This document shows, in pieces, positions 1-64,000 of a stretch of DNA of 64,000 bases. Position numbers and translations under genes: made by a program. A model generated the notes under the pieces. That model was not told where the DNA came from. It was given only the letters and a program-made list of their open reading frames with translations, and did no database searches. The stretch is taken from positions 1,922,001-1,986,000 of the forward strand of contig CP063848.1 of assembly GCA_015277795.1 (NCBI GenBank), in the 5' to 3' direction. The DNA is from Massilia sp. UMI-21. Its GTDB lineage: Bacteria; Pseudomonadota; Gammaproteobacteria; Burkholderiales; Burkholderiaceae_D. Within the stretch, counting starts at the first letter, position 1, and each line of letters begins with the position of its first letter.

Positions 1-232
1 AAAAAGGCCTGTCCGCCTGAAGATGGCGGCAGGTGGACGGCGCCGCGCCTGCCTGGCGGCCGCCGAAACCTGGGTGGCGACATCAAAATGGCGCGGACGC
101 TACAGTCGAGTGACTGTCATGCGGATCAGGCCGCCTTCAACAGGCGGGAAGCTCGCTTCGGGCGAGCAGGGCTGCCGGGGGCCGGATCGCATCGACGCGC
201 CGACCAACCACTTTGCACAGGGATCCACCATC

Positions 233-706
233 ATGCGCACTTCCAGCCTGCTGTCTTCCATTCTGATCGGCGCCGTCGCCAGCGCCCGTTCCATGACCCC
301 GATGGCCACGCTTGCCACGGCACGCCTGGCACGGCGCGATACGCCGGGAGAACTCTTCCTTCTCGATCGTCCGCTGTTCAAATATGGCGCGCTTGCCATG
401 GGTGCCGGGGAGCTCTACGGCGACAAGATGAAGAGCGCGCCGGACCGCACGGTGTTCCTGGGGCTGCTGGCGCGCGTGATGAGCGCAGGCATTGCCGGCG
501 CGGCACTGGCGCCCCATGGCCGGGAGAAGGCCGGCGCGGTGGCGGCGGTCGCCACCGCGGTGCCGCTTGCCTACCTGACGCTTGCCGGCCGCAAGCAGGC
601 CATGGCGCGCATCGGCCAGACCCGTAGCGGCCTGATCGAAGACGCCCTGGTGGTCGCGGCCGGCAGCGCGATCGTGGCGATGTCGACCCGGGCGAAAGCA
701 CGCTGA
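233..706 (+). CDS. DUF4126-like small membrane protein
   Basis: A 157-residue hydrophobic protein with a Gly/Ala-rich pattern and the segment GELYGDKMKSAPDRT followed by a second hydrophobic stretch. This resembles DUF4126 membrane proteins, which carry a G-E-x-x-x-D-K-x-x-x-x-P-x-R-T pattern. The ATG at 233 was chosen because the predicted membrane segments begin there; the open frame extends upstream to 23 but that part is Arg-rich and not protein-like. Function is unknown. The gene is convergent with nhaA and separated from it by a strong hairpin. Family assignment rests on pattern memory only. Confidence 0.6.
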   Translation: MRTSSLLSSILIGAVASARSMTPMATLATARLARRDTPGELFLLDRPLFKYGALAMGAGELYGDKMKSAPDRTVFLGLLARVMSAGIAGAALAPHGREKAGAVAAVATAVPLAYLTLAGRKQAMARIGQTRSGLIEDALVVAAGSAIVAMSTRAKAR

Positions 707-707
707 G

Positions 708-745
708 CCGTGAAGCCGCCGGGCCCGCGCCCGGCGGCTTCACGG
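708..745. terminator. Bidirectional hairpin between DUF4126 gene and nhaA
   Basis: A perfect 17-bp inverted repeat (708-724 with 729-745) with a 4-nt loop lies between two convergent genes, 1 nt after one stop and 3 nt before the other. There is no long T-run on either strand, but placement and stem strength fit a shared transcription stop. Confidence 0.7.
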
Positions 746-748
746 TCT

Positions 749-1966
<1,218 letters not shown>

Positions 1967-1991
1967 CATGCGGCCCCTCGGGCGGCATGGA

Positions 1992-2020
1992 AAACACGGG
2001 AAACACGGGAAACACGGGAA
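1992..2020. repeat. 9-bp tandem repeat upstream of nhaA
   Basis: Three copies of the unit acacgggaa lie in the leader region of nhaA, about 25-55 nt upstream of its start. The rest of the 245-nt gap to the next gene (1970-2214) shows no small gene and no clear promoter. Confidence 0.7.
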
Positions 2021-2214
2021 AGGACAGGTGTGGCGGGGGAGCTCGGGCAGGGGCGGGATGGCATCATGTCGGTCATGTAAGGTCGCAAAAGAGCCGCGTG
2101 GCGGCCCGACCATCGCGCATCCTGCCGTGCCGACATTGGCACGAACACCCGTGGCCATTATAGCAGCGTTGACAAGCGGCCGCTCCGGGCGGTGCGGCCG
2201 CTGCCGCGGCAATC

Positions 2215-3702
2215 CTAGTGGGCGGTATCGGTCGCCGCGACGCCGCCCGATTTTTCCCGCAGGGCGGCTTCGGCCTTGCGCTGCACCCAGTAGTCGGCGT
2301 TCTTGATGCCCAGCGCCACCGGATCGAAGACCGGATCCTTGCCCTCGGCTTTCTGGGCCTCGTAGTCGCGCAGGCACTTGAAGGCCACGTTACGCAGCAG
2401 CAGGATGGCCACGATGTTCAGCCAGGCCATCAGGCCCACGCCCAGGTCGCCCAAGGCCCAGGCGGCGTCGGCGGTGCGGATGGTGCCGTAGAAGGTGGCG
2501 CCGATGAGCGCGATCTTCAGCAGGAAGGTCATCCACGGACGCCCGATGCGGCGATTGATGTAGGCGATATTGGTTTCGGCGATGTAGTAGTACGCGACGA
2601 TGGTCGTGAAGGCGAAGAACAGCAGGGCGATCGCGACGAACATCGAGCCGAAGCCCGGCAGGATGTTTTCCAGCGCGGTCTGGACGTAGCCGGGGCCGGC
2701 CGCCACGCCCTGGATGCCGGTGAACATCGGGGTGCCGTCCGGCGCCTGGACATTGTATTGGCCGGTGATCAGGAGCATGAAGGCGGTGGCCGAGCACACG
2801 AACAGGGTGTCGACATAGACCGAGAAACCCTGCACCAGGCCCTGCTTGGCCGGATGGCTGACCTCGGCGGCCGAGGAAGCCTGCGGTCCGGTGCCCTGGC
2901 CGGCTTCGTTGGAGTACACGCCGCGCTTGACGCCCCACTGGATCGCCATGCCGAGGATGGCGCCGAAGCCCGCGTCCAGGCCGAAGGCCGAGCGGAAGAT
3001 CAGCGCCACGACGCCCGGCAGCTGCTCGATGTGCAGCGAGATGATGATGCAGGCCACCACGATGTAGCCGAGCGCCATGAAGGGCACCACGAATTCGGCG
3101 AAGTGCGCGATGCGCTTGACGCCGCCGAAGATGATGAAGGCCAGCGCGATCGCCAGCACCACGCCGGTGATGGTGGTGTCGACCCCGGCGGCGTTCTTCA
3201 GGCTCTCGGCGATCGAGTTGGCCTGCACGCCGGGCAGCAGCAGGCCGGTGGCGAGGATGGTGGTGAAGGCGAAGATCAGGGCATACCACTTCATGCCCAG
3301 GCCTTTCTCGATGTAGAAAGCGGGGCCGCCGCGGAACTGCTTGTTGATCGATTCCTTGTACACCTGGCCCAGGGTCGATTCGACGAAGGCCGAGCTGGCG
3401 CCGAGGAAGGCCACCATCCACATCCAGAAGATGGCGCCGGGGCCGCCGAAGGTCAGGGCGGTGGCGACGCCGGCGATATTGCCGGTGCCGACGCGGCCGG
3501 CCAGCGTCATGGTCAGTGCCTGGAAGGAGGAGACGCCCTGGTCGGAGCTTTTACCGTCCAGTAACAGGCGCGTCATCTCGCGCACGTGACGCAGCTGCAG
3601 GAAGCGCGATCGGATGGAAAAATACAGGCCGGTGCCCAGGCACAGCGCGATCAGCGCCGTACTCCAGACATAGCCGTTGATGGTGTTGACCAACTCATTC
3701 AT
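2215..3702 (-). CDS. Sodium:alanine/glycine symporter (AGCS family)
   Basis: A 495-residue integral membrane protein of the alanine/glycine:cation symporter family, which imports small neutral amino acids with Na+. The signature GRVGTGNIAGVATALTFGGPGAIFWMW near residue 90 and VYSNEAGQGTGPQASSAAE near residue 270 are diagnostic. Length is normal (450-540 in the family). The ATG at 3702 gives a usual N terminus (MNELVNTINGYVW). The gene is followed by nhaA in the same direction, 245 nt away, so both Na+-coupled transporters could be related in physiology but not necessarily in one operon. Confidence 0.92.
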   Translation of the reverse strand: MNELVNTINGYVWSTALIALCLGTGLYFSIRSRFLQLRHVREMTRLLLDGKSSDQGVSSFQALTMTLAGRVGTGNIAGVATALTFGGPGAIFWMWMVAFLGASSAFVESTLGQVYKESINKQFRGGPAFYIEKGLGMKWYALIFAFTTILATGLLLPGVQANSIAESLKNAAGVDTTITGVVLAIALAFIIFGGVKRIAHFAEFVVPFMALGYIVVACIIISLHIEQLPGVVALIFRSAFGLDAGFGAILGMAIQWGVKRGVYSNEAGQGTGPQASSAAEVSHPAKQGLVQGFSVYVDTLFVCSATAFMLLITGQYNVQAPDGTPMFTGIQGVAAGPGYVQTALENILPGFGSMFVAIALLFFAFTTIVAYYYIAETNIAYINRRIGRPWMTFLLKIALIGATFYGTIRTADAAWALGDLGVGLMAWLNIVAILLLRNVAFKCLRDYEAQKAEGKDPVFDPVALGIKNADYWVQRKAEAALREKSGGVAATDTAH

Positions 3703-3901
3703 TGTCGTGATCCCCGTAACAAGTCTTGTGTGCGAACCATGGCCGGAAACGCTGCCCGGCCGCGTGTGGTGTGCAACGATACCCGAAGCCTTGTTTGATT
3801 CCTATTGTTATTTTTTAGCCTGAAACGGGCGCCCCCGAATAGTGCGCTGCAGCATGCCCGGCCGACTGCGCGGCTCGCCGGCGGGGCAGGGCGGCACGGT
3901 T

Positions 3902-4318
3902 TCAGTGCAGGCGGATCGGTGCGAGCGTCGTGCCTTCGCGGACCTCGATCGCCGCGTCCTCGAAACCGGGCGGCCCGAAGCGGCTGGCGGCATCGCGGCT
4001 GAAGCCGTAGTTCTCTTTCGGGATGCCGATAAAATTGCGGTCGAGTTCCATGTTCTCGTTCTCGTCCTGGTAGGCCAGCACCGCCCAGGTGCCGGGTGGA
4101 ATGTCCTTCAGGGTGACGACGGTCTCGCCTTCCCGGGCCGGCACCGAGGCGCTGTAGGCGCATTGCTTGAGGAAACGGGCGCGGTCGCACACGGCGACGT
4201 TGACCTTGCCTTTGCCGCCGGCCACGTTGGTGACCCTGACTTCGACGGTCGCAGCCGATGCCGGCAGCGCGGCCAGCAGCATGGCGCAGGAGAGCAGGAT
4301 GGTGCGGAGTTGATGCAT
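3902..4318 (-). CDS. DUF2141 secreted protein
   Basis: A 138-residue protein with a Sec signal peptide (MHQLRTILLSCAMLLAALPASA) followed by a single beta-rich DUF2141 domain. Visible DUF2141 features are VRVTNVAGGKGKVNVAVCD, the IPPGTWAVLAYQDENENMELD loop (acidic, Ca-site-like) and the GIPKENYGFS segment. It is expected in the periplasm or outer envelope; biochemical role is unknown. It sits next to crtZ in divergent orientation, and its start is 125 nt from that of crtZ. Members of this family occur beside carotenoid genes in other bacteria as I recall them, but no functional link is shown here. Confidence 0.8.
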   Translation of the reverse strand: MHQLRTILLSCAMLLAALPASAATVEVRVTNVAGGKGKVNVAVCDRARFLKQCAYSASVPAREGETVVTLKDIPPGTWAVLAYQDENENMELDRNFIGIPKENYGFSRDAASRFGPPGFEDAAIEVREGTTLAPIRLH

Positions 4319-4443
4319 GCTTGTCCTTTCTTTGATAATAACAATGCGTGTACCGTCGCTGAACCGCGGCGGCGGGGTAATGGCAGCCGTGCGTGAACAC
4401 GTATGTGTTAGGCTCCCGATATCCTTTCTACCGTCCCCGCGCC

Positions 4444-4977
4444 ATGCTGCTCAACGCTCTCATCGTCCTGTTCACCGTCGTGTTCATGGAAGTGTTTTCC
4501 ATCCTGGCGCACAAGTACGTGATGCACGGGTTCGGCTGGGGCTGGCACCGCTCGCACCACGAGCCGCGCACCGGCTGGTTCGAGAAGAACGACCTGTACG
4601 CCGTGGTGTTCGCCGGCCTGGCGATCGCCCTGATCTGGTTCGGCACGAGGGGCGCCTGGCCGCTGCAATGGATCGGCGCCGGCATGACCGCTTACGGTTT
4701 CCTGTATTTCGTCGCCCACGACGGTCTGGTGCACCAGCGCTGGCCGTTCCGCCATACGCCGCGCAGCGGCTATCTCAAGCGCCTGTACCAGGCGCACCGC
4801 ATGCACCATGCGGTCGAGGGCAGGGACGGCGCCGTATCCTTCGGTTTCCTGTACGCGCCGCCCGTGCACAAGCTCAAGCAGGCTTTGCATGCGCAGCACG
4901 GGGGACGTCCACCGCGCCGCCCGGACGCTGCCACAGCGCCGGATCGCGCGGGCGCGCCGCAGGATCACGCACACTAA
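4444..4977 (+). CDS. crtZ: Beta-carotene 3-hydroxylase CrtZ
   Basis: A 177-residue membrane di-iron hydroxylase that adds the 3 and 3' hydroxyl groups to beta-carotene rings, giving zeaxanthin. The His clusters of the family are visible: HKYVMH, HRSHH, HDGLVHQRWPFRH and HRMHH, set between hydrophobic segments. The length fits CrtZ (about 175). The ATG at 4444 was chosen over an in-frame ATG at 4393 because it gives the family-typical hydrophobic N terminus. The gene is convergent with crtB, and the 3' ends overlap by 104 nt, so the last about 35 residues (Pro/Arg/Ala-rich, HGGRPPRRPDAA...) are encoded opposite the crtB C terminus. A short palindrome AACAC-GTAT-GTGTT (4396-4409) lies 35 nt upstream. 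Confidence 0.93.
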   Translation: MLLNALIVLFTVVFMEVFSILAHKYVMHGFGWGWHRSHHEPRTGWFEKNDLYAVVFAGLAIALIWFGTRGAWPLQWIGAGMTAYGFLYFVAHDGLVHQRWPFRHTPRSGYLKRLYQAHRMHHAVEGRDGAVSFGFLYAPPVHKLKQALHAQHGGRPPRRPDAATAPDRAGAPQDHAH

Positions 4978-5850
4978 GGCGCGAAGCCAGCGCCGTGCCG
5001 GCGCCCGTCGCCAGCAGCCGCAGCTTGGCCGCCTTGCTGGTGCCGACGCGCACGTCCCAGGCGCGCGCGCCGCGCCGCTTCACCTCGATGCCGATCTGGC
5101 GATACACATTGCGCGCGCTGGCGATCGCCCATGCCGAGCGCAGCGGCAGGGCGGCGATGCCGGCGCATGCCGAGTCGTAGTAGGGCTCGGCATAGTCCAC
5201 CAGCCGCGCCGCGACCCGCGCCAGCGCCGCGCGGTGGCGCGGATCGGCCAGCTCGTCCGGCGGGATGCCCGCTTCGCGCAGCCACTGCGCCGGCAGGTAG
5301 CAGCGGCCGATGCCGGCATCCTCGACGATATCGCGCGCGATATTGGTCAGCTGGAAGGCCAGGCCCAGGTCGCAGGCGCGGTCCAGCACGCGTGGATCGT
5401 GGGCGCCCATGATCGAGGCCATCATCAGCCCGACCACGCCGGCCACGTGGTAGCAGTAGCGCAGGGTGTCGTCGATGGTCTCGTAGCGCGCGCCCTCGAC
5501 GTCCATGGCGAAGCCGGCCAGGTGGTCGAGCGCGAAGCGCGGGTCGATCCGGTGGCGCAGCGCGACTTCCTGGAAGGCGGCGAAGGCCGGCTCCCGCATC
5601 GGCTCGCCGGCGTAGGCGCGGCGCGTCTGCGATTCCAGCAGCGCCAGCGCGGCGGCAGCATCGTGCGGGGCCGCGCCCGCGACCTGGAAGCCGAGCTCCT
5701 GGCCGTCGACCACGTCGTCGCAGTGGCGGCACCAGGCATACAGCATCAGCACGCTGCGCCGCGTGGCCGGGTCGAACAGGCGCGCCGCGGCGGCAAAGCT
5801 TTTCGACCCGACCTCGATGGTGCGGGTCGCATGGTCCATCAAGGCTTCGC

Positions 5851-5854
<4 letters not shown>
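4874..5854 (-). CDS. crtB: 15-cis-phytoene synthase CrtB
   Basis: Condenses two geranylgeranyl diphosphates head to head to phytoene, the first committed carotenoid step. A 326-residue protein starting MSEALMDHATRTIEVGSKSF. Both Mg-diphosphate Asp-rich motifs are intact: YAWCRHCDDVVDGQ near residue 40 and QLTNIARDIVEDAGIGRCYLP near residue 180. The C terminus runs about 20-30 residues past the usual family end (RDPAARPRDPALWQRPGGAV...), and this extension overlaps crtZ on the other strand. The start codon overlaps the crtI stop (ATGA), indicating translational coupling. It is last in the crtEXYIB operon. Confidence 0.95.
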
Positions 5855-7358
<1,504 letters not shown>

Positions 7359-7362
<4 letters not shown>

Positions 7363-8549
7363 GCTGGTTTCCTGATCTGGTCGGGGTGGATCTTGCATGC
7401 GGCCGCCAGTGCCTGGACGACCGGCACCGGCGGTTTGCCGCTGAGTAGGCGCGCCTTGTCGCCCAGCCCCAGCCGCCCGGCGTAGAAGCGGGCGATCAGG
7501 GGCGCCGGCAGGCCGTAGAAGCGCTGCATGACGCGCCAGCGCGCCTCGGGCCGGCCGGCCAGGAACAGCATGCGGTTGAGCAGCCGGAAGAAGCGCTGAT
7601 CCTGCCATTCGCGGCGCGCCGCGGCGCGGATGCTCGCGAACAGCGGCGCGGCCCCCAGGTCGTCGAGGCCGGCGATGTGCTCGGCGAGCCGCACCGCGTG
7701 CGGTAGCGAATAGCCGGTGGTCGGGTGGAACAGGCCGGCGCGCAGTCCGCTGCTGGGCTGGCCGTGCAGGTCGTCCCAGAAGGCGTCGAAGTCGCCGGCC
7801 AGCACGATCGGCAGCGAGCCCTGTTCTTCGCGCTCGACGGCCGCGACCTGCCAGCCGCGCCCGCGCGCATAGGCGGCGATGTTGGCGCGCAGGCGCTCCG
7901 GCTCCCAGGCGGCGCTGTCGACATAATGGGTGTCCTCGACCAGGATCCGGTCCGGGCCGAAGGGCAGCAGGTAGACGAAGCGGTAGCCGCCCTGCTGTTC
8001 GACGGCGGCGTCCATGATGACCGGGGCCGCCAGGCCGTGCGGCCGCGCGAGGCGCAGCTCCTGGCCGAGAAAGGTCTGGTAGCCGAGCGAGAGCCGGGTG
8101 GTGGGGCGCATGCCGCGTCCGTCGATGACGGCGCGCGCATGGATGGCCTGGCCGTTCGCCAGCACGACCGTGGTCGGCGTCACCGATGCGATCCGCACCC
8201 GGGTCAGCAGGGAGGCGCCCAGCGCCGGCTCGATCACGCGCGCGAAGTCGCTGGAAGTGATGCTGGCATAGCCGCCTTCGAGCGTGCGTGCCAGATCGGG
8301 AAAGGCCACCGCGTAGCGCGGCCAGCGGCTGGACACCAGCGGCGCGATCCAGCCGCGCTGGCTCGGGCTCAGGTCGCTGTCGTGGAAGGACCAGGTGTGG
8401 TTGCCGCCGATGTGTTCGCCGCCTTCGAGCAGCAGGATGCGCAGCTCCGGCCGCAGCGCACGCAGGCGCCAGGCCAGCAGGCCGTTGGCCAGCCCGCCGC
8501 CGGCCAGCACCAGGTCGTAGTCGACGCGATCGGCAACCGGCTTATCCAA
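7359..8549 (-). CDS. crtY: Lycopene beta-cyclase CrtY
   Basis: Cyclises both ends of lycopene to beta-carotene. The 396-residue reading has an N-terminal dinucleotide fold (YDLVLAGGGLANGLLAWRL) and the family segments LLLEGGEHIGGNHTWSFHDSDL, RGMRPTTRLSLGYQTFLGQE and GLFHPTTGYSLPHAVRLAE. No ATG or GTG is available in a sensible place at the 5' end. The best start is the TTG at 8549, which lies inside the end of crtX (TTGGATAA; the last four bases of crtX, ATAA, include its stop). This implies translational coupling to crtX. The frame stays open upstream to 8726, but that part is antisense-like and Pro/Ala-rich. Confidence 0.93.
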
Positions 8550-9852
8550 GGGCGGCCACGCTGGGTGTTTCCGGCGCGGCCCGGCCAGCCCGCAGCGCCG
8601 CTTCGACGATGTCGGCCGCACGCCGGGTGCCGCCGGCCTCGGCCAGGCTGGCGGACATGGCGTCGAGGCGGGTGGCGAAGCTGGCGTCGTCGAGCAGGCG
8701 CCGCAAGTCTTGCGCCAGCCGCGCACTGCCGGAAAAGCGCGCGGAGCCCTTCAGCCCCAGGCCCGCGTGGACGATGCGCGCCGCGGTGCCGGGTTGGTCG
8801 AAGGCGATCGGCAGCGCCAGGATCGGGGTGCGCGCGGCGATCGCATCCATCACCGTGTTCGAACCGGCGTGCGACACCACCGCGTCGGCGCGTTCCAGCA
8901 CCGCCTGCTGGTCGGCAAAGGCGCACACCCAGGTGGCGCCGGCCTGTGCCAGCAGGCGCTCCTGGCGCGCATCGAGCCCGCCGCAGTGCGCCACCAGCAG
9001 CTGCGCGTCGAGCGCGCGGCAGGCCTGGGCGATGCGCTTGAATACCTTGAAGCGCCCGCCCTGCATGGTGCCCAGCGAGGCGAACACGAAGGGGCGGCCG
9101 GCCGCGATGTCGGGCATGAAATGCCGCGCCGGCGCGCCTGCGCGCGGCCCGGTGGCGCGCAGCGGGCCGACGTGGTGGAAGTGCGCCGGCAAGCCGTGCC
9201 GCGGGAAGTCGAAGGCGGCCACGGTCTGGCTGACCTGGGCCAGCGGCGACAGGCACTCGTGCAGGCCGTCGCGCGCGGACAGGCCCAGGCGCCGCGCATT
9301 GGCCGCGATGCTGCGCCGGTGCGGCCCCATCATCCAGTCGTAGACCCGGGTGCTGCCTTCGTAGACCTTGCGCGCGCGTTCGTCGTCGGCGTAGTCGAAG
9401 GGCATCACCGGCAGCGGGATGCCGGGCTCGCGGTTGACCGGCAGCGCGCAGGCGACCGAGACGAAGGGCAGCCCGAGGCCTTCCGCAACCAGTCCGCCCG
9501 CCGCTTCCATCTGGTCGGCGATGATGGCGTCGATCCCGAGCGCGTCGATGGCGCGCGGCAGCTCGCGGCACAGCATGTCGGTAGCGGCCGCCATGTCGAG
9601 GATGACCCGGCGCAACCCGAGCGGCCCGCCCGGGCTGGCGGCGCGCTCCAGCGCGGCCGCGAGCGAGCCGGGCGGGTGGCTGGCGGCGCCCACCGCATGG
9701 AAGCCCAGCAGCGGATCTTTCACATAGGCGGCCGCGTCCGGCCGGTGCACGAAACTGACGCGGTGGCCGCGCTCGACCAGTTCGCCGGCGAGCGCGCCCA
9801 GCGCGCTGTAGTGGCTGTAGAACGCGGGTGCGACGACCCCGAAGTGCGCCAT
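8542..9852 (-). CDS. crtX: Zeaxanthin glucosyltransferase CrtX
   Basis: UDP-glucose dependent GT1-family transferase that glucosylates zeaxanthin. 436 residues, MAHFGVVAPAFYSHYSALGALAGELVERGHRVSFV at the N terminus is the usual acceptor-side Rossmann start. Toward the C terminus FVFASLGTMQGGRFKVF and VVSHAGSNTVMDAIAARTPILALPIAFDQPG form the nucleotide-sugar (PSPG-like) region with the H-x-G-x-N-T signature. It is second in the operon, 14 nt after crtE. The final codons overlap the proposed TTG start of crtY. Confidence 0.94.
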   Translation of the reverse strand: MAHFGVVAPAFYSHYSALGALAGELVERGHRVSFVHRPDAAAYVKDPLLGFHAVGAASHPPGSLAAALERAASPGGPLGLRRVILDMAAATDMLCRELPRAIDALGIDAIIADQMEAAGGLVAEGLGLPFVSVACALPVNREPGIPLPVMPFDYADDERARKVYEGSTRVYDWMMGPHRRSIAANARRLGLSARDGLHECLSPLAQVSQTVAAFDFPRHGLPAHFHHVGPLRATGPRAGAPARHFMPDIAAGRPFVFASLGTMQGGRFKVFKRIAQACRALDAQLLVAHCGGLDARQERLLAQAGATWVCAFADQQAVLERADAVVSHAGSNTVMDAIAARTPILALPIAFDQPGTAARIVHAGLGLKGSARFSGSARLAQDLRRLLDDASFATRLDAMSASLAEAGGTRRAADIVEAALRAGRAAPETPSVAALG

Positions 9853-9866
9853 GAGGATCCCTTGCT

Positions 9867-10907
9867 TCAGTTCACCAGCACTTCGCAGCTGCGCACCGGA
9901 TCGGCGGCTGCTGCTGCCGTTGCGGGCGCGGCGGCATCGCCGAAGCGCAGGCGGGCGCGGCCTTGGGCAAACAGGCCGGCCATGAACCGGTGCGTGAGGG
10001 CGCGCGGGCCGAGCGCGTCTTCGAGGTGCTGCTGCGCATCGTGCAGGTGCCGGGCCAGGCGGCGCTGCGCTTCCTCGAAGCCGAGCGAAGCGAGCAGGGT
10101 GGCCTTGCCGAGGTCCTTGCCGGTGTCCTTGCCGCTGTCGGCGCCGGTGAGGGCGATGTCCTTGCCCGGCAGGTCGAGGAAGTCGTCGCGGATCTGGAAG
10201 GCGTGGCCGGCCGCCAACGCGAAGGCGCGCAGCGAGGCTGAGGCCGCTTCGTCCGCCTGGGCGATGATGGCCGCCATGTCGACGGCGACGCCGAGCAGCA
10301 CGCCGGTCTTGAGTTCGTTGGTGGTGGCGATCGCGTCGGGCGTGCGCGCGCCGCCTTGCAGGTCCGCGCCGTGCAAGTCCTGGTATTGGCCGCGCACCAG
10401 GCCCTGGGCGCCGACCGTCTCGGCCAGGCGCGCCACCAGGCGCGCACGCGTCACCGGAGCAATGTCGACGGCGCTCGCCAGGACGCCGAATGCGCGGCTG
10501 AGCAGGGCCACCGAGGCCAGGATGGCCACGTCTTCGCCGTACTGGACGTGAATGGCGGGCCGGCCGCGCCGCAGGCGGGCGTTGTCCATGCAGGGCATAT
10601 CGTCCAGCATCAGGGACGCCGCATGCACCATCTCGACCGCGCAGGCGACGTCGGCCAGGGCCGGCGAGGTGCAGCCGAGGTCGCGCGCCACCAGCATCAC
10701 CAGCAGCGGCCGCATGCGCTTGCCGGCGCTGAGCGCGCCGGCGCGCATGGCGGCGGCCAGCAGGTCGGCCTGGTCGCCGGAATCGGCCAGCAAGGCAGCC
10801 ATGCGTTGTTCGATGGTCTCGCGCAAGGCGTCTGGTCCGTGCGCCAGGTCGAAACCGTTGATGGACCCATTCAGGGCCCCGTCGAGCCTCCGTGCCGCTG
10901 TCGTCAT
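9867..10907 (-). CDS. crtE: Geranylgeranyl diphosphate synthase CrtE
   Basis: Trans-prenyltransferase that builds C20 geranylgeranyl diphosphate for CrtB. 346 residues. The first Asp-rich motif is LMLDDMPCMDNARLRRGRP at residues 100-118, with the two-residue insertion (DDxxxxD) typical of bacterial GGPP synthases. The second is QIRDDFLDLPG near residue 240. It is the first gene of the crtEXYIB operon, and the 322-nt region upstream presumably holds the operon promoter. The C-terminal tail is Ala-rich. No regulator gene sits next to the cluster. Confidence 0.94.
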   Translation of the reverse strand: MTTAARRLDGALNGSINGFDLAHGPDALRETIEQRMAALLADSGDQADLLAAAMRAGALSAGKRMRPLLVMLVARDLGCTSPALADVACAVEMVHAASLMLDDMPCMDNARLRRGRPAIHVQYGEDVAILASVALLSRAFGVLASAVDIAPVTRARLVARLAETVGAQGLVRGQYQDLHGADLQGGARTPDAIATTNELKTGVLLGVAVDMAAIIAQADEAASASLRAFALAAGHAFQIRDDFLDLPGKDIALTGADSGKDTGKDLGKATLLASLGFEEAQRRLARHLHDAQQHLEDALGPRALTHRFMAGLFAQGRARLRFGDAAAPATAAAAADPVRSCEVLVN

Positions 10908-10938
10908 GCGCTACCCCTTCGAGCCGAGAATCGGGAAC

Positions 10939-10995
10939 AGAAATTGCTAATTTTGCCGACGATCATACCGTAAGCAAAGTTGAGCAATCGCTAAT
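10939..10995 (-). promoter_or_regulatory. Direct repeat in the crtE upstream region
   Basis: Two 13-nt direct repeats matching at 11 of 13 positions (plus-strand 10939-10951 and 10983-10995, core GCTAAT) lie 32-88 nt upstream of crtE. AT-rich promoter-like hexamers (TTGCTC, TATGAT on the minus strand) fall among them, but no pair has ideal spacing. This is a candidate operator for light or stress control of the carotenoid operon; inference only. The remainder of the 322-nt gap (10908-11229) holds the porin terminator hairpins and no gene. Confidence 0.3.
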
Positions 10996-11169
10996 TATTT
11001 CAATCGTGTGCACCGTGTTTGAGGTGCATGCGTGTTCAGGCCTGCGAAGCACTGCATGGCCGCACGAACGTATTAAACTTGAAAACTTGGCCAGGTTCGC
11101 GTGACGCGCGAAGGTGAGCGGGTCAATCCAGGGACGGGGAGCGGCGCGACGGCCGGCACCGGAATGAGA

Positions 11170-11218
11170 ACATGCCGGCGCTGCCGGCATGTCGGGTCGC
11201 ACGCGGCCGGGCCGCGTG
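11170..11218 (-). terminator. Twin hairpins after the porin gene
   Basis: Two perfect hairpins lie just downstream of the porin gene: 11200-11218 (8-bp stem, 3-nt loop) and 11170-11192 (10-bp stem, 3-nt loop). On the minus strand the second is followed by TTCTCATT. This fits an intrinsic terminator for the porin transcript. Confidence 0.6.
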
Positions 11219-11229
11219 GCGCCGGGCGA

Positions 11230-12243
11230 TCAGAACGTGTGGCGCACGCCGAGGCTGAACACCGACGGATCGGCGCCCGGCGCGGTGGCCGGCGGCGTGA
11301 CGTTGGTCGACGACGAGTTGATGCCGAACACGCCGCGGCCGTTGTTACGCAGCTGGGCGTAGGTCGTGTAGAAATTGGTGCGCTTCGACACGTTGTAGGT
11401 GTAGGCCAGCGACACGGTGTTGCCCTTGGCCCCGGTCTCGAGCTTCTGCTGCTGGAAGTTGACGAACACCTTGTTCGGGCCAAACGTGTAGGCGGCGCCG
11501 AGGTTGGCGTTCTCGTACTCGTTGTTGGCGCCGGTCTGGTCCGCCACCATGTAGTTGCCCTTGACTTCGACCGCGCCGAACTTGTAGCCCGCGCCGAAGG
11601 CGTATTCCTTGTCGTCGCCGGTCGCCAGGCGCTCGACGTTGTGGTAACCGGCGCCCAGGTACAGGCCGCCGTTCTTGTATTCCACCGACACGCCCATCAG
11701 GTCGCCCGAGGGCTCGACGGTCTTCTCGCCGGTCGAGTAGGCGGCGTTGACGCTGAAGCCGCTCATGGCCTCGCTCTTGTAGTTGACCGAGTTCGCCAGG
11801 CGGCGGGTCAGGCGGTTCCCGCTGAAGGCCGACAGGTTGCTGCCGAACATGCCCTGGCCCAGGATGTCGCTGGCGCCCGCCACGGCGGCGATCGGGCTGT
11901 ATTCGCGGCCCACGGTCAGGGTGCCGAAGGCGCCCTGCAGGCCGACCACGGCGCGGCGGCCGAACAGCGAGGAATCGGCGGCGCCGGTGTCGAGGGCGAC
12001 GCCGGCTTCGATGTTGAACAGCGCTTTCAGGCCGTTGCCCAGGTCTTCGGTGCCGCGAAAGCCGATCCGGCTGCTCGACTGGTTGCCCGAATTGATCACG
12101 GTGCGACGGCTATCACCCGGTGCGTCGGTGTCTTCCACGGCGATCGCCGCGTCCATCACGCCGTAGACGGTGACGTTGGTCTGGGCGTGGGCGAACAGCG
12201 GAAGGGAAGACAGCAGCGCGGCTGCCAGGGTTTTGCACTTCAT
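11230..12243 (-). CDS. Outer-membrane porin, Gram-negative betaproteobacterial type
   Basis: A 337-residue trimeric-type porin (OmpC/Omp32 family of Burkholderiales). The signal peptide MKCKTLAAALLSSLPLFAHA is followed by mature QTNVTVYGVMDAAI, the standard first beta-strand of these porins. Further marks are SSRIGFRGTEDLGNGLKALFNIE, FGRRAVVGLQGAFGTLTVGRE and the terminal aromatic strand ending SLGVRHTF. The C-terminal Phe is needed for outer-membrane insertion by BAM. The start at 12243 is supported by AAAGGAG 7 nt upstream. Substrate specificity cannot be read from sequence. Confidence 0.93.
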   Translation of the reverse strand: MKCKTLAAALLSSLPLFAHAQTNVTVYGVMDAAIAVEDTDAPGDSRRTVINSGNQSSSRIGFRGTEDLGNGLKALFNIEAGVALDTGAADSSLFGRRAVVGLQGAFGTLTVGREYSPIAAVAGASDILGQGMFGSNLSAFSGNRLTRRLANSVNYKSEAMSGFSVNAAYSTGEKTVEPSGDLMGVSVEYKNGGLYLGAGYHNVERLATGDDKEYAFGAGYKFGAVEVKGNYMVADQTGANNEYENANLGAAYTFGPNKVFVNFQQQKLETGAKGNTVSLAYTYNVSKRTNFYTTYAQLRNNGRGVFGINSSSTNVTPPATAPGADPSVFSLGVRHTF

Positions 12244-12375
12244 GTAGAGCTCCTTTGGTTTGGACAGGGTGTCGAGTGATTGAAACACTCGGATCGAAGC
12301 GGATAGTACAGAGGGAATGTTTCCGCTTGGTGACATCCTGATATGCCGGACAGCCAAGGGAGCTCGGTGATGCGC

Positions 12376-13572
12376 TCAGCCCTTGGGTTCCTCGCCGATG
12401 ATGCGGCCGGTCAGGGGCAGCACGATATCGATGCGGGTGCCGACGTCGTCGTCGGTGCTGATGGTGATCTCGCCCTCCATGGCCCAGACCCGCTCGCGCA
12501 TGCCCACCAGGCCCAGCGATTCCTTCTTTTCCATGTCTTCGCTGCGGATGCCGCGGCCGTCGTCGCGGATGGTGAGCAGCAGCGCGCCGTCGACCCGGTC
12601 GAGGTTGAGGACGGCCTGGGTGGCGCCGGCGTGGCGCGCGATGTTGGTCAGGGCTTCCTGCACGATGCGGAAGATGGCGGTGCTGGCGGTGTCGTCGAGG
12701 CGCAGTTCGGCCTCGTCGGCCAGCAGGGTGCAGGCGATGCCGTGGCGTTCGACGAAGTCGTCGCGCAGGCCCTGCAGCGCGAAATACAGGCCGCCCTCGT
12801 CGAGCGCGCGCGGGCGCAGATTGGTGGCGATGCGGCGCAGCGAGGCGATGGCCATCAGGAGATTGCTCTCCATGCCTTCGATCAGGCGCTGGCTCGGTTC
12901 GGGCAGCTGCTTGCCGCCCTGCAGCAGGGTGAGGTCCATGCGCAGCGAGGCCAGCAGCTGGCCGAGGTCGTCGTGCAGCTCGCGCGCGATGTGGGTGCGT
13001 TCTTCTTCGCGGATGGTCTGCAGTGCCGAGGACAGCTGGCGCAGCTGGTCGTGCGAGCGCGCCAGTTTCTGCTGCACCAGGTGGCGCTCGGAGACGTCGC
13101 GCAGGATCACGGTGCAGATCTCGTGGCCGTCGTGCTCGACGCTGGAGATCGAGCCTTCGATCGGGAACAGCTGGCCGTTGGTGCGGATGCCGGTGACGGC
13201 GTAGTCGGTGGCGCGCCGGCCCGCACGCCCGCCGCCGGCCGGGAAGTAGTCGTAGGGCGTCGCGGCGTCGCGGTGGGGTGGCTGGATGAAGCGCGCCAGC
13301 GAGCAGCCCTGCATGGCGCCGACGCTGCTGGCGAACATGTGGGCCGCGGCCGGGTTGGCGAACAGGATGACGGCGTGCTCGTCGATCGACAGGATGGCGT
13401 CGCTGGCGCTGTTGACGATGCGCCGCCCGTCGAAGGCGCGGACCGGGCGGTGCACCCTGCGTGCCCGGCGCAGCGCGGCCGCCGTATGCCCGACGTAATA
13501 GCCGCCCAGGAAGGAAAACACGAGAACCGCCGTGCCCGGCGCATGCCGGCGGGGGCGTCGCTGTGGTGTCAT
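12376..13572 (-). CDS. PAS sensor histidine kinase, NarL/HisKA_3 type
   Basis: About 398 residues from the ATG at 13572. After an Arg-rich start and one hydrophobic segment (TAVLVFSFLGGYYVGHTAAAL) comes a PAS domain (SASDAILSIDEHAVILFANPAAAHMF ... VILRDVSERH). Next is a HisKA_3 dimerisation/phosphorylation helix with EERTHIARELHDDLGQLLASLRMDL, where the His before DDLG is the phosphoacceptor. Last is an HATPase domain (EALTNIARHAGATQAVLNL, DDGRGI, GLVGMRERV). Such kinases normally partner NarL-type regulators, but none is adjacent; the next gene encodes a LytTR regulator that has its own kinase. The frame also opens at a TTG five codons upstream. Confidence 0.85.
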   Translation of the reverse strand: MTPQRRPRRHAPGTAVLVFSFLGGYYVGHTAAALRRARRVHRPVRAFDGRRIVNSASDAILSIDEHAVILFANPAAAHMFASSVGAMQGCSLARFIQPPHRDAATPYDYFPAGGGRAGRRATDYAVTGIRTNGQLFPIEGSISSVEHDGHEICTVILRDVSERHLVQQKLARSHDQLRQLSSALQTIREEERTHIARELHDDLGQLLASLRMDLTLLQGGKQLPEPSQRLIEGMESNLLMAIASLRRIATNLRPRALDEGGLYFALQGLRDDFVERHGIACTLLADEAELRLDDTASTAIFRIVQEALTNIARHAGATQAVLNLDRVDGALLLTIRDDGRGIRSEDMEKKESLGLVGMRERVWAMEGEITISTDDDVGTRIDIVLPLTGRIIGEEPKG

Positions 13573-13696
13573 GCGCGAAGCTGCCAATGAGGGCCGATGG
13601 GAGGCCGGGAGCTCTACATTACGGCGAGGCGAAGCGGAGGGAGTTGACGGGAGACAAAGGGGCCATGGCGCCCGGGACGGCCCGGGCGGGCGTGCC

Positions 13697-14476
13697 TCAC
13701 ATCTGCTTGAACAGGTGCAGGAAGCTGCGGCTTACCTCGAGCTTCTCGGGCCGTCCCTTGACCAGCACCAGGTGCCGTCCGCGGATGTCGCGCGTCACGC
13801 CTTCGATGGCGTTGACGTTGACCAGGGTGGCCCGGTGGATCTGCCAGAACAGCGAAGGGTCGAGCTCTTCGGCCAGGTCGCGCACCGGCTTGCGGATCAG
13901 GGCTTCGAAGCTGGCCGTCTGCACGCAGGTGTATTTTTCGTCGGAGCGGAAGAACAGGATGTCTTCCACCGGGATCATGCGCAGGTCCTGGCCGATGCTG
14001 GCCTGGATCCATTGCAGGTGCTTGGGCTTGGGCGCGGCGATCTTCTCGGCCAGCTGCGACAGCATGGCCTGCACGCTGTCGTTGACGCTGGCCGCTTCGC
14101 CCGGACGCTCCAGGCGCGCCTTGAGACGGTCGACGGTGAGCTTCAGGCGCTCCGGCTCGGTCGGCTTGAGCACGTAATCGATCGCGCCGCGCTCGAAGGC
14201 TTCCACCGCGTACTGGTCGTAGGCGGTGACGAACACGATCTGGCTGCGGTCGCCGATCTCGCGCGCCGCCTCCATGCCGGTCTTGCCCGGCATGCGGATG
14301 TCGAGGAAGGTCAGGTCCGGCCGGAGCTGCTCGACCAGCTGCACTGCTTCCTCGCCGTTCTTCGCTTCCCCGACGATGTCCAGTTCCGGCCAGGCCTCGG
14401 ACAGGCGCAGGCGCAGCTGGTCGCGCATCAGTCGTTCGTCGTCGGCGATGATCGCGGTGGGTGCGGCTGTAGGCAT
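13697..14476 (-). CDS. LytTR-type response regulator
   Basis: A 259-residue response regulator. The receiver domain (1-125) has AIIADDERLM, phosphoacceptor Asp in DLTFLDIRMPG, VFVTAYDQYAVEAF and the KP of DYVLKPTEP. A linker precedes a C-terminal LytTR DNA-binding domain with PVEDILFFRSDEKYTCVQT, LDPSLFWQIHRATLVNVNAIE and the ending VSRSFLHLFKQM. It lies 73 nt downstream of its likely cognate LytS-like kinase, same strand, so the two form a two-component system. Target genes are unknown. Confidence 0.92.
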   Translation of the reverse strand: MPTAAPTAIIADDERLMRDQLRLRLSEAWPELDIVGEAKNGEEAVQLVEQLRPDLTFLDIRMPGKTGMEAAREIGDRSQIVFVTAYDQYAVEAFERGAIDYVLKPTEPERLKLTVDRLKARLERPGEAASVNDSVQAMLSQLAEKIAAPKPKHLQWIQASIGQDLRMIPVEDILFFRSDEKYTCVQTASFEALIRKPVRDLAEELDPSLFWQIHRATLVNVNAIEGVTRDIRGRHLVLVKGRPEKLEVSRSFLHLFKQM

Positions 14477-14549
14477 GGTCGTCTCTGTGGCTGAAGGATT
14501 TGATAATTATTCAACGAAACCGCGCGCCAGGCAAGCATGGGCTGGCCGC

Positions 14550-15839
14550 TCATTTCGACAGCTGGTAGGGCACCTCGATCATGGCGATCACGCCGCTCGG
14601 GCTGTTGGCGGCGATGTGCAGCTGGCCGGCGTCGCCGTGCAGCAGCTTGAGGCGGTCGCGGATGGTCTGCAGGCCCAGGCCGGTGCCGTCGCTCGGCACC
14701 ACGCCGAAGCCGACGCCGTCGTCGGTCACGGTGACCAGCAGCTTGCTGTCGACCACCTCGGCGGTGATCTTCAGGGTGCCGCCTTCGGGCTTGCATTCGA
14801 GGCCGTGCTTGATCGCGTTCTCGACCATCGACTGCAGCATCATCGGCGGGAAGGCCGCGCTGCGCAGGCCGTCCGGCACCTGCATCACGACCGTCAGGCG
14901 CTCTTCCATGCGCATCTTGAGCAGGTCCAGGTAGGCCGTGACCATGTCCACTTCGCGCCCGAGGCCGGTGACCACGGCGTTGTCGCGCATCTGCGGCAGC
15001 ACCGCACGCAGGTACTGGATCAGGCTGCGCTGCATGGCCGAGGCGCGCGGCGGATCGACCCGGATCAGGTGTTCGACCGAGGCCAGGGTGTTGAACAGGA
15101 AATGCGGCTCGACCTGGGCCTGCATCATCTGCATCCGGGTCTCGGACAGCTGGCGCTGCATGGCCTCGCGTTCGGCCGCGGCATTGGCCACCTGGGATTG
15201 CGCTTCGGCGCGTTTCTTGCCCCCGACCAGGGCCTTGGTGCCGAACAGGGCCAGCACGAACAGCACCACGAAGTTCATGAACCAGGTCGAGGCCTGCTTG
15301 TGGTAGCGCGAGACCTTCTGCTCGGCAGCGTCTTCCACGGCCGCGTCGATGGCGTTGGACAGTTCTTCGCTGATCTGCGGCGGCAGTTCGATGTGCACCG
15401 ATTCGCCGTTGGCGCCCATGGCAGGGGCGGCCGGCGCGGCTGGCGCGGCCGGGACAGGCGGGACCGGCGGGGCGTCGGGCGCATCAGGCGCATCAGGAAG
15501 CCCGGACGGCTCCGGCGGCGCGGCCGGCGCTTCCGGTCCGGTGGCGGCGCCGCCGCGCGCGCGGCTGCGCGGGTGGAAGCGGATGCCGCTCTCGTCGATC
15601 AGGATGGCGGCATCGCTGCCGCGCCTGGCGTCGCGCTCGGCGCGCGTGATTTCTTCTTCGGCCGGGCCGGAAAACAATTCTTCCTGCAGGATCGCGCCGG
15701 CCATCAAGGTCAGGATCGCAAACAGGAAAAACTTCCACCACGACAGCTGGGTGACCCAGGTCGCCACGGCATCGAAGCCGCGGTAGAGCCACGACAGGAC
15801 GCTCGAGAAAAAGTGCGGGCTTGTGTTCCTTGCTTGCAT
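14550..15839 (-). CDS. LytS/YehU-like sensor histidine kinase
   Basis: A 429-residue membrane kinase of the His_kinase family. TM1 (WWKFFLFAILTLMAGAIL) is followed by an acidic region and a low-complexity Pro/Ala/Asp linker (PDAPDAPDAPPVPPVPAAP). After TM2 (TWFMNFVVLFVLALFGTKAL) comes a coiled segment, the phosphoacceptor motif QVEPHFLFNTLASVEHLI and an HATPase domain (MLQSMVENAIKHGLE, DDGVGFG, GLGLQTIRDRL). The ATG at 15839 gives MQARNTSPHFF; an upstream extension to 15911 lacks support. It is the partner of the LytTR regulator downstream. The sensed signal would be read by the short extracytoplasmic part, which has no known domain. Confidence 0.88.
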   Translation of the reverse strand: MQARNTSPHFFSSVLSWLYRGFDAVATWVTQLSWWKFFLFAILTLMAGAILQEELFSGPAEEEITRAERDARRGSDAAILIDESGIRFHPRSRARGGAATGPEAPAAPPEPSGLPDAPDAPDAPPVPPVPAAPAAPAAPAMGANGESVHIELPPQISEELSNAIDAAVEDAAEQKVSRYHKQASTWFMNFVVLFVLALFGTKALVGGKKRAEAQSQVANAAAEREAMQRQLSETRMQMMQAQVEPHFLFNTLASVEHLIRVDPPRASAMQRSLIQYLRAVLPQMRDNAVVTGLGREVDMVTAYLDLLKMRMEERLTVVMQVPDGLRSAAFPPMMLQSMVENAIKHGLECKPEGGTLKITAEVVDSKLLVTVTDDGVGFGVVPSDGTGLGLQTIRDRLKLLHGDAGQLHIAANSPSGVIAMIEVPYQLSK

Positions 15840-16044
15840 ATTGGTTCGTTCGATCTGGTGCAAGCGGCGAGTGTACCGCGTCGGCGCTTGCGCGTACCGG
15901 AAATACAACATTTCGGTCCGCTACAACTGTTGGGATGATGCAACTTTACGCCTGGCGCGCCCATGGGGCCAGCCCCTTGCGACAGTCTGCACGATCCGGG
16001 GAATGGATTGCGTCCAGCCGAGCCAGGATGCGCCATCGCAAAGG

Positions 16045-16074
16045 CTGACAAGCGGAAACATTGCAAGGTATGAT
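16045..16074 (+). promoter_or_regulatory. Sigma70-like promoter for the DHH gene
   Basis: CTGACA (16045-16050) and TATGAT (16069-16074) with an 18-nt spacer, about 70 nt upstream of the DHH phosphoesterase start. The rest of the 305-nt divergent gap (15840-16144) shows AT-rich stretches but no other convincing element. Confidence 0.45.
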
Positions 16075-16144
16075 TTTTCGGGTGTGCTCCCACCGCTCCC
16101 GACCCGCTCGCTGTCCCGTTTTCGACTCCTGAAAGGATGTGCAG

Positions 16145-17083
16145 ATGTCAGCCGACCACGATAAATTCCGACTCGTTACCCGCAGCGACTTCGACGGCCT
16201 GGTGTGCGCGGTGCTGCTCAAGCATCTCGACCTGATCGACGACATCCTGTTCGTGCACCCGAAGGACATGCAGGACGGCAAGATCGCCATCACCCGGCGC
16301 GACATCACGACCAACCTGCCGTATGTGCCGGCGGCGCACCTGGTCTTCGACCACCACCTGTCGGAAACCATCCGCAATACCGGCGTGCGCGAGAACCATG
16401 TCATCCATCCGGACGCGCCGTCGGCGGCGCGCGTGGTGTACGACCACTACGGTGGCGCCAGGACTTTCCCGGCGGCCTGGGACGACATGATGGCGGCGGT
16501 CGACAAGGCGGACGCGGCCCGTTTCACGCGCGACGAGGTGCTGTTTCCGCAGGGCTGGAACCTGCTCAACTTCCTGATGGATGCGCGTACCGGCCTGGGC
16601 CGCTTCCACGAGTTCCGGATCTCGAACTACCAGCTGATGATGGCCCTGATCGACTACTGCGCCAGGCACGCGATCGAGCAGATCATGGAACTGCCCGACG
16701 TGCGCGAGCGCACCACGCTGTACTTCGAGCACAGCGAGCGTTGCAAGCAGCAGATCCGGCGCTGTGCGAAGCTCCACCGCAACCTGGTGGTGCTCGACCT
16801 GCGCGACGAAGAGGTGATCTATGCGGGCAACCGCTTCATCATCTATGCGCTGTTCCCGGAGACGAACATCTCGATCCACGTATTGTGGGGCGTGAAGCAG
16901 CAGAACACGGTGTTTGCCACCGGCAAGTCGATCCTGAACCGGACCTCGGCCACCAACATCGGCGCCCTGATGCTGGAGTACGGCGGAGGCGGGCATGAAA
17001 ATGCCGGCACCTGCCAGGTGGACAATGAATTGGCCGAGGACGTGCTCGGCGCCCTGGTCAACCGCATCAACAAGGACGGGTGA
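16145..17083 (+). CDS. DHH-family phosphoesterase
   Basis: A 312-residue protein of the DHH/DHHA1 superfamily, metal-dependent phosphoesterases that include nanoRNases, pAp phosphatases and exopolyphosphatase-like enzymes. Motifs in order: VTRSDFDGLVCAVLL (metal-binding Asp), LVFDHHLSE (the DHH motif, near residue 65), AVDKADAARF and the DHHA1 glycine motif YGGGGHENAGTC near the C terminus. The ATG at 16145 follows AAAGGA with good spacing. Substrate is not determined by sequence alone; a true oligoribonuclease (orn) is also present in this window. It is convergent with the rhodanese gene. Confidence 0.85.
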   Translation: MSADHDKFRLVTRSDFDGLVCAVLLKHLDLIDDILFVHPKDMQDGKIAITRRDITTNLPYVPAAHLVFDHHLSETIRNTGVRENHVIHPDAPSAARVVYDHYGGARTFPAAWDDMMAAVDKADAARFTRDEVLFPQGWNLLNFLMDARTGLGRFHEFRISNYQLMMALIDYCARHAIEQIMELPDVRERTTLYFEHSERCKQQIRRCAKLHRNLVVLDLRDEEVIYAGNRFIIYALFPETNISIHVLWGVKQQNTVFATGKSILNRTSATNIGALMLEYGGGGHENAGTCQVDNELAEDVLGALVNRINKDG

Positions 17084-17093
17084 CCAGACAAGT

Positions 17094-17432
17094 TCAGTCG
17101 CCGCTGTCGGTCGGCAACTGCGCGGACAGCCAGCCGGTAATGCCGGCCGACATCACGCGCACATCGGTGTAGCCGAGCTTGCCGGCGCGCCGCGCCGCGC
17201 GCGGCGCCTTGCTGCACAGTGGGTTCGAACAATAGAAGACCAGGCCGGCCGCGCGGTCCGGCGGCAGGACCGACGGATCGAAATCGACGCCGAGGTGGAT
17301 GGCGCCCGGCACGCGCGCGGCCCGCCACGAATGTGGCGCATTCAAGTCGAAGATCGCGGGCCGGTCGGCGCCCAGGCGGGCATGCAGTGCGGCCGGCGTG
17401 ATCGTCTTGAGACCCATGAACATGGCAAGCAT
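17094..17432 (-). CDS. Single-domain rhodanese-like protein
   Basis: A 112-residue rhodanese domain: PAIFDLNAPHSWRAARVPGAIHLGVDFD, then the active-site region LVFYCSNPLCSKAPRAARRAGKLGY, where the first Cys is the expected persulfide carrier and a second Cys follows four residues later. The C-terminal VRVMSAGITGWLSA is standard. Likely a sulfurtransferase or sulfur carrier in the cytoplasm. It precedes no obvious sulfur gene; the two genes upstream on the strand are the SdpI/SdpR-like pair, 14 nt away, so all three may be cotranscribed. An alternative start lies three codons in (MGLKTITP). Confidence 0.85.
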   Translation of the reverse strand: MLAMFMGLKTITPAALHARLGADRPAIFDLNAPHSWRAARVPGAIHLGVDFDPSVLPPDRAAGLVFYCSNPLCSKAPRAARRAGKLGYTDVRVMSAGITGWLSAQLPTDSGD

Positions 17433-17445
17433 GGCGGCTCCTCGC

Positions 17446-17856
17446 TCAGTTGCTGGAGCGGCGTGCGCCGATCCGGATGCAGCCGAGCGCGGCGCAGGTC
17501 ACGGCCGTGCCCAGCGCCAGGCCGCCGAGCATGCCCGCCAAGCCGATGGGGGCCACCAGCCAGGCCAGCATGTAGGCGAGCCCGCCCAGCACCAGGGCCC
17601 AGCCCGCGAAGCGGCGCGCGGCCTGGTCAGCCGCCGCCGAGGTGCAGCGCATGCGCGCCGCCAGCGCCTTCGGGACCGCATTCGCGTACACCACCACGAC
17701 CGCGCCCAGCAGCGCGCCGCCGAGGCGCCGCGCCCATTCCGGATCGAGGTAGGCCGGCGCGGCCCAGGCCAGCAGGGCCGAGATGCCAAGGATGGCGGCA
17801 GCCGCCAGGACGGCGTGGAGCAATGCGGAAAAACGTGGGGACGGGGACGGTTTCAT
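17446..17856 (-). CDS. Small membrane protein, possibly SdpI-like
   Basis: A 136-residue protein with about four hydrophobic segments (LHAVLAAAAILGISALLAWAA; LGGALLGAVVVVYANAVPKAL; FAGWALVLGGLAYMLAWLVAP; GMLGGLALGTAVTCAALGCI). The YANAVPKAL element in the second helix recalls the G-N-x-x-P-K motif of SdpI-type immunity/membrane proteins. The gene starts 2 nt after an ArsR regulator resembling SdpR, which is how sdpR-sdpI pairs are arranged. The assignment is therefore by context plus weak motif; no SdpC-like toxin is seen. Confidence 0.5.
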   Translation of the reverse strand: MKPSPSPRFSALLHAVLAAAAILGISALLAWAAPAYLDPEWARRLGGALLGAVVVVYANAVPKALAARMRCTSAAADQAARRFAGWALVLGGLAYMLAWLVAPIGLAGMLGGLALGTAVTCAALGCIRIGARRSSN

Positions 17857-17858
17857 GC

Positions 17859-18161
17859 TTACTCCTTCGTAGGTGGAACAGCGGGCGGGGTGGGCCGGGT
17901 GACGTTCAGCCCGAAGGCTTGCGCAAACCCGAGCAGGGCGTCTTCGAGCACACTGAGCCTGAGCCGGTAAGTGATCGTGCGCCCCTGTTTCTCGGGCGCG
18001 ATCAGGCCGGCCTGGACCAGCACGGCGAAATGGGCCGACATGGTCGGTTTCGATACGTCGAACAGGTCGGCCAGTTCGCCGGCGCCCATCGGCCCCTGTT
18101 GCAAATGCTGCAGGATGGCGCGGCGGGTCGGATCGGACAGGGCTTTGAAAACGGAAGTCAT
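17859..18161 (-). CDS. ArsR-family repressor, SdpR-like
   Basis: A 100-residue winged-helix regulator. It begins MTSVFKALSDPTRRAILQHLQQGPMGAGELADLF, continues through the recognition helix VSKPTMSAHFAVLVQAGLIAPEKQGRTITYRL and matches the autorepressor (SdpR-type) ArsR group. No metal-binding CxC motif is visible in the helix, so metal sensing is unlikely. The gene leads a short operon with the membrane protein and perhaps the rhodanese. The 8-bp palindrome TTAGCTAA at 18171-18178, ten nt before the start, could be its operator. Confidence 0.82.
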   Translation of the reverse strand: MTSVFKALSDPTRRAILQHLQQGPMGAGELADLFDVSKPTMSAHFAVLVQAGLIAPEKQGRTITYRLRLSVLEDALLGFAQAFGLNVTRPTPPAVPPTKE

Positions 18162-18244
18162 GAATGATTATTAGCTAAACATCGAACTATTACAAGCACT
18201 TTCCGATGAAAGTTGCGGCCATGCGCAGAAGTGGCGCGGCTGTA

Positions 18245-20614
18245 CTAGACGTGATAGCGCTGGTCGAGCATCGTGCGGACCGCATCCGGCGCCAGCGGTT
18301 CGCTGAACCACTGTCCCTGCAATTGGTCGCAGCCGTGCGAGCGCAGGAAATTCACCTGCTCTTCGGTCTCGACCGCCTCGCCGACCACCGCCAGGTCGAG
18401 GTTGTGGCCGATGTCGATCAGGGTCTTGGCCAGCTTGCAGCCTTCGCCCTCGGTGGCGATATCGCGCACCGCCGCTTTCGACAGCTTGACCTGGCGCACC
18501 GACAGCTGGCGCAGGAAGGAGAGATCGGAGATGCCTTTGCCGAACTCGTCGAGCGAGAGCGCCACGCCGGCCTCGCGCAGTTGGGCCGACAGGTCGCGTC
18601 CGAGTGCGGGATTGCGGATCAGGTCGGCCTCGGGGATCTCGATCTCGAGGCTGCCGGGCGGCAGTTCGTAGCGGGCGACGTGCGCGGCGACGCCGGGAAC
18701 GAAGCCGTGCCGGCTGTACTCGCGGTACGAGACGTTGACCGACACCGGCAGGCCGGTGTAGCCGAGCTGGCGCAGCTGGTGCAGGAAGGCGCAGGCCTGG
18801 TCCAGCACCCAGTCGCCGATCTCGATCATCTTGCCGGACTCTTCGGCCTCGGCCAGGAAGCTGGCCGGCAGCATGATGCCGTGCTTCGGATGGCGCCAGC
18901 GCAACAGCGCCTCGAAGCCGCGCACCTTGCCGCTCTTCGCGTCCATGCGCGGCTGGAACAGCAGGAACAGTTCGTCGTGCTCGAGTGCGCTGCGGATGCT
19001 GTCGGCCAGCGCGGCGCGCTTTTCGCTGGCCAGGCGCATCTCGGGCGAGAAGAAGTGCACGCCGCCGCCGTTGCCCTTGACGTGGTACATCGCCATGTCG
19101 GCTGCGCGCACCAGTTCGGCCGGCGTGTTGCCGTCCTGGGGGAATAAGGCCACGCCCATGCTGGCGCCGACCGGGATTTCGTTGCCGCCGACGGCCACCG
19201 GCAACGTCATCGCGCGCCGCAGCCGCTCGGCCATGCGCAGCGTGAAACGCACCGAGGGCTGGTCGACCAGCACCAGCACGAATTCGTCGCCCGACATGCG
19301 CGCCACCGTGTCGCTGTCGCGCACCGCCGACAGCAAGCGGCGCGCCACCACCTTGAGCACCACGTCGCCCGCCTCGTGGCCGAAGGTGTCGTTGACGGTC
19401 TTGAAGTTGTCCAGGTCGACCAGCACGGTCGCCACCATCGAGGCATGGCGCTGGGCCAGGTGGACCGCGTGGTCGAGCCGGTCCCAGAGCAGGGTGCGGT
19501 TGGCCAGGCCGGTGAGGGGATCGTGGTTGATCTCGTGCTCGAGGTGCTCGGTGCGCTGCTTGACCGCGGTGACGTCCTGCAGGATGCCGATGAAATGGGT
19601 CACCTCGCCGTGCTCGTCGCGCACCGGCGTGATGCTCAGGTCGTTCCAGAAGATATCGCCGTTCTTGCGCATGTTGCGAAACACCACGTTCACCGCGCGC
19701 CGTTCGGTGAGGGCCAGGCGCACCTGGCTGCGCTCGTGGGCGTCGAAGTTGGGCGCCGCCATGAAGCGCGCATCGCGCCCGATCGCGTCCCGGGCCGGGT
19801 AGCCGGCGATGCGCTCGAAGGCCGGGTTGACGTATTCGATGATGTTGTCGCGCCCGGCGCAACGGGTGATCACGATGCCGTTGCTGGCCGCGTGCAGCGC
19901 CCGCTCGCGCAGCCGCAGCTGGCGTTCCTGTTCGCGCCGCCTGGAAATGTCGATGCCCATGCCGAACAGGTATTGGCCGCCGTTGCAGCGCACGCGGGCG
20001 CCGCCCACCATCATCGGCGTCTCGCGCCCGCTGCGCGAGACGTAGTTGATTTCCATCGAGACCTCGGCGCCTTCCTCGAACACGCGCCGGATGTTTTCCA
20101 TCGCCAGCGGGCGTTCGCGCGGCTCGACCATGTCGCTCACCCGCGCGGCGGCAAGCTCGTCGGGCGTCATTTCGGTGAGGCGTTCAAGGTTGTGGTTCCA
20201 CAGCAGCAGGCGGCCTTCGCGGTCGACCGCGTAGAAGGTGCCGGGCAGGAGGTCGACCACGTCGGACAGCGGGGTGCGGCCGATGCGCTCGGCCTCGGAA
20301 AGCGCCTCGGACGGTGCGACGAAGACGGCCGCGCCCCAGCCGCGCGGCTCGCCGCGGGCGTCGTACTGGCGCAGCAGGGACAGCGTGGCAAGGCCTGCGC
20401 GCGCGCCGGCGAAGCGCATCGGCAGCTTGGCCCCGCCGGAAGCGGCCAGGGCGGGCCAGCCGATGTCCGCGGCGACGAGGTCGGTGAGTGCCCGGCCCGG
20501 GGCCTGCTGCGGCGTCCAGCCGAACAGCGCCGCGCAGGCGGGATTCCAGGTCACGATCTTGCCCTCGTCATCGGTCAGGAAACACACCTGCGCAGATGCT
20601 TCGATGGTCGACAT
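18245..20614 (-). CDS. PAS-GGDEF-EAL cyclic-di-GMP signalling protein
   Basis: A 789-residue soluble protein with several PAS units: residues 1-110 (FLTDDEGKIVTWNPACAALFGW), about 120-230 (GTFYAVDREGRLLLWNHNLERLTEMT) and about 240-360 (ASNGIVITRC...IGILQDVTAVKQRTEHLEHE). A GGDEF domain follows with the signature SGDEF at 441-445 (first Gly replaced by Ser, a change known in active cyclases). The EAL domain has EALLRW at 568-573. Several EAL active-site loops are altered: DDFG is DEFG (689-692), K-I-D-K is K-L-S-K and A-E-G-V-E-T is G-E-A-V-E-T. Cyclase activity is plausible; phosphodiesterase activity is doubtful. No membrane segment is seen. Confidence 0.9.
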   Translation of the reverse strand: MSTIEASAQVCFLTDDEGKIVTWNPACAALFGWTPQQAPGRALTDLVAADIGWPALAASGGAKLPMRFAGARAGLATLSLLRQYDARGEPRGWGAAVFVAPSEALSEAERIGRTPLSDVVDLLPGTFYAVDREGRLLLWNHNLERLTEMTPDELAAARVSDMVEPRERPLAMENIRRVFEEGAEVSMEINYVSRSGRETPMMVGGARVRCNGGQYLFGMGIDISRRREQERQLRLRERALHAASNGIVITRCAGRDNIIEYVNPAFERIAGYPARDAIGRDARFMAAPNFDAHERSQVRLALTERRAVNVVFRNMRKNGDIFWNDLSITPVRDEHGEVTHFIGILQDVTAVKQRTEHLEHEINHDPLTGLANRTLLWDRLDHAVHLAQRHASMVATVLVDLDNFKTVNDTFGHEAGDVVLKVVARRLLSAVRDSDTVARMSGDEFVLVLVDQPSVRFTLRMAERLRRAMTLPVAVGGNEIPVGASMGVALFPQDGNTPAELVRAADMAMYHVKGNGGGVHFFSPEMRLASEKRAALADSIRSALEHDELFLLFQPRMDAKSGKVRGFEALLRWRHPKHGIMLPASFLAEAEESGKMIEIGDWVLDQACAFLHQLRQLGYTGLPVSVNVSYREYSRHGFVPGVAAHVARYELPPGSLEIEIPEADLIRNPALGRDLSAQLREAGVALSLDEFGKGISDLSFLRQLSVRQVKLSKAAVRDIATEGEGCKLAKTLIDIGHNLDLAVVGEAVETEEQVNFLRSHGCDQLQGQWFSEPLAPDAVRTMLDQRYHV

Positions 20615-20689
20615 GCCGGCACCCTTCGCGAAAACGCTCGTGGGGCAACCAGATTACACGCCTTCGGCCATGCGCGGCGCATGAAGCAC

Positions 20690-20713
20690 AAAGCCACGGC
20701 GGACCGTGGCTTT
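20690..20713 (-). terminator. Hairpin terminator of the flavin oxidoreductase gene
   Basis: Perfect 10-bp stem (20690-20699 with 20704-20713), loop CGGA/TCCG, 30 nt after the stop of the flavin oxidoreductase gene. Only a short T-run follows on the minus strand. Confidence 0.65.
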
Positions 20714-20742
20714 GAAGATAGGGAACAGCCGGTGCGGGCCTG

Positions 20743-22011
20743 TCAGGCCGCGGCGGTTTCCTGTTTCGGCGGCAAGGCAACCTGGTTGTCGACGCTGAAC
20801 TGGTAATCCTCGAACACGTGCTGGGCCGACAGGATCTGGTAGCTGCCGTCGGCCAGGCGGTGGGTGGTGTCCTTCAGGCGGTAGGTGAAGTGGCCGCAGG
20901 TCCAGCAGTTGAAGTTGCGCATGTGCGTGCACAGGCAGGTCTTGTCGAACACCGTGATGTTCTTGCCGTCCGGGCTGGCCTGCACCTCGCGGTTGTACGA
21001 GTTGATGTAGGCGCAGTTGCCGGTGGCGTCCAGCAGGTAGCCGTAGGATTCGCAGCCCGGGCGGATGCCGGAGCCGATTGCCGGCGTGCTCTTGAGCATG
21101 CGCATAGGGTAGCCGGTCGGCGAGACGCCGTTGACGATGATGTCTTCCTCGCTGGCGCGGAAGTATTCCTGCTTGACGTGGTCGGGCATGCCGCACTCGT
21201 GGGTGACGGTGAAGCGGGTCGCCACCTGCACGCCGCCGGCGCCTTTTTCCAGGAAGCCGACCGCGTCCGAGCCGGTGAAGATGCCGCCGGCGGCGATGAC
21301 CGGAATGTCCAGCGCCTGCTCGCGCATGAAGGCATGGATCTCGTCCATGATGGTGTGCAGGTCGTATTGCCGCCAGTCGTCGATGCCGAAGCCGAGGTGG
21401 CCGCCCGCCAGCGGGCCTTCGACGATGATGTAGTCGGGCAGGCGGTTCAGGCGCGAGACCTTCTTCAGGAACAGCTGCAGGGCGCGCACGGACGAGACAA
21501 TGATGCCGAGCTTGGTATCGCGGAAGCGTGCATGGTCCTTGATCAGCTCAAAAGAACCCAGGTGCAGGCCGGCCGACATGGTGATGCCGTCGATGCCGGC
21601 GTCCATCGCCGCCGACAGGCGGGTGCGCAGGGTTTCCTTGGGCGCGTTCATGGTCAGCTTTTCCATGCAGTTCACGAAGATCAGGCCATCGCCCTTCTTC
21701 GCTTCCATGGTCGAGCCGACGTGCAGGCGGGTCGCTTCGGCCAGGCGGTCGAGGTCGAACTGGACCACCGCCTTGTTCATGTTGTTGATGTTGAACTTGT
21801 AGAGCTTGGTCTTGTCCTTGACGAAGGTGGTGTCGAACTTGCGGTCCGACACATCCTGCACCATCGCGTCCGAGATGTGGCCGATGCCGCCGAGACGGGC
21901 GGCTTCCAGGGCCAGCTCGGAGGTCGAAATGTCCACGCCCATGCCGCCGATCATGATCGGCACGTAGTCCTTGTTGCCCAGTCGCAGGCGGAAATCATCA
22001 ACACGTTTCAT
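20743..22011 (-). CDS. NAD(P)H-dependent flavin oxidoreductase, nitronate monooxygenase family
   Basis: A 422-residue TIM-barrel flavoprotein of the nitronate monooxygenase (2-nitropropane dioxygenase)/FabK-like superfamily. Segments: PIMIGGMGVDISTSELALEAARLGGIGHIS, IIVEGPLAGGHLGFG (FMN phosphate loop), PVIAAGGIFTGSDAVGFLEKGAGGVQVATRFTVTHECGM. The C-terminal 90 residues, with CESYGYLLDATGNCAYIN, TCLCTH and FNCWTCGHFTYR, form a Cys-rich region not found in the short nitronate monooxygenases; it may hold a metal or structural disulfides. RBS AAGGAT precedes the ATG. Exact substrate is unknown. Confidence 0.85.
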   Translation of the reverse strand: MKRVDDFRLRLGNKDYVPIMIGGMGVDISTSELALEAARLGGIGHISDAMVQDVSDRKFDTTFVKDKTKLYKFNINNMNKAVVQFDLDRLAEATRLHVGSTMEAKKGDGLIFVNCMEKLTMNAPKETLRTRLSAAMDAGIDGITMSAGLHLGSFELIKDHARFRDTKLGIIVSSVRALQLFLKKVSRLNRLPDYIIVEGPLAGGHLGFGIDDWRQYDLHTIMDEIHAFMREQALDIPVIAAGGIFTGSDAVGFLEKGAGGVQVATRFTVTHECGMPDHVKQEYFRASEEDIIVNGVSPTGYPMRMLKSTPAIGSGIRPGCESYGYLLDATGNCAYINSYNREVQASPDGKNITVFDKTCLCTHMRNFNCWTCGHFTYRLKDTTHRLADGSYQILSAQHVFEDYQFSVDNQVALPPKQETAAA

Positions 22012-22129
22012 TGCAATCCTTAAACCGCCGTAGTTCCCTACGCGTACATATGCATTGACTGACCGCAGTGCACAGTCGTCATTCTACTCCCGGGCGCGGG
22101 CGCTGCCACGCCGTATCGGGCGCTGGACC

Positions 22130-22615
22130 TCAGTCCCGGAAATTATTGAAGGCCAGCGGCAGTTCCTGGACGTCCTTGCGCAGCATGGCCATGGCAGCCT
22201 GCAGGTCGTCGCGCTTGGCGCCGGTGACGCGCACCGATTCGCCCTGGATGCTGGCTTGCACCTTCATCTTGCTTTCCTTGATGAGCTTGGTGATCTTCTT
22301 GGCGTCCTCGGTCTCGATGCCGTTGCGCACCTTGATGACCTGCTTGACCTTGTCGCCGCCGATCTTCTCGACCTTGCCTTCGTCGAGGAAGCGCACGTCG
22401 ACCTTGCGCTTGGCCATCTTGTTGATGAGAACGTCCTTGACCTGGCCGAGCTGGAAATCGGAGTCGGCCAACAGGGTCAGCTCTTTCTCCTTCTGCTCGA
22501 CGTTGGCGGAGCTGCCCTTGAAGTCGAAGCGGGTGGTGATTTCCTTGTTCGACTGTTCGACGGCGTTCTTCACTTCAACCATGTCTGCTTCGCAGACGAC
22601 ATCAAACGACGGCAT
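22130..22615 (-). CDS. yajQ: YajQ-family nucleotide-binding protein
   Basis: A 161-residue protein that matches YajQ over its whole length: [35 protein letters not shown] at the N terminus, then [34 protein letters not shown], and [32 protein letters not shown]. Members bind nucleotides, and some bind cyclic-di-GMP as effectors that interact with transcription factors. RBS AAAAAGGA lies 7-14 nt upstream. It is divergent from murB. Confidence 0.93.
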
Positions 22616-22732
22616 GGCGATTTCCTTTTTCTTGATGATGCATATAGACGAATCCCTCTATTTTAACGGACAACGCCTTGCTCGGGCCACCAGATTTGCC
22701 CACACGGCAACAGCGTGCCGCGGGCTTGCCCC

Positions 22733-22738
22733 TATAAT
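22733..22738 (+). promoter_or_regulatory. Likely -10 element of murB
   Basis: Consensus TATAAT lies 23 nt before the chosen murB start. A transcript beginning about 22745 would exclude the upstream in-frame ATG at 22737, which supports the start at 22761. No good -35 hexamer is visible at 17 nt. Confidence 0.5.
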
Positions 22739-22760
22739 GGGCAAAAAACTCCGCCACCCT

Positions 22761-23804
22761 ATGCAAGCCGACCTGCCCATCCTCCACGACTACCCGCTCG
22801 CCTCCCTCAACACCTTCCGCATTCCGGCGCGGGCCCGGCATTACCTGCCGGTAAGCGGCGCCGCCGAGCTCGATGCGCTGCGTCGCGACCCGGTGCTCGG
22901 CGCCTTGCCGCGCCTGGTGCTGGGTGGCGGCAGCAACCTGTTGTTCACCCGCGACTTCGACGGCATCGTCCTGCACATGGTCGGACGCGGCAAGGAAGTA
23001 CTGGGCGAACAGGACGGCAAGCTGCTGGTGCGGGCCCGGGCCGGCGAGAACTGGCACGCCTTCGTGCGGTGGACCCTGGCCCAGGGCCTGGGCGGGATGG
23101 AGAACCTGTCCCTGATTCCCGGCACGGTCGGGGCGGCGCCGATCCAGAATGTGGGGGCGTATGGGACGGAAACCAAGGACGTGTTTCACTCGCTCACGGC
23201 CTACGACCTGGAAAGCGGCGAGCTGCGCACGCTGGACGCGGCGGCCTGCCGCTTCGCTTACCGCGACAGCATCTTCAAGCACCCGGAAGGGCGCGCGCTG
23301 GTGGTGCTGGACGTCACCTTCGCGCTCCCCAAGGACTGGGCCCCGAACCTGCGCTATGCCGAGCTGGCCCGGGCGGTGGAAGAGGCGACGGAAAAGGCTG
23401 CGGAAAAGGCTGCGCCGAGCCCGCAGGACGTCGGACGCATCGTCGAGGCGATCCGGCGCCGCAAGCTGCCCGACCCGGCGGAGATCGGCAACGCAGGCAG
23501 CTTCTTCAAGAACCCGGTGGTCACGGGCGCCCATTGCGCGCGGCTGCTGGCGCAGTATCCTGCGCTGGTGCACCACGCGCAGCCGGACGGCAGCGAGAAG
23601 CTGGCCGCCGGCTGGCTGATCGACCAGTGCGGCTGGAAAGGCCGGGCGCTGGGCGCGGCCGGCGTCTATCCGAAGCAGGCGCTGGTGCTGGTCAACCTGG
23701 GCGGGGCCCGGGGCGAGGACGTGGTGCGGCTGGCGCGTGCGATCCAGGCGGATGTGGCGGCAAAATATGGCGTCGCGCTCGAACCGGAGCCGGTGTTCAT
23801 CTGA
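22761..23804 (+). CDS. murB: UDP-N-acetylenolpyruvoylglucosamine reductase MurB
   Basis: Cytoplasmic FAD enzyme that reduces UDP-GlcNAc-enolpyruvate to UDP-MurNAc for peptidoglycan. 347 residues, the E. coli-like (type I) length. LVLGGGSNLLFTRDFDGIVLHM is the FAD-binding loop, MENLSLIPGTVGAAPIQNVGAYGTE the second, AGSFFKNPVV contains the catalytic Ser, and the C-terminal LEPEPVFI supplies the conserved Glu. A short repeat EEATEKAAEKAA sits in the middle. The start at 22761 gives MQADLPILHDYPLASLNTFRI, the usual N terminus. The SDR gene follows 10 nt later and is probably cotranscribed. Confidence 0.95.
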   Translation: MQADLPILHDYPLASLNTFRIPARARHYLPVSGAAELDALRRDPVLGALPRLVLGGGSNLLFTRDFDGIVLHMVGRGKEVLGEQDGKLLVRARAGENWHAFVRWTLAQGLGGMENLSLIPGTVGAAPIQNVGAYGTETKDVFHSLTAYDLESGELRTLDAAACRFAYRDSIFKHPEGRALVVLDVTFALPKDWAPNLRYAELARAVEEATEKAAEKAAPSPQDVGRIVEAIRRRKLPDPAEIGNAGSFFKNPVVTGAHCARLLAQYPALVHHAQPDGSEKLAAGWLIDQCGWKGRALGAAGVYPKQALVLVNLGGARGEDVVRLARAIQADVAAKYGVALEPEPVFI

Positions 23805-23814
23805 GGAGACAGGC

Positions 23815-24534
23815 ATGATCAAGGCAGTCGTGACCGGCCACTCGCGTGGCCTGGGCGCCGCCATCGCGGCGGAACTGATGGCGCGCGGCATCCCGGTGCT
23901 GGGGCTGGCGCGCGGACATGCGGCGTCGAGCGAGGGCATGGAGCAGGCCGTCGTCGACCTGAGCGACGGCGCGGCGCTGGCGGCCTGGCTGGGCGGGCAT
24001 ACGCTGCGCTCTTTCCTGGCCGGCTGCGACACGGCGCTGCTGGTGAACAATGCCGGCGTGGTGACGCCGGTCGGCCCGCTGGCCGAGCAGGACCCGCTGG
24101 CGGTGCTGCGCGCGACCACGCTGAACGTCGGCGCGCCGCTGGCGCTCTCGAGCGCCTTCGTGCAGGCTGCGCCGCAGGCCGAGCGGCGCATCCTGCATGT
24201 CTCGAGCGGCGCCGGGCGCAGCGCCTACCCGGGCTGGAGCGTGTATTGCGCCACCAAGGCGGCGCTCGACCAGCACGCGCGCGCCGTCGCGCTCGACGCC
24301 GACCCGCGGGTGCGCTGCGTCAGCCTGGCGCCGGGGGTGATCGATACCGACATGCAGGCGGAGATCCGGGCCACGCCGGACGCGCGCTTTCCGCTCAAGC
24401 AGCGCTTCGTCGACATGAAGGAGGGCGGGGTGCTGGTGGCGCCAGGCGACTGCGCCCGGGCGCTGGTCGACTGCCTGCTGTCGCAGCGCTTCGGGCATGA
24501 GCCGGTGGCCGATTTGAGGAATAGTGCGAGCTAG
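23815..24534 (+). CDS. Short-chain dehydrogenase/reductase
   Basis: A 239-residue classical SDR with NAD(P)-binding TGHSRGLG (TGxxxGxG) at residues 8-15, LLVNNAGV, catalytic Ser in HVSSGAGR and the active-site YCATK (YxxxK). It resembles the benzil/sepiapterin-reductase-like SDRs with SLAPGVIDTDMQAEIR near the C terminus. A strong [10 protein letters not shown], precedes the ATG and lies at the end of murB. The substrate is unknown. The last four bases overlap a small remnant gene on the other strand. Confidence 0.88.
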   Translation: MIKAVVTGHSRGLGAAIAAELMARGIPVLGLARGHAASSEGMEQAVVDLSDGAALAAWLGGHTLRSFLAGCDTALLVNNAGVVTPVGPLAEQDPLAVLRATTLNVGAPLALSSAFVQAAPQAERRILHVSSGAGRSAYPGWSVYCATKAALDQHARAVALDADPRVRCVSLAPGVIDTDMQAEIRATPDARFPLKQRFVDMKEGGVLVAPGDCARALVDCLLSQRFGHEPVADLRNSAS

Positions 24535-24632
24535 GCGCTGATGTCGGGGCGGATCAGCTTCGAGGCGGCGCCGATATGGAGCGTGCCCGACGGGCGGCTG
24601 GCGAGGATGTACACGAGGGATTGTTTGTCCAT
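24531..24632 (-). pseudogene. N-terminal remnant of a GIY-YIG endonuclease gene
   Basis: A 33-codon frame, too short to be called by usual gene finders, reads MDKQSLVYILASRPSGTLHI then GAASKLIRPDISA and a TAG stop. This matches the start of GIY-YIG superfamily small nucleases (Y-I-L-A-S-x-P-x-G-T-L-Y-I-G-V-T-S-D-L-x-R-R), including the GIY-equivalent VYI and the YIG-equivalent HIG. Homology ends at LIR, where the frame meets the 3' end of the SDR gene and stops. The catalytic Arg and Glu helices are missing, so it cannot be active. It is probably the scar of a deletion that joined this locus to the SDR gene. Confidence 0.7.
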
Positions 24633-24704
24633 CCTGCTATCGTTGCGTTCGCGGCGGGAAAGCGGGCTGCGTGTACGCAAACCGCAACCCATGCTTCTCC
24701 ACCC

Positions 24705-25301
24705 TCAGGCGCGCTTGCGGCGGCTGGCCGCGATGCCCGCCAGGGCGATGGCCATCAGCGACAGCGATGCAGGCTCTGGTACCTCGCCGGCATCCGCCGC
24801 GACGCCGAACACCTGCAGGCCGAGACCGCCAGGCACCTGGTACCAGTCGCCGCCGATGCCGACGTGCAGCTGGCCGCTCGGCGACGGCGCGTCGAAAGCC
24901 ATGGCGGCGTCGAAATGGCTGTCGGTCGGGGTGAAGGTCACCGCATAGGTGCCGGCCAGCAGGTCCCAGGCCAGGCCGGACGCGCCTACCCACGCGGAAC
25001 CCTGCTGGGCGCCGATGGTGAAGCTGGTCGAATACAGGGCGCTTCCCGGCTTTCCAGCGATGATGTTGGTGACGTTCATCTGCACGGCGCCGCCGCTCCA
25101 CGAGCTCATCCAGCCGTTGATGCCGGTGATCGTGTAATCCTTATCCAGGTCAAATTCATTGCCGAGCCATTGCCAGGAAGCCAATGCGTAGCCGCTGGTG
25201 GTGCCGCCGGCGCCGGTATCGATGATGGTAGCGGCCTGGCTGCTGGCCAGCATGGCGAAGGATGCGATTACTGGCAGCACGGCACGGGTGAGGATACGCA
25301 T
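24705..25301 (-). CDS. PEP-CTERM sorted exported protein
   Basis: A 198-residue exported protein. The Sec signal MRILTRAVLPVIASFAMLASSQAA is followed by a beta-rich mature part with many aromatic and Gly residues. The C-terminal sorting signal is EVPEPASLSLMAIALAG then IAASRRKRA, i.e. VPEP, one hydrophobic helix and a basic tail. PEP-CTERM proteins are processed by an exosortase (EpsH/XrtA type) and linked to extracellular polysaccharide or biofilm; the exosortase is not in this window. The start at 25301 has AGGAG six nt upstream; the ATG at 25307 would sit on the RBS. Confidence 0.85.
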   Translation of the reverse strand: MRILTRAVLPVIASFAMLASSQAATIIDTGAGGTTSGYALASWQWLGNEFDLDKDYTITGINGWMSSWSGGAVQMNVTNIIAGKPGSALYSTSFTIGAQQGSAWVGASGLAWDLLAGTYAVTFTPTDSHFDAAMAFDAPSPSGQLHVGIGGDWYQVPGGLGLQVFGVAADAGEVPEPASLSLMAIALAGIAASRRKRA

Positions 25302-25430
25302 GGACATCTCCTGGTTAAGTTGCCATCGAACAAGCAATTGTTGTGCCAGGAGGAAATTGTTTAGCGGATTCAATCACTTGGTCGCGCCAGCAACAGCCGT
25401 CCAGGCCATGCGTAAAGTTTTTCGACAAAA

Positions 25431-25452
25431 AAAACCGCCCGAAGGCGGTTTT
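25431..25452 (-). terminator. Rho-independent terminator of argG
   Basis: Stem aaaaccgcc/ggcggtttt (25431-25439 with 25444-25452), 4-nt loop, followed on the minus strand by a T-run of eight. It lies 20 nt after the argG stop. Confidence 0.9.
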
Positions 25453-25471
25453 CTCGAGCGGTGTCGGTGCC

Positions 25472-26704
<1,233 letters not shown>

Positions 26705-26834
26705 GGGTGATTCCAGTGTGGGAGGGGAGGTGGGGTCGGGATGGTCAGCCGGCCCGCGTTGAACACAACGGGGCCGACGATCAAACAGGTTGGTGGTGGG
26801 TGAAAAAAACGATTACTTGATGACTTGTCTTCGC

Positions 26835-27758
26835 TCAGTTGTCGATCCTGCCGAGCAGCAGGTACTCGATCAGGGCTTTCTGCACGTGCAGGCGGTTTTC
26901 CGCCTCGTCCCAGACGACCGACTGCGGGCCGTCGATGACCTCGGCGGCGACTTCTTCGCCGCGGTGGGCCGGCAGGCAGTGCATGAACAGGGCATCGGGC
27001 GCGGCGCGCGCCATCTTGGCGGCATCCACGATGAAGCCGTCGAAGGCCTTCAGGCGCTCGGTATTTTCCTTCTCGTAGCCCATGCTGGTCCAGACGTCGG
27101 TGTTGACCAGGTGCGCGCCCGCGCAGGCATCCGATGGGTTGTCGAACAGGGTGTAGCGCGCGGTCGACACCAGCGACGGGTCGAGGTCGTAGCCGGCGGG
27201 CGTGGAAACGTTCAGGTGGAAGCCGAACACCTCGGCCGCCTGCAGCCAGGAGTACAGCATGTTGTTGGCGTCGCCGATCCAGGCCACCGTCTTGCCGGCG
27301 ATCGGGCCGCGGTGCTCGTAGAAGGTATAGACGTCGGCCAGCACCTGGCAGGGGTGGTGTTCGTTGGTCAGGCCATTGATCACCGGGACGCGCGAGTTGG
27401 CCGCGAAGCGTTCGATGATCTCCTGGCCGAAGGTGCGCACCATGATGATGTCGCACATGCGCGACATCACCTGGCCGGCGTCTTCCACCGGCTCGCCGCG
27501 CCCCAGCTGGCTGTCGCGCGTGTTCAGGTAGATCGCCGCGCCGCCCAGCTGGTGCATGCCGGCCTCGAAAGAGAGGCGGGTACGGGTCGAGCTCTTCTCG
27601 AACACCATCACCAGGGTGCGGTCGACCAGAGGGTGATAGACCTCGTAGGCCTTGAACTTTTGCTTGATGACCTTGGCGCGCTCGATGACGTACTCGAATT
27701 CATCGAGCGAGAAGTCGGAGAACTGCAGGAAGTGCTTGATGGGCTTTGCGACTGGCAT
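26835..27758 (-). CDS. argF: Ornithine carbamoyltransferase, anabolic
   Basis: Makes citrulline from ornithine and carbamoyl phosphate. 307 residues. The carbamoyl-phosphate loop FEKSSTRTRLSFE, the NGLTNEHHPCQVLAD segment and the ornithine-side HCLPAHRGEEV near the C terminus are intact. It is the first gene of an argF-argG pair. A REP-like palindrome pair lies between argF and the downstream-facing end of rsgA. Confidence 0.96.
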   Translation of the reverse strand: MPVAKPIKHFLQFSDFSLDEFEYVIERAKVIKQKFKAYEVYHPLVDRTLVMVFEKSSTRTRLSFEAGMHQLGGAAIYLNTRDSQLGRGEPVEDAGQVMSRMCDIIMVRTFGQEIIERFAANSRVPVINGLTNEHHPCQVLADVYTFYEHRGPIAGKTVAWIGDANNMLYSWLQAAEVFGFHLNVSTPAGYDLDPSLVSTARYTLFDNPSDACAGAHLVNTDVWTSMGYEKENTERLKAFDGFIVDAAKMARAAPDALFMHCLPAHRGEEVAAEVIDGPQSVVWDEAENRLHVQKALIEYLLLGRIDN

Positions 27759-27836
27759 ATCGTCTTTGCGTCTTTGCTTGAGTGTTATCCCTTGAATTAT
27801 AAGGGGTTTTACCTGACGTTAGGGAAAGCGGTTTTT

Positions 27837-27939
27837 CGTAGGGTGGTCGGCTCTGCCGACCGCGCGTTCACATCCTGCTTGCGTCACGGCAGGGCAGCCG
27901 TTTGTCGGACGCGCGGTCGGCGAAGCCGACCACCCTACG
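27837..27939. repeat. Inverted pair of GTAG-type REP palindromes
   Basis: Two about 30-nt units in opposite orientation. Unit one (27837-27866) reads cGTAGGGTGG then a short hairpin (gtcggc-tct-gccgac) and CGCGCG. Unit two (27910-27939) is its near-exact reverse complement. The 15-bp outer arms and 12-bp inner arms are perfect, so the whole 103 bp can also fold as one cruciform. A conserved GTAG at the foot of a hairpin is the mark of REP elements mobilised by REP-associated tyrosine transposases. It fills the gap between the rsgA stop and argF. Confidence 0.75.
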
Positions 27940-27940
27940 G

Positions 27941-28855
27941 TTAATATAAAGTCTGGGAAGATTCGTGCAGCAGCTGCCCGTACAGCGCGTGCCGCATTTT
28001 CGCGATCTTGCCTTCCTTGACCGCGTCCAGCACCGCGCATTGCGGTTCCGCCAGGTGGCGGCAGTTGTAGTACTTGCAGCCGCCCAGGAATGGCGTGAAC
28101 TCCACGAAGGCGCGCTCCAGCATGCCCTCGGTCAGGTGGTACAGGCCGAACTCCTGGAAGCCGGGCGAGTCGATGATCGCCGCGCTGTCGGGCGCACCGC
28201 CGGGCAGCCAGTACAGGCGGGTGAAGGTCGTGGTGTGCTTGCCGGTGTCGAGCGCCTCCGAGATCTCGCGCACGGCGATGTCGGCGTCCGGCACCAGCAG
28301 GTTGATCAGGGACGACTTGCCCATGCCCGACTGGCCGATGAAGATCGACGACTGCCCGGCCAGCAGCGGCATCAGGGTCTCGACCGCCTGCTCGGGTCGG
28401 GTGCGGGCCGACAGTTCGTGCACCGGATAGCCGAGCGCGGCGTACAGGCCGACGCGCTCGCGGGCGCGCGCCAGCGGTTCCTCGACGTCGACCTTGTTCA
28501 GGATGATGTGGGCCTCGATGCCGGCCGCCTCGGCCGCCACCAGCGAACGCGAGACCAGGTCGTCGGCGAAGCTCGGTTCGGTGGCCACCACGATGAACAG
28601 GCGCGAGATGTTGGCCGCCAGCAGCTTGGATTTGTACTGGTCCGAGCGGTAGAGCAGGGTAGTGCGCTCGGCGATCTTCTCGATCACCGCCTGGTCGTTC
28701 GAGGTGCGCTTGAGGTGCACGATGTCGCCCACCGCCACATTGGTCTTCTTGCCGCGCGTGACGCACTGCAGTTTTTCGCCGCCGGCGTCGGCCAGGTAGT
28801 GGCGGCCGTGCGCCGCGATGATGGTGCCCTTCAGGGTGTTGTCGACTGCGCTCAT
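27941..28855 (-). CDS. rsgA: Ribosome small-subunit GTPase RsgA
   Basis: Circularly permuted GTPase that helps late 30S subunit maturation. 304 residues: N-terminal OB fold ([29 protein letters not shown]...VGDIVHL), then G-motifs in permuted order NKVD (G4), [12 protein letters not shown] (G1), [15 protein letters not shown] (G2) and [10 protein letters not shown] (G3). A C-terminal zinc site follows, C-x-x-x-x-C-x-H-...-C ([16 protein letters not shown]). Its ATG overlaps the stop of the pterin dehydratase gene by 4 nt, so it is translationally coupled to it. Confidence 0.95.
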
Positions 28856-29193
28856 TCGGAATCCTGCGTGTACAGCGCGTCGGCCTTCGCCGCGCAGATG
28901 AAATCGTTGTCGGTCGGCGCGCCGCCGGCCGAGTGGGTGGTGTAGGCCAGTGTGCAGCGGCGGTAAGCCACCGTCATGTCCGGATGGTGGTCCTGCTGTT
29001 CGGCCATGCTGGCCACCGCATTCACGAAGGCGATGGTCGCGCGGTAGTCGGGGAAGGCATAGTCGCGCACGATGCTGGCGCCGACGGCCCGCCACGCCGG
29101 CAGCGCGCGCAGGCGGGCCTGGATGGTGGCCGGGTCGAGCGCCGCCGCGCCGTGGATGCAGTGCCGCTCGCTCGGTTTGATGGACATGCTCAT
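28852..29193 (-). CDS. phhB: Pterin-4a-carbinolamine dehydratase
   Basis: A 113-residue protein that dehydrates 4a-hydroxytetrahydropterin, recycling the cofactor of aromatic amino acid hydroxylases. The motif [E/D]-x-x-x-H-H-P-[D/E] is present as [13 protein letters not shown], and [20 protein letters not shown] precedes it. It overlaps the M48 peptidase gene upstream and rsgA downstream by 4 nt each (ATGA), forming a tightly coupled three-gene unit. This order is familiar from Burkholderiales. Confidence 0.9.
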
Positions 29194-30449
29194 GCCGCCG
29201 CCAGCAGGTGCTTCACCCGCACCGATGCCGGCGGGTGCGAGTCGTAGAAGCTCGAATACAGCGGATCCGGCGTCAGGGTCGAGGCGTTGTCCTCGTACAT
29301 CTTGACCAGGGCCGACACCAGGTGGCTGCTATCGGTATGCCGGGCCGCGAAGGCGTCCGCCTCGAACTCGTGCCTGCGCGAGGTGATGGCGCTGAGCGGC
29401 GAGAGCACGAAGCTGAACACCGGCAGCACCAGCGCGAACAGGATCAGGGCCATGCCGTCGTTGGGGGCCTGCATCATCGGCAGCACGCCCAGGCCGGTGT
29501 AGAACCAGGCCTGGGTCTTCAGGTAGCCGAGCAGGGCCAGGAAGGCGAGCGACAGCCCGAATATCACCACGATGCGCTTGACGATGTGGCGCAGCTTGAA
29601 GTGGCCCAGTTCGTGCGCCAGCACGGCTTCGATCTCGTGCGGGTCGAGGCGCGACAGCAGGGTATCGAAGAACACGATGCGCTTGTTGGCGCCGAAACCC
29701 GAGAAATAGGCGTTGCCGTGCGCGCTGCGCTTGCTGCCGTCCATGACGAACAGGCCTTTCGAGGCGAAGCCGACGCGCGTCATCAGGCCTTCGATGCGCT
29801 CGCGCAGGGCAGCATCCTGCAATGGACTGAATTTGTTGAACATCGGCGCGATGACGGTCGGGTAGAGCACCATCATCAGGAGCTGGAAGCCGCTCCACAC
29901 GCACCAGGCCCACAGCCACCACAGGTCGCCGCTGGTGTCCATCAGCGCCAGGATCACCCACAGCAGCGGCAGGCCGATCACGGCGCCCAGCAGCGCGCCC
30001 TTGAGCATGTCGGCCAGCCACAAGCCCGGCGTCATCTTGTTGAAGCCGAAGCGCTCTTCCAGCACGAACTGGCGATACCATTCGAGCGGCAGGTCGAGCA
30101 GGGCGGACAGGACCGCGAAGGCGGCCACCAGGGCCATCTGGTGCGTCATGCCCGGCCCGGTCACGCCCAGCAGGAACATGGACAGCGCCTGCAGGCCGCC
30201 CAGCAGGGTAAAGCCGATCAGCACCGCGCCGCCCCACAGCATCGAGACGATCCCGAGCCGGGTCTTGGCCACGGTGTAGTCGGCCGCCTTCCGGTGCGCC
30301 GCCAGCGGCACCTTCGGCGCAAACTCGGCCGGTACGGCGGCGCGGTGGCGCAGCACGTGGCCGATGTGGCGCCTGGCCAGCCAGAAGCGCACGCCGAGCG
30401 TCAGCGCGAAGAAAACGACGAACAATACGGAAAACCCGAGTGAAGACAT
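29190..30449 (-). CDS. M48 family integral membrane metallopeptidase (Ste24/HtpX-like)
   Basis: A 419-residue membrane protease. An N-terminal CAAX-protease-type membrane domain ([30 protein letters not shown]) precedes the zinc site [13 protein letters not shown] (HExxH form HELGH) and the third ligand region [14 protein letters not shown]. Several transmembrane helices flank these. The start at 30449 removes a 24-residue unsupported leader. Expected to cleave membrane or lipidated proteins; no bacterial prenylated substrate is implied. It heads the unit with phhB and rsgA and is divergent from orn. Confidence 0.92.
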
Positions 30450-30530
30450 GCTGTGCCTGTGAGAAAATGCAGGATAAGTCGCGGTGGAACCGCCAAAAAC
30501 GAAGCTGTACCAATGAACCAAGAGAGAATT

Positions 30531-31115
30531 ATGTCACAAGCTACACAAACCGAAGGCGCCGCCGCGCCCGTGCGTCCGAACGAATTCAACCTGGTCTGGG
30601 TGGACATGGAAATGACCGGCCTGGATCCGGACAACGATCGCATCATCGAGGTCGCGGTGGTCGTCACCGACGCCGACCTGAACATCATTGCCGAAGGCCC
30701 GGTGTTCGCCATCCACCAGTCCGACCAGACCCTCGACAAGATGGACAACTGGAACAAGGGCACCCACGGCCGTTCGGGCCTGATCGACCGGGTCAAGGCA
30801 TCGACCGTCACCGAAGCCCAGGCCGAGCTGGAACTGATCGCCTTCCTGAAGCAGTACGTCCCGGCCAACAAGTCGCCGATGTGCGGCAACTCGATCTGCC
30901 AGGACCGCCGCTTCATGGCGCGCGGCATGCCCAAGCTGGAAGCCTTCTTCCACTACCGTAACCTGGACGTGTCGACCCTGAAGGAACTGTGCCGCCGCTG
31001 GAAGCCCGAACTCGCCTCGGGTTTCAAGAAGCACCAGAAGCACACCGCCCTGGCCGACATCGTCGAGTCGATCGAAGAGCTGCGCTACTACCGCGAGCAT
31101 TTCATCAAGCTGTAA
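30531..31115 (+). CDS. orn: Oligoribonuclease
   Basis: 3'-5' exoribonuclease that degrades 2-5 nt RNA and pGpG, so it also ends cyclic-di-GMP turnover. 194 residues, DEDDh family: [22 protein letters not shown] (first Asp-Glu), [15 protein letters not shown] (second Asp) and [23 protein letters not shown] (His and last Asp). The ATG at 30531 has AAGAGAG upstream; an in-frame ATG six codons earlier (30513) is possible. Confidence 0.96.
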
Positions 31116-31208
31116 TGCGGGCGCCGCCATGCGGCGGCTGTCGCACGGCTCTCTTGCCTTTCTTGCAAAAATGCACGTAGGGCAACAAAGATATGCGACA
31201 ATCGGCGC

Positions 31209-33719
<2,511 letters not shown>

Positions 33720-33720
33720 C

Positions 33721-34254
33721 TCAAGGCCCGGCAGGCTTGTCGACCGGCCCGCGCGCGCCGCGGCCGCCGCGCCTGCGCACCACCGTCAGCTGCCCGTCCG
33801 GCTCGAGCATGGCTTGTCTGACTTCGGAAATATCCTCGATCTCGTGCTCGCGCAGCATCTCCGCCAGTTCCTCGTCCGAGATCAGTTCGCGTTTCAGGTT
33901 TTTCTGCTGCTTGATGCCATCCTTGACGATGCAGAGCGGCCGGGGCAAGGCGAATTTTCGAAAGAACGCGTAGCGGTAACCGAGAAAATTGAAGGTGTAG
34001 CTCCAGCCGATGATCGTGGCGATCAGCAGGAAGCCATCCGAGATCGATTCGTAGCCGCCCGCCATGGCGTTCTGGGACGCGTCCGCGATGATCACAAGCA
34101 CCAGCAGGTCGGAAATGCCCAGCGCGCCCATGTCGCGCCGGACCACGAACCGGAACAGGCAAAAGAGGAAGAAGTAGGTCAGGCTGCCGCGTATGAACAG
34201 TTCCGCAGGCGCTACGGTAAAGGCGAACAATGCATGCCAGTCGACGTCGAACAT
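33721..34254 (-). CDS. DUF421 (YetF-like) membrane protein
   Basis: A 177-residue protein with about three N-terminal membrane helices. A cytoplasmic DUF421 domain follows, with LGISDLLVLVIIADASQNAM, IKQQKNLKRELISDEELAEMLREHEIEDISEVRQAMLEPDGQLTVV. The C-terminal tail RRRGGRGARGPVDKPAGP is basic and low in complexity. DUF421 proteins are conserved and of poorly known function. The gene stands between a hybrid kinase (convergent) and an MBL-fold hydrolase on the same strand. Confidence 0.88.
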   Translation of the reverse strand: MFDVDWHALFAFTVAPAELFIRGSLTYFFLFCLFRFVVRRDMGALGISDLLVLVIIADASQNAMAGGYESISDGFLLIATIIGWSYTFNFLGYRYAFFRKFALPRPLCIVKDGIKQQKNLKRELISDEELAEMLREHEIEDISEVRQAMLEPDGQLTVVRRRGGRGARGPVDKPAGP

Positions 34255-34309
34255 GGAGGCTCCTGCCTGGTGGGGGGGCGCGGCAGGCAGCCGGCCGCGC
34301 CGGACGGGT

Positions 34310-35272
34310 TCAGCGCATCTGGGTGTAGTTCAGCGGGATGTAGCGGTAGCCCTGGCCTTGCCTGGCCAGGTAGCCCATTCCCGGGAACTGCAGGTGGGCG
34401 CCGCCGATCAGGTAGCCGCCCTTGGCCGCGGCGTCGAATTCCTTCCTGCGCGTGGCGGCGGCGGCTTTCTGGTCGCTGTCGAACGCGATGGTCAGCGCCG
34501 GATTGTCCATCTGGACCGCGGCGACGTGGACCAGGTCGCCGATGACCAGCAGCTTCCGGCCGCCGCTCTCGACCAGGTAGCTGGTGTGGCCCGGCGTGTG
34601 GCCGCCGCTCGGGTTGGCGCGGATGCCGGGCGCCAGTTCGGCGCTGCCTTCGAAAGGCTTGAAGCGGCCGGCCTTCACGTAGGGATCCAGCGCCTTCCGG
34701 GCGGACTGGAAGCCGCCCTTGTCCTTGTCCTCGGCCTTGTCCATGTTTTCCTGGCTCAGCCAGTAGTCCGACTCCACCTTGTTGGCGCGCACCACCGCGT
34801 TGCCGAAGACGGCGGCCGAATCCTGGACCAGGCCACCGGCGTGGTCGCCGTGGAAATGGGTCAGGTAGATCTCGTCGACCTGGTCCGGCGCGTAGCCGGC
34901 CGCCCGCATGTTCGCCACCAGCTTGCCCAGGGTCGGGCCGAAGAAGGCGCCGGCGCCGGCGTCGATCAGAATCAGCTTGCTGCCGGTGTTGATCAGGTAG
35001 GCATTGTCCGAAGTCTCGAGCGGGGACTTCAGGTGGGCCTTGGCCAGGGTGGCCCGGGTCTTCTTGGGGTCCTGGGCCAGCAACTGGTCGACCGGCAGGT
35101 CGACGGTGCCGTCGGACAGCGGAGTGACCTCGAACTGGCCCAGCATCATGCGCGACCAGCCCGGCGCCGGGGTCTTGGCCATCGGGGCGGCGGCCCAGGC
35201 AGGGGATGCGGCGCCCAGGGCCAGCAGCGCGGCGGCCAGGGTGGACAGGGTTCGTTGCTGGAGTGTTTTCAT
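34310..35272 (-). CDS. Periplasmic MBL-fold metallo-hydrolase
   Basis: A 320-residue protein with a signal peptide (MKTLQQRTLSTLAAALLALGAASPAWA) and a metallo-beta-lactamase fold. The zinc motif is YLTHFHGDHAGGLV; further His/Asp ligands are in SGGHTPGHTSYLV, VIGDLVHV and the C-terminal GGAHLQFPGMGYL. This resembles quorum-quenching/hydrolase MBL proteins with exported forms, but the substrate is not inferable. The start at 35272 is chosen because it gives a complete signal peptide; the longer frame to 35527 is Arg-rich. Confidence 0.88.
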   Translation of the reverse strand: MKTLQQRTLSTLAAALLALGAASPAWAAAPMAKTPAPGWSRMMLGQFEVTPLSDGTVDLPVDQLLAQDPKKTRATLAKAHLKSPLETSDNAYLINTGSKLILIDAGAGAFFGPTLGKLVANMRAAGYAPDQVDEIYLTHFHGDHAGGLVQDSAAVFGNAVVRANKVESDYWLSQENMDKAEDKDKGGFQSARKALDPYVKAGRFKPFEGSAELAPGIRANPSGGHTPGHTSYLVESGGRKLLVIGDLVHVAAVQMDNPALTIAFDSDQKAAAATRRKEFDAAAKGGYLIGGAHLQFPGMGYLARQGQGYRYIPLNYTQMR

Positions 35273-35427
35273 CGCGCGTCCTCGTTGTCGGGTTGTTGCG
35301 GCAGGCTCGCCGCAGTGCGTTGCATATCGTACATGATTGCCCCAATGGATGCTCGCCGCCCGCGTGGGGTGACGCGCTTGCGCAAGCTGTGGTGTAATGG
35401 CGGGTTCTATTGTTGCAAACGATATCC

Positions 35428-36570
35428 ATGTTCTCGATCCTGCCCCAGATCCTGTCGCGTCTGCGAGACCTGCGCCCTGCCGGTCCGACCTCGATCGCGC
35501 GCCAGGCGCCGGCCGCCTTCGGCGCACTGGCCGCGCTGCTCGCCACCGCCCTGGTCAGCCGCGCCGCGCTCGGCGCCGCGGCCGTGCACGCGCTGCCTGT
35601 CCTGATCGCCCCGATGGCCGCTTCGGCCGTGCTGCTGTTCTGCCTGCCGGCCGCGCCGCTGGCCCAGCCCTGGCCCGTCATCGGCGGCAATATCGTCTCG
35701 GCGCTGGTGGGCGTGGCCTGCGCCCAGGTGGCCGACCCGCTGCTGGCGGCGCCGCTGGCGGGCGGCCTGGCGATCGCCGCGATGGCTTCCTTGCGCTGCC
35801 TGCATCCGCCCGGCGGAGCGGTGGCGATGACCGCCGTGCTGGGCGGGGCGGCGGTGCACGGCGCCGGTTTCTGGTTCGTGCTGGCGCCGGTGGGGCTGAA
35901 TTCCTTGCTGATGGTGCTCGCGGCGATCGCCTGGAACAGGCTGTCGGGGCACCGCTACCCGCATGTGCAGCCGGCCGCGCGGCCGCCCGAGGAAAAGGCC
36001 GGCTTTGCCCGCGAAGACCTGGACGCGGCGCTGGAACACTATGGCGAGACGCTCGACGTCAGCCGCGACGACCTGGCGTCGATTCTTGCGGATACGGAGG
36101 AGCGCGCGGCCGCGCGCAGGGCGCGCCTGACGGGTTGCGGCGCGCTGGCGCATCCGGTGCCGGCCGTGCTCGGGCCCGAAATGCCGCTGTCGGCGGCGCG
36201 CGCGCTGCTGCTGCGCCACGGGGTGCCGGCGCTGCCGGTGGTGGATGCCGAGGGCCGCGTCCTGGGCGTGCTCAGCATGGCGGCCCTGGTCGCGGCGGGC
36301 GGCAACGCCAGCCGCCCGCTGCCGGCCCGCGCCCGGCGCGCGACGGCGCTGCTGTTCGGGCGCGACACGGTGCCGACCGTGGCCGGGCTGGTGGACGACG
36401 ATGTCGTCGCGGTCAAGCGCGAGGCGCCGGTGTCGACGCTGCTGGCGCGCTTTCGCGACGGGGCGCAGCAGGTGTTCGTACTGGATGGGGAGGGGCGGCT
36501 GCTTGGGATGGTGCTGCCGGGGGACTTGCTGGCGGGGCTGGATGGGGAGAGGCTGGAAGCGGCTGCGTGA
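35428..36570 (+). CDS. HPP-family membrane protein with CBS domains
   Basis: A 380-residue protein. The N-terminal half has four to five membrane helices with the family-naming motif SLRCLHPPGGAVAMTAVLGG near residue 130. The C-terminal half holds two CBS units, AHPVPAVLGPEMPLSAARALLLRHGVPALPVVDAEGRVLGVLS and VTRRDTVPTV-like ... VSTLLARFRDGAQQVFVLDGEGRLLGMVLPGDL, which usually bind adenine nucleotides. HPP proteins have been linked to nitrite transport in plastids and cyanobacteria; in this bacterium the role is open. ATG at 35428 is preferred over a TTG six codons upstream. Confidence 0.88.
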   Translation: MFSILPQILSRLRDLRPAGPTSIARQAPAAFGALAALLATALVSRAALGAAAVHALPVLIAPMAASAVLLFCLPAAPLAQPWPVIGGNIVSALVGVACAQVADPLLAAPLAGGLAIAAMASLRCLHPPGGAVAMTAVLGGAAVHGAGFWFVLAPVGLNSLLMVLAAIAWNRLSGHRYPHVQPAARPPEEKAGFAREDLDAALEHYGETLDVSRDDLASILADTEERAAARRARLTGCGALAHPVPAVLGPEMPLSAARALLLRHGVPALPVVDAEGRVLGVLSMAALVAAGGNASRPLPARARRATALLFGRDTVPTVAGLVDDDVVAVKREAPVSTLLARFRDGAQQVFVLDGEGRLLGMVLPGDLLAGLDGERLEAAA

Positions 36571-36600
36571 GCCGGGCGGCTGTTTTGAAGCTGCTTGAAC

Positions 36601-36668
36601 GCGTGGGCAGGAAACCTGCCCACCCTACGCGCATCGCCTTTGTAGGGTGGGCGGCCGTGCCGATGCCG
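36601..36668. repeat. Second pair of GTAG-type REP palindromes
   Basis: One unit on the minus strand (36601-36628; hairpin gtgggcagg-aaa-cctgcccac, foot ccctac = GTAGGG reversed) and one partial unit on the plus strand (36642-36668, GTAGGGTGGGCGGCCGTGCC...). Here the GTAG ends face inward, opposite to the arrangement at 27.8 kb. The pair lies in the gap between the HPP gene and the YecA-like gene. Confidence 0.7.
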
Positions 36669-36679
36669 AAACAGTCGGA

Positions 36680-37372
<693 letters not shown>

Positions 37373-37461
37373 GGGGTGCTCAATTACGTTGGAAGGCCGC
37401 CAGTGTAACGCCTGCGGGGGCGAACCGCATAGGAATCATGTTCGGCGCGTACAATGCGCGG

Positions 37462-38469
37462 ATGGAGAATTCGTCGATTGAAACAAGCGGCCCAAGCCAC
37501 CCCTTCGCGCGGCTCGACCCGCAGGCGGTGCTGGAGGCTGTCGAGAGCGTCGGCCTGTATGGCGACGGCCGCCTGCTGGCGCTGAACAGCTACGAGAACC
37601 GGGTCTACCAGGTCGGCCTGGAAGAGGGCGCGCCGGTGATCGTCAAGTTCTACCGCCCCGCGCGCTGGAGCGATGCCGCGATCCTCGAGGAACACGCGTT
37701 CGTGGCCGAGCTGGCCGAGCGCGAAATCCCGGTGGTGCCCGCCACCGTCATCGACGGCCGCAGCCTGCACAGCTTTGCCGGCTACCGCTTCGCGGTATTC
37801 CCGCGCCGCGGCGGGCGCGCCCCGGAACTGGGCGATTCCGCCACGCTGGAATGGATCGGGCGCTTCATCGGCCGCATCCATGCGGTCGGCGCTGTCCGGC
37901 CCTACACCGAGCGGCCCGCGCTCGACCCGCGGACCTTCGGGCGCGATCCCTTCGATTACCTGCGCAGCCATGGCTTCATCCCGCCGGAATTGATGGCCGC
38001 CTGGGCCAGCGTGGTCGAGCAGGCGCTGGACGGCGTGGCGCGCTGCTACGAACGGGCCGGCGCGCTGCCCCTGCTGCGCCTGCACGGCGATTGCCACGGC
38101 GGCAACGTCCTGTGGACGCCCGACGGCCCGCACTTCGTCGACTTCGACGACAGCCGCATGGGGCCGGCGGTGCAGGACCTGTGGATGCTGCTCTCGGGCG
38201 AGCGCCAGGAGATGGTAGGGCAGATGGCCGACGTGCTGGCCGGCTACGAGGACTTCTGCGAGTTCCACCCGCGCCAGCTGTACCTGGTCGAGGCCCTGCG
38301 CACCCTGCGCCTGATCCACTATTCGAGCTGGCTGGCGATGCGCTGGGACGACCCGGCCTTTCCGGCGGCATTTCCCTGGTTTAACACCCAGCGCTATTGG
38401 CAGGACCGCATCCTGGAGCTGCGCGAGCAGGTGGCGCTGATGGACGAGCCGCCGCTGTGGCCCGTATGA
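37462..38469 (+). CDS. srkA: Stress-response kinase SrkA/YihE-like
   Basis: A 335-residue protein kinase-like (APH fold) enzyme. YENRVYQVGLEEGAPVIVKFYRP carries the ATP Lys, LRLHGDCHGGNVLW the catalytic loop (H-G-D-x-H-x-x-N) and FVDFDDSRMGPAVQDLW the Mg-binding Asp. This arrangement is that of E. coli SrkA (YihE/RdoA), a Ser/Thr kinase that protects stressed cells. An in-frame ATG at 37438 would add eight residues; the TACAAT at 37450 would then lie inside the gene. The homologous region begins only near residue 15, so the start is uncertain. Confidence 0.88.
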   Translation: MENSSIETSGPSHPFARLDPQAVLEAVESVGLYGDGRLLALNSYENRVYQVGLEEGAPVIVKFYRPARWSDAAILEEHAFVAELAEREIPVVPATVIDGRSLHSFAGYRFAVFPRRGGRAPELGDSATLEWIGRFIGRIHAVGAVRPYTERPALDPRTFGRDPFDYLRSHGFIPPELMAAWASVVEQALDGVARCYERAGALPLLRLHGDCHGGNVLWTPDGPHFVDFDDSRMGPAVQDLWMLLSGERQEMVGQMADVLAGYEDFCEFHPRQLYLVEALRTLRLIHYSSWLAMRWDDPAFPAAFPWFNTQRYWQDRILELREQVALMDEPPLWPV

Positions 38470-38563
38470 ACGAATTGGCAGGCTTTCGCCGCTCAGTTCC
38501 GCGTGACGCGCCGGCACGCTTTGCCGGATAATCGGCTGGACGCAGCCTGCCCTCGAGAACAGC

Positions 38564-40915
38564 ATGGAACCCATCAAGCCCCAGCCCGACCAGTACGACG
38601 ATAGCGATTTCACGATCGACCTTTCCCATGCGGGAAGCGTGGTGCCGCCGGGCGCCGAGCCGCCGGCGCCGCCGGCGGCGGAGCGGGGGCCGATGGACAT
38701 GCGCGACATCCAGGAAGCCATCGCCCGGGTCGAGGCCGAGGCCAAGGCCAACGTGGCCGCCGAGAGCCGCGCCCACGCCGAGGCGCGCGCCCGCTCGCTG
38801 GCCGAGGAGCGCGCCGCCATGGACGCCGCCGCGACCGACGCGGCGCTGGCCAGTGCCCGGGCGTCCGAAGAAGCGATCGCCGCCAACCGCGACCGCCTGG
38901 AATCGCTGCGCGCCGCGGCGCAGGCCTCGAGCGAGCGCCTGGCGGCGATCCGCCACGAGACCACCGAGCTGCGCGCCCGCGTGCAGCACGAGACCGAAAA
39001 CCGCATGGCGCTCGAATCGCGCGCCCGGGCCGAGGAAGAGGCGCGGCGCCGCGCCGCCGCCCAGGTCGAGGCCCAGGCCGAGATGGCGGCCCAGGCGGCC
39101 AAGGCCGCCGAGGACCTGGCGGTGCAGACCGAGCAGGCGCGCCTGCAGGCGGCCGAACGCATGGCGGCGGTCGAGGCCGCCAGGGAAGAAGTGCTGCACA
39201 ACGCCAGCGCCGATGCGCGCGTGGCGATCCTGGCGCGCGAGCGCGAGCGCGCCGAGCGCGCCGCCCGCCAGACCGCCGAGCTGCTGGCCCAGGCCGAGGC
39301 CGAGGCCCTCGAACTGACCCAGCAGCGCGAGCGCGCCGACCAGGTGGCGCTGGCGTCGAGCTTCGCCCGCGCCGCGGCCGAGGCGCGGGCGCTGGAAGAA
39401 GCGCGCGCGCTGGCCCACATCGAGCACGAACGCGAGGCGATCGCGCTGGCCCAGGCCGAATCCGAACGCGTCGCGGCCCAGTCGCTGCGCCTGCGCCTGC
39501 AGACCGAGAAAGAGCTGCGCGACGCCGCCACCCACCGCGAGCGGCTCGAACAGATGGCCGCCGCCGGCGCCGAGGCCAGGCGCGAGGCCGAGACCCGCAT
39601 CCTGGCCGCGACCGAGGCCCGCATCGAAGCCGACCGCAAGCTGCGCGAGGTGGCCGGGGAGCGCGCACGCGCCGAGGAGGAAGCGAGCCGCCAGGTGCAG
39701 TTGCGGCTGGACGCCGAGGCCGTGTGCGCCGCGCAGGCGCGCGAGCGCGCGGCCGCCGACGAGGCGGCGGCCCAGGCGGCGCTGCGCGAGGCCGAGGAGC
39801 AGGCGCGCGAGCGCGCGCTGGCGCAGGAGCGCGCGGCCCTGGCGGGGCAGGCGGCCGAGGCCAGGGCCCGCGAAAACGCCTTCGAAGAGACGGCGATGGC
39901 GGCGCAGCGCGAGCAGGCCGAGGTGCAGCGGCAGGCCACCGAGGCCGCGCGCCTGCGCGCCGAGCAGGCCGGGCAGCTGGTCGAGGCCGAGCGCGAGCGG
40001 CTGGCGAGCGAGCAGGAGGCATTGGCGCGCGAGCACGAACGCCTGCAGGCCGAGCGCGAACTGCGCCAGGCGGCCGAGGCGCGCGCCGGGGCGGCCGAAG
40101 CGGCGGCGGCGCAGTTGCGCGAACAGGCGCAGGCCGAACGGCGCGCCGCAAGCGCCCAGCAGGCGGCCCTGGACGCGCAGCGCGAGCAGGCGCGCGCGGC
40201 CATCGAGGAAGCGGAACATGCCGAGGCGGCCGCGGCGGCCCAGCAGGCCCAGGCAGGCCGCGCCGCCGAACTGGCGCAGGTGCAGGCCGAGCGTGCCGAG
40301 GCCGAACGGCGCCGGCAGGAAGCGCTCGAGGCGTCGATCGGGCACGAGCGTGCGGCCAGCGAGGCGGCGCGCGAATCGCTGGCCCTGGTCGAGCGCAAGC
40401 TGGTCGCCCAGCGCCAGCAGGCGGCGGCGGATGCGCGCGCCAGCGAGGCGGCCGCCGCACGGCTGGCGTCGGAGCAGGCGGCGGCCCAGGCCGCCCAGGC
40501 GCGCGCCGCGGCCGAGGAAGAACAGGCAAGGCTGGCGCGCGAGCGCGAAAGCGCCGAGCAGGACGCGCTGCAGGCGGCGCGCGAGAAGCGCGAGGCCCAG
40601 CGCGCGCTACTGGAGCACGCCCAGCGCCACGCCGAGATGCAGCGCAAGGCGGCCGAGGCCACGCAGCGCATGGCCGGCGCGCGCAAGGAACTGGCGGACC
40701 TGGAGGCGCAGCGTCACGAGGATGGCGCCGCCGAGCTGGCCGGGCTCCATGGCGCCATCGGCGAACGCAAGGCGGAAGCCGAGCACCGGGTGACGTCGGT
40801 GAACATCACACGCGAAGTGTTGGGGCGCTTCAAGAGCGCCCCGCCGGCGTCGGCTTCGCAGGCGGCGACGCGGCTGGCGGATGTGATCCTCAACCAGCGC
40901 AAGACAGGGGAGTGA
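38564..40915 (+). CDS. Long Ala/Glu/Arg-rich coiled-coil protein of unknown function
   Basis: A 783-residue protein. A short acidic, Pro-rich head (MEPIKPQPDQYDDSDFTIDL, PPGAEPPAPPAAERG) is followed by about 670 residues of nearly unbroken heptad-like sequence. Ala, Glu, Arg and Gln dominate (for example EAEAKANVAAESRAHAEARA, ERERAERAARQTAELLAQAE). The tail loses this bias: VTSVNITREVLGRFKSAPPASASQAATRLADVILNQRKTGE. There is no signal peptide, membrane helix or ATP-binding head, so it is not SMC or TolA. Both ends have conserved-looking, non-repetitive character, suggesting attachment points of a rod. The antisense frames are also long because of base bias. The coding sense is supported by the downstream distance from srkA (94 nt) and the natural ATG. 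Confidence 0.75.
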   Translation: MEPIKPQPDQYDDSDFTIDLSHAGSVVPPGAEPPAPPAAERGPMDMRDIQEAIARVEAEAKANVAAESRAHAEARARSLAEERAAMDAAATDAALASARASEEAIAANRDRLESLRAAAQASSERLAAIRHETTELRARVQHETENRMALESRARAEEEARRRAAAQVEAQAEMAAQAAKAAEDLAVQTEQARLQAAERMAAVEAAREEVLHNASADARVAILARERERAERAARQTAELLAQAEAEALELTQQRERADQVALASSFARAAAEARALEEARALAHIEHEREAIALAQAESERVAAQSLRLRLQTEKELRDAATHRERLEQMAAAGAEARREAETRILAATEARIEADRKLREVAGERARAEEEASRQVQLRLDAEAVCAAQARERAAADEAAAQAALREAEEQARERALAQERAALAGQAAEARARENAFEETAMAAQREQAEVQRQATEAARLRAEQAGQLVEAERERLASEQEALAREHERLQAERELRQAAEARAGAAEAAAAQLREQAQAERRAASAQQAALDAQREQARAAIEEAEHAEAAAAAQQAQAGRAAELAQVQAERAEAERRRQEALEASIGHERAASEAARESLALVERKLVAQRQQAAADARASEAAAARLASEQAAAQAAQARAAAEEEQARLARERESAEQDALQAAREKREAQRALLEHAQRHAEMQRKAAEATQRMAGARKELADLEAQRHEDGAAELAGLHGAIGERKAEAEHRVTSVNITREVLGRFKSAPPASASQAATRLADVILNQRKTGE

Positions 40916-40952
40916 TACCGCGGGAGTGATGCCGGGGAAGTGATACCGTGGG
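40911..40952. repeat. 14-bp tandem repeat at the coiled-coil gene stop
   Basis: Three imperfect units of AGTGAT[A/G]CCGNGG[G/A] at 40911-40924, 40925-40938 and 40939-40952, with a degenerate fourth. The TGA stop lies in the first unit. Confidence 0.65.
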
Positions 40953-41019
40953 ACTGATGCAGTGCGGTTCCGGTGATATGCCAGGCAAATCACCGGGTCG
41001 CACTAATATGTACGGCGTA

Positions 41020-41421
41020 TTACAACGCCGGAGCGTCGCTCGGCGCGACCGGATTCACCGGCCCGGTGCCGGCCTTGGTCGCGAAATACCCGGTCTCGCC
41101 GAAGCACGAGGTCGGAATTCCCACATGCTGCTCGTAGGTGATCTGCACCCGCTGCCCCATCGCGTTCTGCAATTGCCGCACCACGGCCTCGTCGCGCACC
41201 GTGAAGGCGAAGCGCTCGGGAATCGCGCCCGGCATGCTCGACAGCAGGATCTCGCCTTCCCAGGTCTTGCACAGCCAGCCCTTCTTCGAGAACTTCTGCA
41301 GGTAGCCGGCCCGTTCGCCTTCGGAATACGACCAGCTCAGGGTGAACCAGGTGTACAGCGCGAACAGCACCAGGATGGCGGCAATGGCGGACAGGAGGAT
41401 GGCGGTGGCGCGTTTCGGCAT
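41020..41421 (-). CDS. Conserved membrane-anchored hypothetical protein
   Basis: A 133-residue protein with one N-terminal membrane helix (ATAILLSAIAAILVLFALYTWF) and a conserved soluble part: SWSYSEGERAGYLQKFSKKGWLCKTWEGEILLSSMPGAIPERFAFTV ... VQITYEQHVGIPTSCFGETGYFA. I recognise this pattern as a widespread proteobacterial family that is sometimes misnamed 6-phosphogluconate dehydrogenase in databases; nothing in it resembles that enzyme. Two Cys residues (in WLCKTW and TSCFG) may pair if exported. Function is unknown. Confidence 0.8.
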   Translation of the reverse strand: MPKRATAILLSAIAAILVLFALYTWFTLSWSYSEGERAGYLQKFSKKGWLCKTWEGEILLSSMPGAIPERFAFTVRDEAVVRQLQNAMGQRVQITYEQHVGIPTSCFGETGYFATKAGTGPVNPVAPSDAPAL

Positions 41422-41558
41422 GGTCTCGAATGGGTTCGGTTGTCAGGATGGCAGGATTACAGCCGCGCCCATTCTGCCACGGCTGGACAAATTAGCAAAA
41501 TGCCGCGTTCGGCCCCGCGTCCGGCCTGGGCTGCGCGAGCCGGGCTGGTGCGCGGGCC

Positions 41559-42590
41559 TCAGGCATGCGCCATGCGCCGCCGGTAGCGTACCGAGGACCA
41601 CAGCGACACCAGGATGAAGGTCAGCCCCGACAGCCCCGTGAACCATTCGGGAATGTGGTAGTGGACGCTGGCGAACATGATCAGGGCCAGGATGCCGATC
41701 GCGTAGTGCGCGCCGTGTTCCAGGAACACGAATTCGTCCAGGGTGCCCTTGTAAACCAGGAACACGGTCATCGAGCGCACGAACATGGCGCCGATAGCCA
41801 GGCCCAGCATGATGATGACGACGTCGTTGGTGATGGCGAAGGCGCCGATCACGCCGTCGAAGCTGAACGAGGCATCCAGCACTTCCAGGTAGAGGAAGCC
41901 GCCGATGCTGCCCTGGGCGATCATCTTGCCCACCGTCGGGTCTTGTTCCTCTTTCTCGAGCAGGCCGCTGAGCCACTGTACGCCGATATAGATCAGCACC
42001 CCGGTGACGCCGGCGATCAGGACCGGCAGCTTGCGCGCCGGGTCCATCAGGACCATGGCGCCGAACACGGCCGACAGGGTGAGCAGGACGGCCAGGCCCT
42101 CGGTGCCGTACTTGCCGACCTTTTCCTCGATCCAGCCGAGCCAGTGCAGTTCTTTTTCCTCGTCAAACAGAAAATTCAGGAAGACCAGCATCAGGAAGGC
42201 GCCGCCGAAGGCCGCGACCTCGGCGTGCTTTTCGGTGAGATGGCGCGAATACTCGCTCGGGTTGTCGATCGCCATGTGCCAGACGTCCAGCAGGCCGAGC
42301 CCCGTGGCCGCCGACACGATGACCAGCGGGAACAGCAGGCGCATGCCGAACACGGCCACCAGGATGCCGACCGTCAGGAACAGCTTGCGCCAGAATTCGT
42401 TCCAGCCGCGCAAGACCGAGGCGTTGACCACCGCGTTGTCGAAAGAAAGCGACACTTCCAGAACGCCGAGCACGGCCGTGATCCAGAGCGCCCGCAGCAG
42501 GCCCGCCATGCCATGGTGCGCGTAGCCCCACCAGCCCGCCAGCGCCATCAGGATGACCGTTACCACGATCGACAACCGGAAATGCCGCAT
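41559..42590 (-). CDS. DUF475 (TerC-related) membrane protein
   Basis: A 343-residue integral membrane protein. GVLEVSLSFDNAVVNASVLRGWNEFWRKLFLTVGILVAVFGMRLLFP near the N terminus and LEVLDASFSFDGVIGAFAITNDVVIIMLGLAIGAMFVRSMTVFLV in the second half are paired acidic membrane motifs. They are shared with the TerC/DUF475 group, thought to export or handle metal ions such as Mn2+ or tellurite. About nine helices are visible. The start has GGAGGAGGT directly before it. No yybP-ykoY-like manganese riboswitch could be recognised upstream. Confidence 0.88.
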   Translation of the reverse strand: MRHFRLSIVVTVILMALAGWWGYAHHGMAGLLRALWITAVLGVLEVSLSFDNAVVNASVLRGWNEFWRKLFLTVGILVAVFGMRLLFPLVIVSAATGLGLLDVWHMAIDNPSEYSRHLTEKHAEVAAFGGAFLMLVFLNFLFDEEKELHWLGWIEEKVGKYGTEGLAVLLTLSAVFGAMVLMDPARKLPVLIAGVTGVLIYIGVQWLSGLLEKEEQDPTVGKMIAQGSIGGFLYLEVLDASFSFDGVIGAFAITNDVVIIMLGLAIGAMFVRSMTVFLVYKGTLDEFVFLEHGAHYAIGILALIMFASVHYHIPEWFTGLSGLTFILVSLWSSVRYRRRMAHA

Positions 42591-42759
42591 ACCTCCTCCT
42601 TGCCTGTCTCGTTTAGTTGGGAGAATATTACCGTCCCGGGTAGTGCGGCGGCGCTACGGATGTCCTTGATTCTTCCTCCGATGGGTATCAGCGAAGGCTT
42701 GCATCTGAGATAATTCTGCGCGTCATTAAAGCTTGGCATCAACTCACCTGGATTTGGAC

Positions 42760-43179
42760 ATGGATCTCGCATACCTCGTAACACCCGTACTCACCTGGAT
42801 GGTGGTCGGCCCGATCAAGTTCTTGATCACCAGCGCGCGCCAGCGCCGCTGGGCCTTCAACCTGGTGGGCAACGGCGGCTTCCCCAGCAATCACAGCTCG
42901 GTCGTCACCAGCATGGCCACCCTGATCGCGCTGCGCGAGGGGATCGGCCACCCGGCCTTCGGGGTCGCGCTGACCCTGGCCTTCATCGTGATGATCGACG
43001 CCAACAGCCTGCGCCAGCACGTGGGCCGCCAGGCGGCGGCGATCAACCGGCTGGCGTGCGAGACCGTGGGCCACATCGTCCTGCGCGAACGCATGGGCCA
43101 CACCCTGGTGGAGATCGGCGGCGGCATCCTGACCGGCATCGGGATGGGCTTCCTGATCAATGCCGTGTTTGCCGCGTAA
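42760..43179 (+). CDS. Divergent PAP2 (DUF212) family membrane protein
   Basis: A 139-residue protein matching the DUF212/acid phosphatase-VanZ-like divergent PAP2 family. It has GNGGFPSNHSSVVTSMATLIAL (P-S-x-H-S motif), FIVMIDANSLRQHVGRQAAAIN and MGHTLVEIGGGILTGIGMGFLINAVF (G-H-T motif). It probably acts on a lipid or isoprenoid phosphate at the membrane; activity in this divergent family is not proven. ATG at 42760; it is divergent from DUF475. Confidence 0.82.
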   Translation: MDLAYLVTPVLTWMVVGPIKFLITSARQRRWAFNLVGNGGFPSNHSSVVTSMATLIALREGIGHPAFGVALTLAFIVMIDANSLRQHVGRQAAAINRLACETVGHIVLRERMGHTLVEIGGGILTGIGMGFLINAVFAA

Positions 43180-43350
43180 GACAGGACCCGTGCCGGCCTG
43201 CGGACGGTCCGGACGTCCGCCTGTCCGCCGCCGGTGCGAAACATGCTGCGTTTCAGTTCGCCTGGAATGCAGCTCATCGCGAAATATCGCATTTCATCCC
43301 TCGATTTCCGCAGTATGCAGAGTCGTCGCTTGCGGTTGGCAGGGCACTAC

Positions 43351-43378
43351 TTGATACTGCGCGCTGGCTGTCTATATC
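43351..43378 (+). promoter_or_regulatory. Sigma70-like promoter of the RND operon
   Basis: TTGATA (43351-43356) and TATATC (43373-43378), 16-nt spacer, about 50 nt before the adaptor gene. No TetR-family operator or regulator gene is adjacent. Confidence 0.4.
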
Positions 43379-43426
43379 CGTATTTTTACAAGAATAACCA
43401 CTGAGTCCATTCTCTGGAGAATCACA

Positions 43427-44602
43427 ATGCTGCGCAAATCACTACTCGTCCTTGCCATCGCCTCGGCGCTCGTCGCCTGCAGCAAGGAGTCCAAGGAAGC
43501 CGCCAAGCCGGGCGAGCAAACCGCCGCCCAGGCCGACGCCAAGGACAAGCGTCCGACGCAGCTGCAGGTCGCTCCGGAAGACGTGCTGACCGTCCAGAGC
43601 GACACCCTGAGCAGTGGACCCGTGGTGACCGGCTCGATCCAGCCCGAGCGCAAGGCCGACCTGCGCGCCGAAGTCTCGTCCGTGGTGCTGCAGGTGCTGA
43701 AAGAGAACGGCGAGCGGGTCAAGCGCGGCGACGTGCTGGTGCGCCTCGATGAAACCGCGATCCGCGAGACCGTCATGTCGGCCGAGGCGGGCGTGCGCGC
43801 CGCCAGCCAGGCGCTGGACCAGGCCAACCGCCAGCTCGAGCGCATGAAGACCCTGCGCGCCTCGGGCATGACCTCGGCCGTCGGCCTGGACGAGGCCGAA
43901 GTGCGCCGCAACAGCGCCCAGAGCGAGCTGTCGGCCGCCAGGAGCCGCGCCGCCACGGCGCGCCAGCAACTGTCGCGCACCGTGGTGCGGGCCCCGTTCG
44001 ACGGCATCGTCTCCGAACGCAAGGTATCAAGCGGCGACACCGCCACCATCGGCAAGGAACTGGTCAAGGTGATCGACCCGGACAGCATGCGCTTCCAGGG
44101 CCGCGTCTCGGCCGATTCGATCGCCACCGTGCAAGTCGGCCAGAAGGTCAATTTCCGTGTCAACGGCTACGGCGAGCAGCAGTTTGCCGGCATCATCAAG
44201 CGCATCGACCCGTCCGCCAACGCCGTCACCCGCCAGGTCGAGGTGGTGATCGAATTCGCCGACAAGGCCCAGCCGAAAGTGGCCGGCCTGTACGCCGAAG
44301 GCCGCGTCGACGCCCAGAGCACCGACGCCCTGATGCTGCCGGAAGCGGCGGTCGTGAAGTCGGGCGACAAGGCCTATACCTGGCGCATCAAGGACAAGAC
44401 CCTGAACAAGGTCGACCTGGTGGTCGGCGCGCGCGACCCGCGCACCGGCAACCTCGAAGTCAAGCGCGGCCTGGCCGCCGGCGACATCGTGCTGCGCGCC
44501 CCGACCTCGAACCTGAAGGACGGCCAGAAGGTCGAGATGCCGAATGCACGGATCGCCAGTGCGGCCAGCGCGGCGCCGGTCCAGGGCACCCAGGGCAAAT
44601 AA
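43427..44602 (+). CDS. RND efflux periplasmic adaptor lipoprotein
   Basis: A 391-residue membrane fusion protein that links an RND pump to an outer-membrane channel. The lipoprotein signal MLRKSLLVLAIASALVAC has its lipobox at LVAC. Next come the lipoyl half (GSIQPERKADLRAEVSSVVLQVLKENGERVKRGDVLVRLD), a coiled-coil hairpin (AASQALDQANRQLERMKTLRASG...SELSAARSRAATARQQL), the second lipoyl half (TVVRAPFDGIVSERKVSSGDTATIGKELVKVID) and a beta-barrel domain. RBS TGGAGA upstream. The pump gene follows 12 nt later. No TolC-like gene is present here. Confidence 0.93.
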   Translation: MLRKSLLVLAIASALVACSKESKEAAKPGEQTAAQADAKDKRPTQLQVAPEDVLTVQSDTLSSGPVVTGSIQPERKADLRAEVSSVVLQVLKENGERVKRGDVLVRLDETAIRETVMSAEAGVRAASQALDQANRQLERMKTLRASGMTSAVGLDEAEVRRNSAQSELSAARSRAATARQQLSRTVVRAPFDGIVSERKVSSGDTATIGKELVKVIDPDSMRFQGRVSADSIATVQVGQKVNFRVNGYGEQQFAGIIKRIDPSANAVTRQVEVVIEFADKAQPKVAGLYAEGRVDAQSTDALMLPEAAVVKSGDKAYTWRIKDKTLNKVDLVVGARDPRTGNLEVKRGLAAGDIVLRAPTSNLKDGQKVEMPNARIASAASAAPVQGTQGK

Positions 44603-44614
44603 GGAAAACAATCC

Positions 44615-47600
44615 ATGTTCCTCTCTAATTTCAGTGTCAAGAAGCCGGTCGCGACGATCGTGCTGATCGTCGCGATGATGGCCATGGGCTTGCTGGCCCT
44701 GTCCAAGCTGAAGGTCAACCAGAACCCGGACGTCGAAGTGCCGATCATCGTGGTCGACATCCCGTACCCTGGCGCCTCGCCCGAGACCGCCGAGCGCGAG
44801 ATCACCAACCGCATCGAGAAGCAGATGCTGGCGATCCAGGGCGTTACCGAAGTCAATTCCAACTCCTACGAAGGCGGCGCCTCGATCTGGATGGAATTCG
44901 ACTTCGACCGCAACCTCATCGAAGCCTCGGACGACGTCCGCAACGCCATCGCTTCGGTGCGCTACAAGCTGCCGGTCGAGATGCGCGAACCGATCCTGCG
45001 CCGCATCGATCCGGCGTCCGAGCCGGTGATGTCGCTGGCGCTGTCTTCGAGCAGCCAGAGCCATGCGGAAATCTCGCGCTTCGCCGAAGACGAGCTGGCC
45101 GACCGCTTCCGCGCCATCGACGGCGTCTCGACCGTGAACGTGAACGGCGCCCTGCGCCGCGAGCTGTCGGTGCTCTTGCGTGCCGAGAAGCTGCGCGAGT
45201 ACAACGTGTCGGTGTCCGACGTGACCGCGGCCCTGCGCACCCAGAACACCAATGCGCCGGTGGGCAAGCTGCGCAGCGAACTGGACGAGAAGGGCATCCG
45301 CCTGGTCGGCCGCATCGAGCGTCCGGAAGATTTCTCGCAGGTGGTGGTCAAGCGTAACGGCGACCAGATCGTGCGCCTGAACCAGGTGGCCGAGGTCAAG
45401 GATGGCTACGCCGACATCAACAGCCTGTCGATGCGCAGCGGCAAACCGAACGTGGGTATCCAGGTGTCGCGTTCGCGCGACGCCTCGACCGTGTCGCTGG
45501 CCAAGAAAGTCCATGCGGTGGTCGCGGAAGTCAGCAAGGAACTGCCGCCAGGCACCAAGCTGGAAGTCGTGCGCGACGGCGGCGAAGACGCCCAGGCCAG
45601 CCTGAACAACGTGATCGAAGCCCTGGTGCTGGGCGCGATCCTGACCATCTTCGTGGTGTACGCCTTCCTGAACTCCTGGCGTTCGACCCTGATTACCGCG
45701 CTGTCGCTGCCGACCTCGGTGCTGGCCGCCTTCATCGCGGTCTGGCTGTGCGGCTTCACCCTGAACTTCATGACCCTGCTCGGCCTGTCGCTCGCGATCG
45801 GCGTGCTGATCGACGACGCGATCGTGGTGCGGGAAAACATCGTGCGCCACATGGAGCTCGGCTCCGACCGCCGTACCGCGGCCCTCGAAGGCACTGCCGA
45901 GATCGGCATGGCCGTGGCCGCCACCACCTTCTCGATCATGGCCGTGTTCATTCCGGTGGCCTTCATGCCGGGCATGGCCGGACAATGGTTCGGTCCGTTC
46001 GCGCTGACCGTGACCTGCTCGGTGATCGTGTCGCTGTTCATTTCCTTCACCCTCGACCCGATGCTGTCTGCCTACTGGGGCGACCCGCCGGGCCACCACC
46101 ATGCACCGAAGAAGGGCCTGGGCGCGGTACTGGACAGGTTCAACCGCTGGTTCGACCACCAGGCCGACCGCTACGGCAACGTGATCGCCTGGGCGCTGCA
46201 CCACCGCAAGTGGATGGCCGCGATCGCCGTGGCGACCCTGGTGGCCGCGATCGGCCTGCACGCCAAGTTCGGCGGTTCCAGCTTCCTGCCGAAGTCGGAC
46301 CAGGGCACCCTCATGGTCGAGATCCGCGTGCCGGCATCGTCGAGCCTGGAATATGCGCGCCGCAAGGTCGAAGCGGCAGCCGAGCTGGCCCGTTCGATCC
46401 CGGAAGTGAAAGACACCAACAGCAATGCCAACACCGGCGGCGGCCGTATCTACGTCGACATCGGCAAGCGCAGCGAGCGCAAGCGTAGCGGCAGCGACAT
46501 CGCGGTCGAACTGCGCGACAAGATCAGCCGCCTGGTCGGCGCGGAATACACCGTGATCGACGACCTGAACGGCGGCGGCAAGCCGGTCCAGATCCAGTTC
46601 ACCGGCTCCGACTCGCGCAAGCTGATGGACCTGACCACCGCCTACATGGAGAAACTGCGGCAGGTGCCGGGCGCCGTCGACGTCTCGCTGTCGGAACAGG
46701 ATCCGAAGAACGAGCTGCAGATCGTGCTCGACCGTGGCCTGGCCAATGCCATGGGCATCTCGATCAACGACGCCGCCCAGTCTCTGCGCGTGGCCTTCGC
46801 CGGCATCGAAGTGGGCGACTGGGTCGACCCGAGCAGCGAGACCCGCGACGTCGCCGTGCGCCTGCATCCGGACGACCGCGTCAATACCGGCAGCATCGAA
46901 CGCCTGCCGATCGCGGTGCAAGGCACCGGCATGATGGTGCCGCTCGAGCAGATCGCTACCATCACGATGGGCAAGGGCCCGGCCGCCATCCGCCACCGCG
47001 ACGGCGAGCGCATGATCACCGTCTCGGCCAATGCCCAGGGCCGTTCGCCGGGCGAAGTGACCGCCGACGCCATGAAGCTGGCCAAGAGCTTCGACTTCCC
47101 ACCGGGCTACGGCCTGAAGCTGGGCGGCGCCGGCCAGGACCAGCAGGAAGTGTTCAGCGCCATGGGCATCGCCCTGCTGTCGGGCATCGGCCTGATGTAC
47201 CTGATCCTGGTGATGCAGTTCGGCTCCTTCACCGCACCCCTGGGCGTGATGCTGTCGCTGCCGCTGTCCCTGATCGGCGTGGTCCTGGCCCTGCTGTTGA
47301 CGGGCAATACCCTTAACCTGATGAGCCTGATCGGCGTCATCATGCTGATGGGCCTGGTGGCGAAGAACGCGATCCTGCTGCTGGACGCCGCCCGCGCCCT
47401 GGAGAAAGAAGGCATGGACCGCGAGGACGCCCTGATGGCGGCCGGCCGCAAGCGTCTGCGTCCGATCCTGATGACGACCTTTGCGCTGATCGCGGGCATG
47501 TTCCCGGTGGCGCTGGCCCTGGGCGACGCCGGCCAGTTCTACCAGCCGCTGGCCATCGCGATCATCGGCGGTGTCATCACCTCGACCTTCCTGACCCTGC

Positions 47601-47821
47601 TGGTGGTGCCGAGCTTCTACGACAGCATCGAGATCGCCCGCGACCGCATGTTCGCGAAGTTCAATCGCCGCGCAGACCGCTTCAACCCGGCGCTGGCCTT
47701 CCTGATGACCTTCGTCGAAGCCATCCTGACCTTGACCTTCGTACGTCTGGTCTACCGCAGCATCATGCGCCTCGGCCGCTTCCTGAGCGGCCGCGGTCGC
47801 GCCAGGCCGCAACCGGTGTAA
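44615..47821 (+). CDS. RND multidrug-type efflux permease (HAE1 family)
   Basis: A 1068-residue inner-membrane proton antiporter with the 12-helix AcrB-like layout. The first helix is in VKKPVATIVLIVAMMAMGLLAL, and the first periplasmic loop begins after LSKLKVNQNPDVEVPIIVVDIPYPGASPE. The proton-relay helix 4 is GLSLAIGVLIDDAIVVRENIVRH, with the two Asp residues. The second half repeats the layout, with GLVAKNAILLLDAARALEKEGMDREDAL and LMTTFALIAGMFPVALALG. It forms a two-gene operon with the adaptor. Substrates cannot be predicted. Confidence 0.94.
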   Translation: MFLSNFSVKKPVATIVLIVAMMAMGLLALSKLKVNQNPDVEVPIIVVDIPYPGASPETAEREITNRIEKQMLAIQGVTEVNSNSYEGGASIWMEFDFDRNLIEASDDVRNAIASVRYKLPVEMREPILRRIDPASEPVMSLALSSSSQSHAEISRFAEDELADRFRAIDGVSTVNVNGALRRELSVLLRAEKLREYNVSVSDVTAALRTQNTNAPVGKLRSELDEKGIRLVGRIERPEDFSQVVVKRNGDQIVRLNQVAEVKDGYADINSLSMRSGKPNVGIQVSRSRDASTVSLAKKVHAVVAEVSKELPPGTKLEVVRDGGEDAQASLNNVIEALVLGAILTIFVVYAFLNSWRSTLITALSLPTSVLAAFIAVWLCGFTLNFMTLLGLSLAIGVLIDDAIVVRENIVRHMELGSDRRTAALEGTAEIGMAVAATTFSIMAVFIPVAFMPGMAGQWFGPFALTVTCSVIVSLFISFTLDPMLSAYWGDPPGHHHAPKKGLGAVLDRFNRWFDHQADRYGNVIAWALHHRKWMAAIAVATLVAAIGLHAKFGGSSFLPKSDQGTLMVEIRVPASSSLEYARRKVEAAAELARSIPEVKDTNSNANTGGGRIYVDIGKRSERKRSGSDIAVELRDKISRLVGAEYTVIDDLNGGGKPVQIQFTGSDSRKLMDLTTAYMEKLRQVPGAVDVSLSEQDPKNELQIVLDRGLANAMGISINDAAQSLRVAFAGIEVGDWVDPSSETRDVAVRLHPDDRVNTGSIERLPIAVQGTGMMVPLEQIATITMGKGPAAIRHRDGERMITVSANAQGRSPGEVTADAMKLAKSFDFPPGYGLKLGGAGQDQQEVFSAMGIALLSGIGLMYLILVMQFGSFTAPLGVMLSLPLSLIGVVLALLLTGNTLNLMSLIGVIMLMGLVAKNAILLLDAARALEKEGMDREDALMAAGRKRLRPILMTTFALIAGMFPVALALGDAGQFYQPLAIAIIGGVITSTFLTLLVVPSFYDSIEIARDRMFAKFNRRADRFNPALAFLMTFVEAILTLTFVRLVYRSIMRLGRFLSGRGRARPQPV

Positions 47822-47859
47822 GCCGATCGCTCAGGCACGAGGCCATCGCCTGCAGCAAG

Positions 47860-47885
47860 AGCCAGCCTTCGGGCTGGCTTTTTTT
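47860..47885 (+). terminator. Terminator of the RND operon; group IIC intron target
   Basis: Stem agccagcc/ggctggct (47860-47867 with 47872-47879), TTCG loop, then seven T. Transcription of the RND operon should stop here. The T-run is followed by CATG and directly by the first group II intron. Such terminator hairpins are the known 5'-exon target of class IIC introns. Confidence 0.92.
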
Positions 47886-47889
47886 CATG
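47884..47889 (+). other. IBS1, intron-binding site in the 5' exon
   Basis: TTCATG, the six bases just before the first intron, is the exact reverse complement of CATGAA in the intron EBS1 loop at 48069-48074. Pairing ends at the base before the intron's first G, which fixes the 5' splice site between 47889 and 47890. Confidence 0.8.
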
Positions 47890-48062
47890 GTGCGCCCAGC
47901 ATGGGCGCACTCCTGCGGGTGAAAGTCCTGCCGCGAGCTGACCACAGTGAGCGAAGTGAAGCGCAACTGCATGAGGGTAACCGAGTGTGGGAAGGAAGCG
48001 TGGATCGTAAATCATGAGCCGAGGAACACGAATCGCATAGAAGGCGTTGCCGATCAGGGCGA

Positions 48063-48078
48063 GCGGGCCATGAACCGC
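48063..48078 (+). other. EBS1 hairpin of the upstream intron
   Basis: GCGG (48063-48066) and CCGC (48075-48078) close an 8-nt loop that contains CATGAA (48069-48074). This is 180 nt into the intron, about where class IIC introns carry EBS1. It pairs perfectly with TTCATG before the intron. The same hairpin in the second copy is at 49920-49935. Confidence 0.75.
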
Positions 48079-48291
48079 AAAGCTCTTGTGGTCAAGGAGA
48101 GGTGGCGTAGATGCGGCGGTTGTGTGATGAAGGAGTGCGGCCCTTACCTGGGGACGCCCCGCCTTGTGCCTGAAAGGGCGACGAAAAAAAAATCGGAGCG
48201 GGGTCTCAGCAGAGGTCATAGTAGTTGGAGGTAGCGCTGGGAAGGCTCGACTCCGCCGACGAAGGACCGAACGAGTAGGAGTGAATCCGAT

Positions 48292-49659
48292 ATGTCGATG
48301 CAGAAGGCACAGCGTCAGATGCCCGCAAACGCGGGGCGGGAAGCCGTAGGGCAAGGTGAAGCCATGCTCGATGCTTTCAGCGACGAAGCGTTCTGCCCGC
48401 GGCATGCAACCGGAGGCACGGGGTCAGCGTTGCTGCAAGCGGCGCTGACGACAGAGAACCTGCGGCGGGCGTTCAAGCGTGTGCGTGCCAACAAGGGAGC
48501 GGCTGGCGTGGATGGACTGGACATTGACCAGACCTCGCGTCTGCTGGCAACCGAGTGGCCTCACATACGAGAACAACTGTTGGCAGGGACGTACCGGCCC
48601 AGTCCGGTACGTCGGGTGACGATTCCGAAGCCCGACGGTGGCGAGCGCGAGCTTGGCATCCCGACGGTGACGGATCGGCTGATCCAGCAAGCACTATTAC
48701 AGGTGCTGCAACCGATCCTTGATCCCACTTTCAGCGAGCATAGCTACGGCTTCCGACCGGGCAGGCGTGCGCAGGATGCGGTATTAGCCGCTCAGGCATA
48801 CGTCCAGTCCGGGCTGAGAATCGTGGTGGACGTGGACCTGTCGAAGTTCTTCGACCGGGTCAACCATGACATCCTGATCGACCGCTTGAAGAAACGCATC
48901 GACGACGCTGGAGTGATCCGGCTGGTCCGTGCCTATCTGAACAGCGGCATCATGGAGCATGGTGTAGTACAGGAACGGAACGAAGGAACGCCGCAAGGCG
49001 GTCCATTGAGTCCGCTGCTTGCCAACGTCATGCTCGATGAAGTGGACAAGGAACTGGAACGGCGCGGCCATCGCTTTGCGCGCTACGCCGACGACGCGAA
49101 CGTCTATGTTCGTAGCGTGCGTGCGGGCCAGCGGGTGATGAGGCTGCTGCGGCGCTGCTATGCCAGACTGCACCTCGTGGTCAACGAAGGCAAGAGCGCC
49201 GTGGCCAGCGTCTTTGGCCGCAAGTTCCTCGGCTACAGCCTGTGGGTGGGGCGTGGGGGCGAAGTCAAACGCAAGGTGGCGGAAAAGCCGTTGCAAGCGT
49301 TTAAACAACGCATCAGGGAGCTAACCCGCCGATCTGGTGGGCGTAGCATGCCGGATGTGGTGCAGGGACTTCGTTCCTATATGCTGGGTTGGAAAGGGTA
49401 CTTCCAGTTGGCGCAAACCCCAAAGGTATGGCGCGGACTCGATGAATGGTTGCGGCACAGGCTGCGGGCTATCCAGCTCAAGCACTGGAAGCGCGGAAGC
49501 ACCATGTATCGGGAGCTCCTTAAACTTGGGGCTTGGCCGTCGGCAGCGAGGCACGTAGCGGCGAACAGCCGCCGCTGGTGGCACAACAGCGATAGGTTAC
49601 TCAAAACAGTGATGACTATCGGCTATTTCGACCGACTCGGTGTACCTCGCCTGTCTTGA
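48292..49659 (+). CDS. ltrA: Group II intron reverse transcriptase/maturase, copy 1
   Basis: A 455-residue multifunctional protein that helps the intron RNA splice and reverse transcribes it at the insertion site. RT blocks: RVRANKGAAGVDGLDIDQ, PVRRVTIPKPDGGERELGIPTVTDRLIQQAL, YGFRPGRRAQDAV, VVDVDLSKFFDRVNHDIL, GTPQGGPLSPLLANVMLDEVD and the catalytic YADD at 265-268. The maturase X domain follows (MPDVVQGLRSYMLGWKGYFQLAQTPKVW). There is no C-terminal DNA-binding or HNH endonuclease domain, as in class IIC; the sequence closely resembles the Geobacillus GsI-IIC enzyme as I remember it. The start has AGGAGT upstream. Confidence 0.95.
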   Translation: MSMQKAQRQMPANAGREAVGQGEAMLDAFSDEAFCPRHATGGTGSALLQAALTTENLRRAFKRVRANKGAAGVDGLDIDQTSRLLATEWPHIREQLLAGTYRPSPVRRVTIPKPDGGERELGIPTVTDRLIQQALLQVLQPILDPTFSEHSYGFRPGRRAQDAVLAAQAYVQSGLRIVVDVDLSKFFDRVNHDILIDRLKKRIDDAGVIRLVRAYLNSGIMEHGVVQERNEGTPQGGPLSPLLANVMLDEVDKELERRGHRFARYADDANVYVRSVRAGQRVMRLLRRCYARLHLVVNEGKSAVASVFGRKFLGYSLWVGRGGEVKRKVAEKPLQAFKQRIRELTRRSGGRSMPDVVQGLRSYMLGWKGYFQLAQTPKVWRGLDEWLRHRLRAIQLKHWKRGSTMYRELLKLGAWPSAARHVAANSRRWWHNSDRLLKTVMTIGYFDRLGVPRLS

Positions 49660-49673
49660 CCTCAACTACTCGA

Positions 49674-49705
49674 ACCGCCCGGTGCGGACCCGCATGCCGG
49701 GTGGT
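49674..49705 (+). ncRNA. Domain V of the upstream intron ribozyme
   Basis: ACCGCCCGG (49674-49682) pairs with CCGGGTGGT (49697-49705), with one G-U; the inner TGC/GCA stem is capped by a short loop after a two-base bulge. The lower stem holds the CGC catalytic triad. It lies 14 nt after the maturase stop, as expected. The copy in the second intron is 1858 nt downstream. Confidence 0.8.
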
Positions 49706-49746
49706 GTGGCAGGGGAGCGGCCCTCAGGGCCGTCCCCTATGCCGAT

Positions 49747-51604
49747 GTGCGCCCAGCATGGGCGCACTCCTGCGGGTGAAAGTCCTGCCGCGAGCTGACC
49801 ACAGTGAGCGAAGTGAAGCGCAACTGCATGAGGGTAACCGAGTGTGGGAAGGAAGCGTGGATCGTAAATCATGAGCCGAGGAACACGAATCGCATAGAAG
49901 GCGTTGCCGATCAGGGCGAGCGGGCCATGAACCGCAAAGCTCTTGTGGTCAAGGAGAGGTGGCGTAGATGCGGCGGTTGTGTGATGAAGGAGTGCGGCCC
50001 TTACCTGGGGACGCCCCGCCTTGTGCCTGAAAGGGCGACGAAAAAAAAAATCGGAGCGGGGTCTCAGCAGAGGTCATAGTAGTTGGAGGTAGCGCTGGGA
50101 AGGCTCGACTCCGCCGACGAAGGACCGAACGAGTAGGAGTGAATCCGATATGTCGATGCAGAAGGCACAGCGTCAGATGCCCGCAAACGCGGGGCGGGAA
50201 GCCGTAGGGCAAGGTGAAGCCATGCTCGATGCTTTCAGCGACGAAGCGTTCTGCCCGCGGCATGCAACCGGAGGCACGGGGTCAGCGTTGCTGCAAGCGG
50301 CGCTGACGACAGAGAACCTGCGGCGGGCGTTCAAGCGTGTGCGTGCCAACAAGGGAGCGGCTGGCGTGGATGGACTGGACATTGACCAGACCTCGCGTCT
50401 GCTGGCAACCGAGTGGCCTCACATACGAGAACAACTGTTGGCAGGGACGTACCGGCCCAGTCCGGTACGTCGGGTGACGATTCCGAAGCCCGACGGTGGC
50501 GAGCGCGAGCTTGGCATCCCGACGGTGACGGATCGGCTGATCCAGCAAGCACTATTACAGGTGCTGCAACCGATCCTTGATCCCACTTTCAGCGAGCATA
50601 GCTACGGCTTCCGACCGGGCAGGCGTGCGCAGGATGCGGTATTAGCCGCTCAGGCATACGTCCAGTCCGGGCTGAGAATCGTGGTGGACGTGGACCTGTC
50701 GAAGTTCTTCGACCGGGTCAACCATGACATCCTGATCGACCGCTTGAAGAAACGCATCGACGACGCTGGAGTGATCCGGCTGGTCCGTGCCTATCTGAAC
50801 AGCGGCATCATGGAGCATGGTGTAGTACAGGAACGGAACGAAGGAACGCCGCAAGGCGGTCCATTGAGTCCGCTGCTTGCCAACGTCATGCTCGATGAAG
50901 TGGACAAGGAACTGGAACGGCGCGGCCATCGCTTTGCGCGCTACGCCGACGACGCGAACGTCTATGTTCGTAGCGTGCGTGCGGGCCAGCGGGTGATGAG
51001 GCTGCTGCGGCGCTGCTATGCCAGACTGCACCTCGTGGTCAACGAAGGCAAGAGCGCCGTGGCCAGCGTCTTTGGCCGCAAGTTCCTCGGCTACAGCCTG
51101 TGGGTGGGGCGTGGGGGCGAAGTCAAACGCAAGGTGGCGGAAAAGCCGTTGCAAGCGTTTAAACAACGCATCAGGGAGCTAACCCGCCGATCTGGTGGAC
51201 GTAGCATGCCGGATGTGGTGCAGGGACTTCGTTCCTATATGCTGGGTTGGAAAGGGTACTTCCAGTTGGCGCAAACCCCAAAGGTATGGCGCGGACTCGA
51301 TGAATGGTTGCGGCACAGGCTGCGGGCTATCCAGCTCAAGCACTGGAAGCGCGGAAGCACCATGTATCGGGAGCTCCTTAAACTTGGGGCTTGGCCGTCG
51401 GCAGCGAGGCACGTAGCGGCGAACAGCCGCCGCTGGTGGCACAACAGCGATAGGTTACTCAAAACAGTGATGACTATCGGCTATTTCGACCGACTCGGTG
51501 TACCTCGCCTGTCTTGACCTCAACTACTCGAACCGCCCGGTGCGGACCCGCATGCCGGGTGGTGTGGCAGGGGAGCGGCCCTCAGGGCCGTCCCCTATGC
51601 CGAT
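49747..51604 (+). mobile_element. Group IIC intron, downstream copy
   Basis: A 1858-nt second copy, joined head to tail to the first with no spacer. I see two differences between the copies: an A-tract of ten instead of nine in the region before the maturase (at 50041), and a silent G-to-A change at 51199 (49341 in copy 1). Its immediate 5' neighbour is GCCGAT, the 3' end of copy 1, which does not pair with its own EBS1 loop (CATGAA at 49926-49931). The 3' exon starts at 51605 with GCGCCGCG. Confidence 0.92.
50150..51517 (+). CDS. ltrA: Group II intron reverse transcriptase/maturase, copy 2
   Basis: 455 residues, identical in sequence to the maturase of copy 1: the one base difference inside the gene, at 51199, is synonymous in a Gly codon. 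All RT blocks and YADD are intact, so both copies should make active protein. Because the two genes are identical, either protein could serve either intron RNA. Confidence 0.95.
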   Translation: MSMQKAQRQMPANAGREAVGQGEAMLDAFSDEAFCPRHATGGTGSALLQAALTTENLRRAFKRVRANKGAAGVDGLDIDQTSRLLATEWPHIREQLLAGTYRPSPVRRVTIPKPDGGERELGIPTVTDRLIQQALLQVLQPILDPTFSEHSYGFRPGRRAQDAVLAAQAYVQSGLRIVVDVDLSKFFDRVNHDILIDRLKKRIDDAGVIRLVRAYLNSGIMEHGVVQERNEGTPQGGPLSPLLANVMLDEVDKELERRGHRFARYADDANVYVRSVRAGQRVMRLLRRCYARLHLVVNEGKSAVASVFGRKFLGYSLWVGRGGEVKRKVAEKPLQAFKQRIRELTRRSGGRSMPDVVQGLRSYMLGWKGYFQLAQTPKVWRGLDEWLRHRLRAIQLKHWKRGSTMYRELLKLGAWPSAARHVAANSRRWWHNSDRLLKTVMTIGYFDRLGVPRLS

Positions 51605-51790
51605 GCGCCGCGCGGCCGGCGCCGGCGCGGACGATCGCTTGCGGTCTGGCAGCCGGCCCTGGCGCGGAATCGGGTCCACGCAAAATAGTCAAATTTCCTT
51701 GTGCGTTAGGCAATGTTCAAGCGCCTCGCTGCCTTAAAATACGTGGATTGCTTTTCAGCCTCCACTCTCCTTCCTTCGAAAGCCATTTTC

Positions 51791-54700
51791 ATGCGTGAAA
51801 CGTCCACGGCGCCAGGCGGCTCCCAATCCGACCTCAACTGGCTGGCCGGCGGCGGCGAGATGGGCGCCCTGATCCGCGCGATGGACTGGTCGGCGACGCC
51901 CCTGGGGCCGCTGGAGCGCTGGCCGCAGAGCCTGCGCACCACGGTCAGCCTGTGCCTGTCGTCGACCTTCCCGATCCTGGTGTGCTGGGGCGAGCAGGAC
52001 ATCCAGATCTACAACGACGCCTACCGGCCGATCTGCGGCGACCTGCACCCGGCGTCGATGGGAGGCGCGTTCAAGAAGGTGTGGGCGAGCGCGCTGCCGG
52101 TGGTGGGCGATGCCTTCGACCGCGCGCACCAGGGAGAAGGCGCCTATATCCGCGACCAGCGCATGTTCCTGGACCGCCTCGGCTATCTCGAAGAGGCCTT
52201 CATGACGTTTTCGTTCTCGCCGATCCGCGACGAGTCGGGCGCGGTGGGCGGGGTGTTCCACCCGATTACCGAGACCACGGCCCAGGTGCTGGGCGCGCGC
52301 CGCACGCGCGGGCTGCGCGAATTGAGCGAGGCGCTGGCCGCCGCCCGCACCGCCGGCGACATCGGCCAGCAGCTCGAGGCGCACCATGAAGCCCTGGCCC
52401 ACGACCTGTCCTTCGTCCTGTTCTACCAGCGCGATGCCGCCAGCGGCCGGCTGCTGCTGCGCGGCCGCGCCGGCATCGAAGGGCATTGCGCGCTGGCGCC
52501 GAGCACGGTGGCGCCCGACGATGCCGTCTGGCCGTTCGCGGCTGCCGGGGCGGCCCGCAGCGCGCAGCGCGTCGACGGCCTGGCCGCGCGCTTCGGCGGC
52601 ACGCGTTGCGGCACCTACGACGATCCGCCGGACTCGGCGATGGTGCTGCCGGTCCTGACGCCCGGCCACCAGGAACCCTACGGCTACCTGGTGGCCGGCG
52701 CCAGCATCCGGCGCGCCCTCGATGCCGACTACCTGAACTTCTTCGAGCTGCTCGGCGCCGCGGTCGGCACCGCGGTCGGCAACGTCACCGCCTACGAGCA
52801 GGAACAGCGCCGCGCCGAGGAGCTGGCCAAGATCGACCGCGCCAAGACCGCTTTCTTCTCGAATGTGTCGCACGAATTCCGCACCCCGCTGACCCTGATC
52901 CTGGGGCCGCTCGAGGACGTCCTGGCCGACGGCGCCGAACCGCTCGCACCGAGCCAGCGCCGGCGCGTCGAACTGACCCACCGTAACGCGCTGCGCCTGC
53001 TCAAGCTGGTCAATTCGCTGCTCGACTTCTCGCGCATCGAGGCGGGCCGGGTCCAGGCCAGCTACCAGCCGGTGGACCTGGCCCACCTGACGACCGAACT
53101 CGCGTCCGTGTTCGAGTCGGCGATGGCGCGCGGCGGCCTGGCCTTCGAGGTGCGTGCGGACGAGCTGGGCGAGCCGGTGTACGTCGACCGCGACATGTGG
53201 GAAAAGATCGTCTTCAACCTGCTGTCGAACGCCTTCAAGTTCACGCTCACGGGCGCGGTCACGGTGCGCCTGGCGCGCCATGGCGCGGGCGCCTCGCAGG
53301 TGGCACGGCTGTCGGTGAGCGACACCGGCATCGGCATCCCGGCGCACGAGCTGCCGCGCGTGTTCGAGCGCTTCCACCGCATCGAAGGCGCGGCCGGACG
53401 CACCCACGAAGGCACCGGCATCGGGCTGGCCCTGATGCAGGAGCTGGTATGGCTGCACGGCGGCAGCATCGCGGTGCACAGCACGGAGGGCGAGGGCACC
53501 CGCTTCGACGTGGACATCCCGTTCGGCTGCGCGCACCTGCCGGAAGCGCGGGTGCTGGCGGCGCCGGCGCCGGCCCGGGAAGCGTCTGGCCGCGGCAGCG
53601 CCGCCTTCGTCGAGGAGGCGCTGCGCTGGCTGCCGGACGAGGCCGAAGGCGCGGACGGCATCGCGTCCGAAGGCGCGGATCATATCGGCGCCGATATTGC
53701 GGCCACCGGCGCCGCGGCGCGGCCGCGCATCCTGGTCGCCGACGACAACAACGACATGCGGGCCTACCTCAAGTCGCTGCTCGCGCCGTATGCCGAGGTG
53801 GTCTCATGTGCCGACGGCGAAGCCGCGTTCGCACTGCTGGAACGCGACCCGCCGGACCTGCTGCTCAGTGATGTCATGATGCCGCACCTGGACGGCTTCG
53901 GCCTGCTGGCGCGGATCCGCGCCAGCGCCGCCCTGCGCCAGCTGCCGGTGATCCTGCTGTCGGCGCGCGCCGGCGAGGAAGCCAGGATCGAGGGCTTGCA
54001 GGCCGGCGCCGACGACTACCTGGTCAAGCCTTTCGCGGCGAGCGAACTGCTGGCGCGCGTGCGGGGGCAGGTGACGCTGGCGCGCGATCGCGGCCGCGTG
54101 CACGCCGACGCGGCCCGGCGCGAGGCCTATTTCCGCGCGCTGGTCGACGCTTCGCCTGCGATGCTCTGGACCACCGACGCGGACGAGCAGTGCACCTACC
54201 TGAGCCAGCGCTGGTACGACTTCACCGGACGCCGGATCGAGCAGGACCTGGGCCGCGGCTGGCTCGAGAACGTGCATCCGGAGGATTTGCAGCGCACCGT
54301 GGATGCCTACATCGAGTCGGCGGCGGCGCGGGTGCCGTTTTCCATCGACTTCCGGCTGCGCCGCCGCGACGGCGTGTACCGCTGGGTGATCGACTCGGGC
54401 GTGCCGCGCGTCGACGAGGCGGGGCGTCCGAACGGCTATGTCGGCACCGTGATCGATATCCACGAGCGCAAGATCCTGCAGCGGCGCTTCGAACGCGTGG
54501 CGCAGGCCGGCAGCATCGGGGTCTGGTACGCGGACGCGCCCTTCGAGCACTTCCGCCTGAACCGCGAAATGGCGGCCCAGTTCGAGCTCGACGGGCAGGG
54601 ACAGGCGACGATCGCCCAGCTGGCGCAGGCGGTCGATGCGGCCGACCGCGGCCAGTTCGAGGCGCGCTTGCGCCAGGCGCTGCAGCACGGCAGCATGCTC

Positions 54701-56035
54701 GACATCGAGTTCCGCGCGCACCAGAGCGCCAGCGGCGTGCGCTGGCTGCGCGCGGTGGGCTGGTGCGATGCCGACCAGGACGGCCAGCCCTTGCGCTTCG
54801 ACGGCGTCACCTTCGACGTCAGCCGGCACAAGCACGCCGAACAGGAGCTGCGCCACCTGGCCGACGAGCTGGGGGCGAAGAACCGCCAGCAGAGCGAGTT
54901 CCTGTCGACCCTGGCGCATGAACTGCGCAATCCGCTTGCGCCGATCAGCGCCGGCATCGACCTGATGCAGGCACAGCGCGCCGCGGGCAGCGATGGCGCG
55001 GAGCTGGCCGGCGCCCCCGATGTGCAGGGCATGATGCGGCGCCAGGTCGACCACATGGTGCACCTGGTCGACGACCTGCTCGACATGGCCCGCCTGGCCG
55101 AAGGGAAGATCACGCTGCGCCTCGATACCGTGCTGCTGGGCGACGTGGTGCGCGATGCCGCCGAGATGGCCATGCCCTTGGTGAGCGCGCGCGGCCACCG
55201 GCTGGCGCTACGGCTGCCGGAAGCGCAGGTGCTCCTGCATGCGGACCGCCACCGCCTGTCCCAGATCGTCAGCAACCTGGTCAACAACGCCGCCAAGTAC
55301 ACCCCGTCCGGCGGCGATATCGTCGTGGAGGCACGGGTCGACGGACGCGAAGCGGTGGTGGCCGTTTCCGACACCGGCATCGGCATGTCGGCCGACGCGC
55401 TGGAACGGGTATTCGACATGTATGCGCAGGAGCGCTCCAGCGAAGCGATGGGCGAGGGCGGGCTCGGGGTGGGCCTGCACCTGGTCCAGCGCCTGGTGCG
55501 CCTGCATGGCGGCAGCGTGCAGGCGGAAAGCGCGGGCGCAGGCAGGGGCAGCCGCTTCACGGTGCGCTTGCCGCTGCCGCTGCCGGATCGCGGGCCGGCG
55601 CCGGCATCCGGGCCGGCGCCGGTGGAGGAAACCGCGGCGCAGGGCGCCGGCGGTTCGCTGCGGGTGCTGGTGGTGGACGACAACGTCGATGCCGCCGAAA
55701 TGCTCGCCACCCTGCTCGAGATCGGCGGCCACCAGGTACGGATGGCCCATGACGGGGCGGACGCGATCGCGCTCGCGGGCGACTTGATGCCCGAGCTGGT
55801 GTTCCTCGACATCGGCCTGCCGGACATCAGCGGCTATGAGACCGCCGCGGCATTGCGCCGCATCGCCGGCCTGGAGCACAGCACGCTGGTCGCGCTGACC
55901 GGCTGGGGCACCGAACAGGACCGCCAACGGGCGCGCGAGGCCGGCTTCGATCGTCACCTGACCAAGCCCGCGGAATTCGAAGAGGTCGGTCGAGTGCTCG
56001 ACCTGGCGCTGCGGGCGCGTGGCGAACGCGCCTGA
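51791..56035 (+). CDS. Double hybrid sensor kinase (two HK and two REC modules)
   Basis: A 1414-residue soluble signalling protein. It has an N-terminal PAS-like input (WSATPLGPLERWPQSLRTTV...FPILVCWGEQDIQIYNDAYRPI), a GAF-like domain (about 175-340), a first kinase core with His361 (SHEFRTPLTLILGP), HATPase (NLLSNAFKFT), and receiver 1 with Asp694 (LLLSDVMMPHLDGFG). Two PAS domains follow (DASPAMLWTTDADEQCTYLSQRWYDFTGR and the next), then a second kinase core with His1043 (LAHELRNPLAPISAG), HATPase (NLVNNAAKYT, GLGVGLHLVQRLV) and receiver 2 with Asp1340 (VFLDIGLPDISG). An in-frame ATG at 51713 would add 26 residues. The 186-nt gap after the intron carries no other gene. Confidence 0.88.
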   Translation: MRETSTAPGGSQSDLNWLAGGGEMGALIRAMDWSATPLGPLERWPQSLRTTVSLCLSSTFPILVCWGEQDIQIYNDAYRPICGDLHPASMGGAFKKVWASALPVVGDAFDRAHQGEGAYIRDQRMFLDRLGYLEEAFMTFSFSPIRDESGAVGGVFHPITETTAQVLGARRTRGLRELSEALAAARTAGDIGQQLEAHHEALAHDLSFVLFYQRDAASGRLLLRGRAGIEGHCALAPSTVAPDDAVWPFAAAGAARSAQRVDGLAARFGGTRCGTYDDPPDSAMVLPVLTPGHQEPYGYLVAGASIRRALDADYLNFFELLGAAVGTAVGNVTAYEQEQRRAEELAKIDRAKTAFFSNVSHEFRTPLTLILGPLEDVLADGAEPLAPSQRRRVELTHRNALRLLKLVNSLLDFSRIEAGRVQASYQPVDLAHLTTELASVFESAMARGGLAFEVRADELGEPVYVDRDMWEKIVFNLLSNAFKFTLTGAVTVRLARHGAGASQVARLSVSDTGIGIPAHELPRVFERFHRIEGAAGRTHEGTGIGLALMQELVWLHGGSIAVHSTEGEGTRFDVDIPFGCAHLPEARVLAAPAPAREASGRGSAAFVEEALRWLPDEAEGADGIASEGADHIGADIAATGAAARPRILVADDNNDMRAYLKSLLAPYAEVVSCADGEAAFALLERDPPDLLLSDVMMPHLDGFGLLARIRASAALRQLPVILLSARAGEEARIEGLQAGADDYLVKPFAASELLARVRGQVTLARDRGRVHADAARREAYFRALVDASPAMLWTTDADEQCTYLSQRWYDFTGRRIEQDLGRGWLENVHPEDLQRTVDAYIESAAARVPFSIDFRLRRRDGVYRWVIDSGVPRVDEAGRPNGYVGTVIDIHERKILQRRFERVAQAGSIGVWYADAPFEHFRLNREMAAQFELDGQGQATIAQLAQAVDAADRGQFEARLRQALQHGSMLDIEFRAHQSASGVRWLRAVGWCDADQDGQPLRFDGVTFDVSRHKHAEQELRHLADELGAKNRQQSEFLSTLAHELRNPLAPISAGIDLMQAQRAAGSDGAELAGAPDVQGMMRRQVDHMVHLVDDLLDMARLAEGKITLRLDTVLLGDVVRDAAEMAMPLVSARGHRLALRLPEAQVLLHADRHRLSQIVSNLVNNAAKYTPSGGDIVVEARVDGREAVVAVSDTGIGMSADALERVFDMYAQERSSEAMGEGGLGVGLHLVQRLVRLHGGSVQAESAGAGRGSRFTVRLPLPLPDRGPAPASGPAPVEETAAQGAGGSLRVLVVDDNVDAAEMLATLLEIGGHQVRMAHDGADAIALAGDLMPELVFLDIGLPDISGYETAAALRRIAGLEHSTLVALTGWGTEQDRQRAREAGFDRHLTKPAEFEEVGRVLDLALRARGERA

Positions 56036-56074
56036 TCAGGGCCGGAGATCGCGCCGAAGGTAGGGCAACAAACG

Positions 56075-56122
56075 GGGGAACAGACAGGGGAACAGACAGG
56101 GGAACAGACAGGGGAACAGACA
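56075..56122. repeat. 12-bp tandem repeat, four copies
   Basis: Four perfect units of GGGGAACAGACA follow the double hybrid kinase gene. The array is noncoding and lies between two convergent genes. Confidence 0.85.
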
Positions 56123-56160
56123 GGGCAGGAAGCCAATCTTCCGGTTGACCCGGAAGCCCC

Positions 56161-56181
56161 GGAGCCCGCATCGCGGGCTCC
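56161..56181. terminator. Hairpin between convergent kinase and lipoprotein genes
   Basis: Stem ggagcccgc/gcgggctcc (9 bp, 3-nt loop) lies 25 nt past the lipoprotein stop on the minus strand. No T-run is seen, so termination is only suggested. Confidence 0.45.
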
Positions 56182-56205
56182 GTTCCTTGCCTGGCGGATG
56201 GCGAA

Positions 56206-56658
56206 TCAGCGGCCGGTGGTGCCGCCGGTGGTGCCGGTGCCGGTTCCGGTGGTGCCGGTCGTGCCCGAGGTGCCCGAGGTGCCGGTGGTGCCGGTGGTGC
56301 CGGTGGTGCCGGTGGTGCCGGTGGTGCCCGTGCCCATGTCGCCGGTGGTGCCGGTCGCGCCGGTGCCCGTGCCCATGTCGCCGGTGGTGCCGGTTGCGCC
56401 GGTGCCGGTGCCCATGTCGCCGGTGGTGCCGGTGCCCATGTCGCCAGTGGTGCCGGTGGTGCCGGTGCCGGTGGCGCCGGTGCCGGTGTCACCCACGGTG
56501 CCGGTGGTGCCCGAGGTGCTGCTCGGCGCGGTGGCGGAGGTGTCCGGCGTGGTGGTCATGGTGTCGGTCGCCGGCTCGTTCTTGCGGCAAGCGCCCAGCA
56601 GGGAGGCCAGCACGGCAGCAGTCAGCAGGATTTTTGGTGCTTTGGTCAGTGCTTTCAT
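56206..56658 (-). CDS. Lipoprotein with Thr/Gly tandem repeats
   Basis: A 150-residue protein. The signal [24 protein letters not shown] ends in a lipobox LGAC, so the mature N terminus is a lipidated Cys. After [22 protein letters not shown] the rest is almost only Gly and Thr, in units such as [16 protein letters not shown] that repeat about four times with a regular GDMGTGT element. The DNA is a GGT/GCC-type microsatellite and is likely to vary in length between strains. RBS GAGGAG precedes the ATG. No function can be assigned; a flexible surface or periplasmic spacer is plausible. Confidence 0.75.
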
Positions 56659-57055
56659 TGTTTAAACTCCTCGTTCACGTCTATCTTGTGCCGCAGGGTC
56701 CAGGTGAGGCCCGGGACTGCCTGCGGCGCCAGGTTAGGTCCTCTGAGGGTTCGGGAACCCAGCAGTGGAACCATCAGGGAACCGACGCAACACGCGGCCC
56801 CGGTCAGTGTACGAATCCGACTGAACAATCACTGGCAGCCAGGCCGCCGGCAAGTTGGACCGCACACCGTCGTACTCGTTTCCGCGCTACGCTGCGGATT
56901 TGCTGGAAATCAGTCGTACCAGGTGCTCGCCCATCGATCGATGTGGCGTTGGCGCCTGCTTGCAGTGCTCGTGCCGCGGCGCAGTCGCCGCATCGTATCC
57001 GGTGCTGCCTGCCAAGGGCGCATACCGGTTTCTTGCCGCGTACCCAGGCAGCCTC
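56659..57055. other. 397-nt gap without a recognised gene
   Basis: It contains the RBS and leader of the lipoprotein gene at its left end. No frame has a plausible start, RBS and protein-like composition. A small hairpin gggtt-cggg-aaccc (56747-56760) is the only structure noted. Confidence 0.5.
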
Positions 57056-58030
57056 TCACCAGGCCATCGGCGTCTGCCGGATGCCTGTCGTGTCGCCGGC
57101 GTCCTTGCCGGCGAGCTGTTCCAGCAGCGCGGGTATCTCTTGCGATATTTCTCGCGCTAGATATCCCAACGGGCCCATCCGTTCCGCCAAGCGTTCGCCG
57201 GCGCGCGCATGCAGCGCCACGCCCCAGCAGGCGGCCTGGTCCAGTGGCGCACCGCGCGCAGCCAGGCCGGCAATGATCCCTGCAAGCACGTCGCCGGAGC
57301 CGGAGATCGCCAGGCCCACATTGCCGCCTTCATGCTGATACAACGTTCCATCCGGCGTTGCGATGACAGTGCGCGCACCTTTTAATGCGATCACGGCGTT
57401 CCAGGCGCGTGCCGTCTCCAGCGCGCGCGGGTCGGGCGCGGCAGTGATGTCGTCCTTGGCGATCCCGCTCAGGTGCGCCATCTCGCCGGCGTGCGGGGTG
57501 AGGATGACCGGGCGCTCGAAGCGCCAGGGCGCGCCTTGCGGCCGGTCGGCGGGCGGGTGCAGCAGCGCCCCCATCGCACAGGCGTCGAGCACCACCCGGG
57601 TCTCGGCCGCATCCAGGCGCGGCAGCAGCGCATGCACCAGGGCGGCGGTGGCGGGCTCGTCGCGCATGCCCGGCCCGATCAGCACCGCGTCGACGCGCTC
57701 GGCGAGCGGATCGAGGCAGGCCAGGGCCTCCATGCTGAAGCCGGCGCTCGCGTGTTCGCGCAGGCCGATGACGCGCGCCTCGGGCATGGCCAGGGCTACC
57801 AGCTGGGCCACGCTCTGGCCGGTGGCGATGGTGAGCTTGCCGGCGCCTGCGCGCAGGCAGGCGGTCGCGGCCAGGATCACCGCGCCCGGCATTTCGCAGG
57901 AGCCGCCCAGTACCAGCACGTGTCCGCGGATTTCCTTGTCGCCTTCGATGGCCGGCATCGGCACGGGCCAGCCGCGCAGCAGGGCTGCGTCGACGTCATG
58001 CACGGCGGTGGCGTGGTCGAGGAGTTCCAT
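57056..58030 (-). CDS. nnrD: ADP/ATP-dependent NAD(P)H-hydrate dehydratase
   Basis: Repairs hydrated NADH and NADPH. A 324-residue stand-alone YjeF C-terminal (ribokinase-like) domain without the N-terminal epimerase. Motifs: GHVLVLGGSCEMPGAVILAATACLRAGAGKLTIAT near the start, VDAVLIGPGM, LTPHAGEMAHLSGI, VIALKGARTVIATPDG and the nucleotide/catalytic loop GNVGLAISGSGDVLAGIIAGLAARG, with its conserved Asp. Many bacteria fuse the epimerase to it; here the partner is absent from the window. The histidine phosphatase gene ends 10 nt upstream on the same strand, so the two are likely an operon. Confidence 0.92.
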   Translation of the reverse strand: MELLDHATAVHDVDAALLRGWPVPMPAIEGDKEIRGHVLVLGGSCEMPGAVILAATACLRAGAGKLTIATGQSVAQLVALAMPEARVIGLREHASAGFSMEALACLDPLAERVDAVLIGPGMRDEPATAALVHALLPRLDAAETRVVLDACAMGALLHPPADRPQGAPWRFERPVILTPHAGEMAHLSGIAKDDITAAPDPRALETARAWNAVIALKGARTVIATPDGTLYQHEGGNVGLAISGSGDVLAGIIAGLAARGAPLDQAACWGVALHARAGERLAERMGPLGYLAREISQEIPALLEQLAGKDAGDTTGIRQTPMAW

Positions 58031-58039
58031 GGAGCGGGC

Positions 58040-58810
58040 TCAGGCCTTCGGTGCTGCAGGCAGGTCCTTGCTGGCGGTGACAGGCGTCCCGCTCGCTTCG
58101 AGCGGCGCGACGAAGTTAACCAGGCGCAGGGCCAGATGGCCGCCCTTGCCGAGATCGGGATCGAAGGTGTAGGAAGTGACGGAGCAGTTCGGCACGTCGG
58201 CGGCGCGGTCGAAGTCGAGGATGGTTTTTTCGTCGAGACGCTCGAACAGGTAGCGGAAACAATTGACCGTCACCTGGTGCGCGACGATCAGCACGCGTTC
58301 GCGGCAGTACTCGCGGTTCAGGGTGTCGACCACGCTGCGCAGGCGCAGGATCACGTCGCACCAGCTCTCGCCGCCGGGCGGGCGGAAGTAGAACTTGCCG
58401 ACGTGCTGGCGCTGCTCGTACAGGTCGGGATGGTGATGCGCGATGCCGTAGGTGGTGAGGCGGTCGAGGATGCCGAATTCCTTCTCGCGCAGGCGCTCGT
58501 CGGATTCGACCACGAGCCGGCTGCGGTGCGCCGGATCCAGGCGCTGCATCAGGATATTGGCGGTCTCGAACGCGCGCACGTAGGGCGAGTGCAGCACCAC
58601 GGTCGGCTGCTGCTCGGGCGGCAGCGCCGCGAACCAGGACCCGAGCGCCTGCGACTGGCGCTCGCCCAGTTCGGACAGGGGCACGTCGACATCGCGGTGG
58701 GCGATGTCGATGTGGTGGCCGGCGGCGGCTTCCGCGAGATCGCGCGCGACATTGCCGGCGCTCTGTCCGTGCCTGACCACCCAGATTTCTTGCGGCCACT
58801 TCTGTTCCAT
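58040..58810 (-). CDS. Histidine phosphatase family protein
   Basis: A 256-residue member of the phosphoglycerate mutase-like superfamily. The active-site RHGQSAGN is at residues 14-21, followed by PLSELGERQSQALGSWF, SPYVRAFETANILM (second Arg), ERLREKEFGILD and the second His in VLIVAHQVTVNCFRYL. Likely a phosphatase; substrate unknown. The ATG at 58810 was chosen over GTG and TTG codons just upstream because AAGGA is well placed for it. It precedes nnrD in a two-gene unit. Confidence 0.88.
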   Translation of the reverse strand: MEQKWPQEIWVVRHGQSAGNVARDLAEAAAGHHIDIAHRDVDVPLSELGERQSQALGSWFAALPPEQQPTVVLHSPYVRAFETANILMQRLDPAHRSRLVVESDERLREKEFGILDRLTTYGIAHHHPDLYEQRQHVGKFYFRPPGGESWCDVILRLRSVVDTLNREYCRERVLIVAHQVTVNCFRYLFERLDEKTILDFDRAADVPNCSVTSYTFDPDLGKGGHLALRLVNFVAPLEASGTPVTASKDLPAAPKA

Positions 58811-58989
58811 CACCAACCCGTCCTTGATATTGACATGACGGCATCATAGACGGATTCTACGGGCGGAAAGCGCACGATTGCAGGGCTTCCGCAGAGGCTC
58901 GCCCCGGCGTCGGAAGGCGCTTACAAGGGGTGTTTGCAGAGCATCGAAATGGGACGCGGCCCGTGCTGCCGGACCGCACCGGCCGTTTC

Positions 58990-60390
58990 CTAAACGGCAC
59001 GCTCCTCGCTGTCCAGGTTGAGCTCCGCGTCACTCTGGAACACCCGCAGGTCGGTCTGTCCGAGCACGCGGCTGGTGAGCGTGCCGGCGGTAATCGAGCC
59101 GCTGACGTTGAGGGCGGTGCGGCCCATGTCGATCAGGGGCTCCACCGAAATCAGCAGGCCGGCGAGCGCGACCGGCAGGTCCATCGCCGACAGCACGATC
59201 AGCGCCGCGAAGGTGGCGCCGCCGCCGACGCCGGCCACGCCGATCGAGCCGAAGGCGATGATCGCCAGCAGCGGCAGCAGGAAGCCGGCCGTGAACGGGT
59301 CGATGCCGACGGTCGGGGCGATCATCACCGCCAGCATGGCCGGATAGATGCCGGCGCAGCCGTTCTGGCCGATGGTGGCGCCGAAGGAGGCGGCGAAGTT
59401 GGCGATGCCTTCGGGCGTACCCAGGCGCGCGGTCTGGGTCGCAACGCTCATCGGGATCGAGCCCGCGCTGGTGCGCGAGCTGAAGGCGAAGGCCAGCACC
59501 GGGAAGATCTTGGCCACGAAGCGCAGCGGGTTCAGGCCGCCGGCCGTGATCATCAGGAGGTGCACCCCGAACATCAGCGCCAGCGCGCAGTAGGAGGCGG
59601 CGACGAAGCTGGCCAGGCTCAGGATGTCCTGCAGGCTCGAGCCCGCGACCACCTTCGCCATCAGGGCGAACACGCCGAAGGGCGTCAGGCGCAGCACCAG
59701 CGTCACCATGCGCATCACGATCACGTGGGCCATGTGCACGAAGTCGCTGAAGGACTGGAACACCTCGGGCTTCTTGCCGGCGATGCCAGTGGCCGAGATG
59801 CCGATGAAGATCGAGAAGATCACCACCGCGATGGTCGAGGTCTTGCGGGCGCCGGTCATGTCCAGGAAGGGATTGGCCGGAATGAAGGACAGCAGCATGC
59901 CGGGCAGCGAAATATCCTTCGCGGTCGCCAGGTTGCCCTGCAGGTATTCGCCGCGCGCCACTTCCGCCGTGGACGCCGTCAGGCCCACCGCGCTCAGGCC
60001 GAACAGCTTGGCCATCAGGATGCCGATGATGGCCGCCACGATCGTGGTCGCGATCAGGATGCCGATCGTCAAGCTGCTGATGGTGCCGAGCGAAGCGGCA
60101 TTGCGCAGCTTGAGGATGGCCTGCACGATCGAGACCATGATCAGCGGGATGATGATCATCTGGAGCAGCTGCACGTAGCCGCTGCCGATCACGTCGAGCC
60201 AGGCATTGGTGGCGGCCACCTCGGGCGAGGCGGCACCGTACACGGCCTGCATGGCCGCCCCCAGCAGCACGCCGAGGCCGAGGCCGGTGAACACGCGCTT
60301 GGTGAAGGAGACGTGGTTGGCCTGCAGCCGGTAGAGCAGGACGCATACGAGCAGGGCCAGGCCAAGGTTGATCAGGACGGGGAAGTTCAT
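58990..60390 (-). CDS. Dicarboxylate/amino acid:cation symporter, L-cystine TcyP-like
   Basis: A 466-residue DAACS-family transporter. YVQLLQMIIIPLIMVSIVQAILKLRNAASLG and FAFSSRTSAGSIPMSVATQTARLGTPEGIANFAASFGATIGQNGCAGIYPAML correspond to the first family signature and the substrate-binding hairpin (serine-rich loop). The form with GQNGCAGIYPAM and LIVLSAMDLPVALAGLLISVEPLIDMGRTALNVSGS is that of TcyP/YdjN L-cystine importers. It may thus supply cystine. The stop codon lies in a small hairpin (58982-58998). Confidence 0.88.
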   Translation of the reverse strand: MNFPVLINLGLALLVCVLLYRLQANHVSFTKRVFTGLGLGVLLGAAMQAVYGAASPEVAATNAWLDVIGSGYVQLLQMIIIPLIMVSIVQAILKLRNAASLGTISSLTIGILIATTIVAAIIGILMAKLFGLSAVGLTASTAEVARGEYLQGNLATAKDISLPGMLLSFIPANPFLDMTGARKTSTIAVVIFSIFIGISATGIAGKKPEVFQSFSDFVHMAHVIVMRMVTLVLRLTPFGVFALMAKVVAGSSLQDILSLASFVAASYCALALMFGVHLLMITAGGLNPLRFVAKIFPVLAFAFSSRTSAGSIPMSVATQTARLGTPEGIANFAASFGATIGQNGCAGIYPAMLAVMIAPTVGIDPFTAGFLLPLLAIIAFGSIGVAGVGGGATFAALIVLSAMDLPVALAGLLISVEPLIDMGRTALNVSGSITAGTLTSRVLGQTDLRVFQSDAELNLDSEERAV

Positions 60391-60646
60391 CAGAGCCTTT
60401 CAAGGCAGCTAGTGCGCTGCGGAAATCAATCGCAGCATTCTATAGCCAAACCGGCATCGCCGTGGGCACGGTCCCGTTTTGCTCACTCAACAAGAAACTT
60501 GTCATTTGAAACATCTAGTGTGGTTCGGTAGCGACGCCGGGCGCGAAATGTGGCCGGGGACTGCGTCGACACGCGCCGCCCCGCGGATTTATTTCTATAC
60601 TGTAATCAGTTTCCGTACTTCAATAAATATTTGTCAGGAATTTAAC

Positions 60647-62374
60647 ATGCTGAACAAGCTGAGCATCCGCTCTCGACTCATTTTTCTGATCGTTTTCCTG
60701 GCGGCCGAGCTGGTGGCGGGCGCCGTGATCGGTCTCTACAACCTGAGCGTGACGAATGACGAACTGAAGAGCATGCACGACGATCGCGTCTCCGCACTGG
60801 GGCAATTGAGTCGCGTGATGCAATTGATTACAACGAATCAGTTGCTCGTCGCCAAGGCGGTATACGCCGACGACGCGGCCCAGCGCAATGCGATGCTCGC
60901 CGAAGCGGACGCCAACGTCGGCCAGGTCTCCGCCGACTGGAAAGCCTATGCCGCCACGGCCATGACGAGCGAGGAAGCCGCGCTGGCGGCGAAGTTCGTC
61001 GAGGCGCGCAAGCTGTTCCTGGACAAGGGATTGCTGCCGGCGATCGCGGCCACGCGTGCGGGCGACAGCGCGCTGGCGGGCCAGATCGTCGGCGGCGACA
61101 TGGCGCGCAGCTTCCAGCCGGTGCGCGCGCTGGGCGATCAGCTGATTGCCTTGCAACAGCGCGTCGCCCGGGAAGAGTACGAACGGTCCCAGGCTTCCTA
61201 CAAAACCGTGCGCCTGGTCTGCCTGGCCGGCCTCGCGTTCGGGCTGCTGATGGCGGCGTTCGTCGGCTGGGTCCTGGTGCGCGCGATCGTACGTCCGATC
61301 GAAGAGGCGGTGCGCATCGCCGGCGCCGTGGCGGCGGGCGACCTGACCCAGAAGATCGAGGTCGGTTCGCAGGACGAAACCGGCCGCCTGCTGCTGGCCC
61401 TGAAGGACATGAATGCCTCGCTGGTGCAGATCGTCACCCGGGTGCGCGGCGGCACCGATACCATCGCCACCGCCTCCGGCCAGATCGCAGCCGGCAACCT
61501 CGACCTCTCGAGCCGCACCGAGCAGCAGGCCGGTTCGCTCGAAGAAACCGCGTCCTCGATGGAAGAGCTGACCTCGACCGTCAAGCAGAACGCCGATAAC
61601 GCGCGCCAGGCCAATGTGCTGGCGGCTTCGGCCCAGCAGGTGGCGGGCAAGGGCGGCGAAGTGGTCGAGCAGGTGGTGCGCACGATGGGCGCGATCAACA
61701 GTTCGGCGACCCGCATCGTCGATATCATCTCGGTCATCGACGGCATCGCCTTCCAGACCAATATCCTGGCGCTGAACGCGGCGGTGGAAGCGGCGCGCGC
61801 CGGCGAGCAGGGGCGCGGTTTCGCGGTGGTCGCGGGCGAGGTGCGCAACCTGGCGCAGCGCAGCGCCGCGGCGGCCAAGGAAATCAAGGTCCTGATCGAC
61901 GACTCGGTCCAGAAGGTGCACCACGGCACCGAACTGGTCGATCAGGCCGGCGCGACCATGGCGGAAATCGTGCAGAGCGTCGGCCGCGTGACCGACATCA
62001 TGGCCGAGATCACGGCCGCCAGCCAGGAGCAGACCGCCGGCATCGAACAGATCAACAGCGCGGTCACGCAAATGGACGAGGTGACGCAGCAGAACGCCGC
62101 GCTGGTCGAACAGGCCTCGGCGGCGGCGCAGTCCTTGCAGGAAGAAGCGGCGGCACTGGCGCAGGCAGTCGGCACCTTCAAGCTGGACGTGCAGGCGGGA
62201 ACGGCGCCGGGCGCGGCGCGGGGCCCGGCAAGCGCGGTGCGCGCTCCGGCAGCGTCCGCGCGGCCTGCCAGGGCGCAGGCGCGCATCGCAAGCAGGACGC
62301 CCGCAGCGGCACCGGCGCGCAAGCCGGCCAAGGCCCAGGCGGCGGAAGCGACTGAAGGCTGGGAAGCGTTTTAA
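60647..62374 (+). CDS. Methyl-accepting chemotaxis protein
   Basis: A 575-residue chemoreceptor. TM1 ([21 protein letters not shown]) is followed by a four-helix-bundle periplasmic sensor of about 155 residues, TM2 ([22 protein letters not shown]), a HAMP domain ([24 protein letters not shown]) and the signalling hairpin tip [44 protein letters not shown]. After an Ala/Pro-rich flexible linker the protein ends EGWEAF. This resembles the NWETF pentapeptide that tethers CheR/CheB. The start at 60647 has CAGGA upstream; a longer frame begins at 60479 without support. No che genes are in the window. Confidence 0.93.
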
Positions 62375-62430
62375 GGGCGTGGCAGGGCGGGGGGCAGCCG
62401 TGGGCTGCGCCGTCCGGCCGCACCATCGGC

Positions 62431-62463
62431 AAGGCAGCGCCCTGGACGGCCGCTGCCTTTTTT
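62431..62463 (+). terminator. Terminator of the chemoreceptor gene
   Basis: Stem aaggcagcg/cgctgcctt (62431-62439 with 62451-62459), then a T-run to 62463. It is followed by CATG, so the sequence after the stem ends in TTCATG, as at the intron-occupied terminator at 47.9 kb. Confidence 0.85.
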
Positions 62464-62490
62464 CATGCGCGGCGCTGGGCGCCGCCCGCC

Positions 62491-62673
62491 TTATTCCAGG
62501 ACGATGACGAGCGCGGCCAGGCCGAGGCACAGGCCGACGGCGACGCCGACCCGGGCGCGCAGGCGCCGACCGTTGGCGACGAGCGACTTGGCGATGCTGC
62601 GCTTCGGGGCATTCGGATTGCTCCGGTCGACCGTGGCCGCATGGATGTTCGGGTGTGAATGTTCGGTGTTCAT
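62491..62673 (-). CDS. Small single-span membrane protein
   Basis: A 60-residue protein, MNTEHSHPNIHAATVDRSNP at the start, a basic middle (KRSIAKSLVANGRRLRARVG) and one C-terminal helix (VAVGLCLGLAALVIVLE). RBS AAGGAG lies 8-13 nt before the ATG, which supports expression. No family recognised. The positively charged segment before the helix predicts a cytoplasmic N terminus. Confidence 0.65.
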   Translation of the reverse strand: MNTEHSHPNIHAATVDRSNPNAPKRSIAKSLVANGRRLRARVGVAVGLCLGLAALVIVLE

Positions 62674-63403
62674 GGTGGTCTCCTTTTGCCGTCTCCAGCG
62701 GAGACAGGCGGTCGATGGTGGTGTCTGGTTCGTAGCGGATGCCGGCAGCCGAGCGCGCCACACGCGCCGCGCCTGCCGTTCAGGCAGGCCGGACGGCGCT
62801 GTGCGAAACGGATCTCGCGAACGGCTGGCGGCCGGCAGCCGGCATGGCCGGCGCCGCGCTCGCGTCGCGAGCGGCGCAGGTGGACAAGGTACGCATGACG
62901 TCGCTGTGCAGCGCTGTGTGCAAGCCAGTGTACAAATAAGTGGTGGCGGACATGCAGTACCAGTAGCGTCTCACATCAAAAATCCAGTCCGCAATACGCG
63001 CCGTGCCGGCAGCGCATCGGATGTTGTCTATTTTACATGTACCAGTGTCGATTTCAAGGGGCGCACAATTGCTTGTGATTTCAAGTGCTTTCCTCTAAAC
63101 AACAATATCCGGCCACATTCGCCCGCTGTCAAGCGAATGTTCGCAAGCGTCGGTGATATCCGACACCGCCCATGCCGATGGGACTGTCAGGACCGGTCAC
63201 AGGCAGTCGAAGTTCGCAACATGATGCAAAAAAAAGGGAGTCATTGCATTTTTTGTATCATATCGCGCCGGTCTGGCTTTTCCGGGAGTGCGACCGTTTC
63301 GTGATGTAGGCCAGAACAGGTCTTGTACGAAGCAAGCGTCGCCCTAGACTGGGTGTAGCGTCCCGGCGGGGCCGGGATGCACGTCATTTGCGAAGGAGCG
63401 ATC
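62674..63403. other. 730-nt intergenic region, AT-richer than its surroundings
   Basis: No frame here has a good start, RBS and protein-like composition. From about 62930 to 63310 the base composition drops markedly toward AT. An imperfect inverted repeat with poly-A/poly-T arms (63221-63233 with 63249-63261, 12 of 13 matching) lies inside. It may hold a small RNA, a leader with regulatory role or foreign DNA; nothing specific is recognised. Confidence 0.4.
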
Positions 63404-63826
63404 ATGCGTCCCCTCAGTATGCTGGTTGTCGGGTCCCTTTTGCTGCTGGTGGCCGAGTCGGCGGCCCAGACGCGTTCCACGCCGTCCAGCGCCAATCCGG
63501 CGCTCTCGAGCGTGCAGGTGAGCGCCCCGGCGCGCGCGCCGCGGGTCTACCAGGAACAGCTCGATGCCGTGCGCGGCGTCTACGCCATGTCCAACGGCTG
63601 GCGCATGAAGGTCGAGCCGGCCGCCGGCGGCATCTGGGCGCGGATCGACCGCCGGCCTGCGATGTACCTGGTTGCGCTGTCTCCCAATAACTACGCCTCG
63701 CGCGACGGCGGCATGGCGATGGAATTCCAGCGCGGGGAGAGCGGTGACGACATGCTGATGCGCTACGTGCCCGATCGGCGCCTGGCACAGGTGATCGTGG
63801 TCGAGGCCAGGCTGGCGCAGCGCTGA
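63404..63826 (+). CDS. Secreted hypothetical protein
   Basis: A 140-residue protein with a signal peptide (MRPLSMLVVGSLLLLVAESAAQ), a Ser/Pro/Ala linker and a compact domain of about 90 residues: YQEQLDAVRGVYAMSNGWRMKVEPAAGGIWARIDRRPAMYLVALSPNNYASRDGGMAMEFQRGESGDDMLMRYVPD. RBS GAAGGAG is well placed. The pattern fits small periplasmic proteins seen in Massilia-type genomes, but I do not recognise a named domain. Confidence 0.75.
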   Translation: MRPLSMLVVGSLLLLVAESAAQTRSTPSSANPALSSVQVSAPARAPRVYQEQLDAVRGVYAMSNGWRMKVEPAAGGIWARIDRRPAMYLVALSPNNYASRDGGMAMEFQRGESGDDMLMRYVPDRRLAQVIVVEARLAQR

Positions 63827-63859
63827 ATGCCCGCCATGCGGCCGGTGCGGAAACAGAAA

Positions 63860-63879
63860 CGCCAGCCCGGAGGCTGGCG
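63860..63879. terminator. Bidirectional terminator between secreted protein gene and tRNA-Lys
   Basis: Stem cgccagcc/ggctggcg (8 bp, 4-nt loop), extended by AGAA/TTCT outside one mismatch. It lies between a plus-strand gene and a minus-strand tRNA that converge. Confidence 0.75.
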
Positions 63880-63892
63880 CTTCTGCTGATTC

Positions 63893-63968
63893 TGGTAGGC
63901 CGTGCTGGGCTCGAACCAGCGACCAACGGATTAAAAGTCCGCTGCTCTACCAACTGAGCTAACGACCC
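63893..63968 (-). tRNA. tRNA-Lys (anticodon TTT)
   Basis: 76 nt on the minus strand, starting GGGTCGTTAGCTCAGTTGGT and ending with an encoded CCA. The acceptor stem pairs over seven bases with two G-U. The anticodon loop is CTTTTAA, giving anticodon TTT. The T loop has GGTTCGAGCC. All cloverleaf arms can be formed. Confidence 0.97.
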
Positions 63969-63980
63969 GAAAGAAGCAAG

Positions 63981-63986
63981 ATTATA
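63981..63986 (-). promoter_or_regulatory. -10 element of the tRNA-Lys promoter
   Basis: Consensus TATAAT on the minus strand, 13 nt before the tRNA 5' end. The -35 element would fall just outside the window. Confidence 0.65.
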
Positions 63987-64000
63987 GGCGGCGCCGCGCT

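Follow-up and report, generated by a model that had tools for sequence, protein, structure and literature searches.

Two nearly identical group IIC introns stand head to tail behind a single terminator in the genome of Massilia sp. UMI-21. We read the pair as a tandem of mobile introns produced by two separate events at this one terminator, with a probability of roughly 0.83, and the event we infer is retrohoming. The window analyzed here, a stretch of 64,000 nucleotides, corresponds to positions 1922001-1986000 of a one-contig, 5,302,561-bp genome (CP063848.1, GCA_015277795.1) rated 100% complete. Three such arrays within one complete genome make the stacking testable.

Anatomy of the tandem and identity of the introns

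The tandem, its upstream neighbor, and the motifs described below all lie on the + strand. The neighbor is an open reading frame (44615..47821) for an RND-type efflux permease, whose product is matched by NCBIfam RND permease models, each under its curated cut-off. The terminator behind this gene, with its stem-loop at 47860..47879 and T-run at 47879-47885, is the target of the intron pair, and it leads into TTCATG (47884..47889), the 5′ exon end of the first intron and its candidate IBS1. Copy 1 follows directly (47890..49746, 1857 nt, with G1452) and is joined to copy 2 (49747..51604, 1858 nt, with A1452 and a tract of ten A), so that the junction at 49746..49747 reads CCGAT/GTGCG with no spacer. 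The 3′ flank (51605..51790) lies ahead of a hybrid histidine kinase gene, which starts at 51713 in the list of open reading frames or at an in-frame ATG at 51791.

An earlier note on this DNA had described two abutting group IIC introns after a terminator and TTCATG, differing only by an A9/A10 tract and one silent G/A change, and both coordinates and sequence bear this out. The global alignment that it had proposed, 47890-49746 against 49747-51604, showed the copies to differ at two places and no others: an additional A at intron position 294, in the A9/A10 tract, and a G/A exchange at intron position 1452 (window 49341/51199), which falls on codon position 3 and is silent. The assignment to group IIC is supported as well. 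In the covariance-model check that had been suggested for both copies, the ribozyme core of each was matched by Rfam RF02001 at 104.6 bits (gathering score 32), and RF01998 scored 31.1 and 30.2, short of its gathering score of 35.

Group II introns begin with GUGYG and end with AY. All ten near-identical copies in this genome, referred to here as young copies and distributed over 8 sites, begin GTGCG and finish CCGAT, giving GTGCG...AT ends at 8 sites with unrelated sequence beyond them. Because copies elsewhere share the same terminal bases, the absence of a spacer holds whatever model is used to place the intron ends. Near the 3′ end of copy 1, predicted folds give a putative domain 5 (49674..49705, named from its position) and a putative domain 6 (49707..49744) with a bulged, unpaired A at 49739, the eighth base from the intron end; the segment 49708-49746 has a folding z of -4.49. 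The Rfam D5/D6 families were absent from the E<=1 match list for the introns.

Both maturase/reverse transcriptase frames (48292..49659 in copy 1, 455 aa with YADD; 50150..51517 in copy 2) are intact and encode identical proteins, in keeping with the earlier claim of two intact maturases. TIGR04416 matches at 398.7 bits (cut-off 300), and Pfam finds RVT_1 and GIIM only, that is, reverse transcriptase and maturase domains with no endonuclease domain. ARAGORN also calls a tRNA-Cys within each frame (48401-48490 and 50259-50348); the Rfam tRNA model supports neither call at its gathering score, and both are probably false. Far from the tandem, an nhaA-I riboswitch candidate (46.3 bits) lies on the - strand at 2097-2150.

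Copies in the genome and order of arrival

A genome search for more copies, another of the checks suggested beforehand, returned 15 places: the ten young copies at ~100% identity, one copy at 93%, two at 72-74%, and two fragments. A second direct tandem was found at 2701688-2703544 and 2703545-2705401. In a third array, which is older and degraded, a 93% copy that keeps an intact frame stands upstream and is joined to a decayed ~75% remnant that lacks its first base (G1) at the joint.

Six positions vary among the ten young copies, and the mates differ at 1-2 positions in both young tandems. Copy 1 of the window has identical counterparts at two other sites, and it is identical to the downstream copy of the second tandem. 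The window tandem has G1452 upstream and A1452 downstream; A1452 is also present at L008 and L010, and the A10 tract of copy 2 occurs in no other copy of this genome. In the second tandem, G817 is confined to the upstream mate and is common to L005, L006, and L007, and the downstream mate carries C817, as do 8 of 8 outgroup copies; on this comparison, G817 is the derived state. At position 1452, the outgroups show A in the four copies of genome G060, which are nearest, G in L011 (the third array), L012, and L013, and T in L017. At position 438, T is found in L010, the four G060 copies, and L011, and A in L012, L013, and L017. We read A1452 as ancestral, a parsimony judgement on few sites. These states favor a derived upstream mate in both young tandems, with the polarity of each resting on one SNP because the mates differ at 1-2 positions only. 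With 10 copies present, gene conversion could reshuffle the SNPs, and a late insertion may also come from an older haplotype.

Nine arrays were examined for order: the three here, L043 and L045-L048 from other genomes, and one on a Polaromonas plasmid (L049). Four of them, L045 and the three of this genome, are informative, and in 4 of 4 it is the upstream copy that looks younger or is intact. L046 is compatible with upstream addition without fixing the order, contig or record ends truncate L043, L047, and L048, and both copies of L049 are intact. Taken as sequence evidence, this suggests that the second copy landed ahead of the first, between the terminator and the resident. The earlier note had inferred a recent double insertion from the low divergence of the mates. 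Its double insertion is upheld, by differing states that are common to other sites and by the derived state lying upstream in both young tandems. Low divergence is insufficient as an argument, because all 10 young copies are equally similar.

The flank at 47300-47889 matches 61 of 62 genus genomes, our own included. Among the 30 flank loci that were read, an intron starts at the site in two, our own genome and G060. The G060 copy was considered as an ortholog and rejected: it shows 136 alignment differences from the window copies vs 69-70 from the three other G060 copies, and its insertion is one base off. Because it is nearer to the copies of its own genome and is displaced by one base, we read the window terminator as having been hit separately in two species. 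G003 has the same hairpin and TTTTTTCATG with no intron, G053 has the hairpin and T-run with no intron, and some of the 30 relatives have a sequence resembling the start of the kinase gene downstream of the same permease gene. The G042 contig (L067) stops within the T-run of the orthologous terminator and is for that reason uninformative on occupancy; a repeat such as an intron could have caused the break.

Target recognition, proposed route, and competing explanations

The 41-nt segment upstream of copy 1 folds at -19.1 kcal/mol. All eight young insertions lie behind a terminator-like hairpin, with upstream folds of -14.4 kcal/mol or better, and such a hairpin also precedes L012 and L013. At L011 it is weak (-2.8 kcal/mol), and the exon there forms 4 of 6 pairs with the candidate EBS1. 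This candidate, CATGAG, was selected by complementarity to IBS1 at 47970..47975 in copy 1 and located by position at 49827..49832 in copy 2. TTCATG forms 6 of 6 in-register pairs with it. Across the eight young sites the count is 5-6 of 6, as it is for the three G060 sites that were tested; 2.5% of all six-mers would reach at least 5. The six bases ahead of the internal junction form 2 of 6, which is chance level. The in-register test works for the window's own subfamily only: the Zoogloea array (L046) scores 3 of 6 at the exon and 3 of 6 at the junction, the Verrucomicrobia and Polaromonas exons form 0 of 6, and exon and junction are not told apart by unconstrained EBS1 duplex energies. PMC7923331 gives class C EBS1 pairing as 3-4 bp. 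Within the window, an unoccupied hairpin with TTTTTTCATG (62459-62467) would be a good free target for this intron.

We propose that, on the 5′ side, the intron RNP would recognize the hairpin and a short IBS1 (TTCATG). It would demand little of the 3′ side, such that an occupied site would still be a target. The base following the intron is T at four sites, C at two, and G at two; a resident's G1 should therefore be an acceptable neighbor, and insertion need not consume the target. The newcomer would reverse-splice between TTCATG and the resident's G1 and push the resident downstream. Arrays would grow on their upstream side, and for that reason the upstream copy would be the younger. In RNA, copy 1 would have to splice first because the bases ahead of copy 2 mismatch EBS1, and its removal would set TTCATG directly ahead of copy 2; this order of splicing is a prediction of the pairing. 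We lean slightly toward a broader statement, that hairpin-targeted IIC introns may have no target-site immunity, with each insertion rebuilding the target upstream, ordered arrays recording their history, and inner copies able to splice only once the copies ahead of them have gone. The usual view is that a mobile intron splits its target by inserting. If IIC introns do leave it unsplit, they could pile up at few terminators, the pile would preserve a readable order of arrival, and its repeated copies would be substrates for recombination and ordered splicing.

How often a site should be hit twice can be estimated from the number of good targets. The genome contains 62 instances of TTTTTCATG (control 10) and 132 of TTTTTYRTG (control 54); 3 of 8 young sites fit the wider TTTTTYRTG pattern, and the two sites that were hit twice both belong to the TTTTTCATG set. 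With ten insertions into 62-132 equal sites, 0.3-0.7 coincident pairs are expected, or ~0.1 with four insertions into 62 sites, and two were observed; the numbers are small, and hairpin presence was checked at part of the 62-132 motif sites. Double hits look commoner than uniform use of the best sites predicts, and hotter sites, or another process contributing, may lie behind the excess.

One such process would be homologous recombination into a resident single copy, either by a head-to-tail circle of the intron (its RNA copied to DNA) or by a fragment of a donor. It would yield the exact CCGAT/GTGCG joint without a second retrohoming, ten near-identical copies are at hand as donors, double hits seem over-frequent, and head-to-tail circles of Ll.LtrB are described in PMC6248898. 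It explains poorly, however, the third array, where a 93% copy meets a ~75% copy without G1, the TG that separates two of the Zoogloea copies, and the pairing of two different introns in Polaromonas. We regard it as unlikely. Still less likely is an assembly duplication of this ten-copy repeat. Identical multi-copy repeats are classic assembly traps, and a homopolymer error could account for A9/A10, but the genome is a single contig rated complete, two independent tandems each hold mates of different haplotype, and the same arrangement recurs in unrelated records. Local tandem duplication of one inserted copy, by slippage or unequal exchange, would fit mates identical save two positions but is scarcely credible, as other sites share the states by which mates differ at 1452 and 817, and no flank sequence is duplicated along with the copies.

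Two further readings were also rejected. Copy 2 could have inserted behind copy 1 by using the domain 6 hairpin, which folds well, but the 2 of 6 pairing there is that of chance, and the polarity runs the opposite way. Transposition of the pair as a unit is rejected because the two tandems hold different haplotype pairs.

Arrays elsewhere and relation to known systems

Tandem class IIC introns with direct junctions had been called uncommon, and surveys of other genomes agree. Across 84,980 species genomes, the exact junction pattern occurs at 6 loci (L043-L048), and five of these (L043, L045-L048) are supported by intron sequence flanking the joint to left and right, with only 39-40 nt of the second copy within the L048 record; L044 was dropped, having no maturase and no blastn match. 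A verified junction was found in 1 of 399 order-level genomes and 1 of 371 family-level genomes, in overlapping samples, and in both cases it was our own genome. A junction-like match at family level (G669) was a chance match with no intron there. The 5′ end motif is present in 16 of the 399 order-level genomes, with 65 ends in total. G082 accounts for 37 of these, but 6 of its 10 listed places are no more than 165 bases from the start of a contig, so that arrays there would not be visible. Such patterns miss diverged joints, even that of our own third array, and short-read assemblies.

The Verrucomicrobia array (L045) has a complete upstream copy and a 95% identical downstream copy whose match ends at 1133 nt. 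By eye, L045 1-334, ahead of this tandem, looks like the terminal part of an RND permease gene, which is probably a coincidence. The Zoogloea array (L046) is a triple, with two identical 653-nt ORF-less copies, TG, and then a full copy; the TG between copies b and c fits insertion into the resident's 5′ exon.

Among plasmids, 343 records match the junction query and 37 cover at least 80% of it; among the 40 matches listed, Polaromonas sp. JS666 plasmid 2 (NC_007950.1) alone covers the joint in one unbroken piece. Its two introns are 66-80% identical in their aligned parts. The junction pattern was found in 0 viral contigs, the junction query had no match in phages, and neither 47800-47889 in plasmids nor 47860-47889 in phages had a match. 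In E. coli, at least 80% of the junction query is covered at one place in 26 of 5,426 genomes; for the 10 of these listed the match is in two pieces and 484 bp long, and inspection of one showed an ORF-less intron. Some part of the query is matched in 1,506 of the 5,426 E. coli genomes.

Twintrons are introns nested within introns. Like them, the window site holds more than one intron in one place; unlike them, both copies are complete and abutting, and neither interrupts the other. In its 5′ GTGCG, RF02001 match, reverse transcriptase and maturase without endonuclease, and use of a hairpin plus a short IBS1, the window intron resembles the group IIC introns behind Rho-independent terminators, but its site is doubly occupied and the inner copy has no local IBS1. 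The Polaromonas pair likewise shares the CCGAT/GTGCG joint, and each of its introns has a maturase gene with a long open frame, but they are two different introns and lie behind a GGAGGATGT hairpin beside a TnpB gene instead of a terminator with a T-run. The elements themselves are of an ordinary, known kind, and their stacking and polarity are a modest novelty. Class C introns are said to target terminators (PMC3522654) or terminators and attC (PMC7923331), and the parts seen of the literature on tandem, head-to-tail, and multiple introns yielded no description of tandem class C introns; earlier reports in subscription journals are possible.

Introns of a related IIC lineage begin directly after GGAGGATGT behind a hairpin at L049 4257, L045 335, and L085 2502. 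The last is an ORF-less intron of ~483 nt with both ends (L085 2502-2984, NZ_CP021729.1) on an IncY plasmid of E. coli that also carries phage-like genes. The Polaromonas intron starts ~60 bp after the TnpB gene, and CAA follows the introns both there and in L085. We take the GGAGGATGT hairpin next to TnpB, with its CAA context, to be an IS200/IS605-type right end, and introns at GGAGGATGT sites may use transposon-end hairpins as targets.
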